The notes below the pieces were generated by a model that was not told where the DNA came from, searched no databases, and saw only the letters and a program-made list of their open reading frames with translations. From contig NZ_VNHO01000009.1 of NCBI RefSeq assembly GCF_008124715.1, forward strand, positions 28,885 through 92,884: DNA of 64,000 nucleotides, read 5' to 3'. Shown here one piece after another: positions 1-64,000 of this stretch. A program made the position numbers and the translations under genes. Source of the DNA: Thermosediminibacter litoriperuensis (GTDB lineage Bacteria; Bacillota; Thermosediminibacteria; Thermosediminibacterales; Thermosediminibacteraceae). The stretch's first letter is position 1. Every line of letters begins with the position of its first letter.

Positions 1-468
1 ATCTAAGATACCGAGTACCCTATTCTTAAGACCACCGACCTGGCGAACGAACTCAAAGCGGAGTCGGGAGAGCGACTGCAATTTGAGGGTTGTTTCAGAA
101 GGAAGCCTGGTTTCAGGGGCTCTACCTAATCGCAGCAAGTCAGCAAGAAGCAGAGCATCTTTTTGATCGGTTTTGGTTTTACGCACATAGAGATTACGCA
201 AAGCATCCGACTGAATGGGGTTGATAACATGAAGTTCAAATCCCAGCTTAGTGAGGTAGCAGTAGATAGGGAGCCAGTAATGTCCGGTGGCTTCCAGGCA
301 GAACTTTACACCATCGGGCTTCAAACCGAGCCTTTCCAATGCCTGCAAAAACTTATTCATCCCTTTATGGTTATTATCTAGATGCATCTTTAGAACAATG
401 TCTCCGGCGTCATTCACGAGGCATACTTCGTGACTATGTTTAGCCACATCAATACCGCCATAGATCAT
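1..468 (-). CDS. IS110-family transposase, N-terminal part (cut by window edge)
   Basis: Read on the minus strand from an ATG at 468 to the window edge: 156 codons without a stop. The N-terminus (MIYGGIDVAKHSHEV) is the RuvC-like DEDD domain typical of IS110 recombinases. The four expected acidic residues are visible at D7, E59 (in CLEATGHYW), D101 and D104 (in KTDQKDALLLADLL). The C-terminal Tnp_20 domain with its catalytic serine lies outside the window, so intactness cannot be judged. A GAGG ribosome site precedes the start. IS110 enzymes move circular intermediates with an RNA guide; that is family knowledge and not visible here. The start was chosen as the first ATG before the conserved GIDVAK motif. 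Confidence 0.9.
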   Translation of the reverse strand, partial: MIYGGIDVAKHSHEVCLVNDAGDIVLKMHLDNNHKGMNKFLQALERLGLKPDGVKFCLEATGHYWLPIYCYLTKLGFELHVINPIQSDALRNLYVRKTKTDQKDALLLADLLRLGRAPETRLPSETTLKLQSLSRLRFEFVRQVGGLKNRVLGILD

Positions 469-712
469 ATTTACATCCTCGCTTTCATTGAAATTAGGCA
501 GGGTTCCCGCAATCCCCTATAAGTCTCAACCTTGCGCGTAACTCGAGGCATATAGCAAGCTACATCCACAACGTGCTCATTCGAGACATCTCATAGAGGA
601 GGGGCTTCACTCTTAATTTCGGGACAGCGAAAGAGCTTCCCAAGGAGGTAGATCGAAGTCCCCTGCCGCTACGAGAAATATTTAGCTAAGTTTTATCAGA
701 ATTCCTGTGTGG
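469..712 (-). ncRNA. Candidate IS110 bridge (seek) RNA region
   Basis: The 244 bases upstream of the transposase start hold no convincing ORF. In the IS110 group this left-end flank is where the bridge RNA is encoded. A hairpin is visible with GGGAC at 621-625 pairing with GTCCC at 658-662 around a 32-base loop, the size of a guide loop. The RNA ends and the donor/target guide bases cannot be assigned without both element ends. The call rests on family position plus one hairpin. Confidence 0.35.
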
Positions 713-781
713 TTGTCAAAAAAACTTTAAATGACCCTTAATTACATCATTGAGCTAACTATATTGTACAAAGGAGGTGAA

Positions 782-814
782 ATGATTACACTTGTGAGAA
801 GACCTGATAATTAA
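782..814 (+). CDS. Possible 10-residue leader peptide upstream of the chemosensory operon
   Basis: ATG at 782 follows a perfect AAGGAGGTGA at 771-780 and opens a frame MITLVRRPDN that stops at 812-814, 54 bases before the receptor start. The Shine-Dalgarno is stronger than that of the receptor gene. The spacing to ATG is very short (GGAGG to ATG about 5 bases), which is at the low end for use. It could be a leader peptide or a ribosome standby site. No homolog is recognised. Confidence 0.3.
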   Translation: MITLVRRPDN

Positions 815-867
815 GGAATTCGAGTTAACCGAAACTTGACAGATTGTGTGATTGGAGGCGATTGTTT

Positions 868-2793
868 ATGGAGAAAAAACTTGCATTACCGGAACTTTCG
901 CAAGAGACTGGGACGAAAGAGATAGAAACCAAGCGTCTCAATGAGACAGCCAAAAAACTGGAGGCCCAACGGCGTAAGGCAAGGCTTATTGCAAAAAGGC
1001 AGCAGCTGGCCGAGAGGATCGCAAGTGCTACAGAAGAATTGTCGGCAGGAGTAGAGGAAGCCTCTTCAGCAATTAATGAACTTCAAGCTGCCATGGAACA
1101 GATAGCCAAAGGCGCGGAAGAAGCCTCTAGCGCTACTCAGGAGTCTCTGGCCGGCATCGAGCAAATCAACCGAAACTCTCAGGTAAGCGTGACACGAGCT
1201 CAAGAGTCATTAAATAAAGTAATTGCTTTGCAAGCCCTGTCTGGCGAGACTTCGCAAAGCATCCAAAAAATGGTGGATGGAGTTATAGCCGCGGCGGTAC
1301 GGAATGAAGAGTCCGCACGGTCGGTGGTAGAACTGGAAAAACAGGCTGAGGAAATTGGAAGCATTGTTCGCACGGTAGTTAGAATAGCGGATCAGACTAA
1401 CCTTCTGGCTCTGAATGCTGCAATTGAAGCTGCTCGGGCCGGTGACTACGGTAAGGGATTTGCGGTAGTAGCCGATGAGGTGCGCACCCTAGCTGAGACT
1501 TCTGAGAAAGCAGCGGAGGACATTCGCGAGGTCGTGAGTGGTATTCAGTTGCGGGTAAAAGAGATAGCCGCCGCAATAAATAAAGCGGCTGAGACTGCTA
1601 AGGGCAAGGCCGATAAAGGCCGTGAGGTATCGATGGCATTGGGAAAGATGGCCCAGGAGATGACTATAGTACGAAAAGGTTCGGAGTTGGTGTTAGATCT
1701 TTCCCAGCAAGTGACGCAGGCTACCCAAGAGTTTCAACAAGGAGCCTCCCAAATAGCCCAGGCGGCTGAAGAACAGAGCAGTGCAGTAGCCGAAGCCCTC
1801 TCTTCTATAGAACAACAGGTTAAGGCTCTGGGTGATATCGGTACCACTGTCAATGACCTTTTGACCAATGCAGATGCAGTAAGGAGTGCTCAGGATACCA
1901 CAAAAGCTTCTGAAACCCTCGCAGCGTCTGCTGAAGAGATCTCTGCTGCGCTGGAAGAAGCTAATACAGCAGCTAGACAGATTATGACCGCCATTGAGCA
2001 GATAAGCAGGGGAGCCCAAATACAGTCACAGGCCGCCGACAAATCACTTGTAGTGGCCGTCCAGGTTCTGCGCCAGATGGAAGAGATAAGACAGGCCTCC
2101 GCCAATAGCCTGAGTCAGGTAGACGTTATGCAAGATTTGTTAAAACAAAACCGCGAACTCATAGAAAGCTTGATATACGGTATAAACGAAACTTTGATGA
2201 CAGTCCAGGAAAATGCGGCCGCAATGAGAGATCTTGAACAGGAAGCCAGGAAGATAGACAAGATAGTTGACAGCATAGTCACTGTTGGTATCCAAACAAA
2301 CATGCTGGCAGTAACCGGTGCTGTAGAAGCAGCCCGTTCCGGCGAATTCGGAAAAGGCTTTGCTGTGGTGGCGTCGGATATCCGTAATCTGGCCCAAGAG
2401 AGTGCACGGAATGCAGACCAGATAAAAGATCTGGTACGCGCCATCCAGGACCGTATTGCTCTCGTTATGAGGGAAGTGCAAATCGTAGTATCGGAAGTTG
2501 CGCGTGAAGTAGAAGAGGCGAAGACCGTTGTGAGTCAACTGGAGAAAATGGATCAAGATATAACAACAATAGCCCGGGGTGCAAAGGAGATTGACGAGAA
2601 TGCTGCACAGGCCGTGAAAGCAGCCGAGGAAGCCAGGAAAGCAGTGGAGAATATTGCCAGTGCTGCACAGGAAGCCGCTTCTGCCTGCGAACAGGCAGCT
2701 AGCGCCGCCCGCCAGCAGACCCAGGGTATGGATGAGCTCTCACGGGCAATTGAAGAGATTGCAGCCATGGCGAACGAGCTTCAGAACTTGTAA
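868..2793 (+). CDS. Soluble methyl-accepting chemotaxis protein with two signalling tips
   Basis: 641 residues, almost entirely helical, with no transmembrane segment and no recognisable sensor domain. It holds two receptor signalling hairpins in tandem. The first tip is around residues 172-210 ([19 protein letters not shown] at 174-192, then [12 protein letters not shown]). The second is around 474-515 ([18 protein letters not shown] at 475-492, then [12 protein letters not shown]). Each is flanked by long coiled coil rich in A, E, Q and S. Receptors normally carry one tip per chain and dimerise; here one chain could fold as a pseudo-dimer (inference). Start: ATG 868 preceded by GGAGG at 854-858; an upstream in-frame TTG at 844 lacks a ribosome site. 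First gene of the che operon, 26 bases ahead of the triple-CheW gene. Confidence 0.9.
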
Positions 2794-2819
2794 CCGTGGC
2801 CGAGAAAGGGTGAACAGTT

Positions 2820-4373
2820 ATGGCTTCAACGCAGTATGTATTGTTCCGCCTTGCCGGAGAACAATACGGGGTACCCGTACAGGCGGTGCAGGAAATCATA
2901 CGCCTCCCGCGCATAACCAGGGTTCCGCAGGCGCCCCATTATGTAGAGGGTTTGGCCAACCTTCGCGGGCTTGCCATTTCAGTAGTCAGCGGCAGAAAGA
3001 AATTCGGACTGCCTGATAAAGAATATGACGAAGATACCAGGGTCTTAATAATCACACTGGGCGACTATCGGGTTGGTTATATGGTCGACGCCGTAACAGG
3101 TGTAGTTACCGTAGACACTGAGGAAATTGAAGCCCTCCCGCAGGACCTCCCCAATCAAGTATATTTCTCCGGGCTCCTGCGCATGCAGGAAAGTGTTATT
3201 ATACTCCTTGACCCCCATAAGCTTCTTGCTCATAAGCAAAGTTTCCGTGTAGGAAGAGAAGAAATCGGGCGACAGGAATATGGGAACAAAAGATATGGAG
3301 AACGATGTGAACAGATGACAGTTGCAGCAGAGCGCCAGTTTGTTACCTTCAACGTTCAGGGGGAAGAATACGGTCTTGATATTGCATATGTCCAGGAAAT
3401 AGTTGCCTACCCTGAAGTATTAAGTAGTGTACCTACTTTCCCTCATTATGCCGAAGGGATCATGGTGCTGAGAGATCAACTGCTTCCTGTGATAAACCTG
3501 GCAAAACTAATGTGCTTAAAGGGGGAAGAAGTCGATCGCAGCAGGAGCAGGGTAATTGTCTTAAACGATGAGCGGGGGCTTCTGGGGATTGTGGTAGACA
3601 ACGTTTCCGAGGTACTCAGAATAGACGAAAATGCCATTGAAGCTATGCCGGAGTACCTTCAAGTTGATGCAAAGCTCAGATTTAAGGGGATCTGTAAAAC
3701 AGACACGAGCAGGGAAAAACGGCTTACCTACATTTTAGATCCAGCTTGCCTCACGGGTCTGGAAGTAGTGAATTCGGGGATAGGCCCTGCGGGTCGTAAG
3801 GTCAAAGAAGAAACTGCAACAGGCAAAAACAGTGAGGGCCAGTATATCCTCTTCAGGCTTGGTGAGCAGGACTTTATTACCGAGATAACCTCCGTGCGCG
3901 AAATACTCAACGTTCCAGAAATAACGCGCGTCCCTCAAGCTCCTTCCTTTGTAGAAGGGGTAATAAATATTCGGGGGAATATTATCCCGGTGATAGACCT
4001 ACGCAAACGCTTGGAAATGGGTAGTTTTGCCAGGGGAGATCAGAACAGGATTATTGTGGTAGACATCGGAAACAGCCTGACCGGCTTTATTGTTGATGTG
4101 GTAAAAGAAGTTAAGAGAATACAGCTTGCTGCTATTGAGACTACAGGCGCCCTGACTTCAGTGGGTCTGGACTATGAGTATCTGGTAGGCATAGCAAAGC
4201 TGGGACAAGAAGGAGCTGTAGCTTTAGTACTAGATTTACATAAACTATTGAGCCGTTTTGAAGTGCGGGTTTTGCAGAGCATAAACAGTGAAGCTGCAAA
4301 AACGGAAACAACAGAAGGAAGGGAGCCCAATAATGAATTTGGGGAAACGGATCAGAGTATTGATAGCAGATGA
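2820..4373 (+). CDS. Protein with three CheW domains
   Basis: 517 residues made of three consecutive CheW-like domains at roughly 1-150, 160-310 and 335-490. Each has the family core: a beta strand with F/Y-x-L/V, then EI(I/V/L)xxPxxxxVPxxPxYxEG, then N/LRG or LRD with PVI. The third copy is the most canonical (FVEGVINIRGNIIPVIDLRKR); the first has the less usual LRGLAISVVSGRKK. CheW normally couples receptors to CheA as a single-domain protein in the array baseplate. A three-domain version suggests a scaffold that bridges several receptor or kinase sites, perhaps matched to the two-tip receptor next door. Its 3' end overlaps cheB by 41 bases, which suggests translational coupling. Confidence 0.92.
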   Translation: MASTQYVLFRLAGEQYGVPVQAVQEIIRLPRITRVPQAPHYVEGLANLRGLAISVVSGRKKFGLPDKEYDEDTRVLIITLGDYRVGYMVDAVTGVVTVDTEEIEALPQDLPNQVYFSGLLRMQESVIILLDPHKLLAHKQSFRVGREEIGRQEYGNKRYGERCEQMTVAAERQFVTFNVQGEEYGLDIAYVQEIVAYPEVLSSVPTFPHYAEGIMVLRDQLLPVINLAKLMCLKGEEVDRSRSRVIVLNDERGLLGIVVDNVSEVLRIDENAIEAMPEYLQVDAKLRFKGICKTDTSREKRLTYILDPACLTGLEVVNSGIGPAGRKVKEETATGKNSEGQYILFRLGEQDFITEITSVREILNVPEITRVPQAPSFVEGVINIRGNIIPVIDLRKRLEMGSFARGDQNRIIVVDIGNSLTGFIVDVVKEVKRIQLAAIETTGALTSVGLDYEYLVGIAKLGQEGAVALVLDLHKLLSRFEVRVLQSINSEAAKTETTEGREPNNEFGETDQSIDSR

Positions 4374-5409
4374 TTCGGCCTTTATTAGGAAATACTTGAA
4401 TGAGATTTTAGCACAGGATCCTGAGATAGAAGTAGTAGGAATAGCCAGAGACGGAGAAGAAGCGGTGAAACTTGCTTTTTCTCTACGGCCCGATGTCATT
4501 ACCATGGACGTGGAGATGCCTAAACTGGATGGCCTCACAGCTCTCCAGTACATAATGAATGAAAATCCTGTTCCGGTGGTAATTATATCTTCCTTGACCC
4601 AAAAAGGTGAATTATTAACTTATGAGGCATTGGCGCTAGGGGCAGTGGAGGTTATAGCTAAACCCAGCGGTGCAATTTCGAGTGATATAAGAAAGATAGC
4701 TGATGAGATCAAGCGAAAGGTCAAGGCAGCGGCGAAGTCCAATATGAAAGCCGCTGTGAGAGTTATAAAAAAGAGGGGGGCGGGATCAAATTTTAAGCCC
4801 GCCCCCTGGGGTGTCTCAACTCCTTTTAATAAACTAGTAATTATAGGAGTGTCCACTGGTGGACCCAAAACTTTGACGGAAATATTGCCCGAGCTCCCTG
4901 CAGACCTTCCCGCCCCTGTAATAGTAGTCCAGCACATGCCGGCAGGGTTCACCAAAGGCTTCGCCGAAAGACTCAATAACATCTGCCGGCTTGAAGTTTC
5001 TGAAGCCCAGGATGGGGAAACTGTTAGTCCAGGCAAGATACTCGTAGCACCCGGGCACAGCCATATAAAAATAGAGCGCAGGTTAGGTAAGAACGAAGCA
5101 AGAGTCAGACTTACCGACGAACCTCGGGATGCGCTGTACAAACCATCTATAGAAGTAACTATGGAGAGTGCCTTGAAAGTCCTTGGCGGGCAACGGTTGG
5201 TAGGTGTACTGCTCACCGGTATGGGAGACGATGGTGCTGACGCCATGGTTAAGATAAAAGACGCAGGAGGTATCACTATAGCCGAAGCCGAAGAAACTGC
5301 AGTCGTATGGGGCATGCCCAGAGAAGCTATAGCCAGGGGCGGTGCGTCAATAGTGACTCCATCCTACCGTATCGCACAAGAGATAGTTAAAGCAGTGAAC
5401 GAGGGGTGA
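4333..5409 (+). CDS. cheB: CheB, chemoreceptor glutamate methylesterase/deamidase
   Basis: 358 residues with a receiver domain followed by a methylesterase. The receiver has DD at 13-14 and the phosphoacceptor D59 (TMDVEMPKLDG). The esterase triad is visible as S174 (GVSTGGP), H201 (QHMPAGF) and D300 (GMGDDG). It removes methyl groups from receptor glutamates and is activated by CheA phosphorylation. Start: ATG 4333 with GGAAGGGAG upstream, inside the end of the triple-CheW gene; an in-frame GTG at 4288 would add 15 residues but has no ribosome site. It overlaps cheR by 4 bases (GTGA). Confidence 0.96.
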   Translation: MNLGKRIRVLIADDSAFIRKYLNEILAQDPEIEVVGIARDGEEAVKLAFSLRPDVITMDVEMPKLDGLTALQYIMNENPVPVVIISSLTQKGELLTYEALALGAVEVIAKPSGAISSDIRKIADEIKRKVKAAAKSNMKAAVRVIKKRGAGSNFKPAPWGVSTPFNKLVIIGVSTGGPKTLTEILPELPADLPAPVIVVQHMPAGFTKGFAERLNNICRLEVSEAQDGETVSPGKILVAPGHSHIKIERRLGKNEARVRLTDEPRDALYKPSIEVTMESALKVLGGQRLVGVLLTGMGDDGADAMVKIKDAGGITIAEAEETAVVWGMPREAIARGGASIVTPSYRIAQEIVKAVNEG

Positions 5410-6227
5410 AAAATATTATCCTTGACAATAAAAGCTTAAGGAAACTTACAGACCTGATCTACCGCACCACTGGGCTCCGTTATGATTTTAATAAGAAGTA
5501 TTACCTGGAACGCAGGATAAGAGAACGTATGGAAGTGCTAGAAATTGAGGACATAAAAAGTTTTTTACGTATTTTACAGTTTGATGCTTTTGAAAGACAG
5601 CAATTCATTAACGCCTTGACGGTAAAAGAAACGTACTTCTTCCGCGAGTACGAACAGCTTAAACTTTTCGCTGAGAAGGTAATACCAATGATGCTACAGG
5701 AAGGTCCTACCGGTTTGGACAAAACTATTAAAGTGCTTTCGGCAGGCTGTGCAACCGGAGAAGAAGCGTATACCCTGGGGATAATTATGAACGAAATGCT
5801 CGAAGGGGAAGCCTTCGACTGGAGGGTAGTGGGGATAGACATTGACACTTTAGCGTTAGAAAAGGCGAAAAAGGGTACGTATGATACCCGGTCAATCCGT
5901 TTAATACCTAAGGAATACTTAAATCGTTACCTTTGGGTGGACGGAGAGTTTTATAAAGTCAAGCCCTTTTTGAAACAAAAAATTAACTTTGCCTGGGCCA
6001 ACCTTTTAACTGGCGTACCAGAAGATCTTGCCCCTTTCGAGGTTGTATTTTGCCGAAATGTGCTTATATATTTTGACGATGTAAGCAGGGAAAGAGTATT
6101 AAAAAACCTCTATAAAGTCCTTGTACCAGGAGGATATATTTTTTTTGGTCACGCAGATTTTATGGGCAAGTTTTCTACAATTTTCCGGCCGGAGCGCATA
6201 GGTGGGCACCTTGTTTACCGGAAATAA
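5406..6227 (+). CDS. cheR: CheR, chemoreceptor glutamate methyltransferase
   Basis: 273 residues, the usual size of CheR. An N-terminal helical domain (about 1-80) is followed by a SAM-binding domain with LSAGCATGEEAYTL and the CheR-type FCRNVLIYF motif near residue 220. It methylates receptor glutamates with S-adenosylmethionine, opposing CheB. Start is GTG 5406, overlapping the cheB stop. No TPR or other output domain is fused. Confidence 0.96.
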   Translation: MKNIILDNKSLRKLTDLIYRTTGLRYDFNKKYYLERRIRERMEVLEIEDIKSFLRILQFDAFERQQFINALTVKETYFFREYEQLKLFAEKVIPMMLQEGPTGLDKTIKVLSAGCATGEEAYTLGIIMNEMLEGEAFDWRVVGIDIDTLALEKAKKGTYDTRSIRLIPKEYLNRYLWVDGEFYKVKPFLKQKINFAWANLLTGVPEDLAPFEVVFCRNVLIYFDDVSRERVLKNLYKVLVPGGYIFFGHADFMGKFSTIFRPERIGGHLVYRK

Positions 6228-6249
6228 AAGTGGGAGGTGAAACTGGCCA

Positions 6250-8778
6250 GTGGAGTACATAGATAAAACGTTGCTTACCTCCTTTCTGGAAGAAGCACAG
6301 GAGCTCCTTGATGTGATAGAACAGAAATTACTTGAGTTGGAAAAGCATCCTCAAGATACAGAACTTATCCACGAGCTCTTCCGAGCTTTCCATACCTTAA
6401 AAGGGTCTTCTGGCATAGCGGGTGCGATAACCTTTCAAAACATAGCCCACGAATTTGAAAATCTTCTTGAGAAAATTAGAAAAAATGAGTTAGAGGTCAC
6501 GAGTGACCTAGTTACCCTCTTTTTTAAAGGTACAGATGCTCTGAAAGAAATAGCTATATACCTGGCACAAAAAGGCTATGAACCTCCCCTTGATCAATGG
6601 GTGGAATTACTGGAAGAAGTTAGGACAAGTATACCAGGAAGAGCCCTTTCTGCTGGGAACCAGCCCAACCAATCCGGGGGTGAAAGAATAACCAGCTTTG
6701 AGGGTTTGTACCTTTTGCCATTGACTTTCCGCCTTACAGTATTGAAGAATATGTTGGGAGACAGCAGATCGAGGGTAAAAGAACAGGATTTGGGAAGTAA
6801 GAAGCAACGACTATACGTATTAGGTATAAATTGTGGCACTGGCATTTTCGAAAGAGGGCTTGATCCTTTAAGACTAGCCCTTCAAGGGATTGAGACTTTA
6901 GGAGGAAGAGTGGCATCCCTTACAGTTCTTGGTGATAGGTTACCCTCTGTTAACGAGTTTGATCCCGAAAAATGTTATTTGCCCATTATCTTAGCCTTTC
7001 AAATTCAAATAGATAGAATAGAAACGCTACTGTTCGAACTGGAATTTCTGGCCGATGATGCCGATATAAACCTGGGGTACATTGACTCGATCTTTGAGCT
7101 TTTTTCACCGGACCTGGCGGAAATACAACTACCCTCAGAGGAAGAGAGACAAAGACTTAGAGCGCTCGCTGAGGAAGCCTTCTGGAGGATACCGGATGAG
7201 GGACTGGAACAGCGGATTGACAACTTTATAGCATTAGCCTTAAGTATGTATAGATTTCCGTTTATAAAAAAATCGCTTTTTTGTGAGGTTGTCTTGCTCC
7301 TGGCTTTGTTTAGGCAGATTTATGGGGGTAAAGAGAATTTAAACCAGCTTATTGAAGACTTTAGAGCTTTACTACTGGAATATGCGAATGCAAACCACGA
7401 GACTGTGGCTGAACTTATTGCTCCCCGGGAAGCCGCCCGGGATATATGGGAGTGTTTGCAGGAAGAGGCAAGCGGGATTGAACAGATTTGCATGGGCACT
7501 TCTAACCTACATGAGAGCTGGTCTATGTCTGAAGAACATTGCGAAACTTCAACTAGTGCAGGTAAAGCAACAACTGTTATTTCTTCGGCATTGAGTTTAA
7601 AGGGCGAAAGTATTCGCGTAGATAAGCACAAAATTGAGCGCCTTATGGATTTAGCTTCGGAACTTATTTTACAGAAGAATGGGCTGGAATATTTGCTTAA
7701 AAGCCTCCAAAAGATGGTACGGGATCGCGAACTTCATTATGCGTTAAAAGAACAGGAGCAGGCTTTAACGTCTGTGATTAGAGAACTCCAGGAAACTATA
7801 ATCAGTTTGAGAATGACGCCGTTGCGGCAGCTTTTTTCCAGGTTCTCCCGTTATGTACGGGATATAGCCATAAAGCTTGGGAAAGAAGTGGAGCTTATTT
7901 TCCAGGGAGAGGAGACCGAACTTGACCGGGAAACGGTAGAAAGGCTTTATGAGCCTCTTCTTCACCTAATACGCAATGCCCTGGATCATGGATTAGAAAC
8001 ACCGGAGGAGCGAAGGAGAAAGGGTAAGGAAAAGACAGGGCGATTAATTGTAAAAGCTTCCCGGGAGGCCTCAGCGGTTTTTATAGATGTTATAGATGAC
8101 GGTCGCGGAATTGACCTAGAAAAAGTAAAAAATAAGGCTATACAAAAAAGTCTCATTTCCGTTGAAGAAGCCGAAAAAATGAACGATCAGGAAGTCATGA
8201 AGTTAATATTTATGCCAGGCTTTAGTACTTCGGAAAGTGTAACCGAAATATCTGGCCGTGGAGTTGGTATGGACGTAGTACAACATACTTTAATGGAGCT
8301 TGGTGGATATGTTAACTTGCACAGCGTTCCAGATAAAGGAACAACTGTAAGGGTGGTGTTGCCCCTTACTCTCTTGACTACCCAGGTATTGGTGGTGGAG
8401 GTGTCCGGAGAAGAAATCGGCATCCCGGTATGTGACCTTGAACGCATAGCGGAGGCTGAAGAAGTTATACGTTTCTCTGCTACGGGGAAAATCGCCAACG
8501 TGGGAGGTCACACCTTAATTGTCCAAGATTTGGCGTCGATACTCGGTGTTGCAAGCACACGTAATAAACTTCAAGATAGAAAGGCTATCGTGTTGAGAGG
8601 AGGAGTATGTCTTTTAGTCGACTGCATTTCGGCCACAGAAGACCTGGTTGTAAGAAAGTTAACCGGAGAGCTTGCCGGTTTGGACCTCTACTTAGGGACA
8701 GCGGTAAGGGGTAACGGAAGAGTACTTATGATAATTAACACTCGTAGCTTGAGAGAGGCGGATACTTATGAACATTGA
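6250..8778 (+). CDS. cheA: CheA, chemotaxis histidine kinase
   Basis: 842 residues. P1 phosphotransfer domain with H48 (FHTLKGSSG). A long middle part (about 150-450) contains a segment of the type found in many CheA proteins (ERGLDPLRLALQ, then an FDPEKCYLPI stretch) in place of a standard P2. P3 dimerisation helices start near 455 (IRVDKHKIERLMDLASELI). The P4 ATPase has an N box (LIRNALDHG), G1 (DDGRGID) and G2 (GRGVGMDVV). A C-terminal P5 CheW-like domain follows. It is autophosphorylated in complex with receptors and CheW, and passes phosphate to CheY and CheB. Start GTG 6250 has GGAGGTGA upstream. The 3' end overlaps the STAS gene by 11 bases. Confidence 0.95.
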   Translation: MEYIDKTLLTSFLEEAQELLDVIEQKLLELEKHPQDTELIHELFRAFHTLKGSSGIAGAITFQNIAHEFENLLEKIRKNELEVTSDLVTLFFKGTDALKEIAIYLAQKGYEPPLDQWVELLEEVRTSIPGRALSAGNQPNQSGGERITSFEGLYLLPLTFRLTVLKNMLGDSRSRVKEQDLGSKKQRLYVLGINCGTGIFERGLDPLRLALQGIETLGGRVASLTVLGDRLPSVNEFDPEKCYLPIILAFQIQIDRIETLLFELEFLADDADINLGYIDSIFELFSPDLAEIQLPSEEERQRLRALAEEAFWRIPDEGLEQRIDNFIALALSMYRFPFIKKSLFCEVVLLLALFRQIYGGKENLNQLIEDFRALLLEYANANHETVAELIAPREAARDIWECLQEEASGIEQICMGTSNLHESWSMSEEHCETSTSAGKATTVISSALSLKGESIRVDKHKIERLMDLASELILQKNGLEYLLKSLQKMVRDRELHYALKEQEQALTSVIRELQETIISLRMTPLRQLFSRFSRYVRDIAIKLGKEVELIFQGEETELDRETVERLYEPLLHLIRNALDHGLETPEERRRKGKEKTGRLIVKASREASAVFIDVIDDGRGIDLEKVKNKAIQKSLISVEEAEKMNDQEVMKLIFMPGFSTSESVTEISGRGVGMDVVQHTLMELGGYVNLHSVPDKGTTVRVVLPLTLLTTQVLVVEVSGEEIGIPVCDLERIAEAEEVIRFSATGKIANVGGHTLIVQDLASILGVASTRNKLQDRKAIVLRGGVCLLVDCISATEDLVVRKLTGELAGLDLYLGTAVRGNGRVLMIINTRSLREADTYEH

Positions 8779-9022
8779 ACTACGGGATGGAAACCTCGCA
8801 ATAAACGAGAGTTTGACTATAGAAGATGTTAAGGATGCTTGGAACCTAATCTTGAAAAATCTGTCTGAGATTAAGACTGTGGATCTAAATGGCCTTAAAG
8901 ACTTGGATTTGGCTGGTATGCAAGTGTTATTAATGCTGGTCCACTTAAAACAAGATATAAAATTTATAATGCCACCGACACAAGGAGATCCTAGATTTGT
9001 GCTTTACTCTAGCAATAATTAG
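8768..9022 (+). CDS. Small STAS-domain protein in the chemosensory operon
   Basis: 84 residues resembling a single STAS domain (SpoIIAA-like fold): an N-terminal strand, IEDVKDAWNLILKNL helix, TVDLNGLKDLDLAGMQVLLMLVHL, then a strand and a short tail. The usual phosphorylated serine (D-S-A/S-G) is replaced: the sequence reads DLDLAGM, so regulation by an anti-sigma-type kinase is unlikely. Its start lies inside the cheA end, so the two are probably coupled. STAS proteins in chemosensory operons are known in some bacteria, but their role is not settled; a scaffold or partner-switch role is inferred. Confidence 0.7.
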   Translation: MNIELRDGNLAINESLTIEDVKDAWNLILKNLSEIKTVDLNGLKDLDLAGMQVLLMLVHLKQDIKFIMPPTQGDPRFVLYSSNN

Positions 9023-9041
9023 GTATGCGGGGTGTATAAAA

Positions 9042-10199
9042 TTGGCGTGGCACGAAGTGGGGTTTTTTCTATGTGGAATTCCTGTAGGATGGGTTTTGTG
9101 CCGTATCCTAAGGCATCCTCCCGATACAGGAGCTTTTCGTCGGGAACAAACAGCGATATTAGAAGAGGGTTCAACTGGCCCGGTCCAGACCAGTGCTCCG
9201 GAGACTTACCCTGAGACTGAAACCAGCTTACAGAATTCAGGAGTACCAGAGTTATCCCAGCTTCTTGATATAATTGAACTGCAGATTGGAAGTCTAGTAT
9301 CAGAGAGCGAGAAGGTGTTCTCATCAATACTTTACGGCATAGGCCAGTTGCAGGAACGAGTACGCCAGAGCCTTACTAACGCCCAGGAGTTAGGGCGAAA
9401 GATTTACAGTTTTGATTCTGGAGATAACGGAGGATTAGTGGGGCGAATTATAAAAGAATTGATGGCTTTTTCCAATGAAACCGATACCGTATTTCAACAG
9501 GTGGTTAATAAGTTGACTGTCAGCCGAGATAATTGCAGGAGTATAGCAGAAAAGGTCGAGAAAGAACTTCACGATTTTATTGAAGAAGTAAGCGACATAG
9601 CTTACAAGACCAAGATTTTAGCCTTAAACGCTTCTATCTTGGCCGCTCATGCTGGACAGTATGGCAAAGGTTTTGAAGTCGTTGCACGTGAAGTGAGGCG
9701 GCTGGCGGATATGGCGTATAAGGCTACTATGAAAGTGAATTGCATTGCAGAGGACATTGCGAGTTCTGTTAAAGAGCTGTCTGCAGAGCTACAAGATTAT
9801 TTAGACGAAATTGAAGGTGAAAAACAACAGATAGATAACACGATAAAGAAGACCAGTCAAGATATTAGCAACGCGGCACAAGAGGTAGAAGGACTCATTT
9901 CTAACTTACTTTCAGAAATTGAGGGTTTCTTCCAGGATATTGATGGTACTATAGTTGCCGGACAATTCCAGGATATAGCCGGGCAACGCTTGCAACATAT
10001 CCTAGAGGTGCTGCGGGAATTTGGGAATATACTACGTATGGATCAGGAAGCATTCAAAGTTCTTAGTAGAGGCAAATTAAAGAAAACAATCGCAAGTATG
10101 GTGGACAAATATACCACCTATATTGAACGGCAAAATCATTATGCCGCCCTGGGAATGAAGCATGAAGAAAGCCTGGGTGACAATGTAGAGATCTTCTGA
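9042..10199 (+). CDS. Membrane-anchored receptor-like protein with CheZ-like D-x3-Q motif
   Basis: 385 residues from TTG 9042, chosen because GGGGTG sits 7 bases upstream; an in-frame TTG at 8997 would add 15 residues. Residues about 5-25 are one hydrophobic segment (VGFFLCGIPVGWVLC). A receptor-tip-like stretch follows (LALNASILAAHAGQYGKGF) in which the usual EAARAGE is changed to LAAHAGQ. Near the C-terminus a helix reads AGQFQDIAGQRLQHILEVL. D311 and Q315 match the spacing and context of the catalytic Asp and Gln of CheZ (FQDLTGQ). No cheZ, cheC or cheX is seen elsewhere in the operon. It may dephosphorylate CheY-P (inference), or the motif may only mark a receptor subfamily. It lies just before cheY. 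Confidence 0.75.
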   Translation: MAWHEVGFFLCGIPVGWVLCRILRHPPDTGAFRREQTAILEEGSTGPVQTSAPETYPETETSLQNSGVPELSQLLDIIELQIGSLVSESEKVFSSILYGIGQLQERVRQSLTNAQELGRKIYSFDSGDNGGLVGRIIKELMAFSNETDTVFQQVVNKLTVSRDNCRSIAEKVEKELHDFIEEVSDIAYKTKILALNASILAAHAGQYGKGFEVVAREVRRLADMAYKATMKVNCIAEDIASSVKELSAELQDYLDEIEGEKQQIDNTIKKTSQDISNAAQEVEGLISNLLSEIEGFFQDIDGTIVAGQFQDIAGQRLQHILEVLREFGNILRMDQEAFKVLSRGKLKKTIASMVDKYTTYIERQNHYAALGMKHEESLGDNVEIF

Positions 10200-10229
10200 A
10201 ATATTTACAATAAAAAGGGGGGGCGCTCT

Positions 10230-10595
10230 ATGGCGGAAGTATTAATTGTTGATGATTCTACCACCATGCGATTAGCTGTAAAAACAACTCTGGTACAAGC
10301 GGGGCATGTCGTCCATGAAGCGTGTGACGGAGCTGAAGCTCTAAATAAATTAAAAGATGGCCTAAAAGTAAAGGCCATAATTACAGATCTCAATATGCCG
10401 AATATGGACGGTGTTACTTTTATACAGACTGTAAGGAAGCTGCCCGGCTTCAAGTTTGTACCCATACTTATGTTAACAACTGAAAGTTCTATGGAGAAAA
10501 AGGAAGAAGGACGAAAAGCCGGCGCTAGTGGTTGGATTGTTAAACCCTTTAGTCCGGAACAATTGTTAGGAGTGTTAAAAAAATTGGGCGTTTAA
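10230..10595 (+). CDS. cheY: CheY-type single-domain response regulator
   Basis: 121 residues, one receiver domain and nothing else. The acidic pocket is D8-D9, the phosphoacceptor is D53 (TDLNMPNMDG), with a conserved T (LTTES) and K (KPFSPEQL). It takes phosphate from CheA and would act on a flagellar switch or another output; no flagellar or pilus gene is in the window, so the target is unknown. A GGGGGGG-type ribosome site precedes ATG 10230. It follows the CheZ-motif gene by 30 bases. Confidence 0.95.
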   Translation: MAEVLIVDDSTTMRLAVKTTLVQAGHVVHEACDGAEALNKLKDGLKVKAIITDLNMPNMDGVTFIQTVRKLPGFKFVPILMLTTESSMEKKEEGRKAGASGWIVKPFSPEQLLGVLKKLGV

Positions 10596-10680
10596 TTTTA
10601 TAGCTGTTGCAGTAAGAGAGCTTGATAAGCAAAGAGTTGGGGATTTGGGAAATCGCCTTTTAAAAGAGGGGGGCGTTTTT

Positions 10681-12018
10681 GTGAATATAATAGACGAATT
10701 GATGAACCTGGAAAATAATGACATAAATAAAATGTTTTATTATGATTTTCTCACAGGATTCCCAAACAGAAACTATTTAGAACATTTTTTCAATGTTTAC
10801 AAAGTCTCTGAAATGCAAAAAACAGTTGGAATTGCTTTGCTTTATATAGATTTTGATAACTTCAAGTTTATTAATAACAATTTCGGACATACATACGGCG
10901 ATAAATTTTTAACAGTTGCCGGGAAAATTCTGAAAGGTCTTGTATCCGAAAGTGGTGCGGTCTTCAGGACAGGCGGCGATGAATTTGTTGTGACAGTTTT
11001 ATTTCCGGCTCGTGAAATAAACAAAGTCGAAGTGATAGCTAAAAGCATACTAAATAGGTTTAGAAAATACCTAAAGCTTGATCATTATGAATTTTTAAGT
11101 ACAGTAAGTATAGGAATAGCACTATGCCCGAATCACGCTACATCTCTTACAGAATTAATGAAGTTTGCAGACATCGCCCTTTTCAGCTCTAAAAATCATG
11201 GAAAAAACACTTTCACCTATTACAATGAAGAAATGGGCGAAGCGAACAAGAGAAAATTTGGTATTTTTTTGAATATGAAAAAAGCCTTACAGAAAAATGA
11301 ATTATATTTAGAGTTTCAGCCGCAACTTGACATAAAGCAAAATAAAATTGTCGGTATAGAAGCTTTGGCGAGATGGAAAAGCTCAGAACTGGGGGATATA
11401 TCACCGGCGGAGTTTATTTCCGTGGCGGAAGAGACGGGGTTCATAATTGATTTGGGGAAATGGGTCATAGAAAATTCTCTTGCAGCGTATAAGAGATTAT
11501 CACACAAAAATGGATTTCTGCTGGATCTCGGAATAAACGTTTCTGCCGCACAGCTTCATGGAGGTTATTTTTATCAATTTATAATTGACATGTTAAAAAA
11601 ATATAATATTAAACCTGAAAATATAAAATTCGAAATTACTGAAAGTCAGATAATGCAAGCAAAGGAAGAAAATATAAAAAAAATAAACAGAATCAGGGAA
11701 TTAGGCATAAAAATATCACTTGACGATTTTGGTGTTGGTTACTCTTCCATGAATTATTTAACATTTTTACCGATAGATGAAATAAAAATAGACAGTTCTT
11801 TTATCGCCCCAATAACAGAAGATAATAAAATGCGCGTATTAGTCGATTCAATAATATATTTATCACACAGGTTGGGTTATACCGTGACTGCCGAAGGAGT
11901 GGAAAATAAAGAGCAGCTTGAATTATTAAAAGAAATGTCTTGTGATAGAATACAGGGGCACCTTTTAAGTAAATCTCTTGGTTATGACGAACTTGAAACG
12001 TTTTTAAAGAAACATTGA
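10681..12018 (+). CDS. GGDEF-EAL protein (c-di-GMP synthesis/breakdown)
   Basis: 445 residues: a short N-terminus, a GGDEF domain (motif intact at 98-102) and an EAL domain (EAL at 227-229, with DDFGVGYSS and a KIDSSF metal/catalytic region). There is no PAS, receiver or membrane segment. The RxxD inhibitory site expected just before GGDEF is absent. Both domains look catalytically complete, so the direction cannot be told from sequence. Start GTG 10681 has GAGGGGGG 7 bases upstream. The gene is visibly more AT-rich (many AAT, AAA, ATA codons) than most neighbours and follows cheY by 85 bases, so it may be a later addition to the operon. Confidence 0.9.
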   Translation: MNIIDELMNLENNDINKMFYYDFLTGFPNRNYLEHFFNVYKVSEMQKTVGIALLYIDFDNFKFINNNFGHTYGDKFLTVAGKILKGLVSESGAVFRTGGDEFVVTVLFPAREINKVEVIAKSILNRFRKYLKLDHYEFLSTVSIGIALCPNHATSLTELMKFADIALFSSKNHGKNTFTYYNEEMGEANKRKFGIFLNMKKALQKNELYLEFQPQLDIKQNKIVGIEALARWKSSELGDISPAEFISVAEETGFIIDLGKWVIENSLAAYKRLSHKNGFLLDLGINVSAAQLHGGYFYQFIIDMLKKYNIKPENIKFEITESQIMQAKEENIKKINRIRELGIKISLDDFGVGYSSMNYLTFLPIDEIKIDSSFIAPITEDNKMRVLVDSIIYLSHRLGYTVTAEGVENKEQLELLKEMSCDRIQGHLLSKSLGYDELETFLKKH

Positions 12019-12286
12019 ATACAACCAGAGCATAAAGATGGAAACTTCATTGCCAGTACCAAAAAATGGATCGCTCTACCGCTATACTGACAAGGAACAC
12101 TTTTCTTCCTTCAGGCGTTCTATCGACATTTCCCTGCTGCCACTTTCACAAAAATGTACCTGTTCATTTCAATACCCCCTTACCTCGAATAACTTTGGAA
12201 ATTTACAGGCTCCTTCTCCTATTAATAGCAACTTTTCAATTAATTTCGGAAATCTAAAATTAATCCCTCTCGCAGAAAAAGGTACG
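12019..12286. other. Intergenic, no supported feature
   Basis: 268 bases between the convergent GGDEF-EAL and rhomboid genes. A 92-codon plus-strand frame crosses it but has no ribosome site and runs into the rhomboid gene antisense. No clear terminator hairpin with a T-run was found. Confidence 0.4.
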
Positions 12287-12967
12287 TCATCTTCGCTTGA
12301 GGAAGAATCTATTTAACAGCACGCCGCTGACAAACCCTCCTATGTGTGCCCACCAGGCTATTCCTGAAACCGCCGCCCCGCCGATGACGGAGTAAACCGT
12401 ACCGGAATAGAGCTGGGCCAGGAACCACAGGAAGAGGTAGACAACGGCGGGTATCTGGAGGAAGATTGGAACCAGGAAAAAGGTCGGCACCAGGGTGATT
12501 ATCCTCGCCGACGGGAATAATACGAAGTACGCGCCCATCACGCCCGCGATAGCTCCGGAAGCCCCCACCACCGGCACCCGTGATAAGGGGTTGAAAACTA
12601 TGTGAAACACGCCCGCGATTACACCGCTGAGGAGATAGAAGATCAGGAATCTTATATGGCCCATCCGGTCTTCTACATTGTCACCGAAAAGCCACAGTAT
12701 CCACATGTTGCTTATAAGGTGAAGGGTGCTCCCGTGGAGAAATATGCTGGTGATAAATGGATAAAGGTCACCGGAGGAAAACGGTGCACCGGATACCACC
12801 AGTTTCATAATTTTCGCCGGTATCAGGCCGTATTTGTAGGTGAACCGGACGAAAGCCCTGTATGAAGTGCCCGAAAGGGTAAAAAATATGAGCGAATTTA
12901 TTATTATGAGCAGGACCGTAATGAGAGGCGGTCGCCTGCTCGGAATATTGTCCCTGATTGGAAACAT
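12287..12967 (-). CDS. Rhomboid family intramembrane serine protease
   Basis: 226 residues with about six or seven membrane segments. The catalytic dyad is visible as S137 (VVGASGAIAG) and H208 (AWWAHIGGF). The membrane-embedded HGSTLHLISN motif (H78, H83, N87) is complete. It cleaves transmembrane segments of substrate proteins; its substrate here is unknown. Start ATG at 12967 with a GGAGGG site upstream. It is a single-gene unit, divergent from the aro cluster. Confidence 0.93.
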   Translation of the reverse strand: MFPIRDNIPSRRPPLITVLLIIINSLIFFTLSGTSYRAFVRFTYKYGLIPAKIMKLVVSGAPFSSGDLYPFITSIFLHGSTLHLISNMWILWLFGDNVEDRMGHIRFLIFYLLSGVIAGVFHIVFNPLSRVPVVGASGAIAGVMGAYFVLFPSARIITLVPTFFLVPIFLQIPAVVYLFLWFLAQLYSGTVYSVIGGAAVSGIAWWAHIGGFVSGVLLNRFFLKRR

Positions 12968-13020
12968 CTTTAACCCTCCGCTTTTTTTATTTTGTAGTTC
13001 CGCATTAATATTATATTAAG

Positions 13021-13049
13021 ATTATAGCACAGGTGGGAATAAATTACAG
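13021..13049 (-). promoter_or_regulatory. Possible sigma-A promoter of the rhomboid gene
   Basis: On the minus strand TATAAT (13021-13026) lies 17 bases from CTGTAA (13044-13049). The -10 is perfect and the -35 is weak. It gives a leader of about 47 bases to the ATG. Confidence 0.4.
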
Positions 13050-13110
13050 GTTTTTGAAAAAGCAGTATGAACGAACGGCGGTTTATTAACCAACTAACTG
13101 GCAAAGTGCC

Positions 13111-13139
13111 TTGACACAAGTTCCGGCGTATTATATAAT
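13111..13139 (+). promoter_or_regulatory. Consensus sigma-A promoter of the aro cluster
   Basis: TTGACA at 13111-13116, a 17-base spacer, and TATAAT at 13134-13139: a full match to consensus. Transcription should start near 13146, about 265 bases before aroF, which leaves a long leader. Such a strong promoter fits downstream control by attenuation. Confidence 0.85.
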
Positions 13140-13161
13140 ACTTTCCAAAACGTAAAGCGGG

Positions 13162-13198
13162 AAACCTCTCGCCCCTAACGGGGTGCGGGAGGTTTTTT
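13162..13198 (+). terminator. Early intrinsic terminator/attenuator in the aro leader
   Basis: AAACCTCTCGCCCC (13162-13175) pairs with the segment 13180-13195 through about 14 base pairs with a small bulge and a TAAC loop, followed by TTTTTT at 13193-13198. It would end transcripts about 50 bases after the promoter unless it is opened. This fits attenuation control or a very short RNA; no antiterminator partner was identified by eye. Confidence 0.65.
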
Positions 13199-13221
13199 AC
13201 ATAAGCTCGGAGGGATATGGT

Positions 13222-13377
13222 GTGACTGTCAGAACGGGCTATCCCGGACTGGTCCCGGGCGACAATAATAAAGGCAACGGTAACGCCGAAGTTTTTGTAT
13301 CCTGTTCCCGGTGGTGGGCGATCTATCCCCCTTCGGGGGGATATGTACAGGGTGTTTGTAAACGGCACCATATATAA
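13222..13377 (+). CDS. Possible leader ORF with adjacent Trp codons
   Basis: A GTG at 13222 lies 7 bases after GGAGGG (13209-13214) and opens 51 codons in the aro leader. Codons 31 and 32 are both TGG (13312-13317), directly followed by a UUCG-capped hairpin at about 13324-13343 (TATCCCCC/GGGGGGATA). Tandem Trp codons before a hairpin recall a trp-type leader peptide, but no T-run follows that hairpin. The leader also holds other stems (GGGATA/TATCCC, CCCGG/CCGGG), so this may be structured RNA and not a peptide. Confidence 0.3.
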   Translation: MTVRTGYPGLVPGDNNKGNGNAEVFVSCSRWWAIYPPSGGYVQGVCKRHHI

Positions 13378-13413
13378 AGCACGTTTTGACATCGTATAAT
13401 GGAGGGATTGACC

Positions 13414-14427
13414 TTGATTATAGTGATGCAGAAAAACGCCACCGAGGATCAGATAAAGAAAGTATGCGAGATGGTCGAAAATGCGGGACTCGGGGTACAC
13501 CTTTCAAGAGGTACCGATATAACCATAATCGGGGTTATAGGAGACCGCAGGCTTCTGGCCGATAAGCCTATAGAGCTCATGGACGGTGTGGAAAAGACCG
13601 TACCCATCGTGGAACCGTATAAACTTGCGAGCCGTACTTTTCGTCCCGAACCTACCGTGATAAAAGTGGGGGATGTATTGATAGGGGGCGACGAGTTCGT
13701 CGTCATGGCTGGTCCCTGTGCGGTGGAGAGCAGGGAACAGCTCCTGGAGACTGCCGAGATAGTGAAAAAGTGCGGCGCTAAAGTCCTCCGGGGAGGTGCA
13801 TTTAAGCCCCGGACTTCGCCTTACTCATTCCAGGGACTGGGCGAAGAGGGGCTGAAAATTCTGGCCGAGGCCAGGGAAAGGACCGGACTTCCCGTTGTAA
13901 CCGAAGTTACAAGCACGGAAGCCGTAGATAAGGTCGCCGAGTACGCCGATATACTGCAAATAGGAGCTCGCAATATGCAGAATTTCCAGCTGCTCAGGGC
14001 TGCGGGCAGGACGGGAAAGCCGGTGCTCCTGAAGAGAGGTATGTCCGCCACCATTGAGGAATGGCTGAACGCCGCCGAGTACATTATGAATGAGGGCAAT
14101 TTTCAGGTAATCCTCTGTGAAAGAGGGATAAGGACCTTTGAGCCGATGACGAGAAATACCCTGGACCTGAGTGCAGTGCCGATAATAAAGCACATAAGCC
14201 ACCTGCCCGTAATAGTAGACCCCAGCCACGGCACGGGCCACTGGCGCTGGGTGACCCCGATGAGCAGAGCGGCTCTGGCCGCCGGTGCCGACGGCCTGAT
14301 AATCGAAGTCCATCCTAACCCCCAGGAAGCCATGTCCGACGGTCCCCAGTCCCTGAAACCGGAGAATTTCAGGCTGCTGTGTGAGGAACTCAAAAAAATC
14401 GCACCAATAGTCGGGAGGAGCATGTAA
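13414..14427 (+). CDS. aroF: 3-deoxy-7-phosphoheptulonate (DAHP) synthase
   Basis: 337 residues of the short microbial DAHP synthase type with an N-terminal ferredoxin-like regulatory domain (about 1-70, [13 protein letters not shown]) and the catalytic barrel. Visible motifs are [39 protein letters not shown] and VDPSHGTGH. It condenses PEP and erythrose 4-phosphate, the first shikimate step; the N-terminal domain commonly gives Tyr or Phe inhibition. Start TTG 13414 is chosen because GGAGGG lies 7-8 bases upstream and the family starts at this point; ATG 13399 would put the ribosome site inside the gene. It overlaps tyrA by one base. Confidence 0.95.
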
Positions 14428-15323
14428 TGAGCGTCTCCACAGTGGCGGTAGCGGGGCTGGGAATTATAGGAGGGTCGCTGGCCAGGGTTTTTAAATCTGT
14501 GGGCTTTGAAGTATTGGGTATCGACTCGGATGACGGAACCCTTTCAGCGGCAGCAAGCGAAGGGGTCGTTTCGGAAGACAGCTTTAATATAAATAGCGCG
14601 GACGAAAGCGGTTTTCGAGCATTGAAGAGGGCGGATGTAGTATTCATCTGTACGCCGGTGCTGAGCATCGTGCCGGTCGTGAGAAAGCTGGCACCCTTTA
14701 TTAAAAGGGGTGCCGTGCTGACCGACACGGGCAGCACCAAGAGGGTTGTGGTAAATTCCGTGAAGGAGGTGCTGCCTAAAGGTGTGGCTTTTGTGGGCGG
14801 CCACCCCATGGCCGGTTCCCAGTACAGCGGCTACGGCTTCAGCCGGGTCGACCTTTTTTCAAAAAGACCTTATATACTTACGCCGACAGAGGAAACCCCT
14901 CCGGAAGCCGTCGAGACCCTCAAAGCCTTAATTCTGAAGACCGGTGCGGCTCCGCATATAATGACCCCGGAAGAGCATGACAGGATAGTGGCTGCGGTCA
15001 GCCACCTGCCGCAGGTCATAGCTACCAGCCTCGTCAACGCGGTGAGGGAGTCCGACTCCGGCAGTGGGTACTTAAAACTGGCGGGGAAGGGATATAAAGA
15101 CACTACCCGCATCGCATCCTCCGCCGCAGGAATATGGGTAGATATTTTGCTCACGAACAAGGACGAAGTTCTGACCATGATATCCATTTTCAGCAGGCAG
15201 CTCGGTGAACTGCGGAGGGCAATAGAATCCTCCAGCGCTCCGGACATAAGAAGTATCTTTGAAAGAGCCCGGCAATACGGGAACGGGAGGAGTGAAGGCT
15301 TTGGATGTAACGATAGAAGGTAA
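14427..15323 (+). CDS. tyrA: Prephenate dehydrogenase
   Basis: 298 residues: an NAD-binding Rossmann domain (VAGLGIIGGSLAR at about 8-20) and a C-terminal helical domain, with no ACT or chorismate mutase domain. GGHPMAGS and the SHLPQVIATSL stretch fit the family. It oxidatively decarboxylates prephenate to 4-hydroxyphenylpyruvate for tyrosine. The ATG overlaps the aroF TAA (TAATG), and the 3' end overlaps aroA. Confidence 0.95.
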   Translation: MSVSTVAVAGLGIIGGSLARVFKSVGFEVLGIDSDDGTLSAAASEGVVSEDSFNINSADESGFRALKRADVVFICTPVLSIVPVVRKLAPFIKRGAVLTDTGSTKRVVVNSVKEVLPKGVAFVGGHPMAGSQYSGYGFSRVDLFSKRPYILTPTEETPPEAVETLKALILKTGAAPHIMTPEEHDRIVAAVSHLPQVIATSLVNAVRESDSGSGYLKLAGKGYKDTTRIASSAAGIWVDILLTNKDEVLTMISIFSRQLGELRRAIESSSAPDIRSIFERARQYGNGRSEGFGCNDRR

Positions 15324-16587
15324 AAGGAGACTCAAGGGGGAGATTCTCGCTCCCCCCGACAAATCCATATCCCACAGGAGCGTAATGCTGGGGGCCGTTG
15401 CGGATGGCGTAACTCAGGTGGAGCGGTTTCTTCCGGCCGACGATTGCCTCAGGACCGTTGATTGTTTTAAGAAAATGGGAGTGGATATACGGTTTGAGGC
15501 GCCGGATAAAGTAGTCATAAATGGAAGGGGTCTCAGGGGTTTAAAAAAACCCGACGGTACCCTTTACGCGGGCAACTCCGGGACGACGATAAGGCTTCTT
15601 TCGGGGATACTGGCGGGCCAGAGCTTTGAAGCCACAATTACCGGGGACGAGTCCATTATGAAAAGGCCCATGGGTAGGGTGGTAGAGCCCCTGACCATGA
15701 TGGGAGCCGTTATCGAAGGGGCCGGCGGGGGCAGGTACGCCCCACTTACCATAAGAGGGGGATGTCTTAAGGGAATCCGGTACGAGCTTCCGGTGGCCAG
15801 CGCCCAGGTAAAGTCGGCAATACTGCTGGCGGGGCTTTACGCCGAAGGCGAAACTACAGTAATAGAAAAGCATAAAACCCGCGACCACACAGAAATTATG
15901 CTGGCGCACTTTGGAGGCAGGATTTTAGCAGCGGACGGTGAGGTCAGGCTGATCCCGGTGGATAAACTCAGCGGGGAGCGGGTAGCGGTGCCGGGGGATA
16001 TATCGTCGGCGGCCTTTCTCATGGTGGCAGCCGCCGTAACGGAAGGTTCCGAACTTCTTATAAGGGATGTGGGCATTAACCCCACCAGAACAGGTATAAT
16101 CGATGTGCTCCGGGAAATGGGTTGCAATATAGAGATTTATGACGAGAGGATCTGGAACGGCGAAAAAGTCGCCGACGTGATCGTCAAAGGAGAAGGGCTC
16201 CGGGGGACAACCATAAAAGGCGAAATGATACCCAGGCTTATTGACGAGATTCCGGTGATTGCCGTAGCTGCTGCCTTTGCAGAAGGTGAGACGGTAATAA
16301 GGGAAGCGGCGGAGCTGAGGGTAAAGGAGAGCGACAGAATAAAAGCGATAGCCGTAAATTTAAGGAAGTTCGGAGCCGACGTGATGGAACTGGAAGACGG
16401 CCTGATGATCCGGGGCGGCGGGTCCCTGAAGCCCGCCGATGTGGAAAGCTTTGGCGACCACAGGATCGCCATGGCCATGGCGGTGGCGGCGTTGGCGATT
16501 CCCGGGTCTTCGAGGATTAAAGACGCTGAATGCGTAAAAATATCCTTTCCCGGCTTTTTTGAAACTCTGGAGAAAATCCTATGTTAA
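15301..16587 (+). CDS. aroA: 5-enolpyruvylshikimate-3-phosphate synthase
   Basis: About 428 residues with PPDKSISHRSVML, GNSGTTIRLLSG, VASAQVKSAILLAG, GDISSAAFLMVAAA and the ESDRIKAIA signature. The GNSGTTIRLL form resembles class II (glyphosate-tolerant) enzymes more than the GNAGTAMRPL of class I; this is sequence similarity only. It joins PEP and shikimate 3-phosphate. Start: TTG 15301 has GGGAGG 10 bases upstream; in-frame GTG 15292 and TTG 15259 are alternatives. It overlaps tyrA by about 23 bases. Confidence 0.94.
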   Translation: MDVTIEGKRRLKGEILAPPDKSISHRSVMLGAVADGVTQVERFLPADDCLRTVDCFKKMGVDIRFEAPDKVVINGRGLRGLKKPDGTLYAGNSGTTIRLLSGILAGQSFEATITGDESIMKRPMGRVVEPLTMMGAVIEGAGGGRYAPLTIRGGCLKGIRYELPVASAQVKSAILLAGLYAEGETTVIEKHKTRDHTEIMLAHFGGRILAADGEVRLIPVDKLSGERVAVPGDISSAAFLMVAAAVTEGSELLIRDVGINPTRTGIIDVLREMGCNIEIYDERIWNGEKVADVIVKGEGLRGTTIKGEMIPRLIDEIPVIAVAAAFAEGETVIREAAELRVKESDRIKAIAVNLRKFGADVMELEDGLMIRGGGSLKPADVESFGDHRIAMAMAVAALAIPGSSRIKDAECVKISFPGFFETLEKILC

Positions 16588-16767
16588 AGCGGCAGCGGTC
16601 TCACTAAACGGCTTCTTGACCGCGTTACCCGCAATAAAAAGCATTATAAATAGCCCTCTTTTAGTGACAGAGGACAAATTTTTTTAATGGTACCATTTTT
16701 TGGCTTTCCGTGGAAAAAATGAGATCCGGCTGATATCAAACGGAATAATGAACGCATAAAATGAGTA

Positions 16768-16796
16768 TTGACAGGGTTTTTTATTTAAAATAGAAT
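16768..16796 (+). promoter_or_regulatory. Sigma-A promoter of asd-lysC
   Basis: TTGACA (16768-16773), a 17-base spacer and TAGAAT (16791-16796). The leader to asd is about 65 bases. The rest of the 282-base gap after aroA shows no riboswitch motif that I recognise. Confidence 0.75.
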
Positions 16797-16869
16797 TATC
16801 TTTAATATACCGTGATGAGTGGCGCCGTTCATCAGCGGGGTCAAGGGATATTTTTGGGAGGAATGAAAA

Positions 16870-17883
16870 ATGAACGGTTACAATGTGGCCGTAGTAGGAG
16901 CTACAGGTGCCGTCGGCCGCACAATGCTGAGGATTCTGGAAGAGCAAAGTTTTCCCGTAAAAAGGATTTTGCCTCTGGCTTCTTCGCGCTCCGAAGGTCA
17001 GACCGTTGAGTTTATGGGCTGTACAGTAAGGGTGGAGGAAGCAAAACCCTCGTCCTTTGAGGGTGTCGATATAGCTCTTTTTTCCGCCGGAAAGGACGTG
17101 AGCCTCACTCTAAGCCCCGAAGCTGTAAAAAGGGGGGCGGTGGTGATCGACAACAGCAACGCCTTCAGGATGGATCCCGATGTCCCCTTAGTAGTGCCGG
17201 AGGTCAATCCTCAGGACCTGCACAAGCACAGGGGCATTATCGCGAACCCCAACTGTTCGACCATTCAGATGGTGGTTGTTCTAAAGCCCATCCACGACAG
17301 GGCACGGGTAAAACGGGTAGTCGTTTCCACATACCAGGCGGTATCCGGAACCGGCCTTGAGGCCATAGAAGAATTGAAACTTCAGTCAAGACAGGTCCTC
17401 GAAGGCCAAAAACCGGAGCCCTCTGTTTATCCACACCAGATAGCCTTCAACCTCCTTCCGCACATAGACGTTTTCGACGATACTGGTTATACGATGGAAG
17501 AATGGAAGATGATCAGAGAGACAAAGAAGATAATGGGGGATGAGAACATAGCTGTAACTGCCACCACCGTACGGGTGCCGGTCCTAAACTGCCATTCCGA
17601 ATCGGTGAACATAGAAACTTACGAGAAAGTTACCCCCGAAGAAGCCCGCCGGATTCTTGCAGGTGCTCCGGGCGTCGTGGTGATGGACGATCCTGCAAAT
17701 AAAGTATACCCGATGCCGGCTTACCTTTCGGGTAAAAACGAGGTCTTCGTGGGCAGGATAAGGGAAGATTTTACGGTGCCGTGCGGCTTGAACCTATGGA
17801 TCGTGGCCGACAACCTGAGGAAGGGAGCGGCCTATAACGCCGTGCAGATAGCCGAATACCTGGTAAAAAACAATCTGGTATGA
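16870..17883 (+). CDS. asd: Aspartate-semialdehyde dehydrogenase
   Basis: 337 residues. NADP-binding VVGATGAVGRTML at the N-terminus and the catalytic cysteine C129 in ANPNCSTIQMV. The length matches the Gram-positive type. It reduces aspartyl phosphate to the semialdehyde for lysine, threonine and methionine synthesis. Ribosome site GGGAGG before ATG 16870; lysC follows after 12 bases. Confidence 0.96.
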   Translation: MNGYNVAVVGATGAVGRTMLRILEEQSFPVKRILPLASSRSEGQTVEFMGCTVRVEEAKPSSFEGVDIALFSAGKDVSLTLSPEAVKRGAVVIDNSNAFRMDPDVPLVVPEVNPQDLHKHRGIIANPNCSTIQMVVVLKPIHDRARVKRVVVSTYQAVSGTGLEAIEELKLQSRQVLEGQKPEPSVYPHQIAFNLLPHIDVFDDTGYTMEEWKMIRETKKIMGDENIAVTATTVRVPVLNCHSESVNIETYEKVTPEEARRILAGAPGVVVMDDPANKVYPMPAYLSGKNEVFVGRIREDFTVPCGLNLWIVADNLRKGAAYNAVQIAEYLVKNNLV

Positions 17884-17895
17884 GGTGGCTCTGAT

Positions 17896-19080
17896 ATGAG
17901 ACTGGTTGTACAGAAATTTGGGGGCACGTCAGTAGCCACTCCCGGGTCCAGGGAGATGGTGCTGAAGCATGTGATAAAGACGAAACAGGAAGGATATTCT
18001 CCGGTGGTTGTGGTTTCGGCCATCGGCCGCAGGGGTGACCCCTACGCCACCGATACGCTGCTTTCCCTGCTGGAGGAGGCCGGGGGAGAGGTACCGGCCC
18101 GGGAAAGGGACCTTTTGATGTCCTGCGGTGAAGTAATTTCCGCTGCTTTGGTGGCTACTCTGCTTAACGCCAAGGGACACCCGGCCAAGGCTTTTACCGG
18201 CGGCCAGGCGGGCATTTTGACCGATGACCGTTTCGGAAACGCCGTGATAAGGGAAATTAAAACCGATGCTCTGATAAACGCCGTGAAGCAGGACTATATC
18301 CCTGTCGTTGCCGGGTTCCAGGGTATGACCGAAAACGGCGACATCACTACCCTAGGCAGGGGCGGCAGCGATACGACGGCGGTGGCCCTGGGTGCCGCTC
18401 TCGGCGCCGAGCGCGTCGATATTTTCACCGATGTGGAAGGAATCATGACGGCGGATCCCAGGGTCGTTAAGGGAGCCCGCATCCTGGATACGGTCACCTA
18501 CCGGGAAGTGACCGAAATGGCCTACAACGGAGCCAGAGTGATCCATCCTAAGGCGGTGGAGATAGCCATGCAGTACAACATACCTGTGAGGGTTAGGTCC
18601 ACCTTTTCCGATTCCCCGGGGACACTGATCACCTGTGGGCCCGAACGGCTCATTACCGGTATAGCCCACATACCACACCTGGCCCAAATCAGCATAAAAG
18701 TGCCGTCCGGCGGTGACAGAGGTCTGGAGGTCCGCATATTCAGGATACTGGCGGATGCAGGCATAAGCATAGACCTGATAAACGTATTTCCAGCCCTGAA
18801 GATATTTACCATTAAGGAAGAACTTGTGGATAAAGCGGTCAGGGTACTCGAGGGGATCGGCGTAATTCCCGAGGTGGTGCGCGGACTTGCCAAGATTACG
18901 GTGGTCGGGGCCGGAATGCGGGGCGTACCCGGCGTAATGGCCAGGATAATCGAGGCTCTGGAAAGCGAAAATATCGAAATCCTTCAAACTTCCGACTCCC
19001 ATACAACGATATCCTGCCTGGTGAGGGACAAAGATGCGGAAAGGGCTATAACGGCACTTCATAGGAAGTTCGAGCTGTGA
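17896..19080 (+). CDS. lysC: Aspartate kinase, monofunctional
   Basis: 394 residues: a kinase domain (VVQKFGGTSVA at the start, then TTLGRGGSDTTAVALGAAL) and two C-terminal ACT-type domains after about residue 260, the usual site of feedback control by lysine and/or threonine. It phosphorylates aspartate. It shares the asd promoter and is followed by a strong terminator. Confidence 0.95.
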   Translation: MRLVVQKFGGTSVATPGSREMVLKHVIKTKQEGYSPVVVVSAIGRRGDPYATDTLLSLLEEAGGEVPARERDLLMSCGEVISAALVATLLNAKGHPAKAFTGGQAGILTDDRFGNAVIREIKTDALINAVKQDYIPVVAGFQGMTENGDITTLGRGGSDTTAVALGAALGAERVDIFTDVEGIMTADPRVVKGARILDTVTYREVTEMAYNGARVIHPKAVEIAMQYNIPVRVRSTFSDSPGTLITCGPERLITGIAHIPHLAQISIKVPSGGDRGLEVRIFRILADAGISIDLINVFPALKIFTIKEELVDKAVRVLEGIGVIPEVVRGLAKITVVGAGMRGVPGVMARIIEALESENIEILQTSDSHTTISCLVRDKDAERAITALHRKFEL

Positions 19081-19100
19081 TAGAATTGAGAGAAAAACGT

Positions 19101-19134
19101 AAAACCCCATTCCCCAACAGGGAATGGGGTTTTT
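19101..19134. terminator. Bidirectional terminator between lysC and the symporter gene
   Basis: AAAACCCCATTCCC (19101-19114) pairs perfectly with GGGAATGGGGTTTT (19120-19133) around a 5-base loop; T-runs occur on both strands. Confidence 0.9.
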
Positions 19135-19147
19135 GCTACACATCTAC

Positions 19148-20362
19148 TTAAAGGCTGATATCCCGATTGAGCTCCCTTTCGGTGGCGGCTACCACCACCG
19201 AGCCGGCTATATCGCCCGTCACGTTGAGACAGGTCCTGGCCATGTCGAGTATGCGGTCTATTCCCCCTATGAGGGCTATGCCTTCCAGGGGCAGGTCCAC
19301 CGACTGCAGCACCATGGTGAGCATTATAAGGCCCGCGCCGGGGACTCCGGCGGTCCCTATGGAAGCCAGGGTGGCCGTTAGTATTATCACTATCTGCTGC
19401 GACAGCGAAAGGTCGATGCCGAAAACCTGTGCGACGAACAGCACGCAAACCCCCTGGTAAAGGGCGGTGCCGTCCATGTTTATGGTGGCGCCCAGCGGCA
19501 GTACAAAGCTGCATATGGACTTGGACACTCCCAGATTCTTTTCCGTCACGTCCATAGAAACAGGAAGGGTCGCCGAACTGCTGCTGGTAGTGAAGGCTAC
19601 CATCATAGCCGGCGTTGCGCCTCTGAAGAATTTGGCCGGGCTCATTCTGGCAAATATGGAAACCAGAGATGAGTAGACCAGAGCGGCGTGGAGGGCGCAC
19701 CCGAGGTAAACCGTTATTATTACCTTCAGCAGGGGAAGCAGCACCGAAGGGCCGTTGGCGGCGACTACGGGGACTATCAGAGCAAAAACGCCTATGGGTG
19801 CGTACTCCATGATTATCCCGACTATCTTATAGCTGATTTCGGCCAGACTGTCAAAGAAGCTTAGAACCGGTTTGCCCTTTTCACCGATTAATGTAATGGC
19901 TATCCCCAGGAAGATGGCAAATACTATGATCTGGAGCATATTGGCGTCGGCCATGGCTTTTATCGGATTAGTGGGGACGATACCCAGAATGGTTTCCACC
20001 ACCGATGGCGCCTGTTGGACTTCTACTTTGGCATCCGGAGGCAGGGTCATGCCCATGCCGGGGTCAAGGATATTGCCCAGGATGAGGCCGAGAGTTACGG
20101 CAAAGGCGGTGGTGAGGAGGTAGTAAGTCAGGGTCTTGGCGCCGATTCTCCCCAGTTTCCCTACGTCACCGGTGCTGGCCGCTCCCACCACCAACGAGGA
20201 AAGGACCAGGGGCACTATTATCATTTTGATGAGGTTGAGGAAAAGGTCCCCGAAGGGTTTAATGTAGGTCGCGGCCGCACCGGGAGCCGATGTAAATAAG
20301 AGGCCTACACAGACACCTAGAATCAGACCGATCAAAATCCTGGTTGTAACTTTAAACCTCAA
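19148..20362 (-). CDS. Dicarboxylate/amino acid:cation symporter (DAACS, GltP/DctA type)
   Basis: 404 residues with about eight membrane segments and the family hairpins: the serine-rich motif TSSSSATLPVSM and the NMDGTALYQG motif that forms the substrate and Na+ sites. It takes up acidic amino acids or C4-dicarboxylates; the substrate cannot be told from these motifs alone. Start TTG at 20362 with GGGGGG upstream. It is a single gene with a 187-base AT-rich upstream region that contains an AAGGAGGTGA without a good start codon. Confidence 0.93.
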   Translation of the reverse strand: MRFKVTTRILIGLILGVCVGLLFTSAPGAAATYIKPFGDLFLNLIKMIIVPLVLSSLVVGAASTGDVGKLGRIGAKTLTYYLLTTAFAVTLGLILGNILDPGMGMTLPPDAKVEVQQAPSVVETILGIVPTNPIKAMADANMLQIIVFAIFLGIAITLIGEKGKPVLSFFDSLAEISYKIVGIIMEYAPIGVFALIVPVVAANGPSVLLPLLKVIITVYLGCALHAALVYSSLVSIFARMSPAKFFRGATPAMMVAFTTSSSSATLPVSMDVTEKNLGVSKSICSFVLPLGATINMDGTALYQGVCVLFVAQVFGIDLSLSQQIVIILTATLASIGTAGVPGAGLIMLTMVLQSVDLPLEGIALIGGIDRILDMARTCLNVTGDIAGSVVVAATERELNRDISL

Positions 20363-20549
20363 CAGCTGACCCCCCTTGGATTATTTTATATGTTTAGTTT
20401 AGGTGTTTGACGAATTCTCACCTCCTTGTATAACCGTTAAAAATATACACAAAATAAAATATTTACAAAATTATTACAATATCCTTTTAACGAAAAGTGA
20501 ATCAATGTAACAAAAATATCGATATCTACGATATCCTTTAAGATGACGG

Positions 20550-21104
20550 TCAGGTGGGTCTTATGCTCCCGGGCTCGCATACCAGGGAGTCCAGAATCTG
20601 TTTTGTCACCTGCCCCTCGACTCTAGCCCTGATCACCCCGTCCCCGCCGACTACCACCGTCGTTGGGACGCCTCTTATGAGATAGGACCTTACGGTTTGG
20701 GCCTTTTCGTCCTTTAAAACCGTGAAGGTGTAGCCCTTGTTTTTAATGTAAGTTTCGACTCTGCCGGCATCCCTGTCCAGGTTTATCATGAGGACCGCTA
20801 CATTGTCGGGTTTCGAGGTGTTGAATTCTTCAAAGTCGGGCATTTCGGCGAGGCAGTAAGAACAGTTGAGGGATCAGAAGTTCAGGACTACCGTCTTCCC
20901 TCGCAGGTCTGAGAGCCTTACCTTCCTGCCGGAAAGGTCGGGGAGTTCAAAGTCAGGCGCGGCAAAACCCTCATAGGGTTTTACCCCGGGTTCGGGGTTG
21001 GCAGTCTCGACTTCCGGTTTCCCGCAGCCCGCAAGGTTAAGCGTTAAAAATACGATAACAGTCAGCAGGGCAAAGGTCTTAGACTTTTCCGGAAAGGACC
21101 TCAT
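20550..21104 (-). pseudogene. TlpA/ResA-like thioredoxin lipoprotein interrupted by one in-frame TGA
   Basis: One continuous frame of 185 codons encodes a signal peptide with lipobox (LNLAGC), then APDFELPDLSGRKVRLSDLRGKTVVLNF, a TGA at 20874-20876, and SLNCSYCLAEMPDFEEF with the redox CxxC (C-S-Y-C), then the rest of the fold including GVPTTVVV. In this family the residue after LNF is normally Trp (LNFW-x3-C-x2-C), so TGG to TGA is a single-base change. There is no other lesion. It sits beside ccdA, its expected electron donor. Possible explanations are a recent nonsense mutation, readthrough, or a sequencing error. Without readthrough the product would end before the active site. Confidence 0.85.
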
Positions 21105-21197
21105 CGCTTACCTCCTAACGGAAACTTATTCATGGAATACAAACAGCAGACCGTTTAGCGCCACTGTCGCCAGGTTGTTACCTGCCGTTTACGATTT

Positions 21198-21866
21198 TCA
21201 AAGCCGGTTAAGGAAGAGCAGCGTTCCCATCAGTATAAGGACAGCCCCCGCAACCTTCTGAAAGAGAGGGAGGTACGGGTTAATCAGGGGTGTGAAGGCG
21301 TTGACTCTTTCGGCGGCCAGGGCCAGCAGAAAAAACGGTAGAGCGAGGCCTGCGGAGAAAATGAGAAGCAATACAGCGCCGGCTTTGAAATCCCGCGTAC
21401 TGCCGGCCATTAAGAGAACCGACGACAGCACCGGTCCCAGACAGGGCGTCCAGCCCAGAGAAAAGGCGCACCCCATTATAAAAGCGGAGAGCGGCGTTAC
21501 TCTCCGAAAATGCGGATGGCTCCGCCTTTCCCTCATGAAGAAGCGGATTTTCAGGGCGCTGACGAGGAACAGCCCGAAAATTATTACAAAAATTCCTGCA
21601 ATTCTTGAAAGAATTATACGGTTGACCAGAAGGAATTGACCGAGGGCTGTGACCGAAAGCCCGAGTAAGAAGAAAATCAGGGAAAAACCGGTAATAAAGC
21701 CTATACTGTTGGTGATTAGAGCCGCCCTTTTTTCGAATTTGCTGGTACCGCTGCCGGCCAGGACGGCAAAATAAGCGGGCAGCAGGGGTACGGTGCAGGG
21801 GGAGAAAAAGGCCAGAACGCCGGCCAGAAATGCGGTTCCCATGCTCAGATTGCTTATTTGCGTCAT
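21198..21866 (-). CDS. ccdA: CcdA-type thiol-disulfide transporter
   Basis: 222 residues with six membrane segments. The paired redox cysteines are seen in FFSPCTVPLLPAY and GWTPCLGPVLSSV. It carries electrons from cytosolic thioredoxin to extracytoplasmic thioredoxin-like proteins, here presumably the TlpA-like protein encoded next. Start ATG 21866 with AAGGGGAG 8 bases upstream; an in-frame upstream start at 21911 has no ribosome site. Confidence 0.92.
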   Translation of the reverse strand: MTQISNLSMGTAFLAGVLAFFSPCTVPLLPAYFAVLAGSGTSKFEKRAALITNSIGFITGFSLIFFLLGLSVTALGQFLLVNRIILSRIAGIFVIIFGLFLVSALKIRFFMRERRSHPHFRRVTPLSAFIMGCAFSLGWTPCLGPVLSSVLLMAGSTRDFKAGAVLLLIFSAGLALPFFLLALAAERVNAFTPLINPYLPLFQKVAGAVLILMGTLLFLNRL

Positions 21867-22076
21867 CCCTCCGGCTCCCCTTCCGAGTTCTGTAATTAAA
21901 TTATAACACATTTATATTAAGCCGGATGATGAAATATTCGACAGCCCGGGTTGGGGTTGTAAAAGGACTAAAGTAGGATACCTTCTGAGACCTTTGGACC
22001 ATTTTATAAAAATACCTCAAAAAAGCGGGACCGGCTTTCGTATTATGTAATAGCAAAAAAAGAGGGAGGAGTTTAG

Positions 22077-22796
22077 ATGAAAAGGGGTATATTTAAAGCT
22101 CTATGCCTTACTCTCATCCTGCTTTTCACCGTATCGACGGTAGCTCTTGCACTGCCCGGAAAGTCCGGCAACCCGGATAAGGTAAGGGGCGAGGTAAGAG
22201 TGGGGGAGAGGAAGGAACAGAAAAAATTTAAAATCGAAGAACGTATTAAGAACGACATAAAAGAAAAAATGAATATGAAGGAGTTTAACGCAAAGATAAG
22301 GGTAAATAAAAAGGAAATGAAATTTGACGTACCGCCGGTAATAAAGGACGGCAGGACGCTGATCCCGCTGAGGGCCATTATGAACGGTTTCGGAGCAACG
22401 GTAACCTGGGACCAGGTATCAAAGGCGGTCTACCTGGTAAAACAGGATATAAAAATTACAATATGTGTCGGAAGCAACACGATATACGTAAATGAAGAGC
22501 AGGTGACTTTAGATGTGCCAGCCCAGCTGATCAGCAACAGGACCTTTGTGCCCCTGAGATTTATAAGCGAGGTGCTCGGTAAAAAGGTAAATTATGACGA
22601 AACCACCGGTGATATAGACATAGAGGAAGGGCAGGAAATAGAAGAAGAGCAGGATGTCGAAGAAGAAGAAGAAGTAGAATTGGAAGAAGAGAACGATGAC
22701 GACCTGGTCCAGGATAAGGTCGGGGAAGATGACGCCGGGGCCGAAGACGAAGAAGATGAGTTGGAAAATGAGGAGGAAGTAAACCCAGAGGAGTAA
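22077..22796 (+). CDS. Secreted copper-amine-oxidase-N-domain protein with acidic tail
   Basis: 239 residues: a signal peptide (1-24, ending ALA), a charged linker, then a copper-amine-oxidase N-terminal-like stalk domain (about 75-185) with the two hallmark motifs DGRTLIPLRAI and SNRTFVPLRFI. The last ~50 residues are almost only E, D and V. In clostridia these domains are common on secreted and wall-associated proteins and imply no amine oxidase activity. GGGAGGAG precedes ATG 22077. It is a single gene ended by a clear terminator. Confidence 0.88.
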   Translation: MKRGIFKALCLTLILLFTVSTVALALPGKSGNPDKVRGEVRVGERKEQKKFKIEERIKNDIKEKMNMKEFNAKIRVNKKEMKFDVPPVIKDGRTLIPLRAIMNGFGATVTWDQVSKAVYLVKQDIKITICVGSNTIYVNEEQVTLDVPAQLISNRTFVPLRFISEVLGKKVNYDETTGDIDIEEGQEIEEEQDVEEEEEVELEEENDDDLVQDKVGEDDAGAEDEEDELENEEEVNPEE

Positions 22797-22805
22797 GGAG
22801 ACCGG

Positions 22806-22838
22806 ACAACCCCGCCTGAAGGCGGGGTTGTTTTTTTT
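22806..22838 (+). terminator. Terminator after the stalk-domain gene
   Basis: CAACCCCGCC (22807-22816) pairs with GGCGGGGTTG (22821-22830), TGAA loop, followed by eight T. Confidence 0.93.
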
Positions 22839-22840
22839 AT

Positions 22841-23929
22841 TTAGTATTTTTTGAGGTACAGGATGAGCTTACCCTCTTCGGTAGAGATCGAGGTAATTTT
22901 GAGATCGTAGGGTAAGGGCGGTGGAATAAAGGACAGGTCGTGGCCTTTCGTTAAATCGTGAATTACCTCCGGAGGAAGCACCACGCCGTTAAACTCCAGC
23001 CTGATGGGCTGAATTTTTATCCTGTTATTTTCCCCCAGTTCCAGCCTGCACGTAACCGAGTACAGGGGCTTTTCGTCCGGATCTTTTTCGGATACGGTAA
23101 TGCCTTCCGGGCTGAAGGTAAAGTACACATTTTTGAGCTTATCGTTTCCGGAGAGAAGTTTCTCGGTGATGCTTTTATCGATAAATTCCGCTCTGGCCGT
23201 CAGGGTAAAATAGTTTACCTTCAAGCTGTCGGGGCTGATGCTGGTCCACGGCAGGGAAGACAGGTTCTTTAAAAGATAATCGAGGGATGGCAGGGCTTCC
23301 TGCCAATTTTTGCTTATTTTTTCTAGAAACGCTGTATCTTCAAGTATATTTTTAGCTTTTATAAGCTCCTGTTCTTTCAGAGCTCGGGCCTCCTGAAGCT
23401 CTTCCAGAGCTCTGCGGGCTTCTTCCTCGAGAGCCTGGATCTCTTTTTGTTTTTCCATGACATACGATTCCTCCCGTTTTTGGTAAAGTATGAGATTCCT
23501 GGTCTCCGAAATTACATTATTATAATATTCCAGCACGAAGACTATGTTGTCGAGCCGCCTTAAAAAATCGCCCATATTTTCGGCGCCGACGAGCACGGCG
23601 AGGAAAGTCCCCATGCCGCCTTTATAGCTGAATACCACCCAGCGGGCCAGCTTTTTTCTGCGCTCCTTCAGCTGGTCGTCCAGGCGGATCAGTTCCAGGC
23701 GCTTGGCGGCGAGGACCTTTTTTAATTCTCGGTTTTGGAAAGAAAGTTCATTTATCTTCCGGGTAAGAGCATGTATTTTGGAATCGAGCTTGAGAATCTC
23801 CTCAATAAGCTTCTGTTCCGCCTCGTTTTGAGAGTATACGAGCGAGGCAGAGATCGCATGGAACCGGCCGGCGTATAATGCCGTAAAAAAAATGATTGTC
23901 AGTAGAATTCCGAAGACTCTCCTGATCAT
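22841..23929 (-). CDS. Exported coiled-coil protein, PcsB/CwlO-type N-domain without a hydrolase
   Basis: 362 residues. N-terminal signal or anchor (about 1-25), then a long coiled coil (about 35-215) with a hydrophobic break (VVFSYKGGMGTFLAVLVGA, then MGDFLRRLDNI). That pattern resembles the coiled-coil domain of PcsB-like peptidoglycan hydrolases. The C-terminal half (about 225-362) is beta-rich and does not show an NlpC/P60 or CHAP active site. Probably an envelope protein, possibly a hydrolase regulator (inference). It is convergent with the stalk-domain gene. Confidence 0.7.
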   Translation of the reverse strand: MIRRVFGILLTIIFFTALYAGRFHAISASLVYSQNEAEQKLIEEILKLDSKIHALTRKINELSFQNRELKKVLAAKRLELIRLDDQLKERRKKLARWVVFSYKGGMGTFLAVLVGAENMGDFLRRLDNIVFVLEYYNNVISETRNLILYQKREESYVMEKQKEIQALEEEARRALEELQEARALKEQELIKAKNILEDTAFLEKISKNWQEALPSLDYLLKNLSSLPWTSISPDSLKVNYFTLTARAEFIDKSITEKLLSGNDKLKNVYFTFSPEGITVSEKDPDEKPLYSVTCRLELGENNRIKIQPIRLEFNGVVLPPEVIHDLTKGHDLSFIPPPLPYDLKITSISTEEGKLILYLKKY

Positions 23930-24029
23930 TTCGGATTCCCGACCCTTTAAAAAGAGTTTTCTTTATAAAATTATTCTACTCAGAGGAAAAAATTCCCTTG
24001 TTCCCCTAGAATAAAAGCTCAGAAAAAGC

Positions 24030-24058
24030 TTAATGAAATCTCCGGTTTATTGTATAAT
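24030..24058 (+). promoter_or_regulatory. Probable promoter of the EamA gene
   Basis: TATAAT at 24053-24058 is perfect; the -35 (TTAATG, 24030-24035, 17-base spacing) is weak. The predicted start near 24065 leaves about 18 bases before the TTG start. Confidence 0.45.
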
Positions 24059-24082
24059 GAAAATGTAAATGGGGGTGTTAGA

Positions 24083-24994
24083 TTGACCGTAGAAACAAAG
24101 GCTTACCTGGGTTTGATGGGAGTGGCCTTTTTCTGGGGGACTTCTTTTGCGGCTTCAAAAATCGCCCTTAAAGATCTGCCTCCGATGTATCTTGCAATAC
24201 TAAGGTTTTCCATCGCTTCTATAATTTTTTATGCGCTGCTCGGAAAATACTATCGTGACTACAAGATCCAGCGGAAGGATAAACCTCTTCTTTGGTTTCT
24301 CGGCGTGCTCGGCATTTCCTCTTATTTTTATATACAGTACACGGGATTGAACCTGACTACAACAGTGAACACCGCCATAATAATAGCTACGAATCCGATA
24401 TTTACCGCATTGCTGTCTTCTCTGCTTTTTCACCAGGAGAGGCTTTCTTCAAATAAACTTTTAGGGATCTTGCTGGGTTTTACGGGCATATTTTTGATTT
24501 TTGCGGGTGGCACCCGGGTATCTCTCGGGGGCGCAACTATTAAGGGGGACCTTCTCATCCTGTGCAATTCCGTGGCCTGGGCTTTCTTTACCGTGATGGG
24601 AAAAAGCTTGGTGGACTCTTACGATCCCTTTGTGGTAATAGCGCACATAAACATTTACGGTACCGCTACCATGCTGCCACTGGCTTTTTCACGCTCGTTC
24701 ATCTACTCGCTCATGAACGCCGGGCTTGAGACCTGGCTGGCCGCTCTTTATCTGGCCCTAACCTGTTCGGTCTTCGCATATTACATGTGGTACCGGGGAG
24801 TAAGGATCCTGGGAGCCTCCAGAACAGCCGCCTTCAATTACCTTAATCCTCTCTTTGCGGTTACTATAGGGATTCTGTTTTTGAAGGAATCATGGAACCT
24901 GTTCACCCTGGTCGGCGGAGCCGCGATTTTGCTTGGAGTATACGTGGCTTCGCTGAAGGGCGGGCAGGTGGTTTTTATAAAAAATAAAAACTAA
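24083..24994 (+). CDS. EamA/DMT-family transporter
   Basis: 303 residues with ten predicted membrane segments in two EamA repeats (first with FFWGTSFAASKIALKDLPP, second from about residue 150 with LLILCNSVAWAFFTVMGKSL). DMT members often export amino acids or metabolites. Start TTG 24083, with GGGGGTG 5 bases upstream. It is followed after 20 bases by the FMN oxidase gene, so the two are likely co-transcribed. Confidence 0.88.
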   Translation: MTVETKAYLGLMGVAFFWGTSFAASKIALKDLPPMYLAILRFSIASIIFYALLGKYYRDYKIQRKDKPLLWFLGVLGISSYFYIQYTGLNLTTTVNTAIIIATNPIFTALLSSLLFHQERLSSNKLLGILLGFTGIFLIFAGGTRVSLGGATIKGDLLILCNSVAWAFFTVMGKSLVDSYDPFVVIAHINIYGTATMLPLAFSRSFIYSLMNAGLETWLAALYLALTCSVFAYYMWYRGVRILGASRTAAFNYLNPLFAVTIGILFLKESWNLFTLVGGAAILLGVYVASLKGGQVVFIKNKN

Positions 24995-25014
24995 ATCAGG
25001 GGGTTGGTGTTTAC

Positions 25015-26046
25015 ATGAACATCAACGAAGTAAAGAAAAACGCCAGGGAAAAGATGAAGGGATACTGCCGGGTATGCAGGTTTTGCGACGGGGTGGTCTG
25101 CGCCGGGGAGGTGCCGGGGATGGGAGGCACCGGCACCGGTTCGTCCTTCAGGGCCAACGTGGAGGCTCTGGCACGGGTCAGGCTCAACATGAGGACCCTT
25201 CACGGCGCGAAAGACCCGGATATCACCGTAGAACTCTTCGGCAGGAAGCTTTCGATGCCCATTCTGGCTGCACCGATAACCGGCTCCGAGTACAATATGG
25301 GAGGCGCCGTGCCGGAAGCTGAATTCATACAGATGGTCATTTCCGGCAGTAAGGCGGCCGGCACCATAGGTATGTGCGGCGACGGAGGAAACCCACTGTT
25401 TTACGATTCCGGCCTGAAAGCCATCGAAAAAGAAAGGGGCCACGGTATAGCCGTCATGAAACCAAGGGAGAACGACGTGGTCTTACGGATGGCGGAAAGG
25501 GCGAAAAGTATAGGAGCAGTTGCTGTAGGTATGGACGTGGATGGAGCGGGACTTATCACCATGGCCCTGATGGGACAGCCGGTCGGGCCCAAGACTAGGG
25601 AAGAGCTGGAGGAAATCATATCGAAGGTCGATTTGCCCTTCATGCTGAAGGGGATAATGACGGTGGACGAGGCCGAGCTAGCCTATGAAGTTGGCGCAAA
25701 AGCTATAGTTGTATCCAACCACGGAGGCCGGATACTGGACAGCACACCGGGAGTGGCGGAAGTCCTGCCGGCCATCGCTGAAAGGCTTAAGGGAAAGATC
25801 ACCATCCTGGCTGACGGGGGCGTGAGATCCGGCGTGGATGTGCTGAAATACCTGGCACTGGGGGCCGACGCCGTGCTGGTGGGAAGGCCGGTGATAATCG
25901 GCGCTTACGGTGGGGGTGCCGAAGGAGTGAAGTTGGTGCTGGAGACTATGGCAAAGGAGCTCAAGCAGGCGATGATACTGACGGGGTGCAGGGATATAGC
26001 TTCGATAGGCGATTACGTCATTTATAAACCCCGGTATCAACATTAG
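25015..26046 (+). CDS. FMN-dependent alpha-hydroxy-acid oxidase/dehydrogenase family protein
   Basis: 343 residues. The C-terminal part carries the family signature SNHGGRILDSTPG, LADGGVRSGVDVLKYLALGADAVLVGRP and a GxxMxGxG-like FMN region. The N-terminus has a cysteine cluster (CRVCRFCDGVVCAGEVPG, about 18-35) not found in classical glycolate or lactate oxidases. This could hold a metal or Fe-S centre, as is plausible for an anaerobe (inference). The substrate is unknown: lactate, another 2-hydroxy acid, or an isopentenyl-like substrate are all possible. It lies between the transporter and the sigma-54 regulator genes. Confidence 0.82.
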   Translation: MNINEVKKNAREKMKGYCRVCRFCDGVVCAGEVPGMGGTGTGSSFRANVEALARVRLNMRTLHGAKDPDITVELFGRKLSMPILAAPITGSEYNMGGAVPEAEFIQMVISGSKAAGTIGMCGDGGNPLFYDSGLKAIEKERGHGIAVMKPRENDVVLRMAERAKSIGAVAVGMDVDGAGLITMALMGQPVGPKTREELEEIISKVDLPFMLKGIMTVDEAELAYEVGAKAIVVSNHGGRILDSTPGVAEVLPAIAERLKGKITILADGGVRSGVDVLKYLALGADAVLVGRPVIIGAYGGGAEGVKLVLETMAKELKQAMILTGCRDIASIGDYVIYKPRYQH

Positions 26047-26061
26047 CTCTGGAGGGATTGC

Positions 26062-27435
26062 ATGCAGAAACTGGGGAGGATGATATCGGCCATAGAGGTG
26101 ATCCTGAAGCACGTACATGAGGGCATTGTCATAGCCGATAGCGAGGGCAGGGTTGTTTATGTTAATGATGCCAACCAGAGAATAACCGGCCTTGACAACA
26201 GCAGGATATTCGGTTGCTATGTAAAGGATGTAGTGCCGGAATCCTCCATACCGGAAGTCATAAAAACGGGGATGGAGAAGCTGGGGGTAAAGACCAGAGT
26301 TAACGATAAATTTGTAATATCAAATATAGTTCCCATATACGATGGCGGTGAGATAATCGGCGCTATATCGGTCTTCCTAGATGTGACCGAATTGGAAAAT
26401 TTGAATATGAAGCTAAAGAGGGCCGAAGAGCGTATAAATCACCTCTCGAAGCAGCTTTCGACGTTTCTGGGCGAGGGGGACCTGATAGTGGGTAGAAACC
26501 CTCTCATGCAGAAGGCGGTGAACCTTGCTCAAAAAGCCGCCTCTTTTTCATCCAACGTGCTGATAACCGGAGAAAGCGGTACCGGAAAGGAGATCCTCGC
26601 GCGATTCATTCACAATAACGGACCAAGGAAGAATAAACCGTTTATAGCCGTAAACTGTGGGGCTATACCGGAGACCCTGCTGGAAAGCGAACTTTTCGGT
26701 TATGAGCCGGGGGCGTTTACCGGTGCCGGACTCCGGGGAAAACCGGGCCTTTTCGAACAGGCCGACGGCGGCACCATATTTCTCGACGAAATCGGAGATA
26801 TGCCTCTCTCCCTCCAGGTAAAGCTGCTGAGGGTTCTCCAGGACAGGGAAGTTAGGAGACTGGGCAGCTCCCGGAAGATAAAGCTGGATGTCAGGGTCAT
26901 CGCCGCCACCAATAAAAACCTGGAGGAAATGGTCAAAAACAGGAGTTTTCGAGAAGACCTCTATTACAGGCTGAACGTCATAAAAATATCCCTTCCGCCT
27001 CTCCGGGACAGGAAAGAGGATATACCCGTTTACGTGAGACACCTGGTGGAAAAGCTGTCCCGGCGTATGGGCAAGAATTGTCCCAAAGTGACTCCATCAG
27101 CGATGAAGCTGTTGATGAGGTACGACTACCCGGGTAATATAAGGGAGCTGGAGAATATCCTGGAAAAGAGTCTGATAATGGATGAGGACGACATACTAGA
27201 CCACAGGGATCTGCCCGAGCTTATACCACACCCGGAAAGCAGGCGGATCTACCCCGAGTCCGAAAAACACTGGCCTACTCTGAGCGAGGTTGAAAAAAAC
27301 CTTATAAACCGTGCCCTTTCGTCTTTCCCCAGCAAGGTCGAAGCCGCCAGGGCGCTGGGCATTTCAAGAGCTACCCTTTTACAGGAAATTGAGAGAGTAC
27401 GGCATTATGTAAGTTCACAAACTAAACGGGCATAA
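26062..27435 (+). CDS. PAS-domain sigma-54-dependent activator
   Basis: 457 residues: an N-terminal PAS domain (about 10-115, VHEGIVIADSEGRVVYVNDANQRITG), a short coil, an AAA+ domain (about 140-370) with Walker A GESGTGKE, the GAFTGA loop that contacts sigma-54, and Walker B IFLDEIG, then a Fis-type helix-turn-helix (KVEAARALGISRATLLQEI). It should activate a -24/-12 promoter, most likely the one at 27623-27638 just downstream, in response to a small ligand bound by PAS. ATG 26062 follows GGAGGG. Confidence 0.94.
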   Translation: MQKLGRMISAIEVILKHVHEGIVIADSEGRVVYVNDANQRITGLDNSRIFGCYVKDVVPESSIPEVIKTGMEKLGVKTRVNDKFVISNIVPIYDGGEIIGAISVFLDVTELENLNMKLKRAEERINHLSKQLSTFLGEGDLIVGRNPLMQKAVNLAQKAASFSSNVLITGESGTGKEILARFIHNNGPRKNKPFIAVNCGAIPETLLESELFGYEPGAFTGAGLRGKPGLFEQADGGTIFLDEIGDMPLSLQVKLLRVLQDREVRRLGSSRKIKLDVRVIAATNKNLEEMVKNRSFREDLYYRLNVIKISLPPLRDRKEDIPVYVRHLVEKLSRRMGKNCPKVTPSAMKLLMRYDYPGNIRELENILEKSLIMDEDDILDHRDLPELIPHPESRRIYPESEKHWPTLSEVEKNLINRALSSFPSKVEAARALGISRATLLQEIERVRHYVSSQTKRA

Positions 27436-27451
27436 TTGCCGGAAGGCTTCT

Positions 27452-27509
27452 GTATCATAATGATATAAACGATTTATGGAATAATTCAAACAATGTATCA
27501 AAATGATAC
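27452..27509 (+). promoter_or_regulatory. Twin palindromes, likely enhancer sites for the sigma-54 activator
   Basis: GTATCATAATGATAT (27452-27466) and GTATCAAAATGATAC (27495-27509) are two near-identical palindromes whose centres are 43 bases apart, about four helical turns. They lie about 115-170 bases upstream of the sigma-54 promoter, the typical place for activator binding. Confidence 0.75.
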
Positions 27510-27622
27510 CAGTAAGTCCCATGTGTTTCATATATAAACACGCGGTCCGTAATACCAGATCCGGTTAAAAATGAAGAGGCCTGTACAATAGGAATTCCGG
27601 GTTCCGTGAAATATTTCGAGCA

Positions 27623-27638
27623 TGGTATAAAAATTGCT
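27623..27638 (+). promoter_or_regulatory. Sigma-54 promoter of the tryptophanase operon
   Basis: TGGTATAAAAATTGCT fits the -24/-12 consensus TGGYRYR-N4-TTGCW. GG at 27624-27625 and GC at 27636-27637 are at the required spacing. The predicted start near 27649 gives a 30-base leader. Confidence 0.85.
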
Positions 27639-27678
27639 ATATAACAATAGCGGAAAAAATTCACGGGGAGGTTTTCAA

Positions 27679-29067
27679 ATGCTGGACGATCTCACGAAAA
27701 TGGCGGAACCCTACCGCATCAAAATGGTGGAACCCCTGAGGGTGTTATCCAGGGAGGAAAGGATACAGAAGATAAAGGAAGCGGGCTATAATCCCTTTAT
27801 GCTGAAGTCGGAGGACGTATATATAGATCTTCTGACCGACAGCGGCACTTCGGCCATGAGCGACTATCAGTGGGCCGGAATGATGATGGGGGACGAAGCC
27901 TACGCCGGCAGCAGGAACTTCATCCACCTTTGCGAAGCGGTAAAGGACATTTTCGGCTACAACTACATGGTACCTACTCACCAGGGCAGGGGTGCCGAGA
28001 GGGTGCTGTTCCCGCTGCTTATAAAGAAGGGACAGTACGTTATCGGCAACATGCACTTCGATACGACCAAAGCTCATATCGAGATGGCGGGCGGTATTGC
28101 GGTCAATATGGTAATCAAGGAAGCCGAGGACACCGAAAATTACCACCCCTTCAAAGGCAACTTCGACGTGGAACGGATGGAGAAGTTCATCCGGGAAGTG
28201 GGTCCCGAAAACATAGCTTTTATACTCGCCACCGTTACGTGCAACAGCGCCGGCGGCCAGCCCGTTTCCATGGAGAACATAAAAGAAGTAAAGCGGGTCG
28301 CTGATAAGTACGGCATAAGGCTCTTCATTGACGCGGCTCGTTTCGCGGAAAACGCTTATTTTATCAAGCAGAGGGAAAAGGGATATGAAAATAAGTCGAT
28401 TAAGGAGATCGTAAGGGAAATGTTCTCTTACGCCGAAGGCTTTACCATGTCGGCCAAGAAGGATGCACTGGTGAACATCGGAGGAATGATCGCGATAAAG
28501 GACGACGAGGACCTCTTCAGGAAGGTGCAGAACATGGTCGTGCCTCTGGAAGGATTCGTAACTTACGGCGGCCTTGCCGGCAGGGATATGGAGGCCATGG
28601 CAAGGGGCCTGGAGGAAGGGTTAAGCGAGGATTACCTGTACTGGAGGATCAACCAGGTGAAGTACCTGGGCGATAAGCTCAGAGAAGCCGGGATACCCAT
28701 CCAGTACCCGACCGGCGGCCACGCCGTGTTCATCGACGGCAAGAAATTCCTGCCTCACGTCCCCCAGGAGCAATTCCCGTCCCAGGCCATCTGCGTTGAA
28801 CTTTATATAGAAGCGGGTATCAGGGGAGTTGAAGTCGGAGCACTCCTGGCGGGCAGGGACCCGGTAACCGGGAAGGAGATTCTCCCTGCAATGGATTTCG
28901 TGAGACTCACCATACCGAGAAGAGTTTACACCAACAGTCACATGGATGTGGTGGCCGAGGCTGTAAAGAGGGTCTACGCCAGAAGGGACAGCATAAAAGG
29001 GCTGAGGTTCGTCTACGAGCCCCCGATTCTGAGGCACTTTACCGCCAGGCTCGAGCCGGTAGAGTAA
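27679..29067 (+). CDS. tnaA: Tryptophanase/tyrosine phenol-lyase family beta-eliminating lyase (tryptophanase favoured)
   Basis: 462 residues of the PLP beta-eliminating lyase family: [35 protein letters not shown], and the PLP lysine in [15 protein letters not shown]. In tyrosine phenol-lyase a Met and an Arg line the phenol site in the VRSMERG segment; here this reads IRGVEVG, as in tryptophanase (VRAVEIG). Tryptophanase is therefore preferred: Trp to indole, pyruvate and ammonia. ATG 27679 follows GGGGAGG. Under the sigma-54 promoter and followed by an amino acid symporter. Confidence 0.88.
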
Positions 29068-29142
29068 ATAAAACTGCGCCCGGGGAAGGAACCGGGCCTC
29101 CCCCGGCGTAAAAATTCAAAATATTACGAAGGGGTGCAAGGG

Positions 29143-30672
29143 ATGGAAAAGTTAGAAAGAGATCAGTGGAGGTCCAGGGCCGGTTTTATTTTTTCCACGG
29201 TAGGAGCCGCCGTAGGTCTCGGTAATTTCTGGAGGTTCCCCTTTATGGCTTACGAGAACGGCGGGGGTGCCTTTCTGCTCCCGTATTTCTTCGCCCTGCT
29301 CACCGCCGGGGTTCCCCTGATGATAATGGAGTTTTCCTTCGGCCATAAGATGAGGGGCGGTGCCACTCTCTCCTTTGCAAAACTGGGCAGGAAGTACGAG
29401 TTTATCGGCTGGTGGCAGACGATGGTGCCTCTCGTAGTGATGTGTTATTATTCCACTATCATTGCCTGGAGCTTAAATTACCTGGTGTTTTCGATCACCC
29501 GGTCCTGGGGCGCCGATCCCAACGCGTTTTTCGGCGGTAAGTTCCTTGGAGTCAGCAGCGGTCCGTGGGATCTGGGAGGATTTCGCTGGAACATCGCCCT
29601 GGGCGTAATTGCGGTATGGTTTTTGAATTACTACATAACCAGAAGGGGGATTTCCCAGGGTATTGAAAAAGCCTGCCGCATAATGACACCGCTTTTAGCC
29701 GTGCTTCTGGTCATTATTACTTTAAGGGGGTTGACCCTCCCCGGAGCAGCTTACGGCCTAAACTGGTTCCTGAAACCCGAATTCTCCAAAATAATGAACG
29801 CAAAGGTTTGGATTGCCGCTTACGCCCAGGTGTTTTTCTCCACCACGCTGGCGGTGGGCGTAATGATAGCTTATGCCAGTTACCTGCCCGAGAAATCCGA
29901 TATAGTCAACAACTCTTTCATAACGGTGTTTTCCAACTCCAGCTTCGACTTTCTGGCCGGGCTAGCGGTGTTCAGCACGCTGGGCTATGTGGCCGTGGCT
30001 TCCAACGTGCCCTTTGAACAGGTTGCTTCCAGCGGAGCCGGCGTGGCCTTCGTGGCCTTTCCCAAGGCGATAAGCATGCTCCCCATGCCCAGGTTCATGC
30101 AGAGCCTTTTCGGAATTATGTTCTTCTTCGCGCTGTTTATAGCGGGCATATCTTCGAGCATCTCCATGCTGGAGTCTTTCGCCACAGCAGCCCTCGACAA
30201 GTATTCCATGACCAGGGAAGACATAATCAAGCGCATCTCCATCGGCGGTTTTATCGGCAGCATGTTAATTGCAACGGGTGCCGGTGTGCACATACTCGAC
30301 ATCGTCGACCACTTCGTCTCCAGCTACGGCATCGCACTGCTCGGCCTTATCGAAGCCATAGTGCTGGGGTACATCTACGGCACCTCAAGGATAAAGGAAC
30401 ACGCGAACCTTTATTCTGATTTCAAAATCGGTTGGTGGCTTGATTTCTGCGTTAAGTTCCTAACACCGCTCATACTGGGCTACATGTTTGTGCAGAACAT
30501 CGTAAACGAATTCAAAGCCCCCTACGCCGGTTACCCCTTGAGTGCGGTAATTGCCTTCGGGTGGAGCGTCGCCGTGGGCATGCTTGTAATGGCGCTTTAT
30601 CTTTCCAGCCGGCCCTGGACCAGGGTACAGCCCGAACTTGAAATTAACGATAGGGCGGTGAGTGAGGAATGA
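29143..30672 (+). CDS. NSS-family Na+-dependent amino acid symporter
   Basis: 509 residues with 11-12 membrane segments. The NSS hallmark is intact near the N-terminus (GAAVGLGNFWRFPFMAYENGGGAF), containing Na+-site and substrate residues. Bacterial relatives include LeuT, MhsT and the tryptophan transporter TnaT; next to a tryptophanase gene, tryptophan is the likely cargo (inference from context). Start ATG 29143 with GAAGGGG upstream. The stop overlaps the ATG of a tiny partner gene by 4 bases. Confidence 0.92.
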   Translation: MEKLERDQWRSRAGFIFSTVGAAVGLGNFWRFPFMAYENGGGAFLLPYFFALLTAGVPLMIMEFSFGHKMRGGATLSFAKLGRKYEFIGWWQTMVPLVVMCYYSTIIAWSLNYLVFSITRSWGADPNAFFGGKFLGVSSGPWDLGGFRWNIALGVIAVWFLNYYITRRGISQGIEKACRIMTPLLAVLLVIITLRGLTLPGAAYGLNWFLKPEFSKIMNAKVWIAAYAQVFFSTTLAVGVMIAYASYLPEKSDIVNNSFITVFSNSSFDFLAGLAVFSTLGYVAVASNVPFEQVASSGAGVAFVAFPKAISMLPMPRFMQSLFGIMFFFALFIAGISSSISMLESFATAALDKYSMTREDIIKRISIGGFIGSMLIATGAGVHILDIVDHFVSSYGIALLGLIEAIVLGYIYGTSRIKEHANLYSDFKIGWWLDFCVKFLTPLILGYMFVQNIVNEFKAPYAGYPLSAVIAFGWSVAVGMLVMALYLSSRPWTRVQPELEINDRAVSEE

Positions 30673-30788
30673 CCTACACCGGAATGGAACCCGGAGCGGT
30701 GGCCATGTTGATTTTCGGCGTAGTGCTCCTCTACGGAGGACTAGCCATGTTCATCTCAATAGCGCTCAAAAAATCCAAGAATGCTTAA
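30669..30788 (+). CDS. MetS-like small subunit of the NSS symporter
   Basis: 39 residues (MTYTGMEPGAVAMLIFGVVL, then LYGGLAMFISIALKKSKNA): one membrane helix with a short polar head and a basic tail. It overlaps the symporter stop as ATGA, so it is translationally coupled. It matches the pattern of MetS-type small subunits, which accompany NSS transporters such as MetP in other bacteria and are needed for activity there. A terminator follows after 5 bases. Confidence 0.85.
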   Translation: MTYTGMEPGAVAMLIFGVVLLYGGLAMFISIALKKSKNA

Positions 30789-30793
30789 AAATC

Positions 30794-30819
30794 AAGGCGG
30801 GTGATTACCCGCCTTTTAA
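30794..30819. terminator. Terminator between the tna operon and ychF
   Basis: AAGGCGGGT (30794-30802) pairs with ACCCGCCTT (30807-30815), followed by TTTT on the plus strand. It may serve both convergent units. Confidence 0.85.
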
Positions 30820-30820
30820 T

Positions 30821-31915
30821 TTATACATTGAACCTGAAAAGAATGACATCCCCGTCCCGCACTACGTAATCTTTGCCTTCCAGGCGGACGAGACCCCTTT
30901 CTTTTGCAGCCTGCTGGCTGCCGCAGGCCATCAGATCGTCGTAGGAAATCACTTCGGCCCGTATGAACCCCCGCTCGAAGTCGCTGTGGATCCTGCCGGC
31001 GGCCTGGGGCGCTTTTGTGCCCTCCCGTATGGTCCAGGCCCTTACCTCTTTAGGACCGGCGGTGAAAAAAGTTATGAGTCCCAGCAGGCGGTATCCGGCC
31101 CTGATAACCCTGTTCAGCCCCGGTTCATCAAGGCCGTAGGCCGAAAGGAGCTCGACTTTTTCCGGATCGGCAAGGTCTGAAAGTTCGGCTTCCACTCTGG
31201 CGCAGATGGAGATAACCTGGGAACCTTCTTTTTCGGCGTATTCCTTAACCCTTTTGACCAGTTCGTTTTCCCCGCCGGCAATCAGGTCGTCTTCGGAGAT
31301 GTTGGCCACGTAGAGCACCGGTTTTGAAGTGAGAAGGCAAAGCTGCCTTACAATTTTCTGCTCCTCTTCGGTTAAATCCACGGCCCTGGCGGGCAAATTT
31401 TTCTCCAGAGATTCCTTCAGGCGCTCCAGCACCGAAAGTTCCTCCAGGTACTGCTTTTCTCCAGATTTGGCCTGTTTGCTGACTCTTTCTATCCGGCGTC
31501 CCAGGGTTTCGAGGTCGGCGAATATCAGTTCCAGATTTATGGTTTCGATATCCCTGATCGGGTCGACGCTGCCGTCCACATGGACCACGTTGGGGTCTTC
31601 GAAGCACCTGACTACATGGGCTATAGCATCCACTTCGCGGATGTGAGAAAGGAATTTATTCCCTAGACCTTCGCCGCGGCTGGCCCCCCTGACCAGGCCT
31701 GCAATGTCGACGAACCTGATGGTGGCGGGTGTCACCTTCTGGGGATTTTCCAGCTTTGCAAGCACGTCCAGCCTGCCGTCCGGTACGGCCACCACTCCCA
31801 CGTTGGGCTCTATGGTGCAGAATGGGTAATTGGCGCATTCGGCTCCCGCTTTTGTTATAGCATTAAAAAGGGTGCTTTTGCCTACATTGGGCAGCCCCAC
31901 TATACCGATCTCCAT
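30821..31915 (-). CDS. ychF: Obg-family ATPase YchF
   Basis: 364 residues, the standard length. Walker A GLPNVGKSTLFNAIT, then NYPFCTIEPNVGVVAVPD, the switch region RFVDIAGLVRGASRGEGLGNKFL, a coiled-coil insertion (about 130-200), and a C-terminal TGS domain (from about 280). It binds ATP in preference to GTP and associates with ribosomes. Single gene on the minus strand. Confidence 0.97.
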   Translation of the reverse strand: MEIGIVGLPNVGKSTLFNAITKAGAECANYPFCTIEPNVGVVAVPDGRLDVLAKLENPQKVTPATIRFVDIAGLVRGASRGEGLGNKFLSHIREVDAIAHVVRCFEDPNVVHVDGSVDPIRDIETINLELIFADLETLGRRIERVSKQAKSGEKQYLEELSVLERLKESLEKNLPARAVDLTEEEQKIVRQLCLLTSKPVLYVANISEDDLIAGGENELVKRVKEYAEKEGSQVISICARVEAELSDLADPEKVELLSAYGLDEPGLNRVIRAGYRLLGLITFFTAGPKEVRAWTIREGTKAPQAAGRIHSDFERGFIRAEVISYDDLMACGSQQAAKERGLVRLEGKDYVVRDGDVILFRFNV

Positions 31916-32082
31916 TTTTTTACTCCTTTCGAGATTTTATCCCACTTTTTGTATTATACCAGCCCAAAGATCGACTGTAAACACAGCGTTACTAGTTTGC
32001 GACTAAGGCAGGATTTTTGAGCCGTGATATAGAAAATAATACCGTAGAACCAGCAAATTTTGAACTAATGGAGGAAGATCAA

Positions 32083-32880
32083 ATGAAGTACAGGCTTGTC
32101 GTAACGGACCTGGACGGAACGTTGCTCGACAACGAAAAAAGGGTGTCTGAGGCCAATATAGAAGCGGTAGAAAGGCTGAGAAAGGCAGGGATCATGTTTA
32201 CAATAGCCACCGGCAGGGGGGAAAGGGCGGCAGGACCTTTCATAAAGCTGCTGGGGATAGACATGCCGGCGATCCTGTTCAACGGCGGTGAGATTTATGA
32301 CCCTTTGAGAGGGCCGGTTTACGTCAGGTACATGGAAAAAGACGTTTTTCACCTGGTGATAGACCACTTCAGGAACAGCGAAATCGGGATAGTCACCTTC
32401 CGGCACGACCGGATATTTATAGCCGGCTTAAAACCGACCCACAAACTTTATCTTGAAAGGGAAAAGGTTAAATTTGAAAGGCTGAAGGATCCGGCGGAAG
32501 TCGACGAAGTAAATAAGATCCTGCTGGTGGGCGATGTAAGCCTCGCCGTAAAGATGATGGCCGAGCTCGAGGGAAAAACCGGAGTCCGTATAAATTACGT
32601 GCAGTCGGACAGGTTTTACCTGGAGGTAATACCGGATGGGGTTTCAAAAGGGGAGGGGTTGAGAAAGCTGTGCGATATCCTGGGGATTGACCGGCAGAGC
32701 GTTGTAGCGATAGGGGATAACATGAACGACCTTTCCATGATAGCGTTCGCCGGCCTGGGGGTAGCCGTAGAAAACGCCGAGGAAGGGATAAAAAGGGCGG
32801 CGGGATTGATAGTGCCCGCCAACACTGAAGACGGCGTGGCCTATCTATTAAAGAAGATTATCGACGGCGATATTGGCTAA
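32083..32880 (+). CDS. Cof-type HAD-superfamily phosphatase
   Basis: 265 residues. Motif I VVTDLDGTLLDNEKRVSE, motif II TIATGR, a C2B cap in the middle, and motif IV IGDNMNDLSMIAFAG. The family dephosphorylates sugar phosphates, often with broad range. Start ATG 32083 has GGAGG 8 bases upstream; a longer frame from 32017 lacks a ribosome site. Followed by the lipoprotein gene after 31 bases. Confidence 0.93.
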   Translation: MKYRLVVTDLDGTLLDNEKRVSEANIEAVERLRKAGIMFTIATGRGERAAGPFIKLLGIDMPAILFNGGEIYDPLRGPVYVRYMEKDVFHLVIDHFRNSEIGIVTFRHDRIFIAGLKPTHKLYLEREKVKFERLKDPAEVDEVNKILLVGDVSLAVKMMAELEGKTGVRINYVQSDRFYLEVIPDGVSKGEGLRKLCDILGIDRQSVVAIGDNMNDLSMIAFAGLGVAVENAEEGIKRAAGLIVPANTEDGVAYLLKKIIDGDIG

Positions 32881-32911
32881 ATTAGATTAAAAAGAACAGG
32901 GGGGCATAAGT

Positions 32912-34483
32912 ATGGCCAAAATCTTGCGCAAAATAACGGCTGCTTTTATTATTCTCATAATGGTTGCGGGTCTTGCCGGCTGCAGGAAGGTCGATACGCC
33001 AACGCCGGAGCAGCCCGGGCAGGCAATTCCTCCCGCGGTTGAACAGCCCCGGGTCTTGAGCCCGGACGGCGCCGTCATAGAATTTTCGAAGACTGGGGCC
33101 GGGGGAGAAGCGGTGAATGTCACTCTTAAAGGAGGAGATGTGGATTACTACAAGGGTGACGAGCTGATTTCTCCCGATTTCAGGTGGGCCTCCTTTTCAG
33201 CGGCTGAAGAGGATTTCGGGCAGGGACTCTGGGTGTTCGCCCTCGACGGTTCCCGCGCCCAGCTTGTTGAAAGAATCCAGGGCGAGGACTTCGAGACGGG
33301 CGCAGTCAGGGTGTGGTTGCTGGGCTGGGACGACGGTGACAATTTGATATACGCTGTTTCGGGGAAATTCAAAGAAGGAGAATATGAGGGCAGAGAAGGG
33401 CTTCTTTTCAACAAATTTAATCCGGAAAGCGGAGAAAAGAAGGAGATCGGCAGGTTGCCTCTGAAGGACGGCTACTGGAGCCGCATGATGTTTATCAGGG
33501 CGAAAAATACGGTTTTCGTGGATCTCATAACCGAAATCTGGAAGATTAACGTAGCCAAAGGCGGAATCTCGCCTCTTAAAAGGGGACTACCCTCTTACGA
33601 CGGGCTCTTTTTCCCCAGGCTGTCTCCCGGCGGAGACCACTTCACTTATGAAAAGTACGAGCCGGAAGGGAACGGTATTTACATACTCGATACCACTACC
33701 GGTGAAGAAAAATTGCTGGTAAAAGGCGGGGAAGTGATGCACTTTTCACCCACCTGGTCTCCCGACGGCCGGCACATAGCCTACTATTCAGCTGGAAAGG
33801 ACGGAGAAGGCTATTTCGACCTGATACAGGGTGAGAATTACCCTTATCCGGTGGGAGACGCCATAGGAATAGTCAGTGTAAAAGATGGTAAGAATTCAAA
33901 AATTGAGATACCGGGTAAAAAGGTGGGCTATGTGAGCTGGAGCCCCGACGGAACCGCTTTCCTGTTTTCCGCCATTTCCGCGGAAAAAGCAGAGGAGATA
34001 AAGGAAAAGAGTTTCAGCGCTGAGGAAGAGGTTTATAAAATACCTTGGGATGGGCTGTACATGGCGGATATATCGGGGAACGTTACGGAGATAACCGGCG
34101 GGCTCGGGCCTTCGGTGGCCGCATTATTAAATAGAGACAGGAGCGCCGCGTATTTTGTCGAGATGAGCGGTACGGGTTCCGACAATGAGCTTTGGTACCT
34201 GCCCGTTGGTCGGGATAAGATGAAGCTGAATCCCGATGGGGTAGAAAGATGGATAGTGAGCGATGACGGTATTACCCACTACAGAGGGAATCCGGTGCTG
34301 GCAGGGTACCTGCAGGACGGGTCCTTCAGGCTGTACGTATTCGACGGGGAAAAAGCGAATACCGTTTTTTCCGGTAACGGTAATCTCTGGCGCTATACCG
34401 TTGTCGGTAATTACCTGGTGCTCTCCTATACAGCGGCAGAAAGCCAAACAGAAAAACTTTGTTTTATTAAGCTTGAAAACTAA
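32912..34483 (+). CDS. Lipoprotein with WD40-like (PD40) beta-propeller repeats
   Basis: 523 residues. Signal peptide with lipobox (MVAGLAGC), a Pro-rich linker, then repeats ending in PDG-type turns such as SPTWSPDGRHIAYYSAG and VSWSPDGTAFLFSA, characteristic of TolB-like propellers. It is probably anchored outside the membrane; its function is not known. The 3' end overlaps the convergent pseudouridine synthase gene by 4 bases. Confidence 0.82.
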   Translation: MAKILRKITAAFIILIMVAGLAGCRKVDTPTPEQPGQAIPPAVEQPRVLSPDGAVIEFSKTGAGGEAVNVTLKGGDVDYYKGDELISPDFRWASFSAAEEDFGQGLWVFALDGSRAQLVERIQGEDFETGAVRVWLLGWDDGDNLIYAVSGKFKEGEYEGREGLLFNKFNPESGEKKEIGRLPLKDGYWSRMMFIRAKNTVFVDLITEIWKINVAKGGISPLKRGLPSYDGLFFPRLSPGGDHFTYEKYEPEGNGIYILDTTTGEEKLLVKGGEVMHFSPTWSPDGRHIAYYSAGKDGEGYFDLIQGENYPYPVGDAIGIVSVKDGKNSKIEIPGKKVGYVSWSPDGTAFLFSAISAEKAEEIKEKSFSAEEEVYKIPWDGLYMADISGNVTEITGGLGPSVAALLNRDRSAAYFVEMSGTGSDNELWYLPVGRDKMKLNPDGVERWIVSDDGITHYRGNPVLAGYLQDGSFRLYVFDGEKANTVFSGNGNLWRYTVVGNYLVLSYTAAESQTEKLCFIKLEN

Positions 34484-35196
34484 AGTAATCTCCTTATCTC
34501 CTCGCCTGTGAGCTCGCGCCACTCACCCGGGTTCAGGTCTTCGTCCAGTTTTAACGGGCCCATGGAAAGGCGCTTCAGATAAGTTACTTCTTTGCCCCGG
34601 GCTTTCATCATCCGCTTGATCTGGTGGAACTTGCCCTCGTAAACCGTTATCAGAGCCGAAGAGACCTCTCCGGCTTCCAGTATTTCCAGTTTTGCGGGGA
34701 ACGCCCTGTAATCACCGAGGAAAATACCTTCTTGAAAGGCCCTGACATCTTCCTCCACGAGGCGCCCCTTTACCTCTACGTAGTAGACCTTTTCGACTTT
34801 TTTTCTGGGGGATAACAGTCTGTGGGCGAGTTGCCCGTCGTCGGTGAGGAGGAGCAGTCCTTCCGCGTCTTTGTCCAGCCTGCCTACGGGAAAGAGATTT
34901 CTGTGGGAAAATTCATCTTCCAGCAGATCTATTACCGTAGTTTCCCGCCTGTCGTGAGTGGCGGAAATAACCCCTTTGGGTTTGTTCATCATGATGTATA
35001 TATATTCTTTGAAAATCAGCGGCTCGCCGTAGACGGATATTGAATCAACGGCAGGGTCCACCGGTGCACCGGCATCGGTGACGACCCGGCCGTTTACTTC
35101 TACTTCTCCCCGCTTTATTATCTTCTTCACATCCTTGCGGCTGCCGTAACCCGACATGCTCAGGACCTTGTCCAGACGCTCTGTTTTTCCAGCCAT
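34480..35196 (-). CDS. RsuA/RluB-family rRNA pseudouridine synthase
   Basis: 238 residues: an N-terminal S4 RNA-binding domain (RLDKVLSMSGYGSRKDVKKII) and the catalytic domain with aspartate in GRLDKDAEGLLLLT, plus HQIKRMMKARGKEV. It isomerises a uridine in small- or large-subunit rRNA; which of the two cannot be told here. The start ATG is at 35196. Confidence 0.95.
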   Translation of the reverse strand: MAGKTERLDKVLSMSGYGSRKDVKKIIKRGEVEVNGRVVTDAGAPVDPAVDSISVYGEPLIFKEYIYIMMNKPKGVISATHDRRETTVIDLLEDEFSHRNLFPVGRLDKDAEGLLLLTDDGQLAHRLLSPRKKVEKVYYVEVKGRLVEEDVRAFQEGIFLGDYRAFPAKLEILEAGEVSSALITVYEGKFHQIKRMMKARGKEVTYLKRLSMGPLKLDEDLNPGEWRELTGEEIRRLL

Positions 35197-35282
35197 TTTA
35201 CAAACCTCGCTTGTGGATAAAATTTTAACATAATAATATCATTCCAGCGATAAAAAAACAAAAGCTTTTTCTCACAAAAGCT

Positions 35283-35311
35283 TTGCAATTTCTTCACAAT
35301 TTTAATATACA
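35283..35311 (+). promoter_or_regulatory. Probable promoter of the small frameshifted ORF
   Basis: TTGCAA (35283-35288), 17-base spacer, TATACA (35306-35311), about 45 bases before the ATG at 35357. Confidence 0.5.
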
Positions 35312-35356
35312 ATGAGGTCAGGTAAAAAGATGTCCAAAAGGGGTGAAGTTCTGAAG

Positions 35357-35442
35357 ATGGGCTGGTTCTGCCACGGATGGGGATGGGGGGAGTAACAAGG
35401 GAAGAGTTTGAAAAAATGAAGGAGGATCTCGGCAGGGTATAG
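35357..35442 (+). pseudogene. Small Trp/Gly-rich ORF with a frame change at a G6 run
   Basis: ATG 35357, with a GGGGTGA upstream, reads MGWFCHGWGWGE and stops at 35393. One extra base in the six-G run at 35385-35390 would instead continue as GVTREEFEKMKEDLGRV and stop at 35440-35442, giving a sensible 28-residue product with a polar amphipathic helix. This could be a mutation, a sequencing error in a homopolymer, or slippage. The call rests on the composition of the downstream frame only. Confidence 0.4.
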
Positions 35443-35444
35443 TT

Positions 35445-35478
35445 AAAAAACACAAGGGTACTTTTAGGTACCCTTGTG
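35445..35478 (-). terminator. Terminator of the minus-strand gene at 35487-35912
   Basis: CACAAGGGTAC (35451-35461) pairs perfectly with GTACCCTTGTG (35468-35478). Six A at 35445-35450 give a T6 run on the minus strand. Confidence 0.85.
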
Positions 35479-35486
35479 CCGCTTAT

Positions 35487-35912
35487 TTACTTCACGATCG
35501 CATACAGGAAATTAGCCATCAGGTGCTGAAATTCTTCGGTTTTCATGAGGCTTAAAAACAGCGGAATCCACTTGTCGGCAGGCAGTATTGTGCCATCCTG
35601 AGTAGTGTATTCGAGGTTTTTGCCTTCAAGCTTCATCTGCGCTTTTTCTGTGATTTGAGAAAAGCTCTCTAATGCGGACTTTGTAAGGTCTATGGAATTG
35701 GATATTTTATTCAGGGCCTCTTTTAGGTTTCCCGTGGCTATGGCCTGCCGGAGAAACTTTTTGCCGACAGCGGTGATTGAAACAGCTTCTTTTTCGGAAT
35801 TTCGCGCGCCTTCACCTTCGGCATTTGTTTCGTGCTTTTTAAGTTCATTTTTTATTAAACTTTCCTGTTCTTCAAGCTCTTTTAGCGCTTTTTCAAGTTC
35901 CTCTTTGTTCAT
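35487..35912 (-). CDS. Uncharacterised 141-residue helical protein
   Basis: No family recognised. The N-terminal third is a highly charged coiled coil (ELEKALKELEEQESLIKNEL), the rest is predicted helical with a hydrophobic C-terminus (WIPLFLSLMKTEEFQHLMANFLYAIVK). No signal peptide or cysteines. GGGGGG precedes the start at 35912 and a terminator follows. Upstream on the minus strand a CATATTATA occurs near 35951, similar to the -10 of mother-cell sigma factors, but no matching -35 was found. Confidence 0.75.
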   Translation of the reverse strand: MNKEELEKALKELEEQESLIKNELKKHETNAEGEGARNSEKEAVSITAVGKKFLRQAIATGNLKEALNKISNSIDLTKSALESFSQITEKAQMKLEGKNLEYTTQDGTILPADKWIPLFLSLMKTEEFQHLMANFLYAIVK

Positions 35913-36010
35913 GGATAACCCCCCTTCTGTTGGCTTTTAGAGCTAATATATAATATGAAGTATCCTTAAATCTTGCCCTTGGGGCGTAACGGTAAAGCCG
36001 GGCTAGTATC

Positions 36011-36047
36011 AAAAAGCCCCGGATGTATATACTACATCCAGGGCTTT
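36011..36047 (-). terminator. Terminator of the first WWWW tiny gene
   Basis: On the minus strand AAAGCCCTGGATGTA pairs with TACATCCGGGGCTTT (one mismatch), followed by T5 (AAAAA at 36011-36015 on the plus strand). Confidence 0.85.
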
Positions 36048-36067
36048 GCTGCTCTAGCAGTCTGATT

Positions 36068-36169
36068 TTAGTTGCCAAGAATTATTATGATTATCGGCAG
36101 GAAGAATATAATTATGATGATTGGGATGAAGATCCACCACCACCACTGGAAGCTGGTGAGTTCAGGCAT
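36068..36169 (-). CDS. Tiny membrane protein with WWWW motif (copy 1)
   Basis: 33 residues: MPELTSFQ, then WWWWIFIPIIIIIFFLP, then IIIIILGN. One extremely hydrophobic helix of Ile, Phe and Trp with a Pro at 16 and 25 and no charged residue after position 3. The start is supported by AAAGGAGGTG 6 bases upstream and the gene has its own terminator. A paralog lies 125 bases upstream on the same strand, sharing the core WWWW-x-FIPIIIIIFF-x-PIIII-x-LG. No known family is recognised. The size, hydrophobicity and promoter type suggest a small sporulation or membrane peptide (inference). Confidence 0.85.
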   Translation of the reverse strand: MPELTSFQWWWWIFIPIIIIIFFLPIIIIILGN

Positions 36170-36200
36170 TGCTGCACCTCCTTTCTACCGTCTCCTACTT

Positions 36201-36226
36201 CATAATATGCCTTAAGTAAAATGTGT
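36201..36226 (-). promoter_or_regulatory. Possible sigma-E/sigma-K promoter of WWWW copy 1
   Basis: On the minus strand CATATTATG (36201-36209) fits the CATANNNT -10 of the mother-cell sigma factors, and an AC lies 15 bases upstream (36225-36226). The start would fall about 25 bases before the ATG, as for copy 2. Confidence 0.45.
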
Positions 36227-36252
36227 GCTACTCCGGAGAAAGCTGCCTGGTG

Positions 36253-36286
36253 AAAAGCTCCGGAAGGCAGTGCCCCCGGAGCTTTT
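36253..36286. terminator. Terminator of the second WWWW tiny gene
   Basis: AAAAGCTCCGG (36253-36263) pairs with CCGGAGCTTTT (36276-36286). The minus strand ends in T4 and the plus strand in T6. Confidence 0.85.
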
Positions 36287-36294
36287 TTAAGCGT

Positions 36295-36414
36295 TTAGGC
36301 CGACTGACCAAGCACTATTATGATGATCGGGAAGAAGAATATTATTATGATTATGGGGATAAACAGCCACCACCACCAGCTGAAGCCGGAACCGGGTTTT
36401 GCGATTTCGGGCAT
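36295..36414 (-). CDS. Tiny membrane protein with WWWW motif (copy 2)
   Basis: 39 residues: MPEIAKPGSGFS, then WWWWLFIPIIIIIFFFP, then IIIIVLGQSA. Same layout as copy 1: MPE start, four Trp, two Ile-rich blocks split by Pro, and an LG near the end. AAAAAGGAGGTG lies just upstream of ATG 36414. It has its own promoter-like sequence and terminator, so the two copies are separate units and not an operon. Duplication with conservation of the core but divergent flanks argues that both are real proteins. Confidence 0.85.
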   Translation of the reverse strand: MPEIAKPGSGFSWWWWLFIPIIIIIFFFPIIIIVLGQSA

Positions 36415-36446
36415 CTTGGCACCTCCTTTTTAACCGTTTCTACTGA

Positions 36447-36473
36447 TATAGTATGCAAGGGATATTTTTGTGT
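36447..36473 (-). promoter_or_regulatory. Possible sigma-K-type promoter of WWWW copy 2
   Basis: On the minus strand CATACTATA (36447-36455) matches CATANNNTA, with AC (36472-36473) 16 bases upstream: the sigma-K consensus. The predicted start is about 26 bases before the ATG. Confidence 0.5.
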
Positions 36474-36656
36474 GAATGGAAGGAATGAAAAGGACTACCC
36501 TTTAATATAGAAAAAATTAACAAATTTATAATCATATAGGTTTATTGCCATAATAAAACGGAGTTACGAGAATTTTTCAGCATATTAATTCCCTTTAAGG
36601 TTATTCTAGTTATGGAGAAGAAAAACTGTGCCTTCTGGTGGCAAGGGAGTGATTTT

Positions 36657-36977
36657 ATGCTGTCTTTCAGGCCTTTTTTGGCTGGCGCCTTTGTCGCCGC
36701 GCTGGCTTATGTCCTGAGCCCTGAAGTCAAAAAAAGGGTCAGGCCCATGGTCGAGAAAGGCATGGAACGGATGTCGGGCATGACCGAAAAGGGAAAGGAA
36801 ACTGTGCTGGAAAAAAGGATGAAGACCGGAGACGAACAGGTGGACCAGCTGGGTTATTATGAGGAACTGGAGCGGTTGAAAGAAGAGAGAAACCAGTATT
36901 TGAATGAAATCAAGGAGTTAAAAAAATTGGTAAATCAACTGTATGATGAAATTAGGGAACTAAAAAACAAAAGCTGA
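36657..36977 (+). CDS. Small membrane-anchored coiled-coil protein
   Basis: 106 residues: a short N-terminal membrane segment (FRPFLAGAFVAALAYVL), a basic stretch, and a C-terminal coiled coil (YYEELERLKEERNQYLNEIKE onward). The layout resembles YtxH-like small stress or envelope proteins, but family membership is not certain. Start ATG 36657 with AAGGGAG upstream; a longer frame from 36612 lacks a site. Confidence 0.75.
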   Translation: MLSFRPFLAGAFVAALAYVLSPEVKKRVRPMVEKGMERMSGMTEKGKETVLEKRMKTGDEQVDQLGYYEELERLKEERNQYLNEIKELKKLVNQLYDEIRELKNKS

Positions 36978-36979
36978 GA

Positions 36980-37007
36980 GAGCCGTCCACCACGGCTCCA
37001 TTTTTTT
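36980..37007 (+). terminator. Terminator after the coiled-coil gene
   Basis: GAGCCGT (36980-36986) pairs with ACGGCTC (36992-36998), then CA and seven T. Confidence 0.85.
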
Positions 37008-37014
37008 ATCCCCG

Positions 37015-37043
37015 TTGACACTCGGCGGTTTTTTGTATATAAT
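37015..37043 (+). promoter_or_regulatory. Consensus sigma-A promoter of the thiM unit
   Basis: TTGACA (37015-37020), 17-base spacer, TATAAT (37038-37043). The start would be near 37050, just before the riboswitch. Confidence 0.85.
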
Positions 37044-37063
37044 TCTGCCAAAACTGAATAAAA

Positions 37064-37153
37064 ACTACCGGGGGTGCTGCGGAAAGCGGCTGAGACGGGA
37101 ATTATCCCGAACCCTTGAACCTGTTTGGGTAATGCCAGCGGAGGGAGGGTAGT
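37064..37153 (+). promoter_or_regulatory. TPP riboswitch (THI element)
   Basis: Contains the conserved thi-box segments GGGGGTGC, GGCTGAGA, ACCCTTGAACCTG and GGGTAATGCCAGCGGAGGGA in the right order. The closing stem P1 is ACTACC (37064-37069) with GGTAGT (37148-37153). It binds thiamine pyrophosphate and lowers expression of the downstream gene, here through the terminator at 37168. Confidence 0.97.
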
Positions 37154-37167
37154 TGCTTATTACGTTT

Positions 37168-37199
37168 TTCGTACCCCCGTGGTACGAATTTTTATTTTT
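37168..37199 (+). terminator. Riboswitch-controlled terminator
   Basis: TTCGTACC (37168-37175) pairs with GGTACGAA (37181-37188), followed by a T-rich run. It lies 15 bases after the riboswitch and is the probable expression platform. Confidence 0.85.
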
Positions 37200-37317
37200 T
37201 GGAGAGGCGGCTTACGAGGCCCGGGGAGAAAAACCTGCTGCGCCATGGACTTGGTAACCAGTTTCCTGGGCAAAAAAAGAGCGAATGCTGATCTTGAGAA
37301 ACCGGAGGGTGGTAAAA

Positions 37318-38112
37318 ATGATAGAAGGTCTTTTAGAAAAAGTGCGAAGCCAAAAACCCCTTGTCCATCACATAACCAATATTGTGACAGTCAACGACTG
37401 CGCCAACGTCACGCTGGCGATTGGAGCCCTGCCGGTGATGGCTCACGCCCTGGAAGAGGTTGAGGATATGGTGAGTGCGGCGTCGAGCCTTGTGCTGAAC
37501 ATCGGCACGCTTACGCCAAAACAGGTGGAAGCTATGATAAAAGCCGGCAAAAAGGCAAATGAGCTGGGGGTGCCTGTGGTGCTGGATCCGGTGGGGGCCG
37601 GAGCCACGCCCCTTAGGACCGAAAGCGCCAGAAGGATATTGAAAGAGGTCAAAGTATCGGTAGTAAAGGGCAACAGCGCCGAAATCGGAGTGCTCGCCGG
37701 TGCCGGCGGAGAGATCCGGGGGGTCGAAGCCGTCGGCAGCAGCGAAAACCTTTTGACAGCCGCAAAGAAAATGGCAAAAGGCCTGGGGTCCACTGTTGTG
37801 ATATCGGGAGTAAAAGATATAGTTACCGACGGGGATAGGGTAGCGTATGTGGACAACGGTCACCGCTGGATGGGAACCATAACCGGCGCGGGATGCATGC
37901 TGGCGTCGGTGATCGGCAGCTTCTGTGGTGTGGAAAGGGATTGCTTCAAAGCTTCCATTGCAGCCCTGGTCGCCTTCGGCCTCGCCGGAGAACTGGCGGC
38001 GGAAAGACCGGAAGTCCGCGGCCCGGCGAGCTTCAAGGTGTGCTTCTTCGACGAACTTTACAATTTAACGGAAGAAAAGATACGAGCGGGGATGAAATAT
38101 TCGCTGGCATAA
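37318..38112 (+). CDS. thiM: Hydroxyethylthiazole kinase
   Basis: 264 residues of the ThiM ribokinase-like fold: [29 protein letters not shown] at the N-terminus, [28 protein letters not shown], and the anion-hole region [14 protein letters not shown]. It phosphorylates the thiazole alcohol for thiamine salvage. ATG 37318 follows GGAGGGTGG. It is the only thi gene here, between the TPP riboswitch and a terminator. Confidence 0.96.
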
Positions 38113-38113
38113 G

Positions 38114-38138
38114 GAGCGGGAAAACCCCGCTCTTTTTT
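38114..38138 (+). terminator. Terminator after thiM
   Basis: GAGCGGG (38114-38120) pairs with CCCGCTC (38126-38132), followed by six T. Confidence 0.9.
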
Positions 38139-38186
38139 ATTTCTTAAAATAGCTACAAACTGTGTGGGAGGAATAAAAAAAATTTA

Positions 38187-38215
38187 TTGATTTTCGGGAA
38201 ATTTTTGTATATTAT
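38187..38215 (+). promoter_or_regulatory. Probable promoter of the small membrane protein gene
   Basis: TTGATT (38187-38192), 17-base spacer, TATTAT (38210-38215); 45 bases before the ATG at 38260. Confidence 0.5.
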
Positions 38216-38259
38216 AGGAAAGACAGGATACTGTCACCTTATTTAAGGGGAGAACAGAA

Positions 38260-38436
38260 ATGAGGTTTATTTTTAACAAATTTGTTTTATTTTTTTCAAT
38301 CATATTTGTTATTTTGTTTACCGCCAATCTTTATGAACCTACAGCTTTGGATTTTATCGGGGCGATTGTTGGCGGGCTTATATCGGGAATAATTGTAGGA
38401 ATGATTTTGTATGTTGTCCATAAGATCTTAACTTAA
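38260..38436 (+). CDS. Small two-helix membrane protein, unknown
   Basis: 58 residues: MRFIFNKFVLFFSIIFVILF (helix 1), a short NLYEPTALDF loop, and a Gly/Ile-rich helix 2 (IGAIVGGLISGIIVGMILYV) with a basic end. GGGGAGAAC lies upstream. It sits 11 bases before the frameshifted secreted-protein gene, so they may share a promoter. No family recognised. Confidence 0.6.
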   Translation: MRFIFNKFVLFFSIIFVILFTANLYEPTALDFIGAIVGGLISGIIVGMILYVVHKILT

Positions 38437-38447
38437 GGAGTGATTAG

Positions 38448-39075
38448 ATGGGTACAAGATTCTTTAAAATAGGTTTAGCTGGCTTGGTGCTAGTATTTCT
38501 AATGGTAGCTTCCGTTTATTACATAAAGGCCAATTCGTCTCAAGATGATACGTTGAGAACAATTACTTCTACCAACGGTGAAACTATAGTATTAACAGAC
38601 ATACAGGTTTTACAGCAGCATAGAGGAGTTAACTAAAGCTGCTGACGTGGTTGTTGTTGGCAGAGTAGTTGAAAAGGGTGGTAGTCGTAATTTGGAACGT
38701 GATCCCGCCGATCCTAAAAGGGAGGCTAAAGATCGAAAGTGTATGAGCCAGGAATACAAAGTTATAGTGGAAGAGTGGATTAAAGGTTCGGGAGAGAAAC
38801 AGTTGCAGGTAGTTTATCCTGAATATACTATAACTACTGAAGGAGAAAGAATTGATGAACCATATATCGCGTTAAAACCCGGCCATCGTTATTTGCTCTT
38901 TCTGCATAAAGACGTCTCGAATAATTTTTACAGCGGTGTGGGTGAACCCTGGCAATTCCAGTTACTAAATAGCAAAGCACAAATGCAAACGGCTTATGAG
39001 GGAAAAGAACTTGAAAAGTTAATGGCTTTCACTGAAGACGAACTACTGAGGCAGGTACGCGACGCATCCCGGTAA
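38448..39075 (+). pseudogene. Exported protein gene broken by a frameshift
   Basis: The first frame (from ATG 38448) encodes a membrane-spanning signal (KIGLAGLVLVFLMVASVYYI) and runs into a stop at 38634. The second frame (to 39075) continues as YSSIEELTKAADVVVVGRVVEKG and ends with FLHKDVSNNFYSG and GEPWQFQL. Removing one T in GTTTTAC near 38611 joins the frames as DIQVYSSIEELTKAAD, a natural strand-helix passage. The intact protein would be about 208 residues, one membrane helix plus an extracellular domain; its function is unknown. Mutation and sequencing error cannot be separated here. Confidence 0.75.
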
Positions 39076-39141
39076 CTCATAAACTCAAGTGACGTTTAAT
39101 CACCTTCCATATAACGGGGCGCAATTCACATGGAGATAAAA

Positions 39142-39165
39142 GGGGCGTTTTACGCCCCCTTATTA
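39142..39165 (+). terminator. Probable terminator after the frameshifted gene
   Basis: GGGGCG (39142-39147) pairs with CGCCCC (39153-39158), followed by CTTATTATTT. Confidence 0.6.
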
Positions 39166-39246
39166 TTTATAAAGAAACATTCGGAAGGTACTTTCTCAAA
39201 TCACACGCTGGTTATACAATTAATTTTTAAAAAATGCGGTTATATT

Positions 39247-39275
39247 TTGGACCGGTTATGGCCTCTTTTTATACA
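39247..39275 (+). promoter_or_regulatory. Probable promoter of the gene at 39312
   Basis: TTGGAC (39247-39252), 17-base spacer, TATACA (39270-39275), 37 bases before the ATG. Confidence 0.45.
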
Positions 39276-39311
39276 TAGAGAAAAGATACGATGAAAAGGG
39301 GGGTGCACTTC

Positions 39312-39641
39312 ATGGAAATGTTTACTTACGATTTTCTGAGCACGCTAACGGGAACGGTGACCGCAACGGTACTCGTGGTAGAATTTTTAAAAGAACTGGG
39401 TCCTATAAAAAAAATACCCACCCGGTGGGTGGTGTTCGCCGTATCGGAAATGATAGTTATAATCACGAGCATTGCAAGGGGGAACTTCGGGATAATAAAT
39501 CTACCGCTGTATTTTTTGAACGGATTGCTAGTTACCACCTTAGCAATGGGCAGCTGGCACCTGCTCTGCGACAATCTTCAGAGCATCGCGGTTAACCGCC
39601 GGATTTACATGCCTCCCAGCAGATGGAAGACGTTGAAATAG
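39312..39641 (+). CDS. Uncharacterised small membrane protein
   Basis: 109 residues with two or three hydrophobic segments (FLSTLTGTVTATVLVVEFL, TRWVVFAVSEMIVIIT, LPLYFLNGLLVTTLAMGSW) and a basic C-terminus. The layout resembles small holin-like or structural membrane proteins, but no family is assigned. ATG 39312 lies 9 bases after a GGGGGG run; an in-frame ATG at 39291 would precede that site. Confidence 0.7.
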   Translation: MEMFTYDFLSTLTGTVTATVLVVEFLKELGPIKKIPTRWVVFAVSEMIVIITSIARGNFGIINLPLYFLNGLLVTTLAMGSWHLLCDNLQSIAVNRRIYMPPSRWKTLK

Positions 39642-39669
39642 CGGGTTTTCCCGTTTATTTTTTTGTCAT

Positions 39670-39712
39670 TTTGCTCAAAAAAGGCAAAAAGATTTTAATG
39701 CAATTGAGCAAA
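39670..39712 (+). promoter_or_regulatory. Inverted repeat upstream of glycerate kinase, possible operator
   Basis: TTTGCTCAA (39670-39678) and TTGAGCAAA (39704-39712) form an exact 9-base inverted repeat about 65-105 bases before the kinase start. It could be a binding site for the CdaR-type regulator encoded at 42708 (inference). Confidence 0.45.
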
Positions 39713-39776
39713 GTGAATATTTCAAATTTATAAATATTGGGATAAAATTAAATAAAAAGCGGAACCGGAGGTTCAT

Positions 39777-40928
39777 ATGAAGGTTGTAATCGCACCTGAT
39801 TCCTTTAAGGGAAGCCTTACTTCACTTCAGGCTGCAAATGCCATGGAAAGAGGCGTCATGAAAGCTGCGTCCAGCACCAATGCGGATGTGGAGGCATATA
39901 AAATTCCGATGGCCGACGGCGGTGAGGGCACCGTGGAAGCGGTAATATGTGCCGCGGGCGGGAGAATCGTAAAAACACGGGTTCTCGACCCGCTGGGGAG
40001 GATGATTGATTCTTTTTTCGGCGTGCTCCCGGACGGTACCGCTGTACTAGAAATGGCTGCGGCTTCGGGGTTAAATCTTTTGAAACCCGGAGAAAGGAAC
40101 CCCATGGTGACCACCACCTACGGCACCGGTCAGCTTATAAAAGCAGCGATGGATTACGGATGCAGAAAACTCATAATAGGCATAGGCGGCAGTGCCACCA
40201 ACGACGGCGGGGTAGGCATGGCCCAGGCTCTAGGCATAAAGTTTCTCGATGCAGAAGGCAAGGAGATAGGTTTCGGCGGAGGTGAGCTTTCGAGAATAGA
40301 GAGAATAGATATTTCGGGACTTGACCCCAGGGTAAAAGAAGCCGATATAGTTGTGGCGTGCGATGTGAAGAACGTTCTGTGCGGTCCGGGAGGTGCGTCG
40401 GCGGTCTACGGGCCTCAAAAAGGTGCTACTCCGGAAATGGTGAAGATTTTGGACGAGAACTTAAGGCATCTTGCGGAAGTGATAAAAAAGGACCTTGGAA
40501 AAGATATAGCTGAAGTCCCCGGTTCCGGTGCAGCGGGCGGCCTTGGGGCGGCTTTAATAGCTTTTTTAAATTCACAATTACGGCCGGGAATAGAGATTAT
40601 TATGGATATAACGCATTTTTCTGATAGAGTTTCGAAAGCGGACCTGATAATTACAGGAGAAGGTTGCACTGATTACCAGACCCTTTTCGGCAAGGTGCCC
40701 TTTGGGATCGGACAAGTTGCGAAAAGATTTAATAAGCCGGTGATATGCATTTCCGGCTCTCTTGGAGAAAATTATGAGCAACTATATGATGCGGGAATCA
40801 CGGCATTGTTCAGCATAACAAATAAGCCCATGACGCTGGAAGAGGCCATGGAAAGGGGGGAAGAGCTGCTGGAAAAAGCTGCGGAAAATGTGTTTAGAGT
40901 ATATTGTTTGAGGGTAATAGATTTTTAA
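39777..40928 (+). CDS. glxK: Glycerate kinase (GlxK/GarK family)
   Basis: 383 residues, normal for type I glycerate kinases. KVVIAPDSFKGSLTSLQAANAMERG at the start, then PMADGGEGTVEA, EMAAASGL, IGIGGSATNDGG and GSGAAGGLGAAL. It phosphorylates D-glycerate to a phosphoglycerate. ATG 39777 follows GGAGG. CdaR-type regulators commonly control such genes, and one is encoded 1.8 kb downstream. Confidence 0.95.
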   Translation: MKVVIAPDSFKGSLTSLQAANAMERGVMKAASSTNADVEAYKIPMADGGEGTVEAVICAAGGRIVKTRVLDPLGRMIDSFFGVLPDGTAVLEMAAASGLNLLKPGERNPMVTTTYGTGQLIKAAMDYGCRKLIIGIGGSATNDGGVGMAQALGIKFLDAEGKEIGFGGGELSRIERIDISGLDPRVKEADIVVACDVKNVLCGPGGASAVYGPQKGATPEMVKILDENLRHLAEVIKKDLGKDIAEVPGSGAAGGLGAALIAFLNSQLRPGIEIIMDITHFSDRVSKADLIITGEGCTDYQTLFGKVPFGIGQVAKRFNKPVICISGSLGENYEQLYDAGITALFSITNKPMTLEEAMERGEELLEKAAENVFRVYCLRVIDF

Positions 40929-40950
40929 AATAAATTAAGAGGGGATTGTT

Positions 40951-42408
40951 ATGGCACTAAAAAGCAACTCGAAACAAAATTTGCCTTGGAGTTGTGATAC
41001 TTTTGTCGTATTGCCGGATGTAACGGCAAACGGGGCAGTGATGTTAGGCAAGAATAGTGATAGACCTGTTTTTGACTGTCAGCCTTTAATGTATTTTCCC
41101 GCTAGAAAACATGAAGCTGGGTCAAAAATTAAACTCTCTTATGTTGAGATTCCACAAGCAGAAGAGACGTATGCAACGATTGGATCTTCTCCTTATTGGT
41201 GCTGGGGATATGAAGAAGGTATTAATGAGTACGGAGTGGCTATTGGCAATGAAGCAATTTTCACCAAAGATCTAGCAGAAGCGGCCGAAGCTGCGAAGAA
41301 AGGTGAGAAAATACCAGAGGGTATTTTGGGAATGGAATTGCTAAGACTCGGGTTGGAACGAGGGAAAACGGCGAGAGAAGCATTGGAAGTAATGACAACT
41401 TTAATCGAGGAATACGGGCAATGGGGTTCAGGAGTTCCTACGTCCGATCACTCTAAGGGAGCTTATAATAATTCCTACATTATTGCAGATAAAACTGAAG
41501 CATGGGTATTGGAAACAGTAGGTAAACACTGGATTGCAAAAAGGGTGGGTAGTGGTTACGCGGCTATTTCTAATGAACCCAGTATTCGTAATAAGTGGGA
41601 TTTAATGAGTGATCACTTGATCGAAAATGCTATTTCGAAAAAATGGTGGCCGGAAGAAAAACGAGACACGTTTGATTTTGCTTTTGCTTATACGGATTTT
41701 AAAAGACCATTACAATTATCTCATATTCGAGCACAGCGTATGCGTCAACTTTTAAAACAAGCTTTGGTAGAACAAGGGAAGGTAAGCTTCGAATGGATGA
41801 AACGCATCCTTAGAGACCATTATGAAGATACATTCCTTGAAGGACCATATTTTAATGCAGCATTACCGGATTTTCTTACTATTTGTATGCACTCTTCACC
41901 TGCCGGATTTACTTGGGGCAACACCGCATCTTCATCCATATTTATTCTTCCAAAAGATGATGATCATTTACCGGTATTATGGTGGACACCTGTAACTCCT
42001 TGTACCGGGCTTTATCTACCTATTTTTATATATGGGAAGGGGTTACCTGAAATTCTCTCAAACGCAGGGACTGTTGGTAAACAGGTAATTGCGCCACCTG
42101 AGGTTAAAGAAGATACTTTCTCGGAAAACTCCTATTGGTGGATTTTTAAGGATCTTTTAGAAACAATTAAAGGTGATGAGTATGGAAGTAGGTTTGAAGT
42201 TAGACAAAAGATTGTGAGAGAGATTTTTGATGAGCTGGAAAATAGCTGGATTATAAAAACAGCTGCTGTAGAACGTGACGCCGTTTCTCTTATGAAAGAA
42301 GGGAAAGATGAAAAAGCAGCTGAGTTGCTCTGGAATTTTACTGCGAGTTGTGTTAACGAAGCATTAGCCACAGTAAAAAAAGTAAAGGATATCATTTCTT
42401 CCGTCTAA
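40951..42408 (+). CDS. Secernin-like C69 (U34) family peptidase
   Basis: 485 residues. It starts with CDTFVVLPDVTANGAVMLGKNSDRP, where C15 would be the N-terminal nucleophile after processing, as in C69 dipeptidases and secernins. SPYWCWGYEEGINEYGVAIGNEA and NNSYIIADKTEAWVLETVG also fit. It has no signal peptide, so it is probably cytosolic. The gene is clearly more AT-rich than its neighbours and interrupts the acid-sugar genes, suggesting later acquisition. GAGGGG precedes ATG 40951; a terminator follows. Confidence 0.88.
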   Translation: MALKSNSKQNLPWSCDTFVVLPDVTANGAVMLGKNSDRPVFDCQPLMYFPARKHEAGSKIKLSYVEIPQAEETYATIGSSPYWCWGYEEGINEYGVAIGNEAIFTKDLAEAAEAAKKGEKIPEGILGMELLRLGLERGKTAREALEVMTTLIEEYGQWGSGVPTSDHSKGAYNNSYIIADKTEAWVLETVGKHWIAKRVGSGYAAISNEPSIRNKWDLMSDHLIENAISKKWWPEEKRDTFDFAFAYTDFKRPLQLSHIRAQRMRQLLKQALVEQGKVSFEWMKRILRDHYEDTFLEGPYFNAALPDFLTICMHSSPAGFTWGNTASSSIFILPKDDDHLPVLWWTPVTPCTGLYLPIFIYGKGLPEILSNAGTVGKQVIAPPEVKEDTFSENSYWWIFKDLLETIKGDEYGSRFEVRQKIVREIFDELENSWIIKTAAVERDAVSLMKEGKDEKAAELLWNFTASCVNEALATVKKVKDIISSV

Positions 42409-42502
42409 ATAAAGACGTTTCTAAAAGCCTAGCCATTACTTAATCTTTAGCTCCTTTTAAAAAGAGATTGTGTAAAATATTGTAATCAATGGTAATATTA
42501 TA

Positions 42503-42562
42503 TTGAGCCATTTTTCATCCCTCATTCTAACCAGGGGGATGGGAGTGGCTCAACCCTTTTTT
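42503..42562 (+). terminator. Long terminator after the C69 peptidase gene
   Basis: TTGAGCCA (42503-42510) pairs with TGGCTCAA (42546-42553), with an inner CATCCC/GGGATG stem, followed by CCC and six T. The rest of 42409-42707 shows only AT-rich sequence and no further feature. Confidence 0.8.
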
Positions 42563-42707
42563 AAAAGAAGTATGTAAAATCCCGATGACCTGCGGCGGGG
42601 AAGGAGCGCGATTTAAAGGCTGCAAAGAGCCTTTTCAAGCTGTCAAAAGGATTTTATTGCCCGTAAGGCGAATTACATATAAAAAAGTTTACGATCGGGG
42701 TGATAAA

Positions 42708-43886
42708 TTGGAAATCGCCCATCAGTGCGCTCAGACCATAGTCGACAGGACCATGAAAATCCTCGGCTATAACATAAATATAATGGACAGCCGGGGAATT
42801 ATAGTGGGAAGTGGAGATAAAAAGAGAATAAATACTTTCCACCAGGGGGCCGCAGAAGTAATCAGAACCGGGAGACCCGTAGAGATAAGTTCCGATATGG
42901 CTCGAGATCTGGAAGGCGTAAAACCGGGCGTCAATCTGCCCATTTACCTGAACGAGAGGATAGTGGGGGTTGTCGGTATTACAGGGGAACCTGCTCAAGT
43001 GCGCCCTTTTGGAGAACTCCTGAAGGTTTCGGTGGAGACCATGCTCCAGGAGGCCTTCCTCGCCGAGCAATTCAGGGCGCATCAAAATGCCAGGGAGCTT
43101 TATATGTACGACTTCATAATGGGAAATTTTGATGACGAGGAGTTATTTAAAATAAGGGGAGCTGCCCTGGGATTTGATATGAAGCTTCCCAGGGTCGCCG
43201 TTGCAATCATGGTGAAGGATCTGAATGCGAGTAATAACTATGGGGCGGAACTGGTTTTGCAGAAGAAGAGGGAATACCTCTTAACTTGCATAAAGACGGC
43301 TTTTGACAACCCACAGAATATGATAGGCTACAGCGGCAGCAGCGGTTTTACGGTGTTCTGCGTCGTAGGTGAGACCAGTGTACGGGAAATTAAAAGACAG
43401 GTACTGGGGTGTATTGAAAGACTTGAATATCTGTTTCAAAGAGATCGGATACGGTTCAGAGCCGGGATCGGGAAGTTTCATCAGGGGTTGAAAGGACTAA
43501 AAAAATCCTATTCCGAAGCGATACAGGCGCTGTTGATCGGAGAAAAGGCGGGTTATCCTTTAAGCGTCCTTTTTGTAGCCGACGTCAGTCTGGAAATATT
43601 GATTGACAGCATACCTGAAGAAGTATTGGAAAATTTTGTCGACAACCTTTTACCCGGTGGTCAGGTTCTGGAGGTTATAAAAAAGCCTAAGTTCCTTCAG
43701 GTGCTCAGGGCTTTTTTTGAGAGTGATCTGAACATCAGCACGGCGGCCAGGAAATTGAAAATATCGCGAAACACCGTAGTAAACCGCCTGGAGAAGATAA
43801 AAGAAATAACGGGCCTTAATGCCCGGGATCTCTGCGATGCACTCAAGCTGAAATTGCTGCTTTTGATATGCGAGTTGGAAAAATAA
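42708..43886 (+). CDS. CdaR/sugar-diacid-type transcriptional regulator
   Basis: 392 residues: an N-terminal sugar-diacid recognition domain (AQTIVDRTMKILGYNINIMDSRGIIVGSGDKKRI), a middle GGDEF-like non-catalytic domain, and a C-terminal PucR-type helix-turn-helix (FFESDLNISTAARKLKISRNTVVNRLEKI). Such proteins activate glycerate and sugar-diacid genes, here probably glxK and perhaps the downstream operon. Start TTG 42708 with GGGGTG 6 bases upstream matches the family start; a longer frame from 42585 is not supported. Confidence 0.9.
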   Translation: MEIAHQCAQTIVDRTMKILGYNINIMDSRGIIVGSGDKKRINTFHQGAAEVIRTGRPVEISSDMARDLEGVKPGVNLPIYLNERIVGVVGITGEPAQVRPFGELLKVSVETMLQEAFLAEQFRAHQNARELYMYDFIMGNFDDEELFKIRGAALGFDMKLPRVAVAIMVKDLNASNNYGAELVLQKKREYLLTCIKTAFDNPQNMIGYSGSSGFTVFCVVGETSVREIKRQVLGCIERLEYLFQRDRIRFRAGIGKFHQGLKGLKKSYSEAIQALLIGEKAGYPLSVLFVADVSLEILIDSIPEEVLENFVDNLLPGGQVLEVIKKPKFLQVLRAFFESDLNISTAARKLKISRNTVVNRLEKIKEITGLNARDLCDALKLKLLLLICELEK

Positions 43887-43983
43887 ATAGCTAGAAATGC
43901 CGAATGGCACTGTATTGGAAAATTTTGGAAGAAAATCGGAGACTTAGGTCAAAACCATCATGTCGACGAGGGTGGGTTTTAAA

Positions 43984-45870
43984 GTGAAAATCGTGCTTAT
44001 TGCTCCCTATAAAGATTTGCTGGAGATCGCAATGAAAGTGAAAAAAGACCTGGATGTCGATATCGAACTGGAACTGGGGGATTTGAGCGAAGGCGTCAAG
44101 GTAGCCAGGGAGTGGGAAAAAAAGGGCGTTGACGTCATAGTAAGCCGCGGGGGCACGTACCAGCTTATAAAGGAATCAGTTTCCGCGCCCGTAGTGGAAA
44201 TTAAGGTGAGTGCTTTCGATATTTTGAGACAGTTTAAGGGTTTGATCGGGTACCAGCAAATTATAGGTGTAGCCGGATACAAAAATGTAATATACGGCTG
44301 CGAAGTTATCGGAGAGATATTGAATTTAAATTTGATCAAAGTAGTCATCGAAAAGGAAGAGGAAGGTCCGCAGCAGGTTGCGGCAGCCAAAGAGAAAGGT
44401 GTTAGTTTAATTATAGGCGACACGATCGGCGCTTACAGTGCAAAAAAATTGGGTCTGGAGAGCCGGCTCATAACTTCCGGGAAGGAGGCGGTGGCCGCCG
44501 CCGTGAACGAGGCCTTCAGGTTGGCCCATGCCCTTCAAGCGGAGAAGGAAAAAGCCGAACAGATCAGGACCATAGTTGACTTCGTGCATGATGGAATAAT
44601 CGCCGTAGATAAAGAGGGCGTAATTTCTACTTACAACAGGATGGCCGAGAAAATCTTCAAAAAACCGACGGCCGAAGCCATAGGCCGGAAAATCGAGACG
44701 GTAGTACCCAATACTAAGCTTTACGAGGTGATGAAGACAGGAAAACCTCAGGTCGGAGAATTGCAGGAAGTTTCGGATACCATGATCGCCACCAACCGGG
44801 TACCTATAGTGGTAGGTAACGAGGTCGTGGGAGCGGTAGCTACCTTCCAGGACGTAACCATGCTACAGAAAGTGGAACATAAAATAAGGAGGCAGCTTGC
44901 CGACAAGGGCCTGGTGGCTGTATACAAATTCGATGATATTGTATTTTCAAGCGAAAAGATGAAGGATGCGGTAAATCAGGCTAAAAAGTACGCGCGTCTT
45001 GACTCGACGGTACTAATGGTCGGGGAGACCGGCACGGGCAAGGAACTTTTTGCCCAGAGCATTCACAATGCCAGCAGGAGGAAAAACGGTCCCTTCGTAG
45101 CCATAAACTGTGCCGCACTGCCCGAAAACCTCCTGGAGAGCGAGCTATTCGGCTACGCGGAAGGCGCTTTTACCGGCGCCCGGAAGGGAGGAAAAGCCGG
45201 ATTGTTCGAGCTGGCCCACCGGGGAACCATTTTTCTCGACGAGATCGGAGAAATGCCTCCGGGATTGCAGTCGAAACTGCTCCGGGTGATTCAGGAAAAA
45301 AGGGTTATGAGGATTGGGGATGACAGGTTGATCCCCGTGGATGTGAGGATAATATGTGCCACTAACAGGGACCTCGTTAAAATGATAAAACAGGGTAAAT
45401 TCAGGGAAGACCTGTTTTACCGCATAAACGTGCTGCAAATTAATATACCGCCTCTCAGGGAAAGAAAAGAAGATTTGGATGTACTGGTGCCCCATTTCAT
45501 AAAAAAACATTCGCCCGGCTGCGGAAAGTATATAAAGGGCATAACTTCAGGGGCTATGGAGCTCTTGAAAACCCTCAACTTCCCCGGAAACGTAAGGGAG
45601 CTCGAGAGTATTATAGAAAGGGCCTGCGCCCTCTGTGAAGGGACCTTAATAGATGTGGGGGATATAAAGTTTTATTACCGGGAAGAGAGCGATACACCAC
45701 CGGAAAAGGAAAGTTATGAGAGGATAAAACCGCTGGAGGAGGTAGAAAAGGAATACATCGTAAAAGCTATAAAGCTGACCGGAGGTAATTTATCGGAAGC
45801 CGCCCGAAAGCTGGGCGTCAACAGGACGACTCTCTGGAGAAAGTTAAAGAAGAATGGGGCTCCAGAATAA
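43984..45870 (+). CDS. PrpR-type sigma-54-dependent activator
   Basis: 628 residues: a PrpR N-terminal ligand domain (about 1-180, IVSRGGTYQLIKESVSAPVVEI), a PAS domain (about 195-300, IVDFVHDGIIAVDKEGVIS), an AAA+ domain with Walker A GETGTGKE, GAFTGA and FLDEIGEMP, and a Fis-type helix-turn-helix (GNLSEAARKLGVNRTTLWRKL). It should act on the -24/-12 promoter at 46029-46044. Start GTG 43984 has GAGGGTGGG upstream; ATG 43960 would precede it. Confidence 0.94.
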   Translation: MKIVLIAPYKDLLEIAMKVKKDLDVDIELELGDLSEGVKVAREWEKKGVDVIVSRGGTYQLIKESVSAPVVEIKVSAFDILRQFKGLIGYQQIIGVAGYKNVIYGCEVIGEILNLNLIKVVIEKEEEGPQQVAAAKEKGVSLIIGDTIGAYSAKKLGLESRLITSGKEAVAAAVNEAFRLAHALQAEKEKAEQIRTIVDFVHDGIIAVDKEGVISTYNRMAEKIFKKPTAEAIGRKIETVVPNTKLYEVMKTGKPQVGELQEVSDTMIATNRVPIVVGNEVVGAVATFQDVTMLQKVEHKIRRQLADKGLVAVYKFDDIVFSSEKMKDAVNQAKKYARLDSTVLMVGETGTGKELFAQSIHNASRRKNGPFVAINCAALPENLLESELFGYAEGAFTGARKGGKAGLFELAHRGTIFLDEIGEMPPGLQSKLLRVIQEKRVMRIGDDRLIPVDVRIICATNRDLVKMIKQGKFREDLFYRINVLQINIPPLRERKEDLDVLVPHFIKKHSPGCGKYIKGITSGAMELLKTLNFPGNVRELESIIERACALCEGTLIDVGDIKFYYREESDTPPEKESYERIKPLEEVEKEYIVKAIKLTGGNLSEAARKLGVNRTTLWRKLKKNGAPE

Positions 45871-45914
45871 TCGACAGCGAAGACCGTTGATGCAAAATGC
45901 AGCAGCGGTCTTAT

Positions 45915-45939
45915 TTTTGCAACGTTACATGTTGCAAAA
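45915..45939 (+). promoter_or_regulatory. Palindrome upstream of the sigma-54 promoter, likely enhancer site
   Basis: TTTTGCAAC (45915-45923) and GTTGCAAAA (45931-45939) form an exact 9-base inverted repeat around a 7-base centre, about 128 bases upstream of the predicted start. It differs in sequence from the palindromes of the tna operon, as expected for a different activator. Confidence 0.7.
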
Positions 45940-46028
45940 TATTATAAATTATAATCGTATAAACAGGCATACGAAAACTCGGAGCAGGTCCTCTGCGGCT
46001 CGTGCAATGTGCTGGGATTCAAAAAATA

Positions 46029-46044
46029 TGGCACAGTCCTTGCT
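46029..46044 (+). promoter_or_regulatory. Sigma-54 promoter of the acid-sugar operon
   Basis: TGGCACAGTCCTTGCT matches TGGYRYR-N4-TTGCW exactly, with GG at 46030-46031 and GC at 46042-46043. The start would be near 46055, 15 bases before the first ATG. Confidence 0.92.
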
Positions 46045-46069
46045 TAACTGTTTCGCGGAGGTGATTTTA

Positions 46070-46372
46070 ATGAAAAAACTGGCGGTGGTGGCGCATCCTG
46101 AAGACAATGTAGCCACCGCAGTACGGAATTTGAGTAAAGGGGAGGAGGTGCATGTGGACGTAGACGGTAATGAGATGCGGGTGAAACTGTTGGTCGATAT
46201 TCCCTTCGGCCACAAGTTTGCGCTGAGGGACATTGAAGCGGATATGGATGTGATAAAATACGGCGAAGTTATCGGCAGGGCTACCCGGCCCATTAAAACG
46301 GGAGAGCACGTCCACGTCCACAACATAGAGAGCCTGCGGGGCAGGGGCGATTGGGAGGGTGAGAAAAAATGA
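46070..46372 (+). CDS. UxaA-type dehydratase small subunit (SAF domain)
   Basis: 100 residues, a single SAF-like domain (HPEDNVATAVRNLSKGEEV, then KFALRDIEADMDVIKYGEVIGRAT, then HVHVHNIES). In UxaA and GarD this domain is the N-terminal part of the altronate/galactarate dehydratases; here it is a separate chain, coupled to the large subunit by an ATGA overlap. ATG 46070 follows GGAGGTG. Confidence 0.9.
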   Translation: MKKLAVVAHPEDNVATAVRNLSKGEEVHVDVDGNEMRVKLLVDIPFGHKFALRDIEADMDVIKYGEVIGRATRPIKTGEHVHVHNIESLRGRGDWEGEKK

Positions 46373-47526
46373 AAATAATGGGATATATTAGGCCGGACGG
46401 CAGAGTAGGCATCCGAAATCACATAGTTATAATACCTTCTTCGGTCTGTGCCAGCGAAGTGGCAATGCGCATAGCTTCCCATGTGGAAGGAGCGGTGGCT
46501 CTACCCAACCAGCACGGCTGCTGCCAGATCGGTGCCGACATGGAGCTCATAACCAATACCCTCATCGGGCTCGGTAAAAATCCGAATGTGGCTGCAGCAC
46601 TGGTGGTGGGGCTGGGCTGTGAAGGCGTTCCCACAGAAAAGGTGGCTGAAGAAATAGCAAAGACCGGCAAGAGGGTGGAGTATATAATAATCCAGGACTG
46701 CGGCGGGACGCTGAAAGCCGAAGAGATCGGGACCAGAATAGCAAGGCAAATGGCGCAGGAAGCTGCAATGCTGAAAAGGGAAGAAGTGGATATATCCAAT
46801 TTAATACTTGCGGTGGAATGCGGAGGTTCCGATACCACGTCGGGACTTGCTTCGAATCCGGTGGCGGGCTACGTTTCGGATAAATTAATCGAACTGGGCG
46901 GCACATCCATGTTTTCGGAGACCACAGAGATAATAGGCGCCGAGCATTTGCTGGCAAAGCGCGCCGTTTCCAGGGAAGTGGCAGATAAGCTCCTGGAGAT
47001 CGTAAGAAGGTGCGAAGAAAAGGCCAAGACGATGGGAGTGGATATGCGGGGAGGACAACCTACTCCGGGGAACATCGAAGGTGGCATAAGCACCATAGAG
47101 GAAAAATCCCTGGGCTGTATATATAAAGGTGGTACGAAGCCGGTACAGGGAGTCCTGGATTATGCGGAACCGCCGGCGGGGAAAGGTCTTTATATAATGG
47201 ATACCCCCGGACAGGACATAGAATCAATAACCGGTATGACCGCAGGCGGAGCCCAGGTGGTGATCTTTACCACCGGCAGGGGCACGCCAACCGGTTCGCC
47301 GATTGCCCCGGTCATAAAGATAACCGCTAACCCCGATACGTATAAAAAGATGGAGGATAACATCGATTTCAACGCCGGTACCATAGTGGAGGGTGATGAA
47401 ACTATAAAAGAAGCCGGGGAACGGTTATTCAATGAGATGATAGAAGTCTGCAACGGTAAGCTTACCAAAGCCGAGGTATTAAAGCACAGAGAATTCGGCA
47501 TGTATAAGCTTATATCGACTTTTTGA
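46369..47526 (+). CDS. UxaA/altronate-dehydratase-type large subunit
   Basis: 385 residues with the UxaA core: GYIRPDGRVGIRNHIVIIPSSVCAS, PNQHGCCQIG, ECGGSDTTSGLASNPVAGYV, and C-terminal TGRGTPTGSPIAPVIKI. Family members dehydrate sugar acids with a metal or Fe-S centre; several conserved Cys (CCQIG, GLGCEG, QDCGG, ECGGSD) are present. The true substrate cannot be read from sequence; the partner genes point to a four-carbon acid sugar. Confidence 0.9.
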   Translation: MKIMGYIRPDGRVGIRNHIVIIPSSVCASEVAMRIASHVEGAVALPNQHGCCQIGADMELITNTLIGLGKNPNVAAALVVGLGCEGVPTEKVAEEIAKTGKRVEYIIIQDCGGTLKAEEIGTRIARQMAQEAAMLKREEVDISNLILAVECGGSDTTSGLASNPVAGYVSDKLIELGGTSMFSETTEIIGAEHLLAKRAVSREVADKLLEIVRRCEEKAKTMGVDMRGGQPTPGNIEGGISTIEEKSLGCIYKGGTKPVQGVLDYAEPPAGKGLYIMDTPGQDIESITGMTAGGAQVVIFTTGRGTPTGSPIAPVIKITANPDTYKKMEDNIDFNAGTIVEGDETIKEAGERLFNEMIEVCNGKLTKAEVLKHREFGMYKLISTF

Positions 47527-47543
47527 AAGAAGGGGTGAAGTTA

Positions 47544-48509
47544 GTGAAGATTTTACAAGCCATTAACCGGGTGCCCGGCGGTTTGATGGTGGTTCCCCTT
47601 TTACTGGGGGCGATAATAAACACTTTCTTCCCGCAGGTCCTGCAGATAGGTGGCTTTACCACCGCTCTTTTTAAACAGGGGGCTATGCCCTTGATTGCCC
47701 TTTTCCTGCTGTGCAACGGTGCGCAGATTACGATCAAACAGGCCGGAGTTTCCCTGGGCAAAGGCGTCGCACTAACGGCTGTGAAGTTTTTCATAGGCGC
47801 CGTTCTCGGGTGGTTTGTGGGGAAATTCATGGGTCCATCCGGACTACTGGGGCTTTCATCCCTCGCCATCATAGCCGCCGTCACCAATTCCAATGGCGGT
47901 CTGTACACGGCCCTTGCCTCTCAGTACGGCGACCCGACCGATGTGGGAGCCATTGCGGTGCTATCCATAAACGACGGCCCCTTCCTCACCATGGTGGCTA
48001 TGGGGGCCACCGGGCTTGCCAACATCCCCTTTGTAGCCCTTGTGGCCGTCGTGGTTCCGATTCTGGTCGGTATGGTGCTGGGCAATCTGGACGAGGACTG
48101 GAAAACTTTTCTCGAACCAGGGCAAAAACTTCTCATACCGTTTTTCGCTTTTCCGCTGGGGGCAGCCCTGGACTTCAGGACGATTTTAAAGGCCGGCCTG
48201 CCCGGAGTGCTGCTGGGACTTTTAACGGTGGTAATCACCGGATTAGGAGGTTACCTAACGATAAAGTACGTTTTTCGCGAGAAGAAGGGCGTTGGAGCGG
48301 CCATCGGCAACACCGCTGGCAATGCCGTGGCGACTCCTGCTGCTCTGGCTGCCGCGGACCCGACTCTGGCACCTCTTGTTGCCGCTGCTACCGCTCAGGT
48401 TGCGGCATCGGTTATAATCACGGCCATCCTTTGCCCGCTGTTGGTATCATATCTGGATAAAATTGAGCGGGGAAATGACAATTCTTTGAGGAGAGAGAAA
48501 GTTGTATAA
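47544..48509 (+). CDS. KdgT-type 2-keto-3-deoxygluconate/acid-sugar permease
   Basis: 321 residues with about ten membrane segments. It resembles KdgT: NRVPGGLMVVPLLLGAIINTFFPQ at the start, NSNGGLYTALASQYGDPTDVGA, and GNTAGNAVATPAALAAADP. It probably imports the acid sugar used by the operon. Start GTG 47544 has GAAGGGGTG upstream. The stop overlaps the kinase gene by 8 bases. Confidence 0.92.
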   Translation: MKILQAINRVPGGLMVVPLLLGAIINTFFPQVLQIGGFTTALFKQGAMPLIALFLLCNGAQITIKQAGVSLGKGVALTAVKFFIGAVLGWFVGKFMGPSGLLGLSSLAIIAAVTNSNGGLYTALASQYGDPTDVGAIAVLSINDGPFLTMVAMGATGLANIPFVALVAVVVPILVGMVLGNLDEDWKTFLEPGQKLLIPFFAFPLGAALDFRTILKAGLPGVLLGLLTVVITGLGGYLTIKYVFREKKGVGAAIGNTAGNAVATPAALAAADPTLAPLVAAATAQVAASVIITAILCPLLVSYLDKIERGNDNSLRREKVV

Positions 48510-49761
48510 AGTCATAGTAATAGCCGATGATTTTACCGGAAGCAACGATACCGGGGTGCAGCTGGTAAAGCACGGATACTTTGCGATTACCCTGACCGAT
48601 ACAGCCCTAGCTGAAAAATACGAGGATGTTGCCGACGCCCTGGTGATAGATACAGAGACCCGGGGCGTACCGGCTTCAAGCGCCTATGAGAAACTGAAGG
48701 AAATATCAAAAATTGTAGGTGAGTATAAAGAGGCGGTGGTCTATAAAAAAATCGATTCCACCCTTCGAGGCAATATCGGAGCCGAAATCAGGGCGCTGCG
48801 CGAGGGACTTAAGCCTGACCTGACGGTATTCGCACCGGCCTTCCCCAAAAACGGGCGCACGACGGAAAAGGGCGTTCACTTCTTGAAAGGCGTGCCCATA
48901 GATAAAACCGAACTTGCTAGGGACCCGAAAAACCCCGTTACCACGGCAGATGTTAAAAAAATCCTGGTAGAAGGTCTGGGGGTTCCGGTTAAGCACAAGG
49001 TCCTGGAAGAAATAAACGGGGATCTAAAAGAAAACATGGAAAAAGAGCTGGGAGAATACGATGTATTTTCTTTCGATGCAAAAACCGACGACGATCTGAC
49101 AAAAATAGCTACCGTCGTGCTGAACCTTGGCAGGAAAACGCTCTGGGTGGGCTCTGCCGGACTGGCCGAGGCTTTAATGGCCTCTCTTGAGAAAAAAGAG
49201 GAGAGGAAACCTGTGCTGGTTATAGCTGGGAGCGTCAGCCAGGTAACCAGAAGGCAGGTATTTAGGGCACTGGAAGACAGCCGTATCGTCCTGGTAAAAC
49301 TCGACGTAAAAGGGGCTTTATCGCATCCCGACGAGGAAATAAATCGGGTTCGGAAAATCGCCCTGGATTACATGAGCGCAGCAAGGGACGTAATTATAGC
49401 GTCCGCAGCTGAGGAGGATGCGGTATCCGAATCAATTGCGGCAGGGATGAAAAAAGGGTTGTCTCCCACTGAAACCAGCGAGGTCCTGGCACAGCTCCTG
49501 GGCGAAATCGCCTGCTCGATAGTGGCGGCAAAAAGACCGGCTGGTTTAGTGCTCACCGGCGGAGATACGGCCATACACGTGGTGAAGAGGCTTGCCGCCG
49601 CAGGGTGCAGGATAACTTGCGAACTGGAACCAGGCATACCAGAGCTTGCGCTGATTGGAGGGCCTGTCAACGGCCTTAAGGCTGTAACGAAGGCCGGGGC
49701 TTTTGGGAGCGATGAATCGATATTAAATTCGGTAAGATTTTTGAGAGGGGATGGAAGATGA
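48502..49761 (+). CDS. dtnK: Four-carbon acid sugar kinase (DUF1537 family, DtnK-like)
   Basis: 419 residues: the N-terminal domain begins with VIADDFTGSNDTGVQLVKHGY and the C-terminal nucleotide-binding domain holds VLVIAGSVSQVT and GLVLTGGDTAIHVVKRL. This family phosphorylates D-threonate, D-erythronate or 3-oxo-tetronates at O4. Next to a PdxA-type enzyme, D-threonate or D-erythronate kinase activity is the likely role. Start TTG 48502 with GAGGAGAG upstream; overlaps pdxA by 4 bases. Confidence 0.92.
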   Translation: MYKVIVIADDFTGSNDTGVQLVKHGYFAITLTDTALAEKYEDVADALVIDTETRGVPASSAYEKLKEISKIVGEYKEAVVYKKIDSTLRGNIGAEIRALREGLKPDLTVFAPAFPKNGRTTEKGVHFLKGVPIDKTELARDPKNPVTTADVKKILVEGLGVPVKHKVLEEINGDLKENMEKELGEYDVFSFDAKTDDDLTKIATVVLNLGRKTLWVGSAGLAEALMASLEKKEERKPVLVIAGSVSQVTRRQVFRALEDSRIVLVKLDVKGALSHPDEEINRVRKIALDYMSAARDVIIASAAEEDAVSESIAAGMKKGLSPTETSEVLAQLLGEIACSIVAAKRPAGLVLTGGDTAIHVVKRLAAAGCRITCELEPGIPELALIGGPVNGLKAVTKAGAFGSDESILNSVRFLRGDGR

Positions 49762-50741
49762 GACCTCTTGTGGCGATAACAATGGGGGACCCGGCGGGGG
49801 TCGGCCCGGAGATAAGCCTGAAAGCTGCGGTGTCGGTGGACGTTTCCGGAGTTGCAAGGCCCTTGATTCTTGGTTCCGGTCCGGTGCTCCGGTATTATGC
49901 TGACCTGCTGAAACTACCCGTGCCTCTGCGGGGCATAAATTCACCGGAGGATTACCTGGATGAATTTGTAAATTATATACCCGTGAATAATCTTTCCCTG
50001 ACCGATTTTGAGGTAGGAAAGGTCTCACCCCCCTGCGGGCGGGCGGCATACGAGTATCTGAAGGCCGGCGTAAAAATGGCCCTCCGGGGCCAAGTTTCTG
50101 CCATCGCTACAGCTCCTTTGAACAAAGAGGCCCTTCACAGGGCAGGTCTGGAATTCGCCGGTCACACCGAGATACTGGCGAAGCTGACGGGGACTAAGGA
50201 TTACGCCATGATGCTGGTTGCGGGGAATCTGCGGGTAATCCACGTCTCCACCCACGTGGCAATCAGGAAGGCGTGCGATCTGGTCAAAGAAGAAAGAGTT
50301 TATAAGACCGTGACTATAGCGGCTGCAGCCGCCGGTTCCCTAGGGATACGCGATCCCCGGATCGTGGTTGCGGGGCTGAACCCCCATGCTGGGGAGAGAG
50401 GGCTTTTCGGCGACGAAGAGATAAAAGAGATAGTACCCGCCGTAGAAAAAGCCCGGGAGCAGGGTTTCAACGTTTATGGCCCGCTTCCCCCCGACACGGT
50501 GTTTTTAAAGGCGTCAAGGGGCGAGTACGACATCGTTGTGGCCATGTACCACGACCAGGGGCATATAGCCGTAAAGATGGCGGGATTCGAAAAAGGAGTG
50601 AACATAACTGTGGGCTTGCCTGTCATCCGTACATCAGTAGATCACGGTACGGCTTTCGATATAGCCGGGAAGGGTATAGCCGATGAAAGAAGTATGGTAG
50701 AGGCAATAAAACTCGCAGCAGAGATGGCAAAATATAAATAA
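49758..50741 (+). CDS. pdxA: PdxA-type 4-phospho-acid-sugar dehydrogenase (PdxA2)
   Basis: 327 residues of the PdxA fold: TMGDPAGVGPEI, TAPLNKEALHRAG, AGHTEILAKLTG, GLNPHAGERGLFG and YHDQGHIAVK, with metal-binding histidines. In B6 synthesis PdxA oxidises 4-phosphohydroxythreonine; next to a DUF1537 kinase the paralog PdxA2 oxidises and decarboxylates 4-phospho-D-threonate/erythronate to dihydroxyacetone phosphate. The context favours PdxA2. Last gene of the sigma-54 operon, ended by a terminator. Confidence 0.92.
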   Translation: MRPLVAITMGDPAGVGPEISLKAAVSVDVSGVARPLILGSGPVLRYYADLLKLPVPLRGINSPEDYLDEFVNYIPVNNLSLTDFEVGKVSPPCGRAAYEYLKAGVKMALRGQVSAIATAPLNKEALHRAGLEFAGHTEILAKLTGTKDYAMMLVAGNLRVIHVSTHVAIRKACDLVKEERVYKTVTIAAAAAGSLGIRDPRIVVAGLNPHAGERGLFGDEEIKEIVPAVEKAREQGFNVYGPLPPDTVFLKASRGEYDIVVAMYHDQGHIAVKMAGFEKGVNITVGLPVIRTSVDHGTAFDIAGKGIADERSMVEAIKLAAEMAKYK

Positions 50742-50774
50742 AGAAAGAAAAGTTAACGGATCCCGTGCCAGCCT

Positions 50775-50816
50775 GAGGATATATGTTTATCACTGGACAT
50801 ATATCCTCCTTTTTTA
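50775..50816 (+). terminator. Terminator of the acid-sugar operon
   Basis: GAGGATATATGT (50775-50786) pairs perfectly with ACATATATCCTC (50797-50808), followed by C and seven T. Confidence 0.93.
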
Positions 50817-50827
50817 TAAAAAGAGAA

Positions 50828-51847
50828 TCAAATGATTTTATCCATTCGAACGGTTAATATAAGGCCGCCGGTGTTGTCGGAAGACGCATTAACAGCTTGT
50901 CCCACGTATGCGTAAACTTCGATATCATTTAAATCGCTGGCGTTATCCAGGTAATAGATCAGGAAAGTTTCACCATTGCTGGAAGTGTATTCAATCCGCT
51001 GATTTTCTTTGAGGTATTCGATGTATTCCTCCAGGCACATATTCTTTTCGACCATGATTTCTGCATGGGGTTTGCCCACATAACGGTAGTGCCAGGGTTC
51101 GTAAATTATTCTGGTTAAATCCTGTTTATCTTGAGGATAACGCAAAATAAAACCGTACTTGTGTGAATTTTTTATCAACCATTTGCCCTCATCCGATTGA
51201 TCGAATACTTCTTCCAGCCCTCCTGTGCGCTGGAGCAGCTCCTTTGAAAAAATATCGACAGCAAGTCCGGTCTGATGTTCGCTGGTACCTGGCGCGGCTA
51301 CGACCTTTCCGGCCAGTTTTTTTGCTTCGCTTTTCGTTTTACCCTTTTTTATGTACGTATTCACTTTATTATTGAACAAGGCGGTTTGATAGCTGTAAGA
51401 CCGGTAAGCGCTCACCACTGTAAGGTCGTTTACACCCTCGCTTTTAGCATCTTCAAACATTTTAGCCAGCTGGTTTGCCGCTTCTTCGGCCAATATTAAA
51501 CTGGATTTGCTGCAGGGCACTCTTCCTTCCAAATCGCTCATGGCCGGATGAAAGAAATGCTTTTCTACAGGATAGGACTGGTTGACAAGGATTAAATTAC
51601 CTTTGCCAATGTCTTTGAATTCGAATTTATGGGGCTTAACCAGGGCCTCTGCGGAACCCCCTTTTCCCCCTATGGTGATCTTGCCGTTAGCGTAATCGGC
51701 CTGTATAGGCACGGCGACGTCCACGACCGGCTCCGGCTCAACAACTAATCCAACAGCCTGCATATCCAGCGAACTTACCGAGAACTCAGCGCTGAAAATA
51801 AACAATAAGAAAAGGACCGTAATAAAACTCGGGATTATTTTCTTCAA
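50828..51847 (-). CDS. VanY-type D-alanyl-D-alanine carboxypeptidase (M15B)
   Basis: 339 residues. N-terminal signal/anchor (PSFITVLFLLFIFSAEF), a linker and beta region, then the M15B domain with zinc motif SEHQTGLAVDIF (H and D ligands) and EPWHYRYVG (catalytic E, H ligand); SAYRSYSYQ also fits. A C-terminal extension of about 60 residues follows. It trims the terminal D-Ala of wall peptides outside the cell. Start TTG at 51847 has GGGGGTG 5 bases upstream. Confidence 0.92.
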   Translation of the reverse strand: MKKIIPSFITVLFLLFIFSAEFSVSSLDMQAVGLVVEPEPVVDVAVPIQADYANGKITIGGKGGSAEALVKPHKFEFKDIGKGNLILVNQSYPVEKHFFHPAMSDLEGRVPCSKSSLILAEEAANQLAKMFEDAKSEGVNDLTVVSAYRSYSYQTALFNNKVNTYIKKGKTKSEAKKLAGKVVAAPGTSEHQTGLAVDIFSKELLQRTGGLEEVFDQSDEGKWLIKNSHKYGFILRYPQDKQDLTRIIYEPWHYRYVGKPHAEIMVEKNMCLEEYIEYLKENQRIEYTSSNGETFLIYYLDNASDLNDIEVYAYVGQAVNASSDNTGGLILTVRMDKII

Positions 51848-51973
51848 TGGAACACCCCCACATGTATTGTGCATCGTGTTATATCAACATTATTATAATA
51901 CATTATAATTCGATCTTGAACATGATTATTTTCTGCGAACCTGAACAAAACGATACAAAGACCTGTTAAAATG

Positions 51974-52002
51974 TTGTAGATTTAAGCCCAAAATGATAAA
52001 AT
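51974..52002 (+). promoter_or_regulatory. Probable promoter of gatCAB
   Basis: TTGTAG (51974-51979), 17-base spacer, TAAAAT (51997-52002); the leader is about 45 bases. Confidence 0.55.
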
Positions 52003-52054
52003 TATATGCGTTGGACAGGGTAATAAAACCAAAATAATTGAAGAGGGTGGAAGT

Positions 52055-52345
52055 GTGAAAATAACGATAGAAACCGTAGAGCATGTGGCCAACCTAGCAA
52101 GGCTTTATCTTTCGGAAGATGAAAAAGCTGAAATGGCACAAAAGCTAAACTCCATCCTGGATTACATGGAAAAGCTGAACGAACTCGACACGAGCAATGT
52201 CCCCCCCACCGCCCATATAATTCCCGTCAAAAACGTTTTTCGCGAGGATGTGGTGAGGGAAAGCCTCCCCAGGGAAGAGGCCCTGAGAAACGCTCCCGAA
52301 AAAGAACGGGGTTTCTTCAAAGTGCCTAGAATCATAGAGGATTAA
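52055..52345 (+). CDS. gatC: Asp/Glu-tRNA amidotransferase subunit C
   Basis: 96 residues, usual GatC length: [45 protein letters not shown]. It links GatA and GatB in the amidotransferase that makes Gln-tRNA(Gln) and/or Asn-tRNA(Asn). GTG start at 52055 with GAGGGTGG upstream; gatA follows after 19 bases. Confidence 0.96.
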
Positions 52346-52364
52346 CGAAACGGAGGTTAAGGCG

Positions 52365-53813
52365 TTGAAGCTGTACGAATTAACTATCCATGAAGTCCGC
52401 GAACTTCTGGCCAAAAAGGAGATTTCATCCGAAGACCTGACAAAGGCCGTACTTGAAAGAATCGATCAGGTTGAAGAAAAGATAAGGGCGTTTTTGACAA
52501 TTGACAGAGAAGGCGCCCTGGAAAAGAGCAGAAAAATCGATGAAGAAGCCGATTTTTCCGGGGCTTTAGCCGGAATCCCCGGAGCTGTTAAGGACAACAT
52601 ATGCACTAAGAATCTGAAAACCACCTGCGCGTCGAAAATTCTCGGCAATTTCATACCCCCTTATGACGCCACGGTTTCTAAGAAGTTAAAAGCCGACAAT
52701 GCGGTAATTCTCGGGAAGACCAACATGGACGAGTTTGCCATGGGGTCGTCCACCGAAAACTCAGGCTTTTTCATCACCAGAAACCCTTGGGACCTGGAAA
52801 GGGTGCCGGGAGGTTCCTCCGGCGGTTCGGCGGCTGCCGTTGCAGCGGGTGAATGCATATTCGCTCTGGGCTCCGATACCGGAGGGTCCATCCGCCAGCC
52901 GGCTTCATACTGCGGCGTCGTTGGTTTGAAACCTACATATGGCAGGGTTTCCCGCTACGGTCTGGTGGCCTATGCGTCTTCACTGGATCAGATAGGCCCC
53001 ATAACAAAGGATGTTACAGACTGTGCCCTAGTGCTCAATGCGATTTCCGGATGGGATGAATGCGATTCCACTTCCGTGAACATGCCTGTACCGGACTATA
53101 CCGAAAGCCTGGTGGCCGACGTCAAAGGCATGAAAATCGGACTGCCCAAAGAATACCTGGGAGAGGGAATAGACCGGGAGGTCCGGGAGGCGGTTCTGGC
53201 CGCTGCGCGCACTTTCGAGAGTTTAGGGGCCGCCTGCGAGGAAATCTCTCTCCCGCATACCGAATATGCCCTGTGGGCTTACTACATAATAGCCCCGGCG
53301 GAAGCCAGCTCCAACCTTGCGCGTTACGACGGCATAAGGTACGGCGTAAGGGCCGCAGGTTACGGCGATCTCATAGACCTTTATAAGAAAACCCGCAGCG
53401 AAGGTTTCGGGCCCGAAGTCAAACGGAGGATCATGCTGGGCACTTATGCGCTGAGTTCCGGCTATTACGACGCGTACTACCTCAAGGCCCAGAAGGTAAG
53501 AACCCTGGTGAAAAGCGATTTTGACAGGGCTTTCGAGAAATACGACGTGATAATATCACCCACCGCCCCCACCGCAGCCTTCAGGATAGGGGAGAAAACC
53601 GGCGACCCGCTGAAAATGTACATGTCCGATGTCTGCACAATACCCGTGAACATGGCGGGATTGCCGGCAATTTCCATCCCCTGCGGTTTTTCGCAAGGAA
53701 TGCCTGTAGGCCTTCAGATAATAGGAAAGGCTTTCGATGAGGCCACGATAATAAGGGCGGCGTACACTTTTGAACAGGCTACCGATTACCACAGAAAAAA
53801 GCCCGTGCTTTAA
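52365..53813 (+). CDS. gatA: Asp/Glu-tRNA amidotransferase subunit A
   Basis: 482 residues. Amidase signature with the Ser-cisSer-Lys triad context: GAVKDNI (Lys), [17 protein letters not shown] and [27 protein letters not shown]. It releases ammonia from glutamine for transfer to the misacylated tRNA on GatB. Start TTG 52365 with GGAGG upstream. Confidence 0.97.
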
Positions 53814-53830
53814 TGGATGGAGGTGTAAAG

Positions 53831-55258
53831 ATGGAGTTTGAAACCGTTATAGGCCTTGAGGTTCACGTGGAGCTTCTCACCAAATCCAAGATATTCTGCG
53901 GGTGTACCACGGAATTCGGGGGTGAGGTAAACACCCACTGCTGCCCTGTATGCCTGGGGATGCCCGGAGTTCTGCCCGTGGCCAATAAAAAGGCGGTGGA
54001 GTACGCCATTAAGGCTGCCCTGGCGTTGAACTGCGAGATAGCCGAATTCTCCAAGTTCGACCGGAAAAACTATTTTTACCCCGACCTGCCGAAGGCTTAC
54101 CAGATTTCCCAGTACGACCTGCCCCTCGCCAGGAAGGGTTATATAGAGATCGAGGTGGACGGCGGGGTGAAGCGCATCGGTATAAACCGGGTTCACCTGG
54201 AGGAGGATGCGGGTAAGCTCGTCCACGAGGAAGGCAAAGGCTATTCGCTGGTGGACCTGAACCGCACCGGCGTCCCGCTGATCGAGATAGTTTCGGAACC
54301 CGATATACGCACCCCCGAGGAGGCGTGGTTGTATCTCAATAAATTGAAGACCATACTCCAGTACATCGAAGTATCCGACTGCAAAATGGAAGAGGGTTCG
54401 CTGCGCTGCGATACCAACATTTCGCTGAGGCCTAAAGGGTCCGATAAGTTCGGGACAAAGGTTGAGTTGAAAAACCTGGGGTCCTTCAGGGCTGTCCGGC
54501 GGAGCCTGGAATACGAGGAAAGGCGCCAGAGGGAGATCCTCGAGCAGGGCGGTGCCATAGTCCAGGAGACGCGCCGGTGGGACGAAGCAAGGGGGATTAC
54601 CATACCCTTAAGAAGCAAGGAAGAGGCTCACGACTACAGGTACTTCCCGGACCCGGACCTGGTCCCGATAGTTATAGACAGGGAATGGGTTGAGGAGCTT
54701 AAGTCCGGGCTCCCCGAACTCCCCGACGCCCGGAAAAAAAGATACGTGGAAGAATACGGCCTGCCGGCCTACGACGCGGAGGTCATTACCGCTTCCAAAG
54801 CCCTCGCTGATTTCTTCGAGAAATGTGTTTCCCAATACCACGATCCAAAAACCGTCAGCAACTGGGTAATGTCAGAGATGCTGGGAATACTCAATGAGAC
54901 CGGCAGGGAAATCGATGAGGTACCCTTCGAGCCCGAACATTTGGTGAAAATGTTGAAGATGATCGACGATGGCACTATCAGCGGCAAGATAGCGAAAGAA
55001 GTCTTTAGAGAGATGTTCGATACGGGTAAGGACCCGGAGGCCATCGTCAGGGAAAAAGGCCTCGTCCAGATCTCGAATGAAAAAGAACTAGAAAAGATAG
55101 CAAAGAAGGTCATCGAGGAAAACCCAAAATCGGTGGAGGATTACAGGAACGGAAAGGAAAAAGCCATCGGATTTCTGGTCGGCCAGGTTATGAAGGAGAC
55201 CAGGGGCAAAGCCAACCCGCAACTTGTGAATAAAATACTGAAAGAGCTCCTGAACTGA
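53831..55258 (+). CDS. gatB: Asp/Glu-tRNA amidotransferase subunit B
   Basis: 475 residues. [23 protein letters not shown], then [15 protein letters not shown] (Zn-site cysteines), [32 protein letters not shown], and a C-terminal YqeY-type helical domain ([15 protein letters not shown]). It binds the tRNA and performs the ATP-dependent activation. ATG 53831 follows GGAGGTG; in-frame ATG 53813 lies before the ribosome site. A terminator follows. Confidence 0.97.
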
Positions 55259-55268
55259 GCGTTGAGAA

Positions 55269-55298
55269 CCCCCGTCCCTTTTGGGCTGGGGGCTTTTA
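55269..55298 (+). terminator. Terminator of gatCAB
   Basis: CCCCCGTCCC (55269-55278) pairs with GGGCTGGGGG (55283-55292), one internal mismatch, followed by C and four T. The AT-rich gap to oppA (55299-55582) shows no further clear feature. Confidence 0.8.
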
Positions 55299-55582
55299 TT
55301 TGGTTGGACCTGCTTATAATAAAAGGTTTTAAGCGCGGTAGAAAAAAAGAAGGATTTTTGTATTTCTTGTAGAATATAAATACTTTAATAGGATGCAACG
55401 TGAAAATGCCCTGTCATAGACATACACTGTCTGCCTTAACGAAGGAAAAATAGTTAAAATATTATAAAAGTATACATAATTACTAATTTGTTTTTTATAA
55501 TTGGAAGGGGGGATCGCTTAAGGGGCTATTTGTATAGATTTTATATAAACAATTTTATAAAAATTAATTGGGAGGGGATTGA

Positions 55583-57229
55583 ATGTTAAGAAAAAGTTTG
55601 GCTCTGGCAATAATTTTGCTGCTGGTCCTGGGCGTCGTTGCCGGCTGCGGCCAGCAAGCCTCTCAGCAGGGAGGAGACCAGCAACAGCAGCAAGAAAAAG
55701 AGATTGCCTTCACAATCAGTGCTGAAGTTCCGAACCTCGATCCTCAGAAAGCGACCGACACCTACGCCATACTCGTCGGCAACGCCATATTTGAAGGCCT
55801 CATCAGGGTTCACGGCGATGGTAACATACAGCCCGGTATGGCGGAAAAATGGGATGTGTCCGAGGATAAGAAGACCTGGACTTTCCACCTGAGGGATGCG
55901 AAGTGGAGCGACGGCACGCCGGTCACAGCTTATGACTTTGAGTACGCCTTTAAGAGGCTGCTCGACCCCAACACCGCTTCCGAGTATTCCTACCAGGGCT
56001 ATTACATTCTCAACGGCGAGAAGTTCAACAAGGGTGAGATAACCGATCCCAGCCAGGTCGGAGTAAAAGCCCTCGACGAAAAGACCCTGGAGATAAAACT
56101 GGAAAACCCGGTTAAGTATTTTGAAAGCCTCATGAGTTTCTTATCCTTTATGCCCGTCAGGAAGGACTTTGTAGAAAAGATGGGTGAGAAGTTTGCCGCC
56201 GACGCCGACAAACTCCTTTACAACGGCCCCTTCATTTTGAAGGAATGGAAGCACGAACAGGAACTCATCCTGGAGAAGAACCCCAATTACTGGAACAAAG
56301 ATGCCATAAAAATCGACAGGGTTAAAATATACATCGTAAACGACCCCAATACCGCTTATCAGATGTATGAAAACGGCGAAACCGACTGGGAATATATACC
56401 CCCTGAACTGGTAGAGCAGGTCGCGGCAGAAGGCAAGGCCAAGTACTTCTACGACGGTGCCGAGTTCTACCTGCAGTTTAACGTGAAGCGGCCCGGCAAA
56501 CCCTGGCTGGCCAACGAGAACTTCCAGAGGGCCGTCGGCTTTGCTATAGACCGCGAAGCGCTCGTAAAATCCGTGATGAAGGGTGTTTCCGATCCGGCAA
56601 CCAGGTACGTATTGCCGCAGCTGGCCGGTTTAGAGAAGAAGTTCGTGGAAGAGTACCCCTATGAATTCTACTCCAAGAACGCCGACACGGCCAAGGCTAA
56701 AGAATACCTTGAAAAGGCCATGAAGGAGCTCAATATAAGCGATCCGTCCAAGCTGACCTTCGAATACCTCACCGACGACACCCAGAGGGCCAAGCTGACG
56801 GCTGAGATCATTCAGGACCAGCTAAAACAGAACCTGGGCATCGAGATTACGGTCAAGCAGGTCCCCTTCAAGCAGAGGCTCGAACTGATGAACAAGAGGG
56901 ACTATGACGTGGTATTCGCCGGATGGGGTCCCGACTACGACGACCCGATGACCTACATCGATATGTGGGTAACCGGCGGCGGCCACAACAACACCGGCTG
57001 GAGCAACAAGGAGTACGACGAGCTTGTGAAATTCGCCAAGACAACTGACGATTTCAAGAAGCGCGCCGACGCCATGTTCGAAGCGGAAAAGCTGCTAATG
57101 GAGAAAGGTCCGATCGTGCCGGTGTACTTCAGGCAGAGAGCCTGGGTATGCGGGGACCACGTGAAGGGTCTCGTGACCAACTTCGTGGGGCCGACCTTCG
57201 ATTTCGTATACGCCGATGTTGAGAAATAA
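55583..57229 (+). CDS. oppA: Oligopeptide ABC importer, substrate-binding lipoprotein
   Basis: 548 residues. Signal peptide with lipobox (VVAGC), a Gln-rich linker, then the SBP_bac_5 fold: EVPNLDPQKATDTYAILVGNAIFEGL, WTFHLRDAKWSDGTPVTAYDF, and AVGFAIDREALVKSV. It captures peptides outside the membrane for the OppBCDF permease. GGGAGGGG precedes ATG 55583. A hairpin separates it from oppB. Confidence 0.95.
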   Translation: MLRKSLALAIILLLVLGVVAGCGQQASQQGGDQQQQQEKEIAFTISAEVPNLDPQKATDTYAILVGNAIFEGLIRVHGDGNIQPGMAEKWDVSEDKKTWTFHLRDAKWSDGTPVTAYDFEYAFKRLLDPNTASEYSYQGYYILNGEKFNKGEITDPSQVGVKALDEKTLEIKLENPVKYFESLMSFLSFMPVRKDFVEKMGEKFAADADKLLYNGPFILKEWKHEQELILEKNPNYWNKDAIKIDRVKIYIVNDPNTAYQMYENGETDWEYIPPELVEQVAAEGKAKYFYDGAEFYLQFNVKRPGKPWLANENFQRAVGFAIDREALVKSVMKGVSDPATRYVLPQLAGLEKKFVEEYPYEFYSKNADTAKAKEYLEKAMKELNISDPSKLTFEYLTDDTQRAKLTAEIIQDQLKQNLGIEITVKQVPFKQRLELMNKRDYDVVFAGWGPDYDDPMTYIDMWVTGGGHNNTGWSNKEYDELVKFAKTTDDFKKRADAMFEAEKLLMEKGPIVPVYFRQRAWVCGDHVKGLVTNFVGPTFDFVYADVEK

Positions 57230-57249
57230 TTAAATTAGCGAGTTCGAGC

Positions 57250-57283
57250 GGAGGTATATGTTAAAAAACATATACCTCCCTTT
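57250..57283 (+). terminator. Hairpin between oppA and oppB, likely partial terminator or mRNA stabiliser
   Basis: GGAGGTATATGTT (57250-57262) pairs perfectly with AACATATACCTCC (57267-57279); only CTTT follows. A stem without a full T-run between a binding-protein gene and its permease genes usually keeps oppA expression higher. Confidence 0.7.
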
Positions 57284-57335
57284 ATAATACAAAGATCCTG
57301 CATAAAACAGGAAATTAGGCGGGAGGTGTAGATTT

Positions 57336-58253
57336 TTGGGCCGCTATATATTGAACCGGCTTTTTGTATCGCTTATAACGGCATGGGTGCTGGTGACCCT
57401 CGTGTTTTTTCTTATAAGACTTCTTCCTGGCGATCCTTTTTTGAGCGAAAAGGTTACCCCGGAAATCAAGGCCAATATGATGAAGTATTACGGCCTCGAC
57501 AAGCCCATACACATCCAGTACGCCACGTTTTTAGGAAATCTCCTCAAGGGAGACTTCGGCTACTCGCTGAGGTACAAGAATAGAACCGTAAACGAGGTTA
57601 TAAACCAGGCATTTCCTTATTCGGCTGATCTAGGCATTAGGGCCGTAATATTCGCTGCAATCGCAGGGGTAACTCTCGGGATTATCGCCGCTTTAAACAG
57701 GAACAGATCCTGGGATTACCTCTCCATGTTTATAGCCATCGTCGGCGTTTCGGTGCCGTCGTTCGTGATAGGGCCTCTTCTGCAGTATGTTTTTGCCACT
57801 AAACTTAAACTTTTGCCCGTCTCCCAGTGGAAGGGCTTCGCCTACACCATAATGCCGACCTTTGCCCTGAGCCTTCATTCTCTGGCGCTGATGGCGAGGC
57901 TCATGAGGGCCAGCATGCTTGACGTGGTAAACCAGGATTATATTAAGACGGCAAAAGCCAAGGGATTGTCGCCCTTTCAGATTATATGGAAACACCAGAT
58001 AAGAAATGCCATACTTCCTGTAGTTACAGTGCTGGGTCCGGTCACCGCCACGCTGCTTACCGGTACCTTTGTCGTGGAACAGATTTTTGCAATCCCTGGC
58101 CTCGGTAAATTTTATATTCTCGGAATACAGAACCTGGATTATTCTCTGGTACTCGGTATGACAACCTTCTACGGCCTCTTCCTGATCGCGGCGAACTTCG
58201 TGGTCGACATTATCTACGGACTGGTAGACCCGAGAATAAGGCTAGCAAGGTAG
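57336..58253 (+). CDS. oppB: Oligopeptide ABC importer, permease
   Basis: 305 residues with six membrane segments. RLLPGDPF near the N-terminus and the EAA loop (DYIKTAKAKGLSPFQIIWKHQIRNAILPVVT) that contacts the ATPases. Start TTG 57336 with GGGAGGTG upstream. Confidence 0.95.
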   Translation: MGRYILNRLFVSLITAWVLVTLVFFLIRLLPGDPFLSEKVTPEIKANMMKYYGLDKPIHIQYATFLGNLLKGDFGYSLRYKNRTVNEVINQAFPYSADLGIRAVIFAAIAGVTLGIIAALNRNRSWDYLSMFIAIVGVSVPSFVIGPLLQYVFATKLKLLPVSQWKGFAYTIMPTFALSLHSLALMARLMRASMLDVVNQDYIKTAKAKGLSPFQIIWKHQIRNAILPVVTVLGPVTATLLTGTFVVEQIFAIPGLGKFYILGIQNLDYSLVLGMTTFYGLFLIAANFVVDIIYGLVDPRIRLAR

Positions 58254-58263
58254 GGGGGATAAA

Positions 58264-59193
58264 ATGCAGACAACGGGTAATGCTGTGACAAAGGAAATGT
58301 TCGAACACGTCGGCAAGAATATAAGCCAGATGGAAGCGATCGCGAGGCCCAGCATAACGTACTGGCAGGACGCCTGGCGAAGGTTGAAACAGAACAAGGT
58401 GGCCATGCTCGGCCTGATTATAATTATTTTATACACAATCATGGCTATCGTAGGACCCTATATGACACCCTACGACTACCGGACGACCAATACGGCTGAA
58501 ATCGACCAACCGCCTTCTGCTAAGCACTGGTTCGGTACCGATACTCTGGGAAGGGACCTCTGGGCGCGCACCTGGATGGGAGCCCGGGTGTCGCTGGCCA
58601 TCGGTTTTCTGGCTGCCTTTTTGAACGCAGTGATCGGAGTCATAATAGGTGGGATTTCCGGGTATTTCGGCGGCAAGGTCGACATGTTCATAATGCGCAC
58701 CATAGATATACTCTACTCTATTCCGTATATGATCATAGTGATACTCATGATGGTGGTACTCGGGCAGGGTATAATGCCGCTGGTTATCGCCATGGTTGTA
58801 GTGGGATGGCTCAATATGGCCAGGCTCGTCAGGGGCCAGGTTCTGCAGCTGAAGGAACAGGAATTCGTGCTGGCGGCAAAAGTGCTCGGGGCAAGCCACT
58901 CCAGGATCATATTCAAGCACCTGATACCGAACGCTCTCGGGGTTATCCTGGTAAACCTGACCATGTCGGTCCCTTCGGCTATATTCACCGAAGCCTTCCT
59001 GAGCTTTATAGGACTTGGTGTTGTACCGCCTCATTCCAGCTGGGGTCAGCTTGCATATTACGGAATACAGGCCTTCAGGGTGCGTCCCTACCAGCTTTTC
59101 ATCCCCGCGTTCTTCATAAGTACGACGATGCTTTCTCTAAACCTGCTGGGTGACGGTTTGAGGGATGCCCTTGACCCGAGACTTCGTAGTTAG
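58264..59193 (+). CDS. oppC: Oligopeptide ABC importer, permease
   Basis: 309 residues: a cytosolic N-terminus (about 1-45), six membrane segments, HWFGTDTLGRDLWARTWMGAR, and the EAA loop (EFVLAAKVLGASHSRIIFKHLIPNALG). It pairs with OppB. ATG 58264 lies 10 bases after the oppB stop. Confidence 0.95.
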   Translation: MQTTGNAVTKEMFEHVGKNISQMEAIARPSITYWQDAWRRLKQNKVAMLGLIIIILYTIMAIVGPYMTPYDYRTTNTAEIDQPPSAKHWFGTDTLGRDLWARTWMGARVSLAIGFLAAFLNAVIGVIIGGISGYFGGKVDMFIMRTIDILYSIPYMIIVILMMVVLGQGIMPLVIAMVVVGWLNMARLVRGQVLQLKEQEFVLAAKVLGASHSRIIFKHLIPNALGVILVNLTMSVPSAIFTEAFLSFIGLGVVPPHSSWGQLAYYGIQAFRVRPYQLFIPAFFISTTMLSLNLLGDGLRDALDPRLRS

Positions 59194-59207
59194 GAGGTTG
59201 GCGGTAG

Positions 59208-60227
59208 ATGGAGAGACTGCTTGAAGTAAAGGATCTGGAAGTTTCGTTCAGGACTTACGCTGGAGAGATAAAGGCGGTAAGAGGAGTTTCCTTCCACGTG
59301 GACAGGGGAGAGACTGTAGCCATAGTTGGCGAATCCGGTTGCGGAAAGACCGTCACCGTGCAGACCATCATGCGGTTGATCCCCATGCCCCCGGGATTTA
59401 TCAAAAACGGATCGATTATTTTCGACGGCAAGGATATAGCAAAGCTCTCGGAAAAGGAAATGGAACACGTCCGGGGTTCCGAGATGAGCATGGTGTTTCA
59501 GGACCCCATGACATCCCTGAATCCGACCATGAGAGTAGGCGCTCAGATCGCCGAAAGCCTTATAAAGCACCAGAAAATGCCCCCAAAACAGGCCAGGGAA
59601 AGGGCTATAGAAATGCTGAAGCTGGTGGGCATTCCAAATGCGGAAAAACGGGTGGACCAGTATCCCCACGAGTTCAGCGGCGGAATGAGGCAGAGGGCGA
59701 TGATAGCCATCGCGCTGGCCTGCAGCCCCAAACTGCTCATAGCCGATGAACCTACGACTGCCCTGGACGTTACTATACAGGCGCAGATCCTGGACCTGAT
59801 GAGGGATCTGCAGAAGAAGCTGAATACATCAATTATAATAATCACCCATAACCTGGGCGTCGTGGCCAATCTGGCCGAGAGGGTCCTGGTCATGTACGCA
59901 GGTAAGATAATCGAGCGCGGCAGCCTTGACGAGATATTTTACAATCCCCGTCATCCCTACACCTGGGGATTGCTGATGTCGGTACCCACGTCCGAGCTGG
60001 ATAAAAGCAAAAGGCTGGCTTCCATAGACGGCACGCCGCCGGACCTGTTCGCCCCTCCGGTGGGCTGCGCTTTTGCCGCCAGGTGCGAATACGCCATGAA
60101 GATATGCTACGAAAGGTACCCTGAGGACTTCACGGTGGGCGACGGCCACAGAGTTGCCTGCTGGCTGATGCATCCTATGGCTCCTGAAGTGAAACCGCCT
60201 GTAGGAAAAGGGGTGACGTTATCATGA
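59208..60227 (+). CDS. oppD: Oligopeptide ABC importer, ATPase
   Basis: 339 residues. Walker A GESGCGKT, signature FSGGMRQR, Walker B LLIADEPTTALDV, H-loop ITHNLGV, and a C-terminal cysteine-containing region (GCAFAARCEYAMKICYE) that often holds an Fe-S cluster in this family. It overlaps oppF by 4 bases. Confidence 0.96.
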   Translation: MERLLEVKDLEVSFRTYAGEIKAVRGVSFHVDRGETVAIVGESGCGKTVTVQTIMRLIPMPPGFIKNGSIIFDGKDIAKLSEKEMEHVRGSEMSMVFQDPMTSLNPTMRVGAQIAESLIKHQKMPPKQARERAIEMLKLVGIPNAEKRVDQYPHEFSGGMRQRAMIAIALACSPKLLIADEPTTALDVTIQAQILDLMRDLQKKLNTSIIIITHNLGVVANLAERVLVMYAGKIIERGSLDEIFYNPRHPYTWGLLMSVPTSELDKSKRLASIDGTPPDLFAPPVGCAFAARCEYAMKICYERYPEDFTVGDGHRVACWLMHPMAPEVKPPVGKGVTLS

Positions 60228-61186
60228 CGGTTGCCGGGATTCCTCTCATCGAAGTAAATAACCTGAAGAAGTACTTCAACGTGGGCAGGGGTGCGGTGTT
60301 AAAGGCCGTCGACAACGTGAGTTTGCATATAATGGAAGGTGAAACTCTGGGCCTCGTGGGTGAATCGGGCTGCGGCAAGACCACTATGGGAAGGACGATA
60401 ATAAGGCTTTACGAGCCCACTTCCGGGCAGGTGCTTTTTGAAGGCAAGAACGTGCACAAACTGGACGGCCAGCAGTTAAGGGAATTCAACCGCAAGGCTC
60501 AGATGATATTCCAGGACCCCTATGCGTCGCTGAACCCGAGGATGACGGTGGGGGATATAATAGGAGAGGGTATAGATATCCACGGCATATACAAGAACAA
60601 AGAGCGCACCGATAGAATCTACGAACTTTTGGGCGTCGTCGGCCTGAACAAGGAGCACGCCAACCGGTTCCCGCACGAGTTCTCCGGCGGGCAGAGGCAG
60701 AGGATAGGCATCGCCCGGGCTCTTGCCGTGGAACCCAAGTTTATAGTCTGCGACGAACCCATTTCCGCCCTGGACGTCTCCATACAGGCTCAGGTTATAA
60801 ACCTGCTCATGGAACTACAGCAGAAGCTGAAGCTGACCTACCTCTTCATCGCTCACGACCTGAGCATGGTAAAGTACGTCTCCGACAGGATAGCGGTTAT
60901 GTACCTGGGGGTTGTGGTGGAGCTGGCCACTTCCGAAGACCTGCACAACAGACCGCTGCATCCGTACACCCAGGCGCTGCTTTCAGCCATACCGGTTCCC
61001 GACCCGGAAACCGAGAGGAAAAAGAAGAGGATCCTGCTGGAAGGGGACGTGCCGAGTCCAATTAATCCGCCGGAAGGCTGCAGGTTCGCCAAAAGGTGCA
61101 GGTATGCCAAACCCGTATGCACCGAACAGCAGCCGGAGTTCAAAGAAGTGGAGAAAAATCACTTTGTGGCGTGTCACCTGTATTAA
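60224..61186 (+). CDS. oppF: Oligopeptide ABC importer, ATPase
   Basis: 320 residues. Walker A GESGCGKT, signature FSGGQRQR, Walker B FIVCDEPISALDV, H-loop IAHDLSM, C-terminal GCRFAKRCRYAKPVCTEQQP. Partner of OppD. Last gene of the opp operon, ended by a terminator. Confidence 0.96.
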   Translation: MTVAGIPLIEVNNLKKYFNVGRGAVLKAVDNVSLHIMEGETLGLVGESGCGKTTMGRTIIRLYEPTSGQVLFEGKNVHKLDGQQLREFNRKAQMIFQDPYASLNPRMTVGDIIGEGIDIHGIYKNKERTDRIYELLGVVGLNKEHANRFPHEFSGGQRQRIGIARALAVEPKFIVCDEPISALDVSIQAQVINLLMELQQKLKLTYLFIAHDLSMVKYVSDRIAVMYLGVVVELATSEDLHNRPLHPYTQALLSAIPVPDPETERKKKRILLEGDVPSPINPPEGCRFAKRCRYAKPVCTEQQPEFKEVEKNHFVACHLY

Positions 61187-61189
61187 ACG

Positions 61190-61234
61190 AAAAAGCCGGC
61201 CGGACAGCGTTTTTTAGCTGTCGGCCGGCTTTTT
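61190..61234. terminator. Terminator after the opp operon
   Basis: AAAAAGCCGGCCGGACAGC pairs, with one bulged G, with GCTGTCGGCCGGCTTTTT; T- and A-runs at both ends make it useful for the convergent gene too. Confidence 0.9.
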
Positions 61235-61959
61235 CATTGAACTTTTTCACTGAAAAAAGCCCTGCGCTTTATGGCGGCCAGAATATTTTCCCTTGCTCTG
61301 GGGAACACCTGTTCCATCCAGTCGAGGAGCTCTGTCATCTCGTCCCGCTTTGTCCTGCCGTCAGCCGGGCACGGGCTCTCGATGACCGGCAGGCCCCGAG
61401 ATTTTACTATCGTCTTTATGGTCCGCTCGCTGAGGTATATGAGCGGCCTGATTAAAGTCACGTTTTTCCGGGAGAGATAGGTTTTGGGCTCAAAGGTGTC
61501 AAATCGCCCGGTAAAGATGAGGTTCAACAAAAGGGTTTCGATTACGTCGTCGGCGTGGTGGGCCAGAGCCACCTTGTTGCACCCCAGCTCGACGGCGGCG
61601 CTGTCCAGAGTGCCGCGCCTCATCCTGGAGCAGAGGGAACAGGGGTTGGGCTCCTTTCTTATTTCAAACACAACCCGGGCTATGTCGGTCCTGACTACTT
61701 TGAGCGGCACCTGGAGGCTCCGGCAGAAATCCGCAAGGGGCTTAAGATCCATCTCCCATCCCAGGTTTATGTTTACAGCCACGAGGTCGAAATCTAAAGG
61801 AGAGTGTTTTCTCACCAGGTCCAGGATGTATAAAAGGGCGGTGGAATCCTTACCTCCGGAAACTCCGACGGCTATCTTATCCCCGTTTTCTATCATGCCG
61901 TAATCGATGATGGCTTTTTTGACCTTCGTGAGAAACCATTTGCCGAAATTCCTGTTCAT
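61234..61959 (-). CDS. TtcA-like PP-loop ATPase (tRNA thiolation family)
   Basis: 241 residues. PP-loop VGVSGGKDSTALLYI, CxxC in NPCSLCSRMRRG, HHADDVIETLLLN, and a third cysteine in ESPCPADG. The three cysteines and lack of other domains match TtcA, which makes 2-thiocytidine at tRNA position 32 and uses an Fe-S cluster. Other TtcA/TilS-family roles are possible. Its 3' end touches the opp terminator. Confidence 0.88.
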   Translation of the reverse strand: MNRNFGKWFLTKVKKAIIDYGMIENGDKIAVGVSGGKDSTALLYILDLVRKHSPLDFDLVAVNINLGWEMDLKPLADFCRSLQVPLKVVRTDIARVVFEIRKEPNPCSLCSRMRRGTLDSAAVELGCNKVALAHHADDVIETLLLNLIFTGRFDTFEPKTYLSRKNVTLIRPLIYLSERTIKTIVKSRGLPVIESPCPADGRTKRDEMTELLDWMEQVFPRARENILAAIKRRAFFSEKVQ

Positions 61960-61984
61960 ATTTACCCCCTATCGAGACACTTTT

Positions 61985-63028
61985 TTATTTTAGTTCAGCG
62001 GTTATTTCCTTTACGGCTTCCACGGTCTTAATTATATCATTTTTGTCTATGCCGTAATGGGTTACAAATCTTACCAGACAACCCGAGCCGCCGTTGATCT
62101 TTATGCCTTTTTCAAGGAGCCGCCCGGCCAGCTCATTTCCGTTGATGCCCAGGCCCGTAATGTCGCATATGACAATATTGGTCTGCACCGTTTCCATATC
62201 TATGGAAATTCCCGGAATACTATTCAAGCCCTCGGCCAGGAGCCTTGCGTTTTCGTGGTCTTCCTTAAGCCTTCCCGTCATCTTTTCAAGGGCGACTATC
62301 CCTGCGGCGGCGAGGAATCCGGCCTGGCGCAGCCCACCGCCCAGCATTTTGCGGAATTTTCTTGCCCGGTTGATGAAGTCTCTGCTGCCGGCGACGATGG
62401 AGCCCACGGGAGCGCACAGGCCTTTGGACAGGCAGAACATGACGCTGTCGGCGTACCTGGCTATCTCGCGCACCGGCACTCCCAGGTAGGCGGCCGCATT
62501 AAAAATCCTGGCACCGTCCATGTGGACGGGGACGCCGTGCTTTTTTGCAACTTCGTAGGTCTTCTCCAGCGTATCCATCGGGATTACAGTGCCGCCGGCC
62601 CTATTGTGGGTGTTTTCCACGCATATGAGGCTGGTTCTCGGAAAGTGTATGTCGTCCTCCCTTATGGCGGCCTCTATATCGGAAGGGTCCATGACACCTC
62701 TTTTACCTGGGATGAGCCGGGCCTGCACGCCCGAAAGGTACCCGATGCCGCCCACCTCGTAGGTAAAGATATGGCTTTTTTCTTCAAGGATTATCTCATC
62801 ACCGGGTTGAGTATGCGTCATTATGCACACCTGGTTGCCTTGGGTCCCGCTGGTGACGAACATGGCCGCTTCCGTCCCCATGATCTCTGCGGCCATTTCC
62901 TCGAGCCTTCTGACGGTCGGGTCCTCGCCGTACACATCGTCGCCCACTTCGGCCCGGTACATGGCCTCGCGCATCTCAGGAGTTGGAAGAGTAACGGTAT
63001 CGCTCCTGAGGTCTATATAGTTCGCCAT
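61985..63028 (-). CDS. ltaE: Low-specificity threonine aldolase
   Basis: 347 residues. [39 protein letters not shown] at the start, [11 protein letters not shown], and the PLP lysine in [13 protein letters not shown]. It splits threonine/allo-threonine to glycine and acetaldehyde. Start ATG 63028 with GGGGGAAA upstream. Confidence 0.95.
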
Positions 63029-63155
63029 ACTAATTTCCCCCCACATACGTTATTCAGATTAATAATTCTCTTAATATGCCGCAAATCCTGCTTGCCTTGC
63101 AATATCCGCACCGTTTATGTATAATCAATCCAAAAGATCTTTGTGGAGGGATTTC

Positions 63156-63431
63156 ATGAAAAAATCGGCCCGCGCTCTAATATACGGTATGGTGCAGGGG
63201 GTAGGCCTCCGGTATTCGGTCCACAGAAAAGCTTCGGAACTCGGACTGGCAGGTTTTATCAAAAACCTGCCCGACGGTAGCGTTGAGCTGGTGGTCGAAG
63301 GGGACGAGGCTTTGATAAATGACCTTCTTGAATACATAAAGACCGGTCTCCGGTGGGCAAGGGTCGATAGGGTCGATGTCGAGTGGTCGGAGTGCCAGGA
63401 AAAGTACCGCCGCTTTGAAATAGCCTTTTGA
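63156..63431 (+). CDS. acyP: Acylphosphatase
   Basis: 91 residues, normal size. GMVQGVGLRYSVHRKASELGL with catalytic R19, and FIKNLPDGSVELVVEG with N37. It hydrolyses acyl phosphates such as acetyl phosphate or carbamoyl phosphate. ATG 63156 after GGAGGG; followed by rarA after 15 bases. Confidence 0.95.
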   Translation: MKKSARALIYGMVQGVGLRYSVHRKASELGLAGFIKNLPDGSVELVVEGDEALINDLLEYIKTGLRWARVDRVDVEWSECQEKYRRFEIAF

Positions 63432-63446
63432 CCGGAGGGTGAAAGC

Positions 63447-64000
63447 ATGGATTTCGAGCAGAGCTCGCTTTTTGACGGCGAGATCAGGAAAAGCGCTCCC
63501 CTGGCCGACAGGATGCGGCCCAGGAATCTGGACGAATTCGTCGGTCAGGACCACCTGCTGGGCAGGGGTAAGATTCTGAGAAAATTAATAGAAAGCGACC
63601 AGATAACCTCCATGATACTCTGGGGTCCCCCGGGGGTGGGAAAGACGACACTGGCCATGATAATAGCCGAAATGACCAGAGCCAGATTCGTCACCTTCAG
63701 CGCCGTGCTGTCGGGGATCAAAGAGGTAAAGGAGGTTATGAAGGAGGCCCAGGAGCGCCGCAGGTACGGCCAGAGGACTCTTGTCTTTATCGATGAGATC
63801 CACCGCTTCAACAAATCGCAGCAGGACGCCTTCCTGCCTTACGTAGAAAAGGGCGACATAATCCTCATCGGCGCCACCACGGAAAATCCTTCCTTCGAGC
63901 TGAATTCAGCTCTACTCTCCCGTTCGAAGGTCTTCGTCATGAACTCTCTTTCTCCGGATGACCTGATGGTATTACTAAAGAGGGCTCTTAGGGACGAAGA
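63447..64000 (+). CDS. rarA: Replication-associated recombination protein RarA/MgsA, N-terminal part (cut by window edge)
   Basis: 184 residues to the window end. SLFDGEIRKSAPLADRMRPRNLDEFVGQDHLLG at the start, Walker A GPPGVGKTT, Walker B FIDEIHRFNKSQQDAFLPYVE, sensor 1 GATTENPSFE. An AAA+ clamp-loader-like ATPase acting at stalled forks. ATG 63447 with GGAGGGTG upstream. Confidence 0.95.
   Translation, partial: MDFEQSSLFDGEIRKSAPLADRMRPRNLDEFVGQDHLLGRGKILRKLIESDQITSMILWGPPGVGKTTLAMIIAEMTRARFVTFSAVLSGIKEVKEVMKEAQERRRYGQRTLVFIDEIHRFNKSQQDAFLPYVEKGDIILIGATTENPSFELNSALLSRSKVFVMNSLSPDDLMVLLKRALRDE

Follow-up and report, generated by a model that had tools for sequence, protein, structure and literature searches.

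Two short minus-strand genes in the 64,000-nucleotide stretch of Thermosediminibacter litoriperuensis DNA that we analyzed (the window) encode real, conserved single-helix membrane peptides, and sequence comparisons lend good support to their belonging to the mother-cell class of expression. Gene B (36068..36169) specifies a 33-residue peptide with one predicted transmembrane segment, MPELTSFQWWWWIFIPIIIIIFFLPIIIIILGN, and gene A (36295..36414) specifies a 39-residue single-transmembrane paralogue, MPEIAKPGSGFSWWWWLFIPIIIIIFFFPIIIIVLGQSA; both open reading frames lie where the original prediction had placed them. The prediction had also credited each gene with a strong Shine-Dalgarno sequence and a terminator, and we found both. 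The putative Shine-Dalgarno sequence AGGAGGTG is positioned 5 nt from the ATG in either gene (minus strand, 36175..36182 for gene B and 36420..36427 for gene A), with GGNGGT kept across the gene-B orthologues. Downstream of each stop codon is a GC-rich hairpin followed by a T-run, predicted to act as an intrinsic terminator: AAAGCCCTGGATGTAGTATATACATCCGGGGCTTTTT for gene B (36011..36047, minus strand), whose hairpin and T-run are retained in orthologues, and AAAAGCTCCGGGGGCACTGCCTTCCGGAGCTTTTC for gene A (36253..36287, minus strand). Because the gene-A terminator sits between gene A and the gene-B promoter, the two genes appear to be separate transcription units.

The two peptides share a run of four tryptophans and an isoleucine-rich FIP-I5-FF-x-P-I4 core, and their helix begins at the tryptophans. 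Tryptophans favor the lipid-water interface, and a 20-residue segment of Ile, Phe and Val spans a bilayer. We counted about 20 consecutive residues without a polar face and, from sequence, a net charge of about 0 to -1. An AlphaFold prediction of peptide A alone gave one helix spanning residues 9-38 (mean pLDDT 84.9), so the assignment of these products to the membrane is backed by both their sequence and a one-helix model. The coat peptide that the original prediction named as another option is speculative.

Orthologues occupy a syntenic slot in eight of nine Thermosediminibacteraceae genomes, always with a pseudouridine synthase gene on one side and a gene for a membrane coiled-coil protein on the other. 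Both genes are found at this locus in G000, G001, G003 and G007, the last three providing the gene-A orthologues, and gene B occurs with gene A missing at the locus in G004, G005, G006 and G008. The ninth genome, G002, has a divergent copy, MTEVTRSGCNNWWWIFIVIFIIILLLCCCCSVFFAF, at another locus. Substitutions were most frequent at codon position 3 and least frequent at position 2, with 102/51/23 changes at positions 3/1/2 for gene A and 296/194/74 for gene B. Together with NG86 dN/dS values of 0.06-0.41 for the peptide genes, all below 1, this pattern argues that the peptides, beyond the DNA alone, are maintained. Variation within the helix is conservative and hydrophobic rather than residue-specific.

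Upstream of gene B we identified a -10 box of the sigma-K type, CATATTATG (36201..36209, minus strand), and a -35 element, CACA (36224..36227, minus strand), arranged as AC-N15-CATA. The -10 box is conserved in all eight orthologues as CATATTAT(G/A), with one reading CATATTATA. The AC at about -35 is likewise kept in 8/8, within an element that reads CACC or TACC in orthologues, and the bases between it and the -10 box drift. Within the 64-kb window CATATTATG has a single copy, at gene B, and the identical box, with AC-N17, lies upstream of yabG in 9/9 genomes. YabG is a protease unrelated as a protein to the peptides, and the likeness between the two genes is confined to the control region, with its -10 box and an AC at about -35. 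In B. subtilis yabG is controlled by sigma-K, and in C. difficile it is under sigma-E and sigma-K (PMC10681294). We also searched for a pairing of an AC-type -35 with a CATANNNT -10 that is suitably spaced, conserved and 30-80 nt ahead of the start, as in the sigma-K regulon, and found it in 8/8 orthologues of gene B and in 3/4 cases for gene A. A weight matrix trained on yabG promoters alone ranked the gene-B site third of ~128,000 window positions; since two AT-rich sites lacking CATA outranked it, we placed weight on the footprint instead of the matrix.

The gene-A control region can be read in two ways. Its candidate -10, CATACTATA (36447..36455, minus strand), and candidate -35, CACACA (36469..36474, minus strand), are arranged as AC-N16-CATA, and these elements overlap the TACTAT and TTCACA, respectively, of a sigma-A-like TTCACA-N17-TACTAT. 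The -10 candidate reads CATAGAATA in G003 and G007 and AATACTATA in G001, where AATA stands in place of CATA and the C is lost. On this evidence gene A could be under either sigma-E/K or sigma-A, and its promoter is less clear than that of gene B.

Both genes had originally been assigned a CATAnnnT(A) -10 with an AC 15-16 bases upstream, as used by sigma-E and sigma-K. The motif is present, as CATAnnnT(A/G), but by itself it occurs at chance level genome-wide: MACM-N13-15-CATANNNTR gave 59 matches vs 62 for a reversed control pattern, and we discarded this degenerate pattern for predicting sigma-K promoters across the genome. The promoter pattern draws its meaning only from its position, its conservation and its identity with the yabG promoter. 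We defined a footprint as AC-N14-18-CATANNNT or [TA]A[AG]CA-N14-17-CATA located 25-90 nt upstream of the ATG. It is present in 23/24 upstream regions of the peptide genes, compared with 1.0 expected from dinucleotide shuffles and with 6/147 ordinary genes of the same loci; the TARCA form entered this definition after data inspection, and the AC form alone accounts for 14/24 vs 0.8 expected. Because members of the same family are non-independent, 23/24 overstates the number of events, yet the agreement extends to at least three lineages. Spacings of 14-18 from AC to CATA in the members are compatible with the gap of 14-16 nt reported between the -35 and -10 elements of sigma-K promoters in B. 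subtilis (PMC517825). Promoters in the second class we searched, GTARCAYAT...CATACCAATG, have a partly sigma-E-like look.

No part of sporulation is less conserved than the late mother-cell genes, and annotation misses the small ones among them. The host genome encodes sigK, spoIIID and yabG. The original proposal of a sporulation-related role under mother-cell control gains from the footprint in three lineages, the -10 box identical to that of yabG and the presence of sigma-K, SpoIIID and YabG, but it is ambiguous with respect to the sigma class of gene A. Sporulation was not observed in Thermosediminibacter oceani (PMC3035372), and Thermosediminibacteraceae of heated sediments have been inferred to be endospore-derived (PMC9826295). 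We tried dpaA as a second sigma-K control, which failed, as a true DpaA is absent from these genomes. In four genomes a conserved GTCATA-TATA-GGTACGC lies upstream of sigK (L060-L063), and this is likely a mother-cell promoter of sigK itself.

We ran a profile search over 398 genomes of the phylum together with 13 from one other class, and it identified short relatives, such as MPDGCFGGWWWWILIIIIIILFFFCCFRRCD, in 6/13 of the second-class genomes, some of which carry two copies. Among the matches listed when GTDB contigs were scanned for a DNA pattern, most were unrelated proteins and one was a clear relative (L132); the pattern scan gave a tandem pair, MTELQKPGVIFGWWWVIIVIIILFLVLVFWPCSAFKA and MPELQKPGPIFGWWWVIIVIIILFLVLVFWPLSGL, in a Peptococcaceae MAG. 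Weak distant matches from an initial protein search (L003, L004, L012-L015, L019 and L020) proved spurious when read in all frames. For sequences this short and hydrophobic, a score alone is insufficient as proof of homology. The relatives outside the family have in common with genes A and B a polar start (M[PAT][DE]), a Trp run, their length and the promoter, and are likely homologous. We looked for shared neighbors beyond the family and found none, the flanking genes being unrelated; the common element would therefore be a regulon, not an operon. The family is narrow, so sporulation in general would not depend on its function.

Searches against Pfam-A and NCBIfam gave zero matches above curated cut-offs (the best E-value, 0.028, was far below cut-off), and our literature search found no description of such peptides, so the assertion that they fall in no described family holds for the databases and literature searched. 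We propose that they form an uncatalogued family of tiny peptides, present in several Firmicutes groups that are anaerobic and for the most part thermophilic, and of a kind itself known, the tiny mother-cell membrane peptides. One such peptide, SpoVM of Bacillus subtilis, acts at the outer forespore membrane and forms an amphipathic surface helix. Peptides A and B have no sequence relation to SpoVM and, in place of its amphipathic, curvature-sensing helix, have a single-pass helix that is hydrophobic throughout and carries a Trp belt. To our knowledge the YjcZ family has no Trp run, though YjcZ (NCBIfam TIGR01732, tiny_TM_bacill) is also tiny, with one hydrophobic segment. The TIGR01732 profile (cut-off, 21.35 bits) gave no match to the peptides with E-values as high as 10 allowed, no YjcZ scored above cut-off in the 14 genomes searched, and by sequence the peptides lie outside this family. 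yjcZ is a member of the B. subtilis sigma-K regulon (PMC517825).

Among the matches listed from the DNA pattern scan are three Clostridia proteins of 67-72 residues, rich in Cys, Gly and Asn (L158, L159 and L174), with the pattern WWWII(I/V)LLLI...CGC. They resemble A and B in having WWW and then an Ile/Leu run near the N-terminus, and in a strong Shine-Dalgarno sequence, but they are longer, with two hydrophobic runs and Cys/Asn/Gly-rich tails, and homology is not established. Upstream of them CAC(C/A) lies ~17 nt ahead of a GTATTAT(A/G) box, an arrangement that resembles the sigma-K-like element but varies in its first half. A 67-residue protein of a Bacillota MAG (L131:371, plus strand) has WWWIIILLCCCGGGGGG and a second hydrophobic run in a similar style, with CATA absent upstream.

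Divergent from the two genes is a gene for a membrane-anchored coiled-coil protein (36657..36977, plus strand, likely ATG at 36657) with a weak, below-cut-off match to YtxH. Upstream of it is CATATTAAT / GCATATTAAT (36581..36589, plus strand), whose core is conserved in 8/8 genomes; CATATTAAT resembles a sporulation-type -10, and the coiled-coil gene may itself be a sporulation gene, but a clear AC at -35 is absent. A TPP riboswitch (37060-37164, plus strand) lies ahead of a hydroxyethylthiazole-kinase-like gene. Downstream of gene B, a 141-aa open reading frame (35487-35912, minus strand), without a family match above cut-off, is found at the locus in G000 and G001 only and has CATATTATATAT upstream, at about 35957.

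We consider it probable that the mother cell makes these single-pass peptides after engulfment and that they serve as spore-envelope components, inserted into either the outer forespore membrane or that of the mother cell. Each has a polar N-terminus, which is short, then three or four interfacial tryptophans and one strongly hydrophobic Ile/Phe/Val helix, which in the Thermosediminibacteraceae members is broken by two prolines. Following synthesis in the mother cell, for which both time and place are read from the promoters, the peptides would insert, spontaneously or via YidC, into membranes that border the cytoplasm of the mother cell. Just two membranes could be reached from there, the outer forespore membrane and the mother-cell plasma membrane, and we conjecture that the former is the most likely destination, where the peptides might act as a bulk structural or surface-modifying component beneath the coat. 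A structural product needed at high dose fits with the late timing, the strong ribosome-binding sites, the separate terminators and the repeated duplication.

Of the alternatives we weighed, the least improbable, though still unlikely, is that the peptides are accessory subunits or regulators of a specific membrane protein in sporulating cells, in the manner of KdpF or CydX, with the coiled-coil protein encoded at 36657-36977 as a possible partner. That gene adjoins the locus in 8/8 genomes and has the conserved CATATTAAT upstream, but relatives outside the family have neighbors unrelated both to it and to each other, and the conservative hydrophobic variation of the helix is not the residue-specific kind. 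Next, and somewhat less likely, would be holin-like lysis peptides, expressed from sigma-K-type promoters, that oligomerize and open the mother-cell membrane so that the spore is set free. A late mother-cell-type promoter and a tiny, strongly hydrophobic helix with strong ribosome-binding sites would suit such a function; the lack of a holin-typical charged tail and the absence of lytic enzyme genes beside the loci argue against it.

We regard as very unlikely a role in growing cells as type I toxins or stress-related small membrane peptides regulated by antisense RNA. Small hydrophobic tandem paralogues and the passable sigma-A-like promoter of gene A are consistent with this, but the predicted 5' leader is short (roughly 25-30 nt) and leaves the strong Shine-Dalgarno sequence open, the sporulation-type footprint is common to several lineages, and an Rfam scan, covering known families, gave no match at the locus apart from the TPP riboswitch further on. 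Least likely of all is a two-peptide leaderless bacteriocin or other antimicrobial peptide: despite the occurrence of tiny, Trp-rich peptides in pairs, these are not cationic, the annotated neighbors include no immunity or export genes, and only one gene is present at half of the orthologous loci.

Beyond the favored role as spore-envelope components, a broader and doubtful proposal concerns a superfamily of 30-46-residue peptides with a Trp anchor and poly-Ile, distributed across several classes of Firmicutes and having only a mother-cell promoter as their common link. In thermophilic and anaerobic spore-formers these peptides would build a layer within or upon the outer spore membrane, and the Cys-rich tails of some lineages would cross-link this layer to the coat. 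For Thermosediminibacter, our data add to the evidence that the genus retains a late mother-cell program, despite spores being unseen in T. oceani. Promoter and Trp/Ile architecture together would also allow spore-envelope peptides to be listed for thermophiles that are uncultivated or hard to sporulate.
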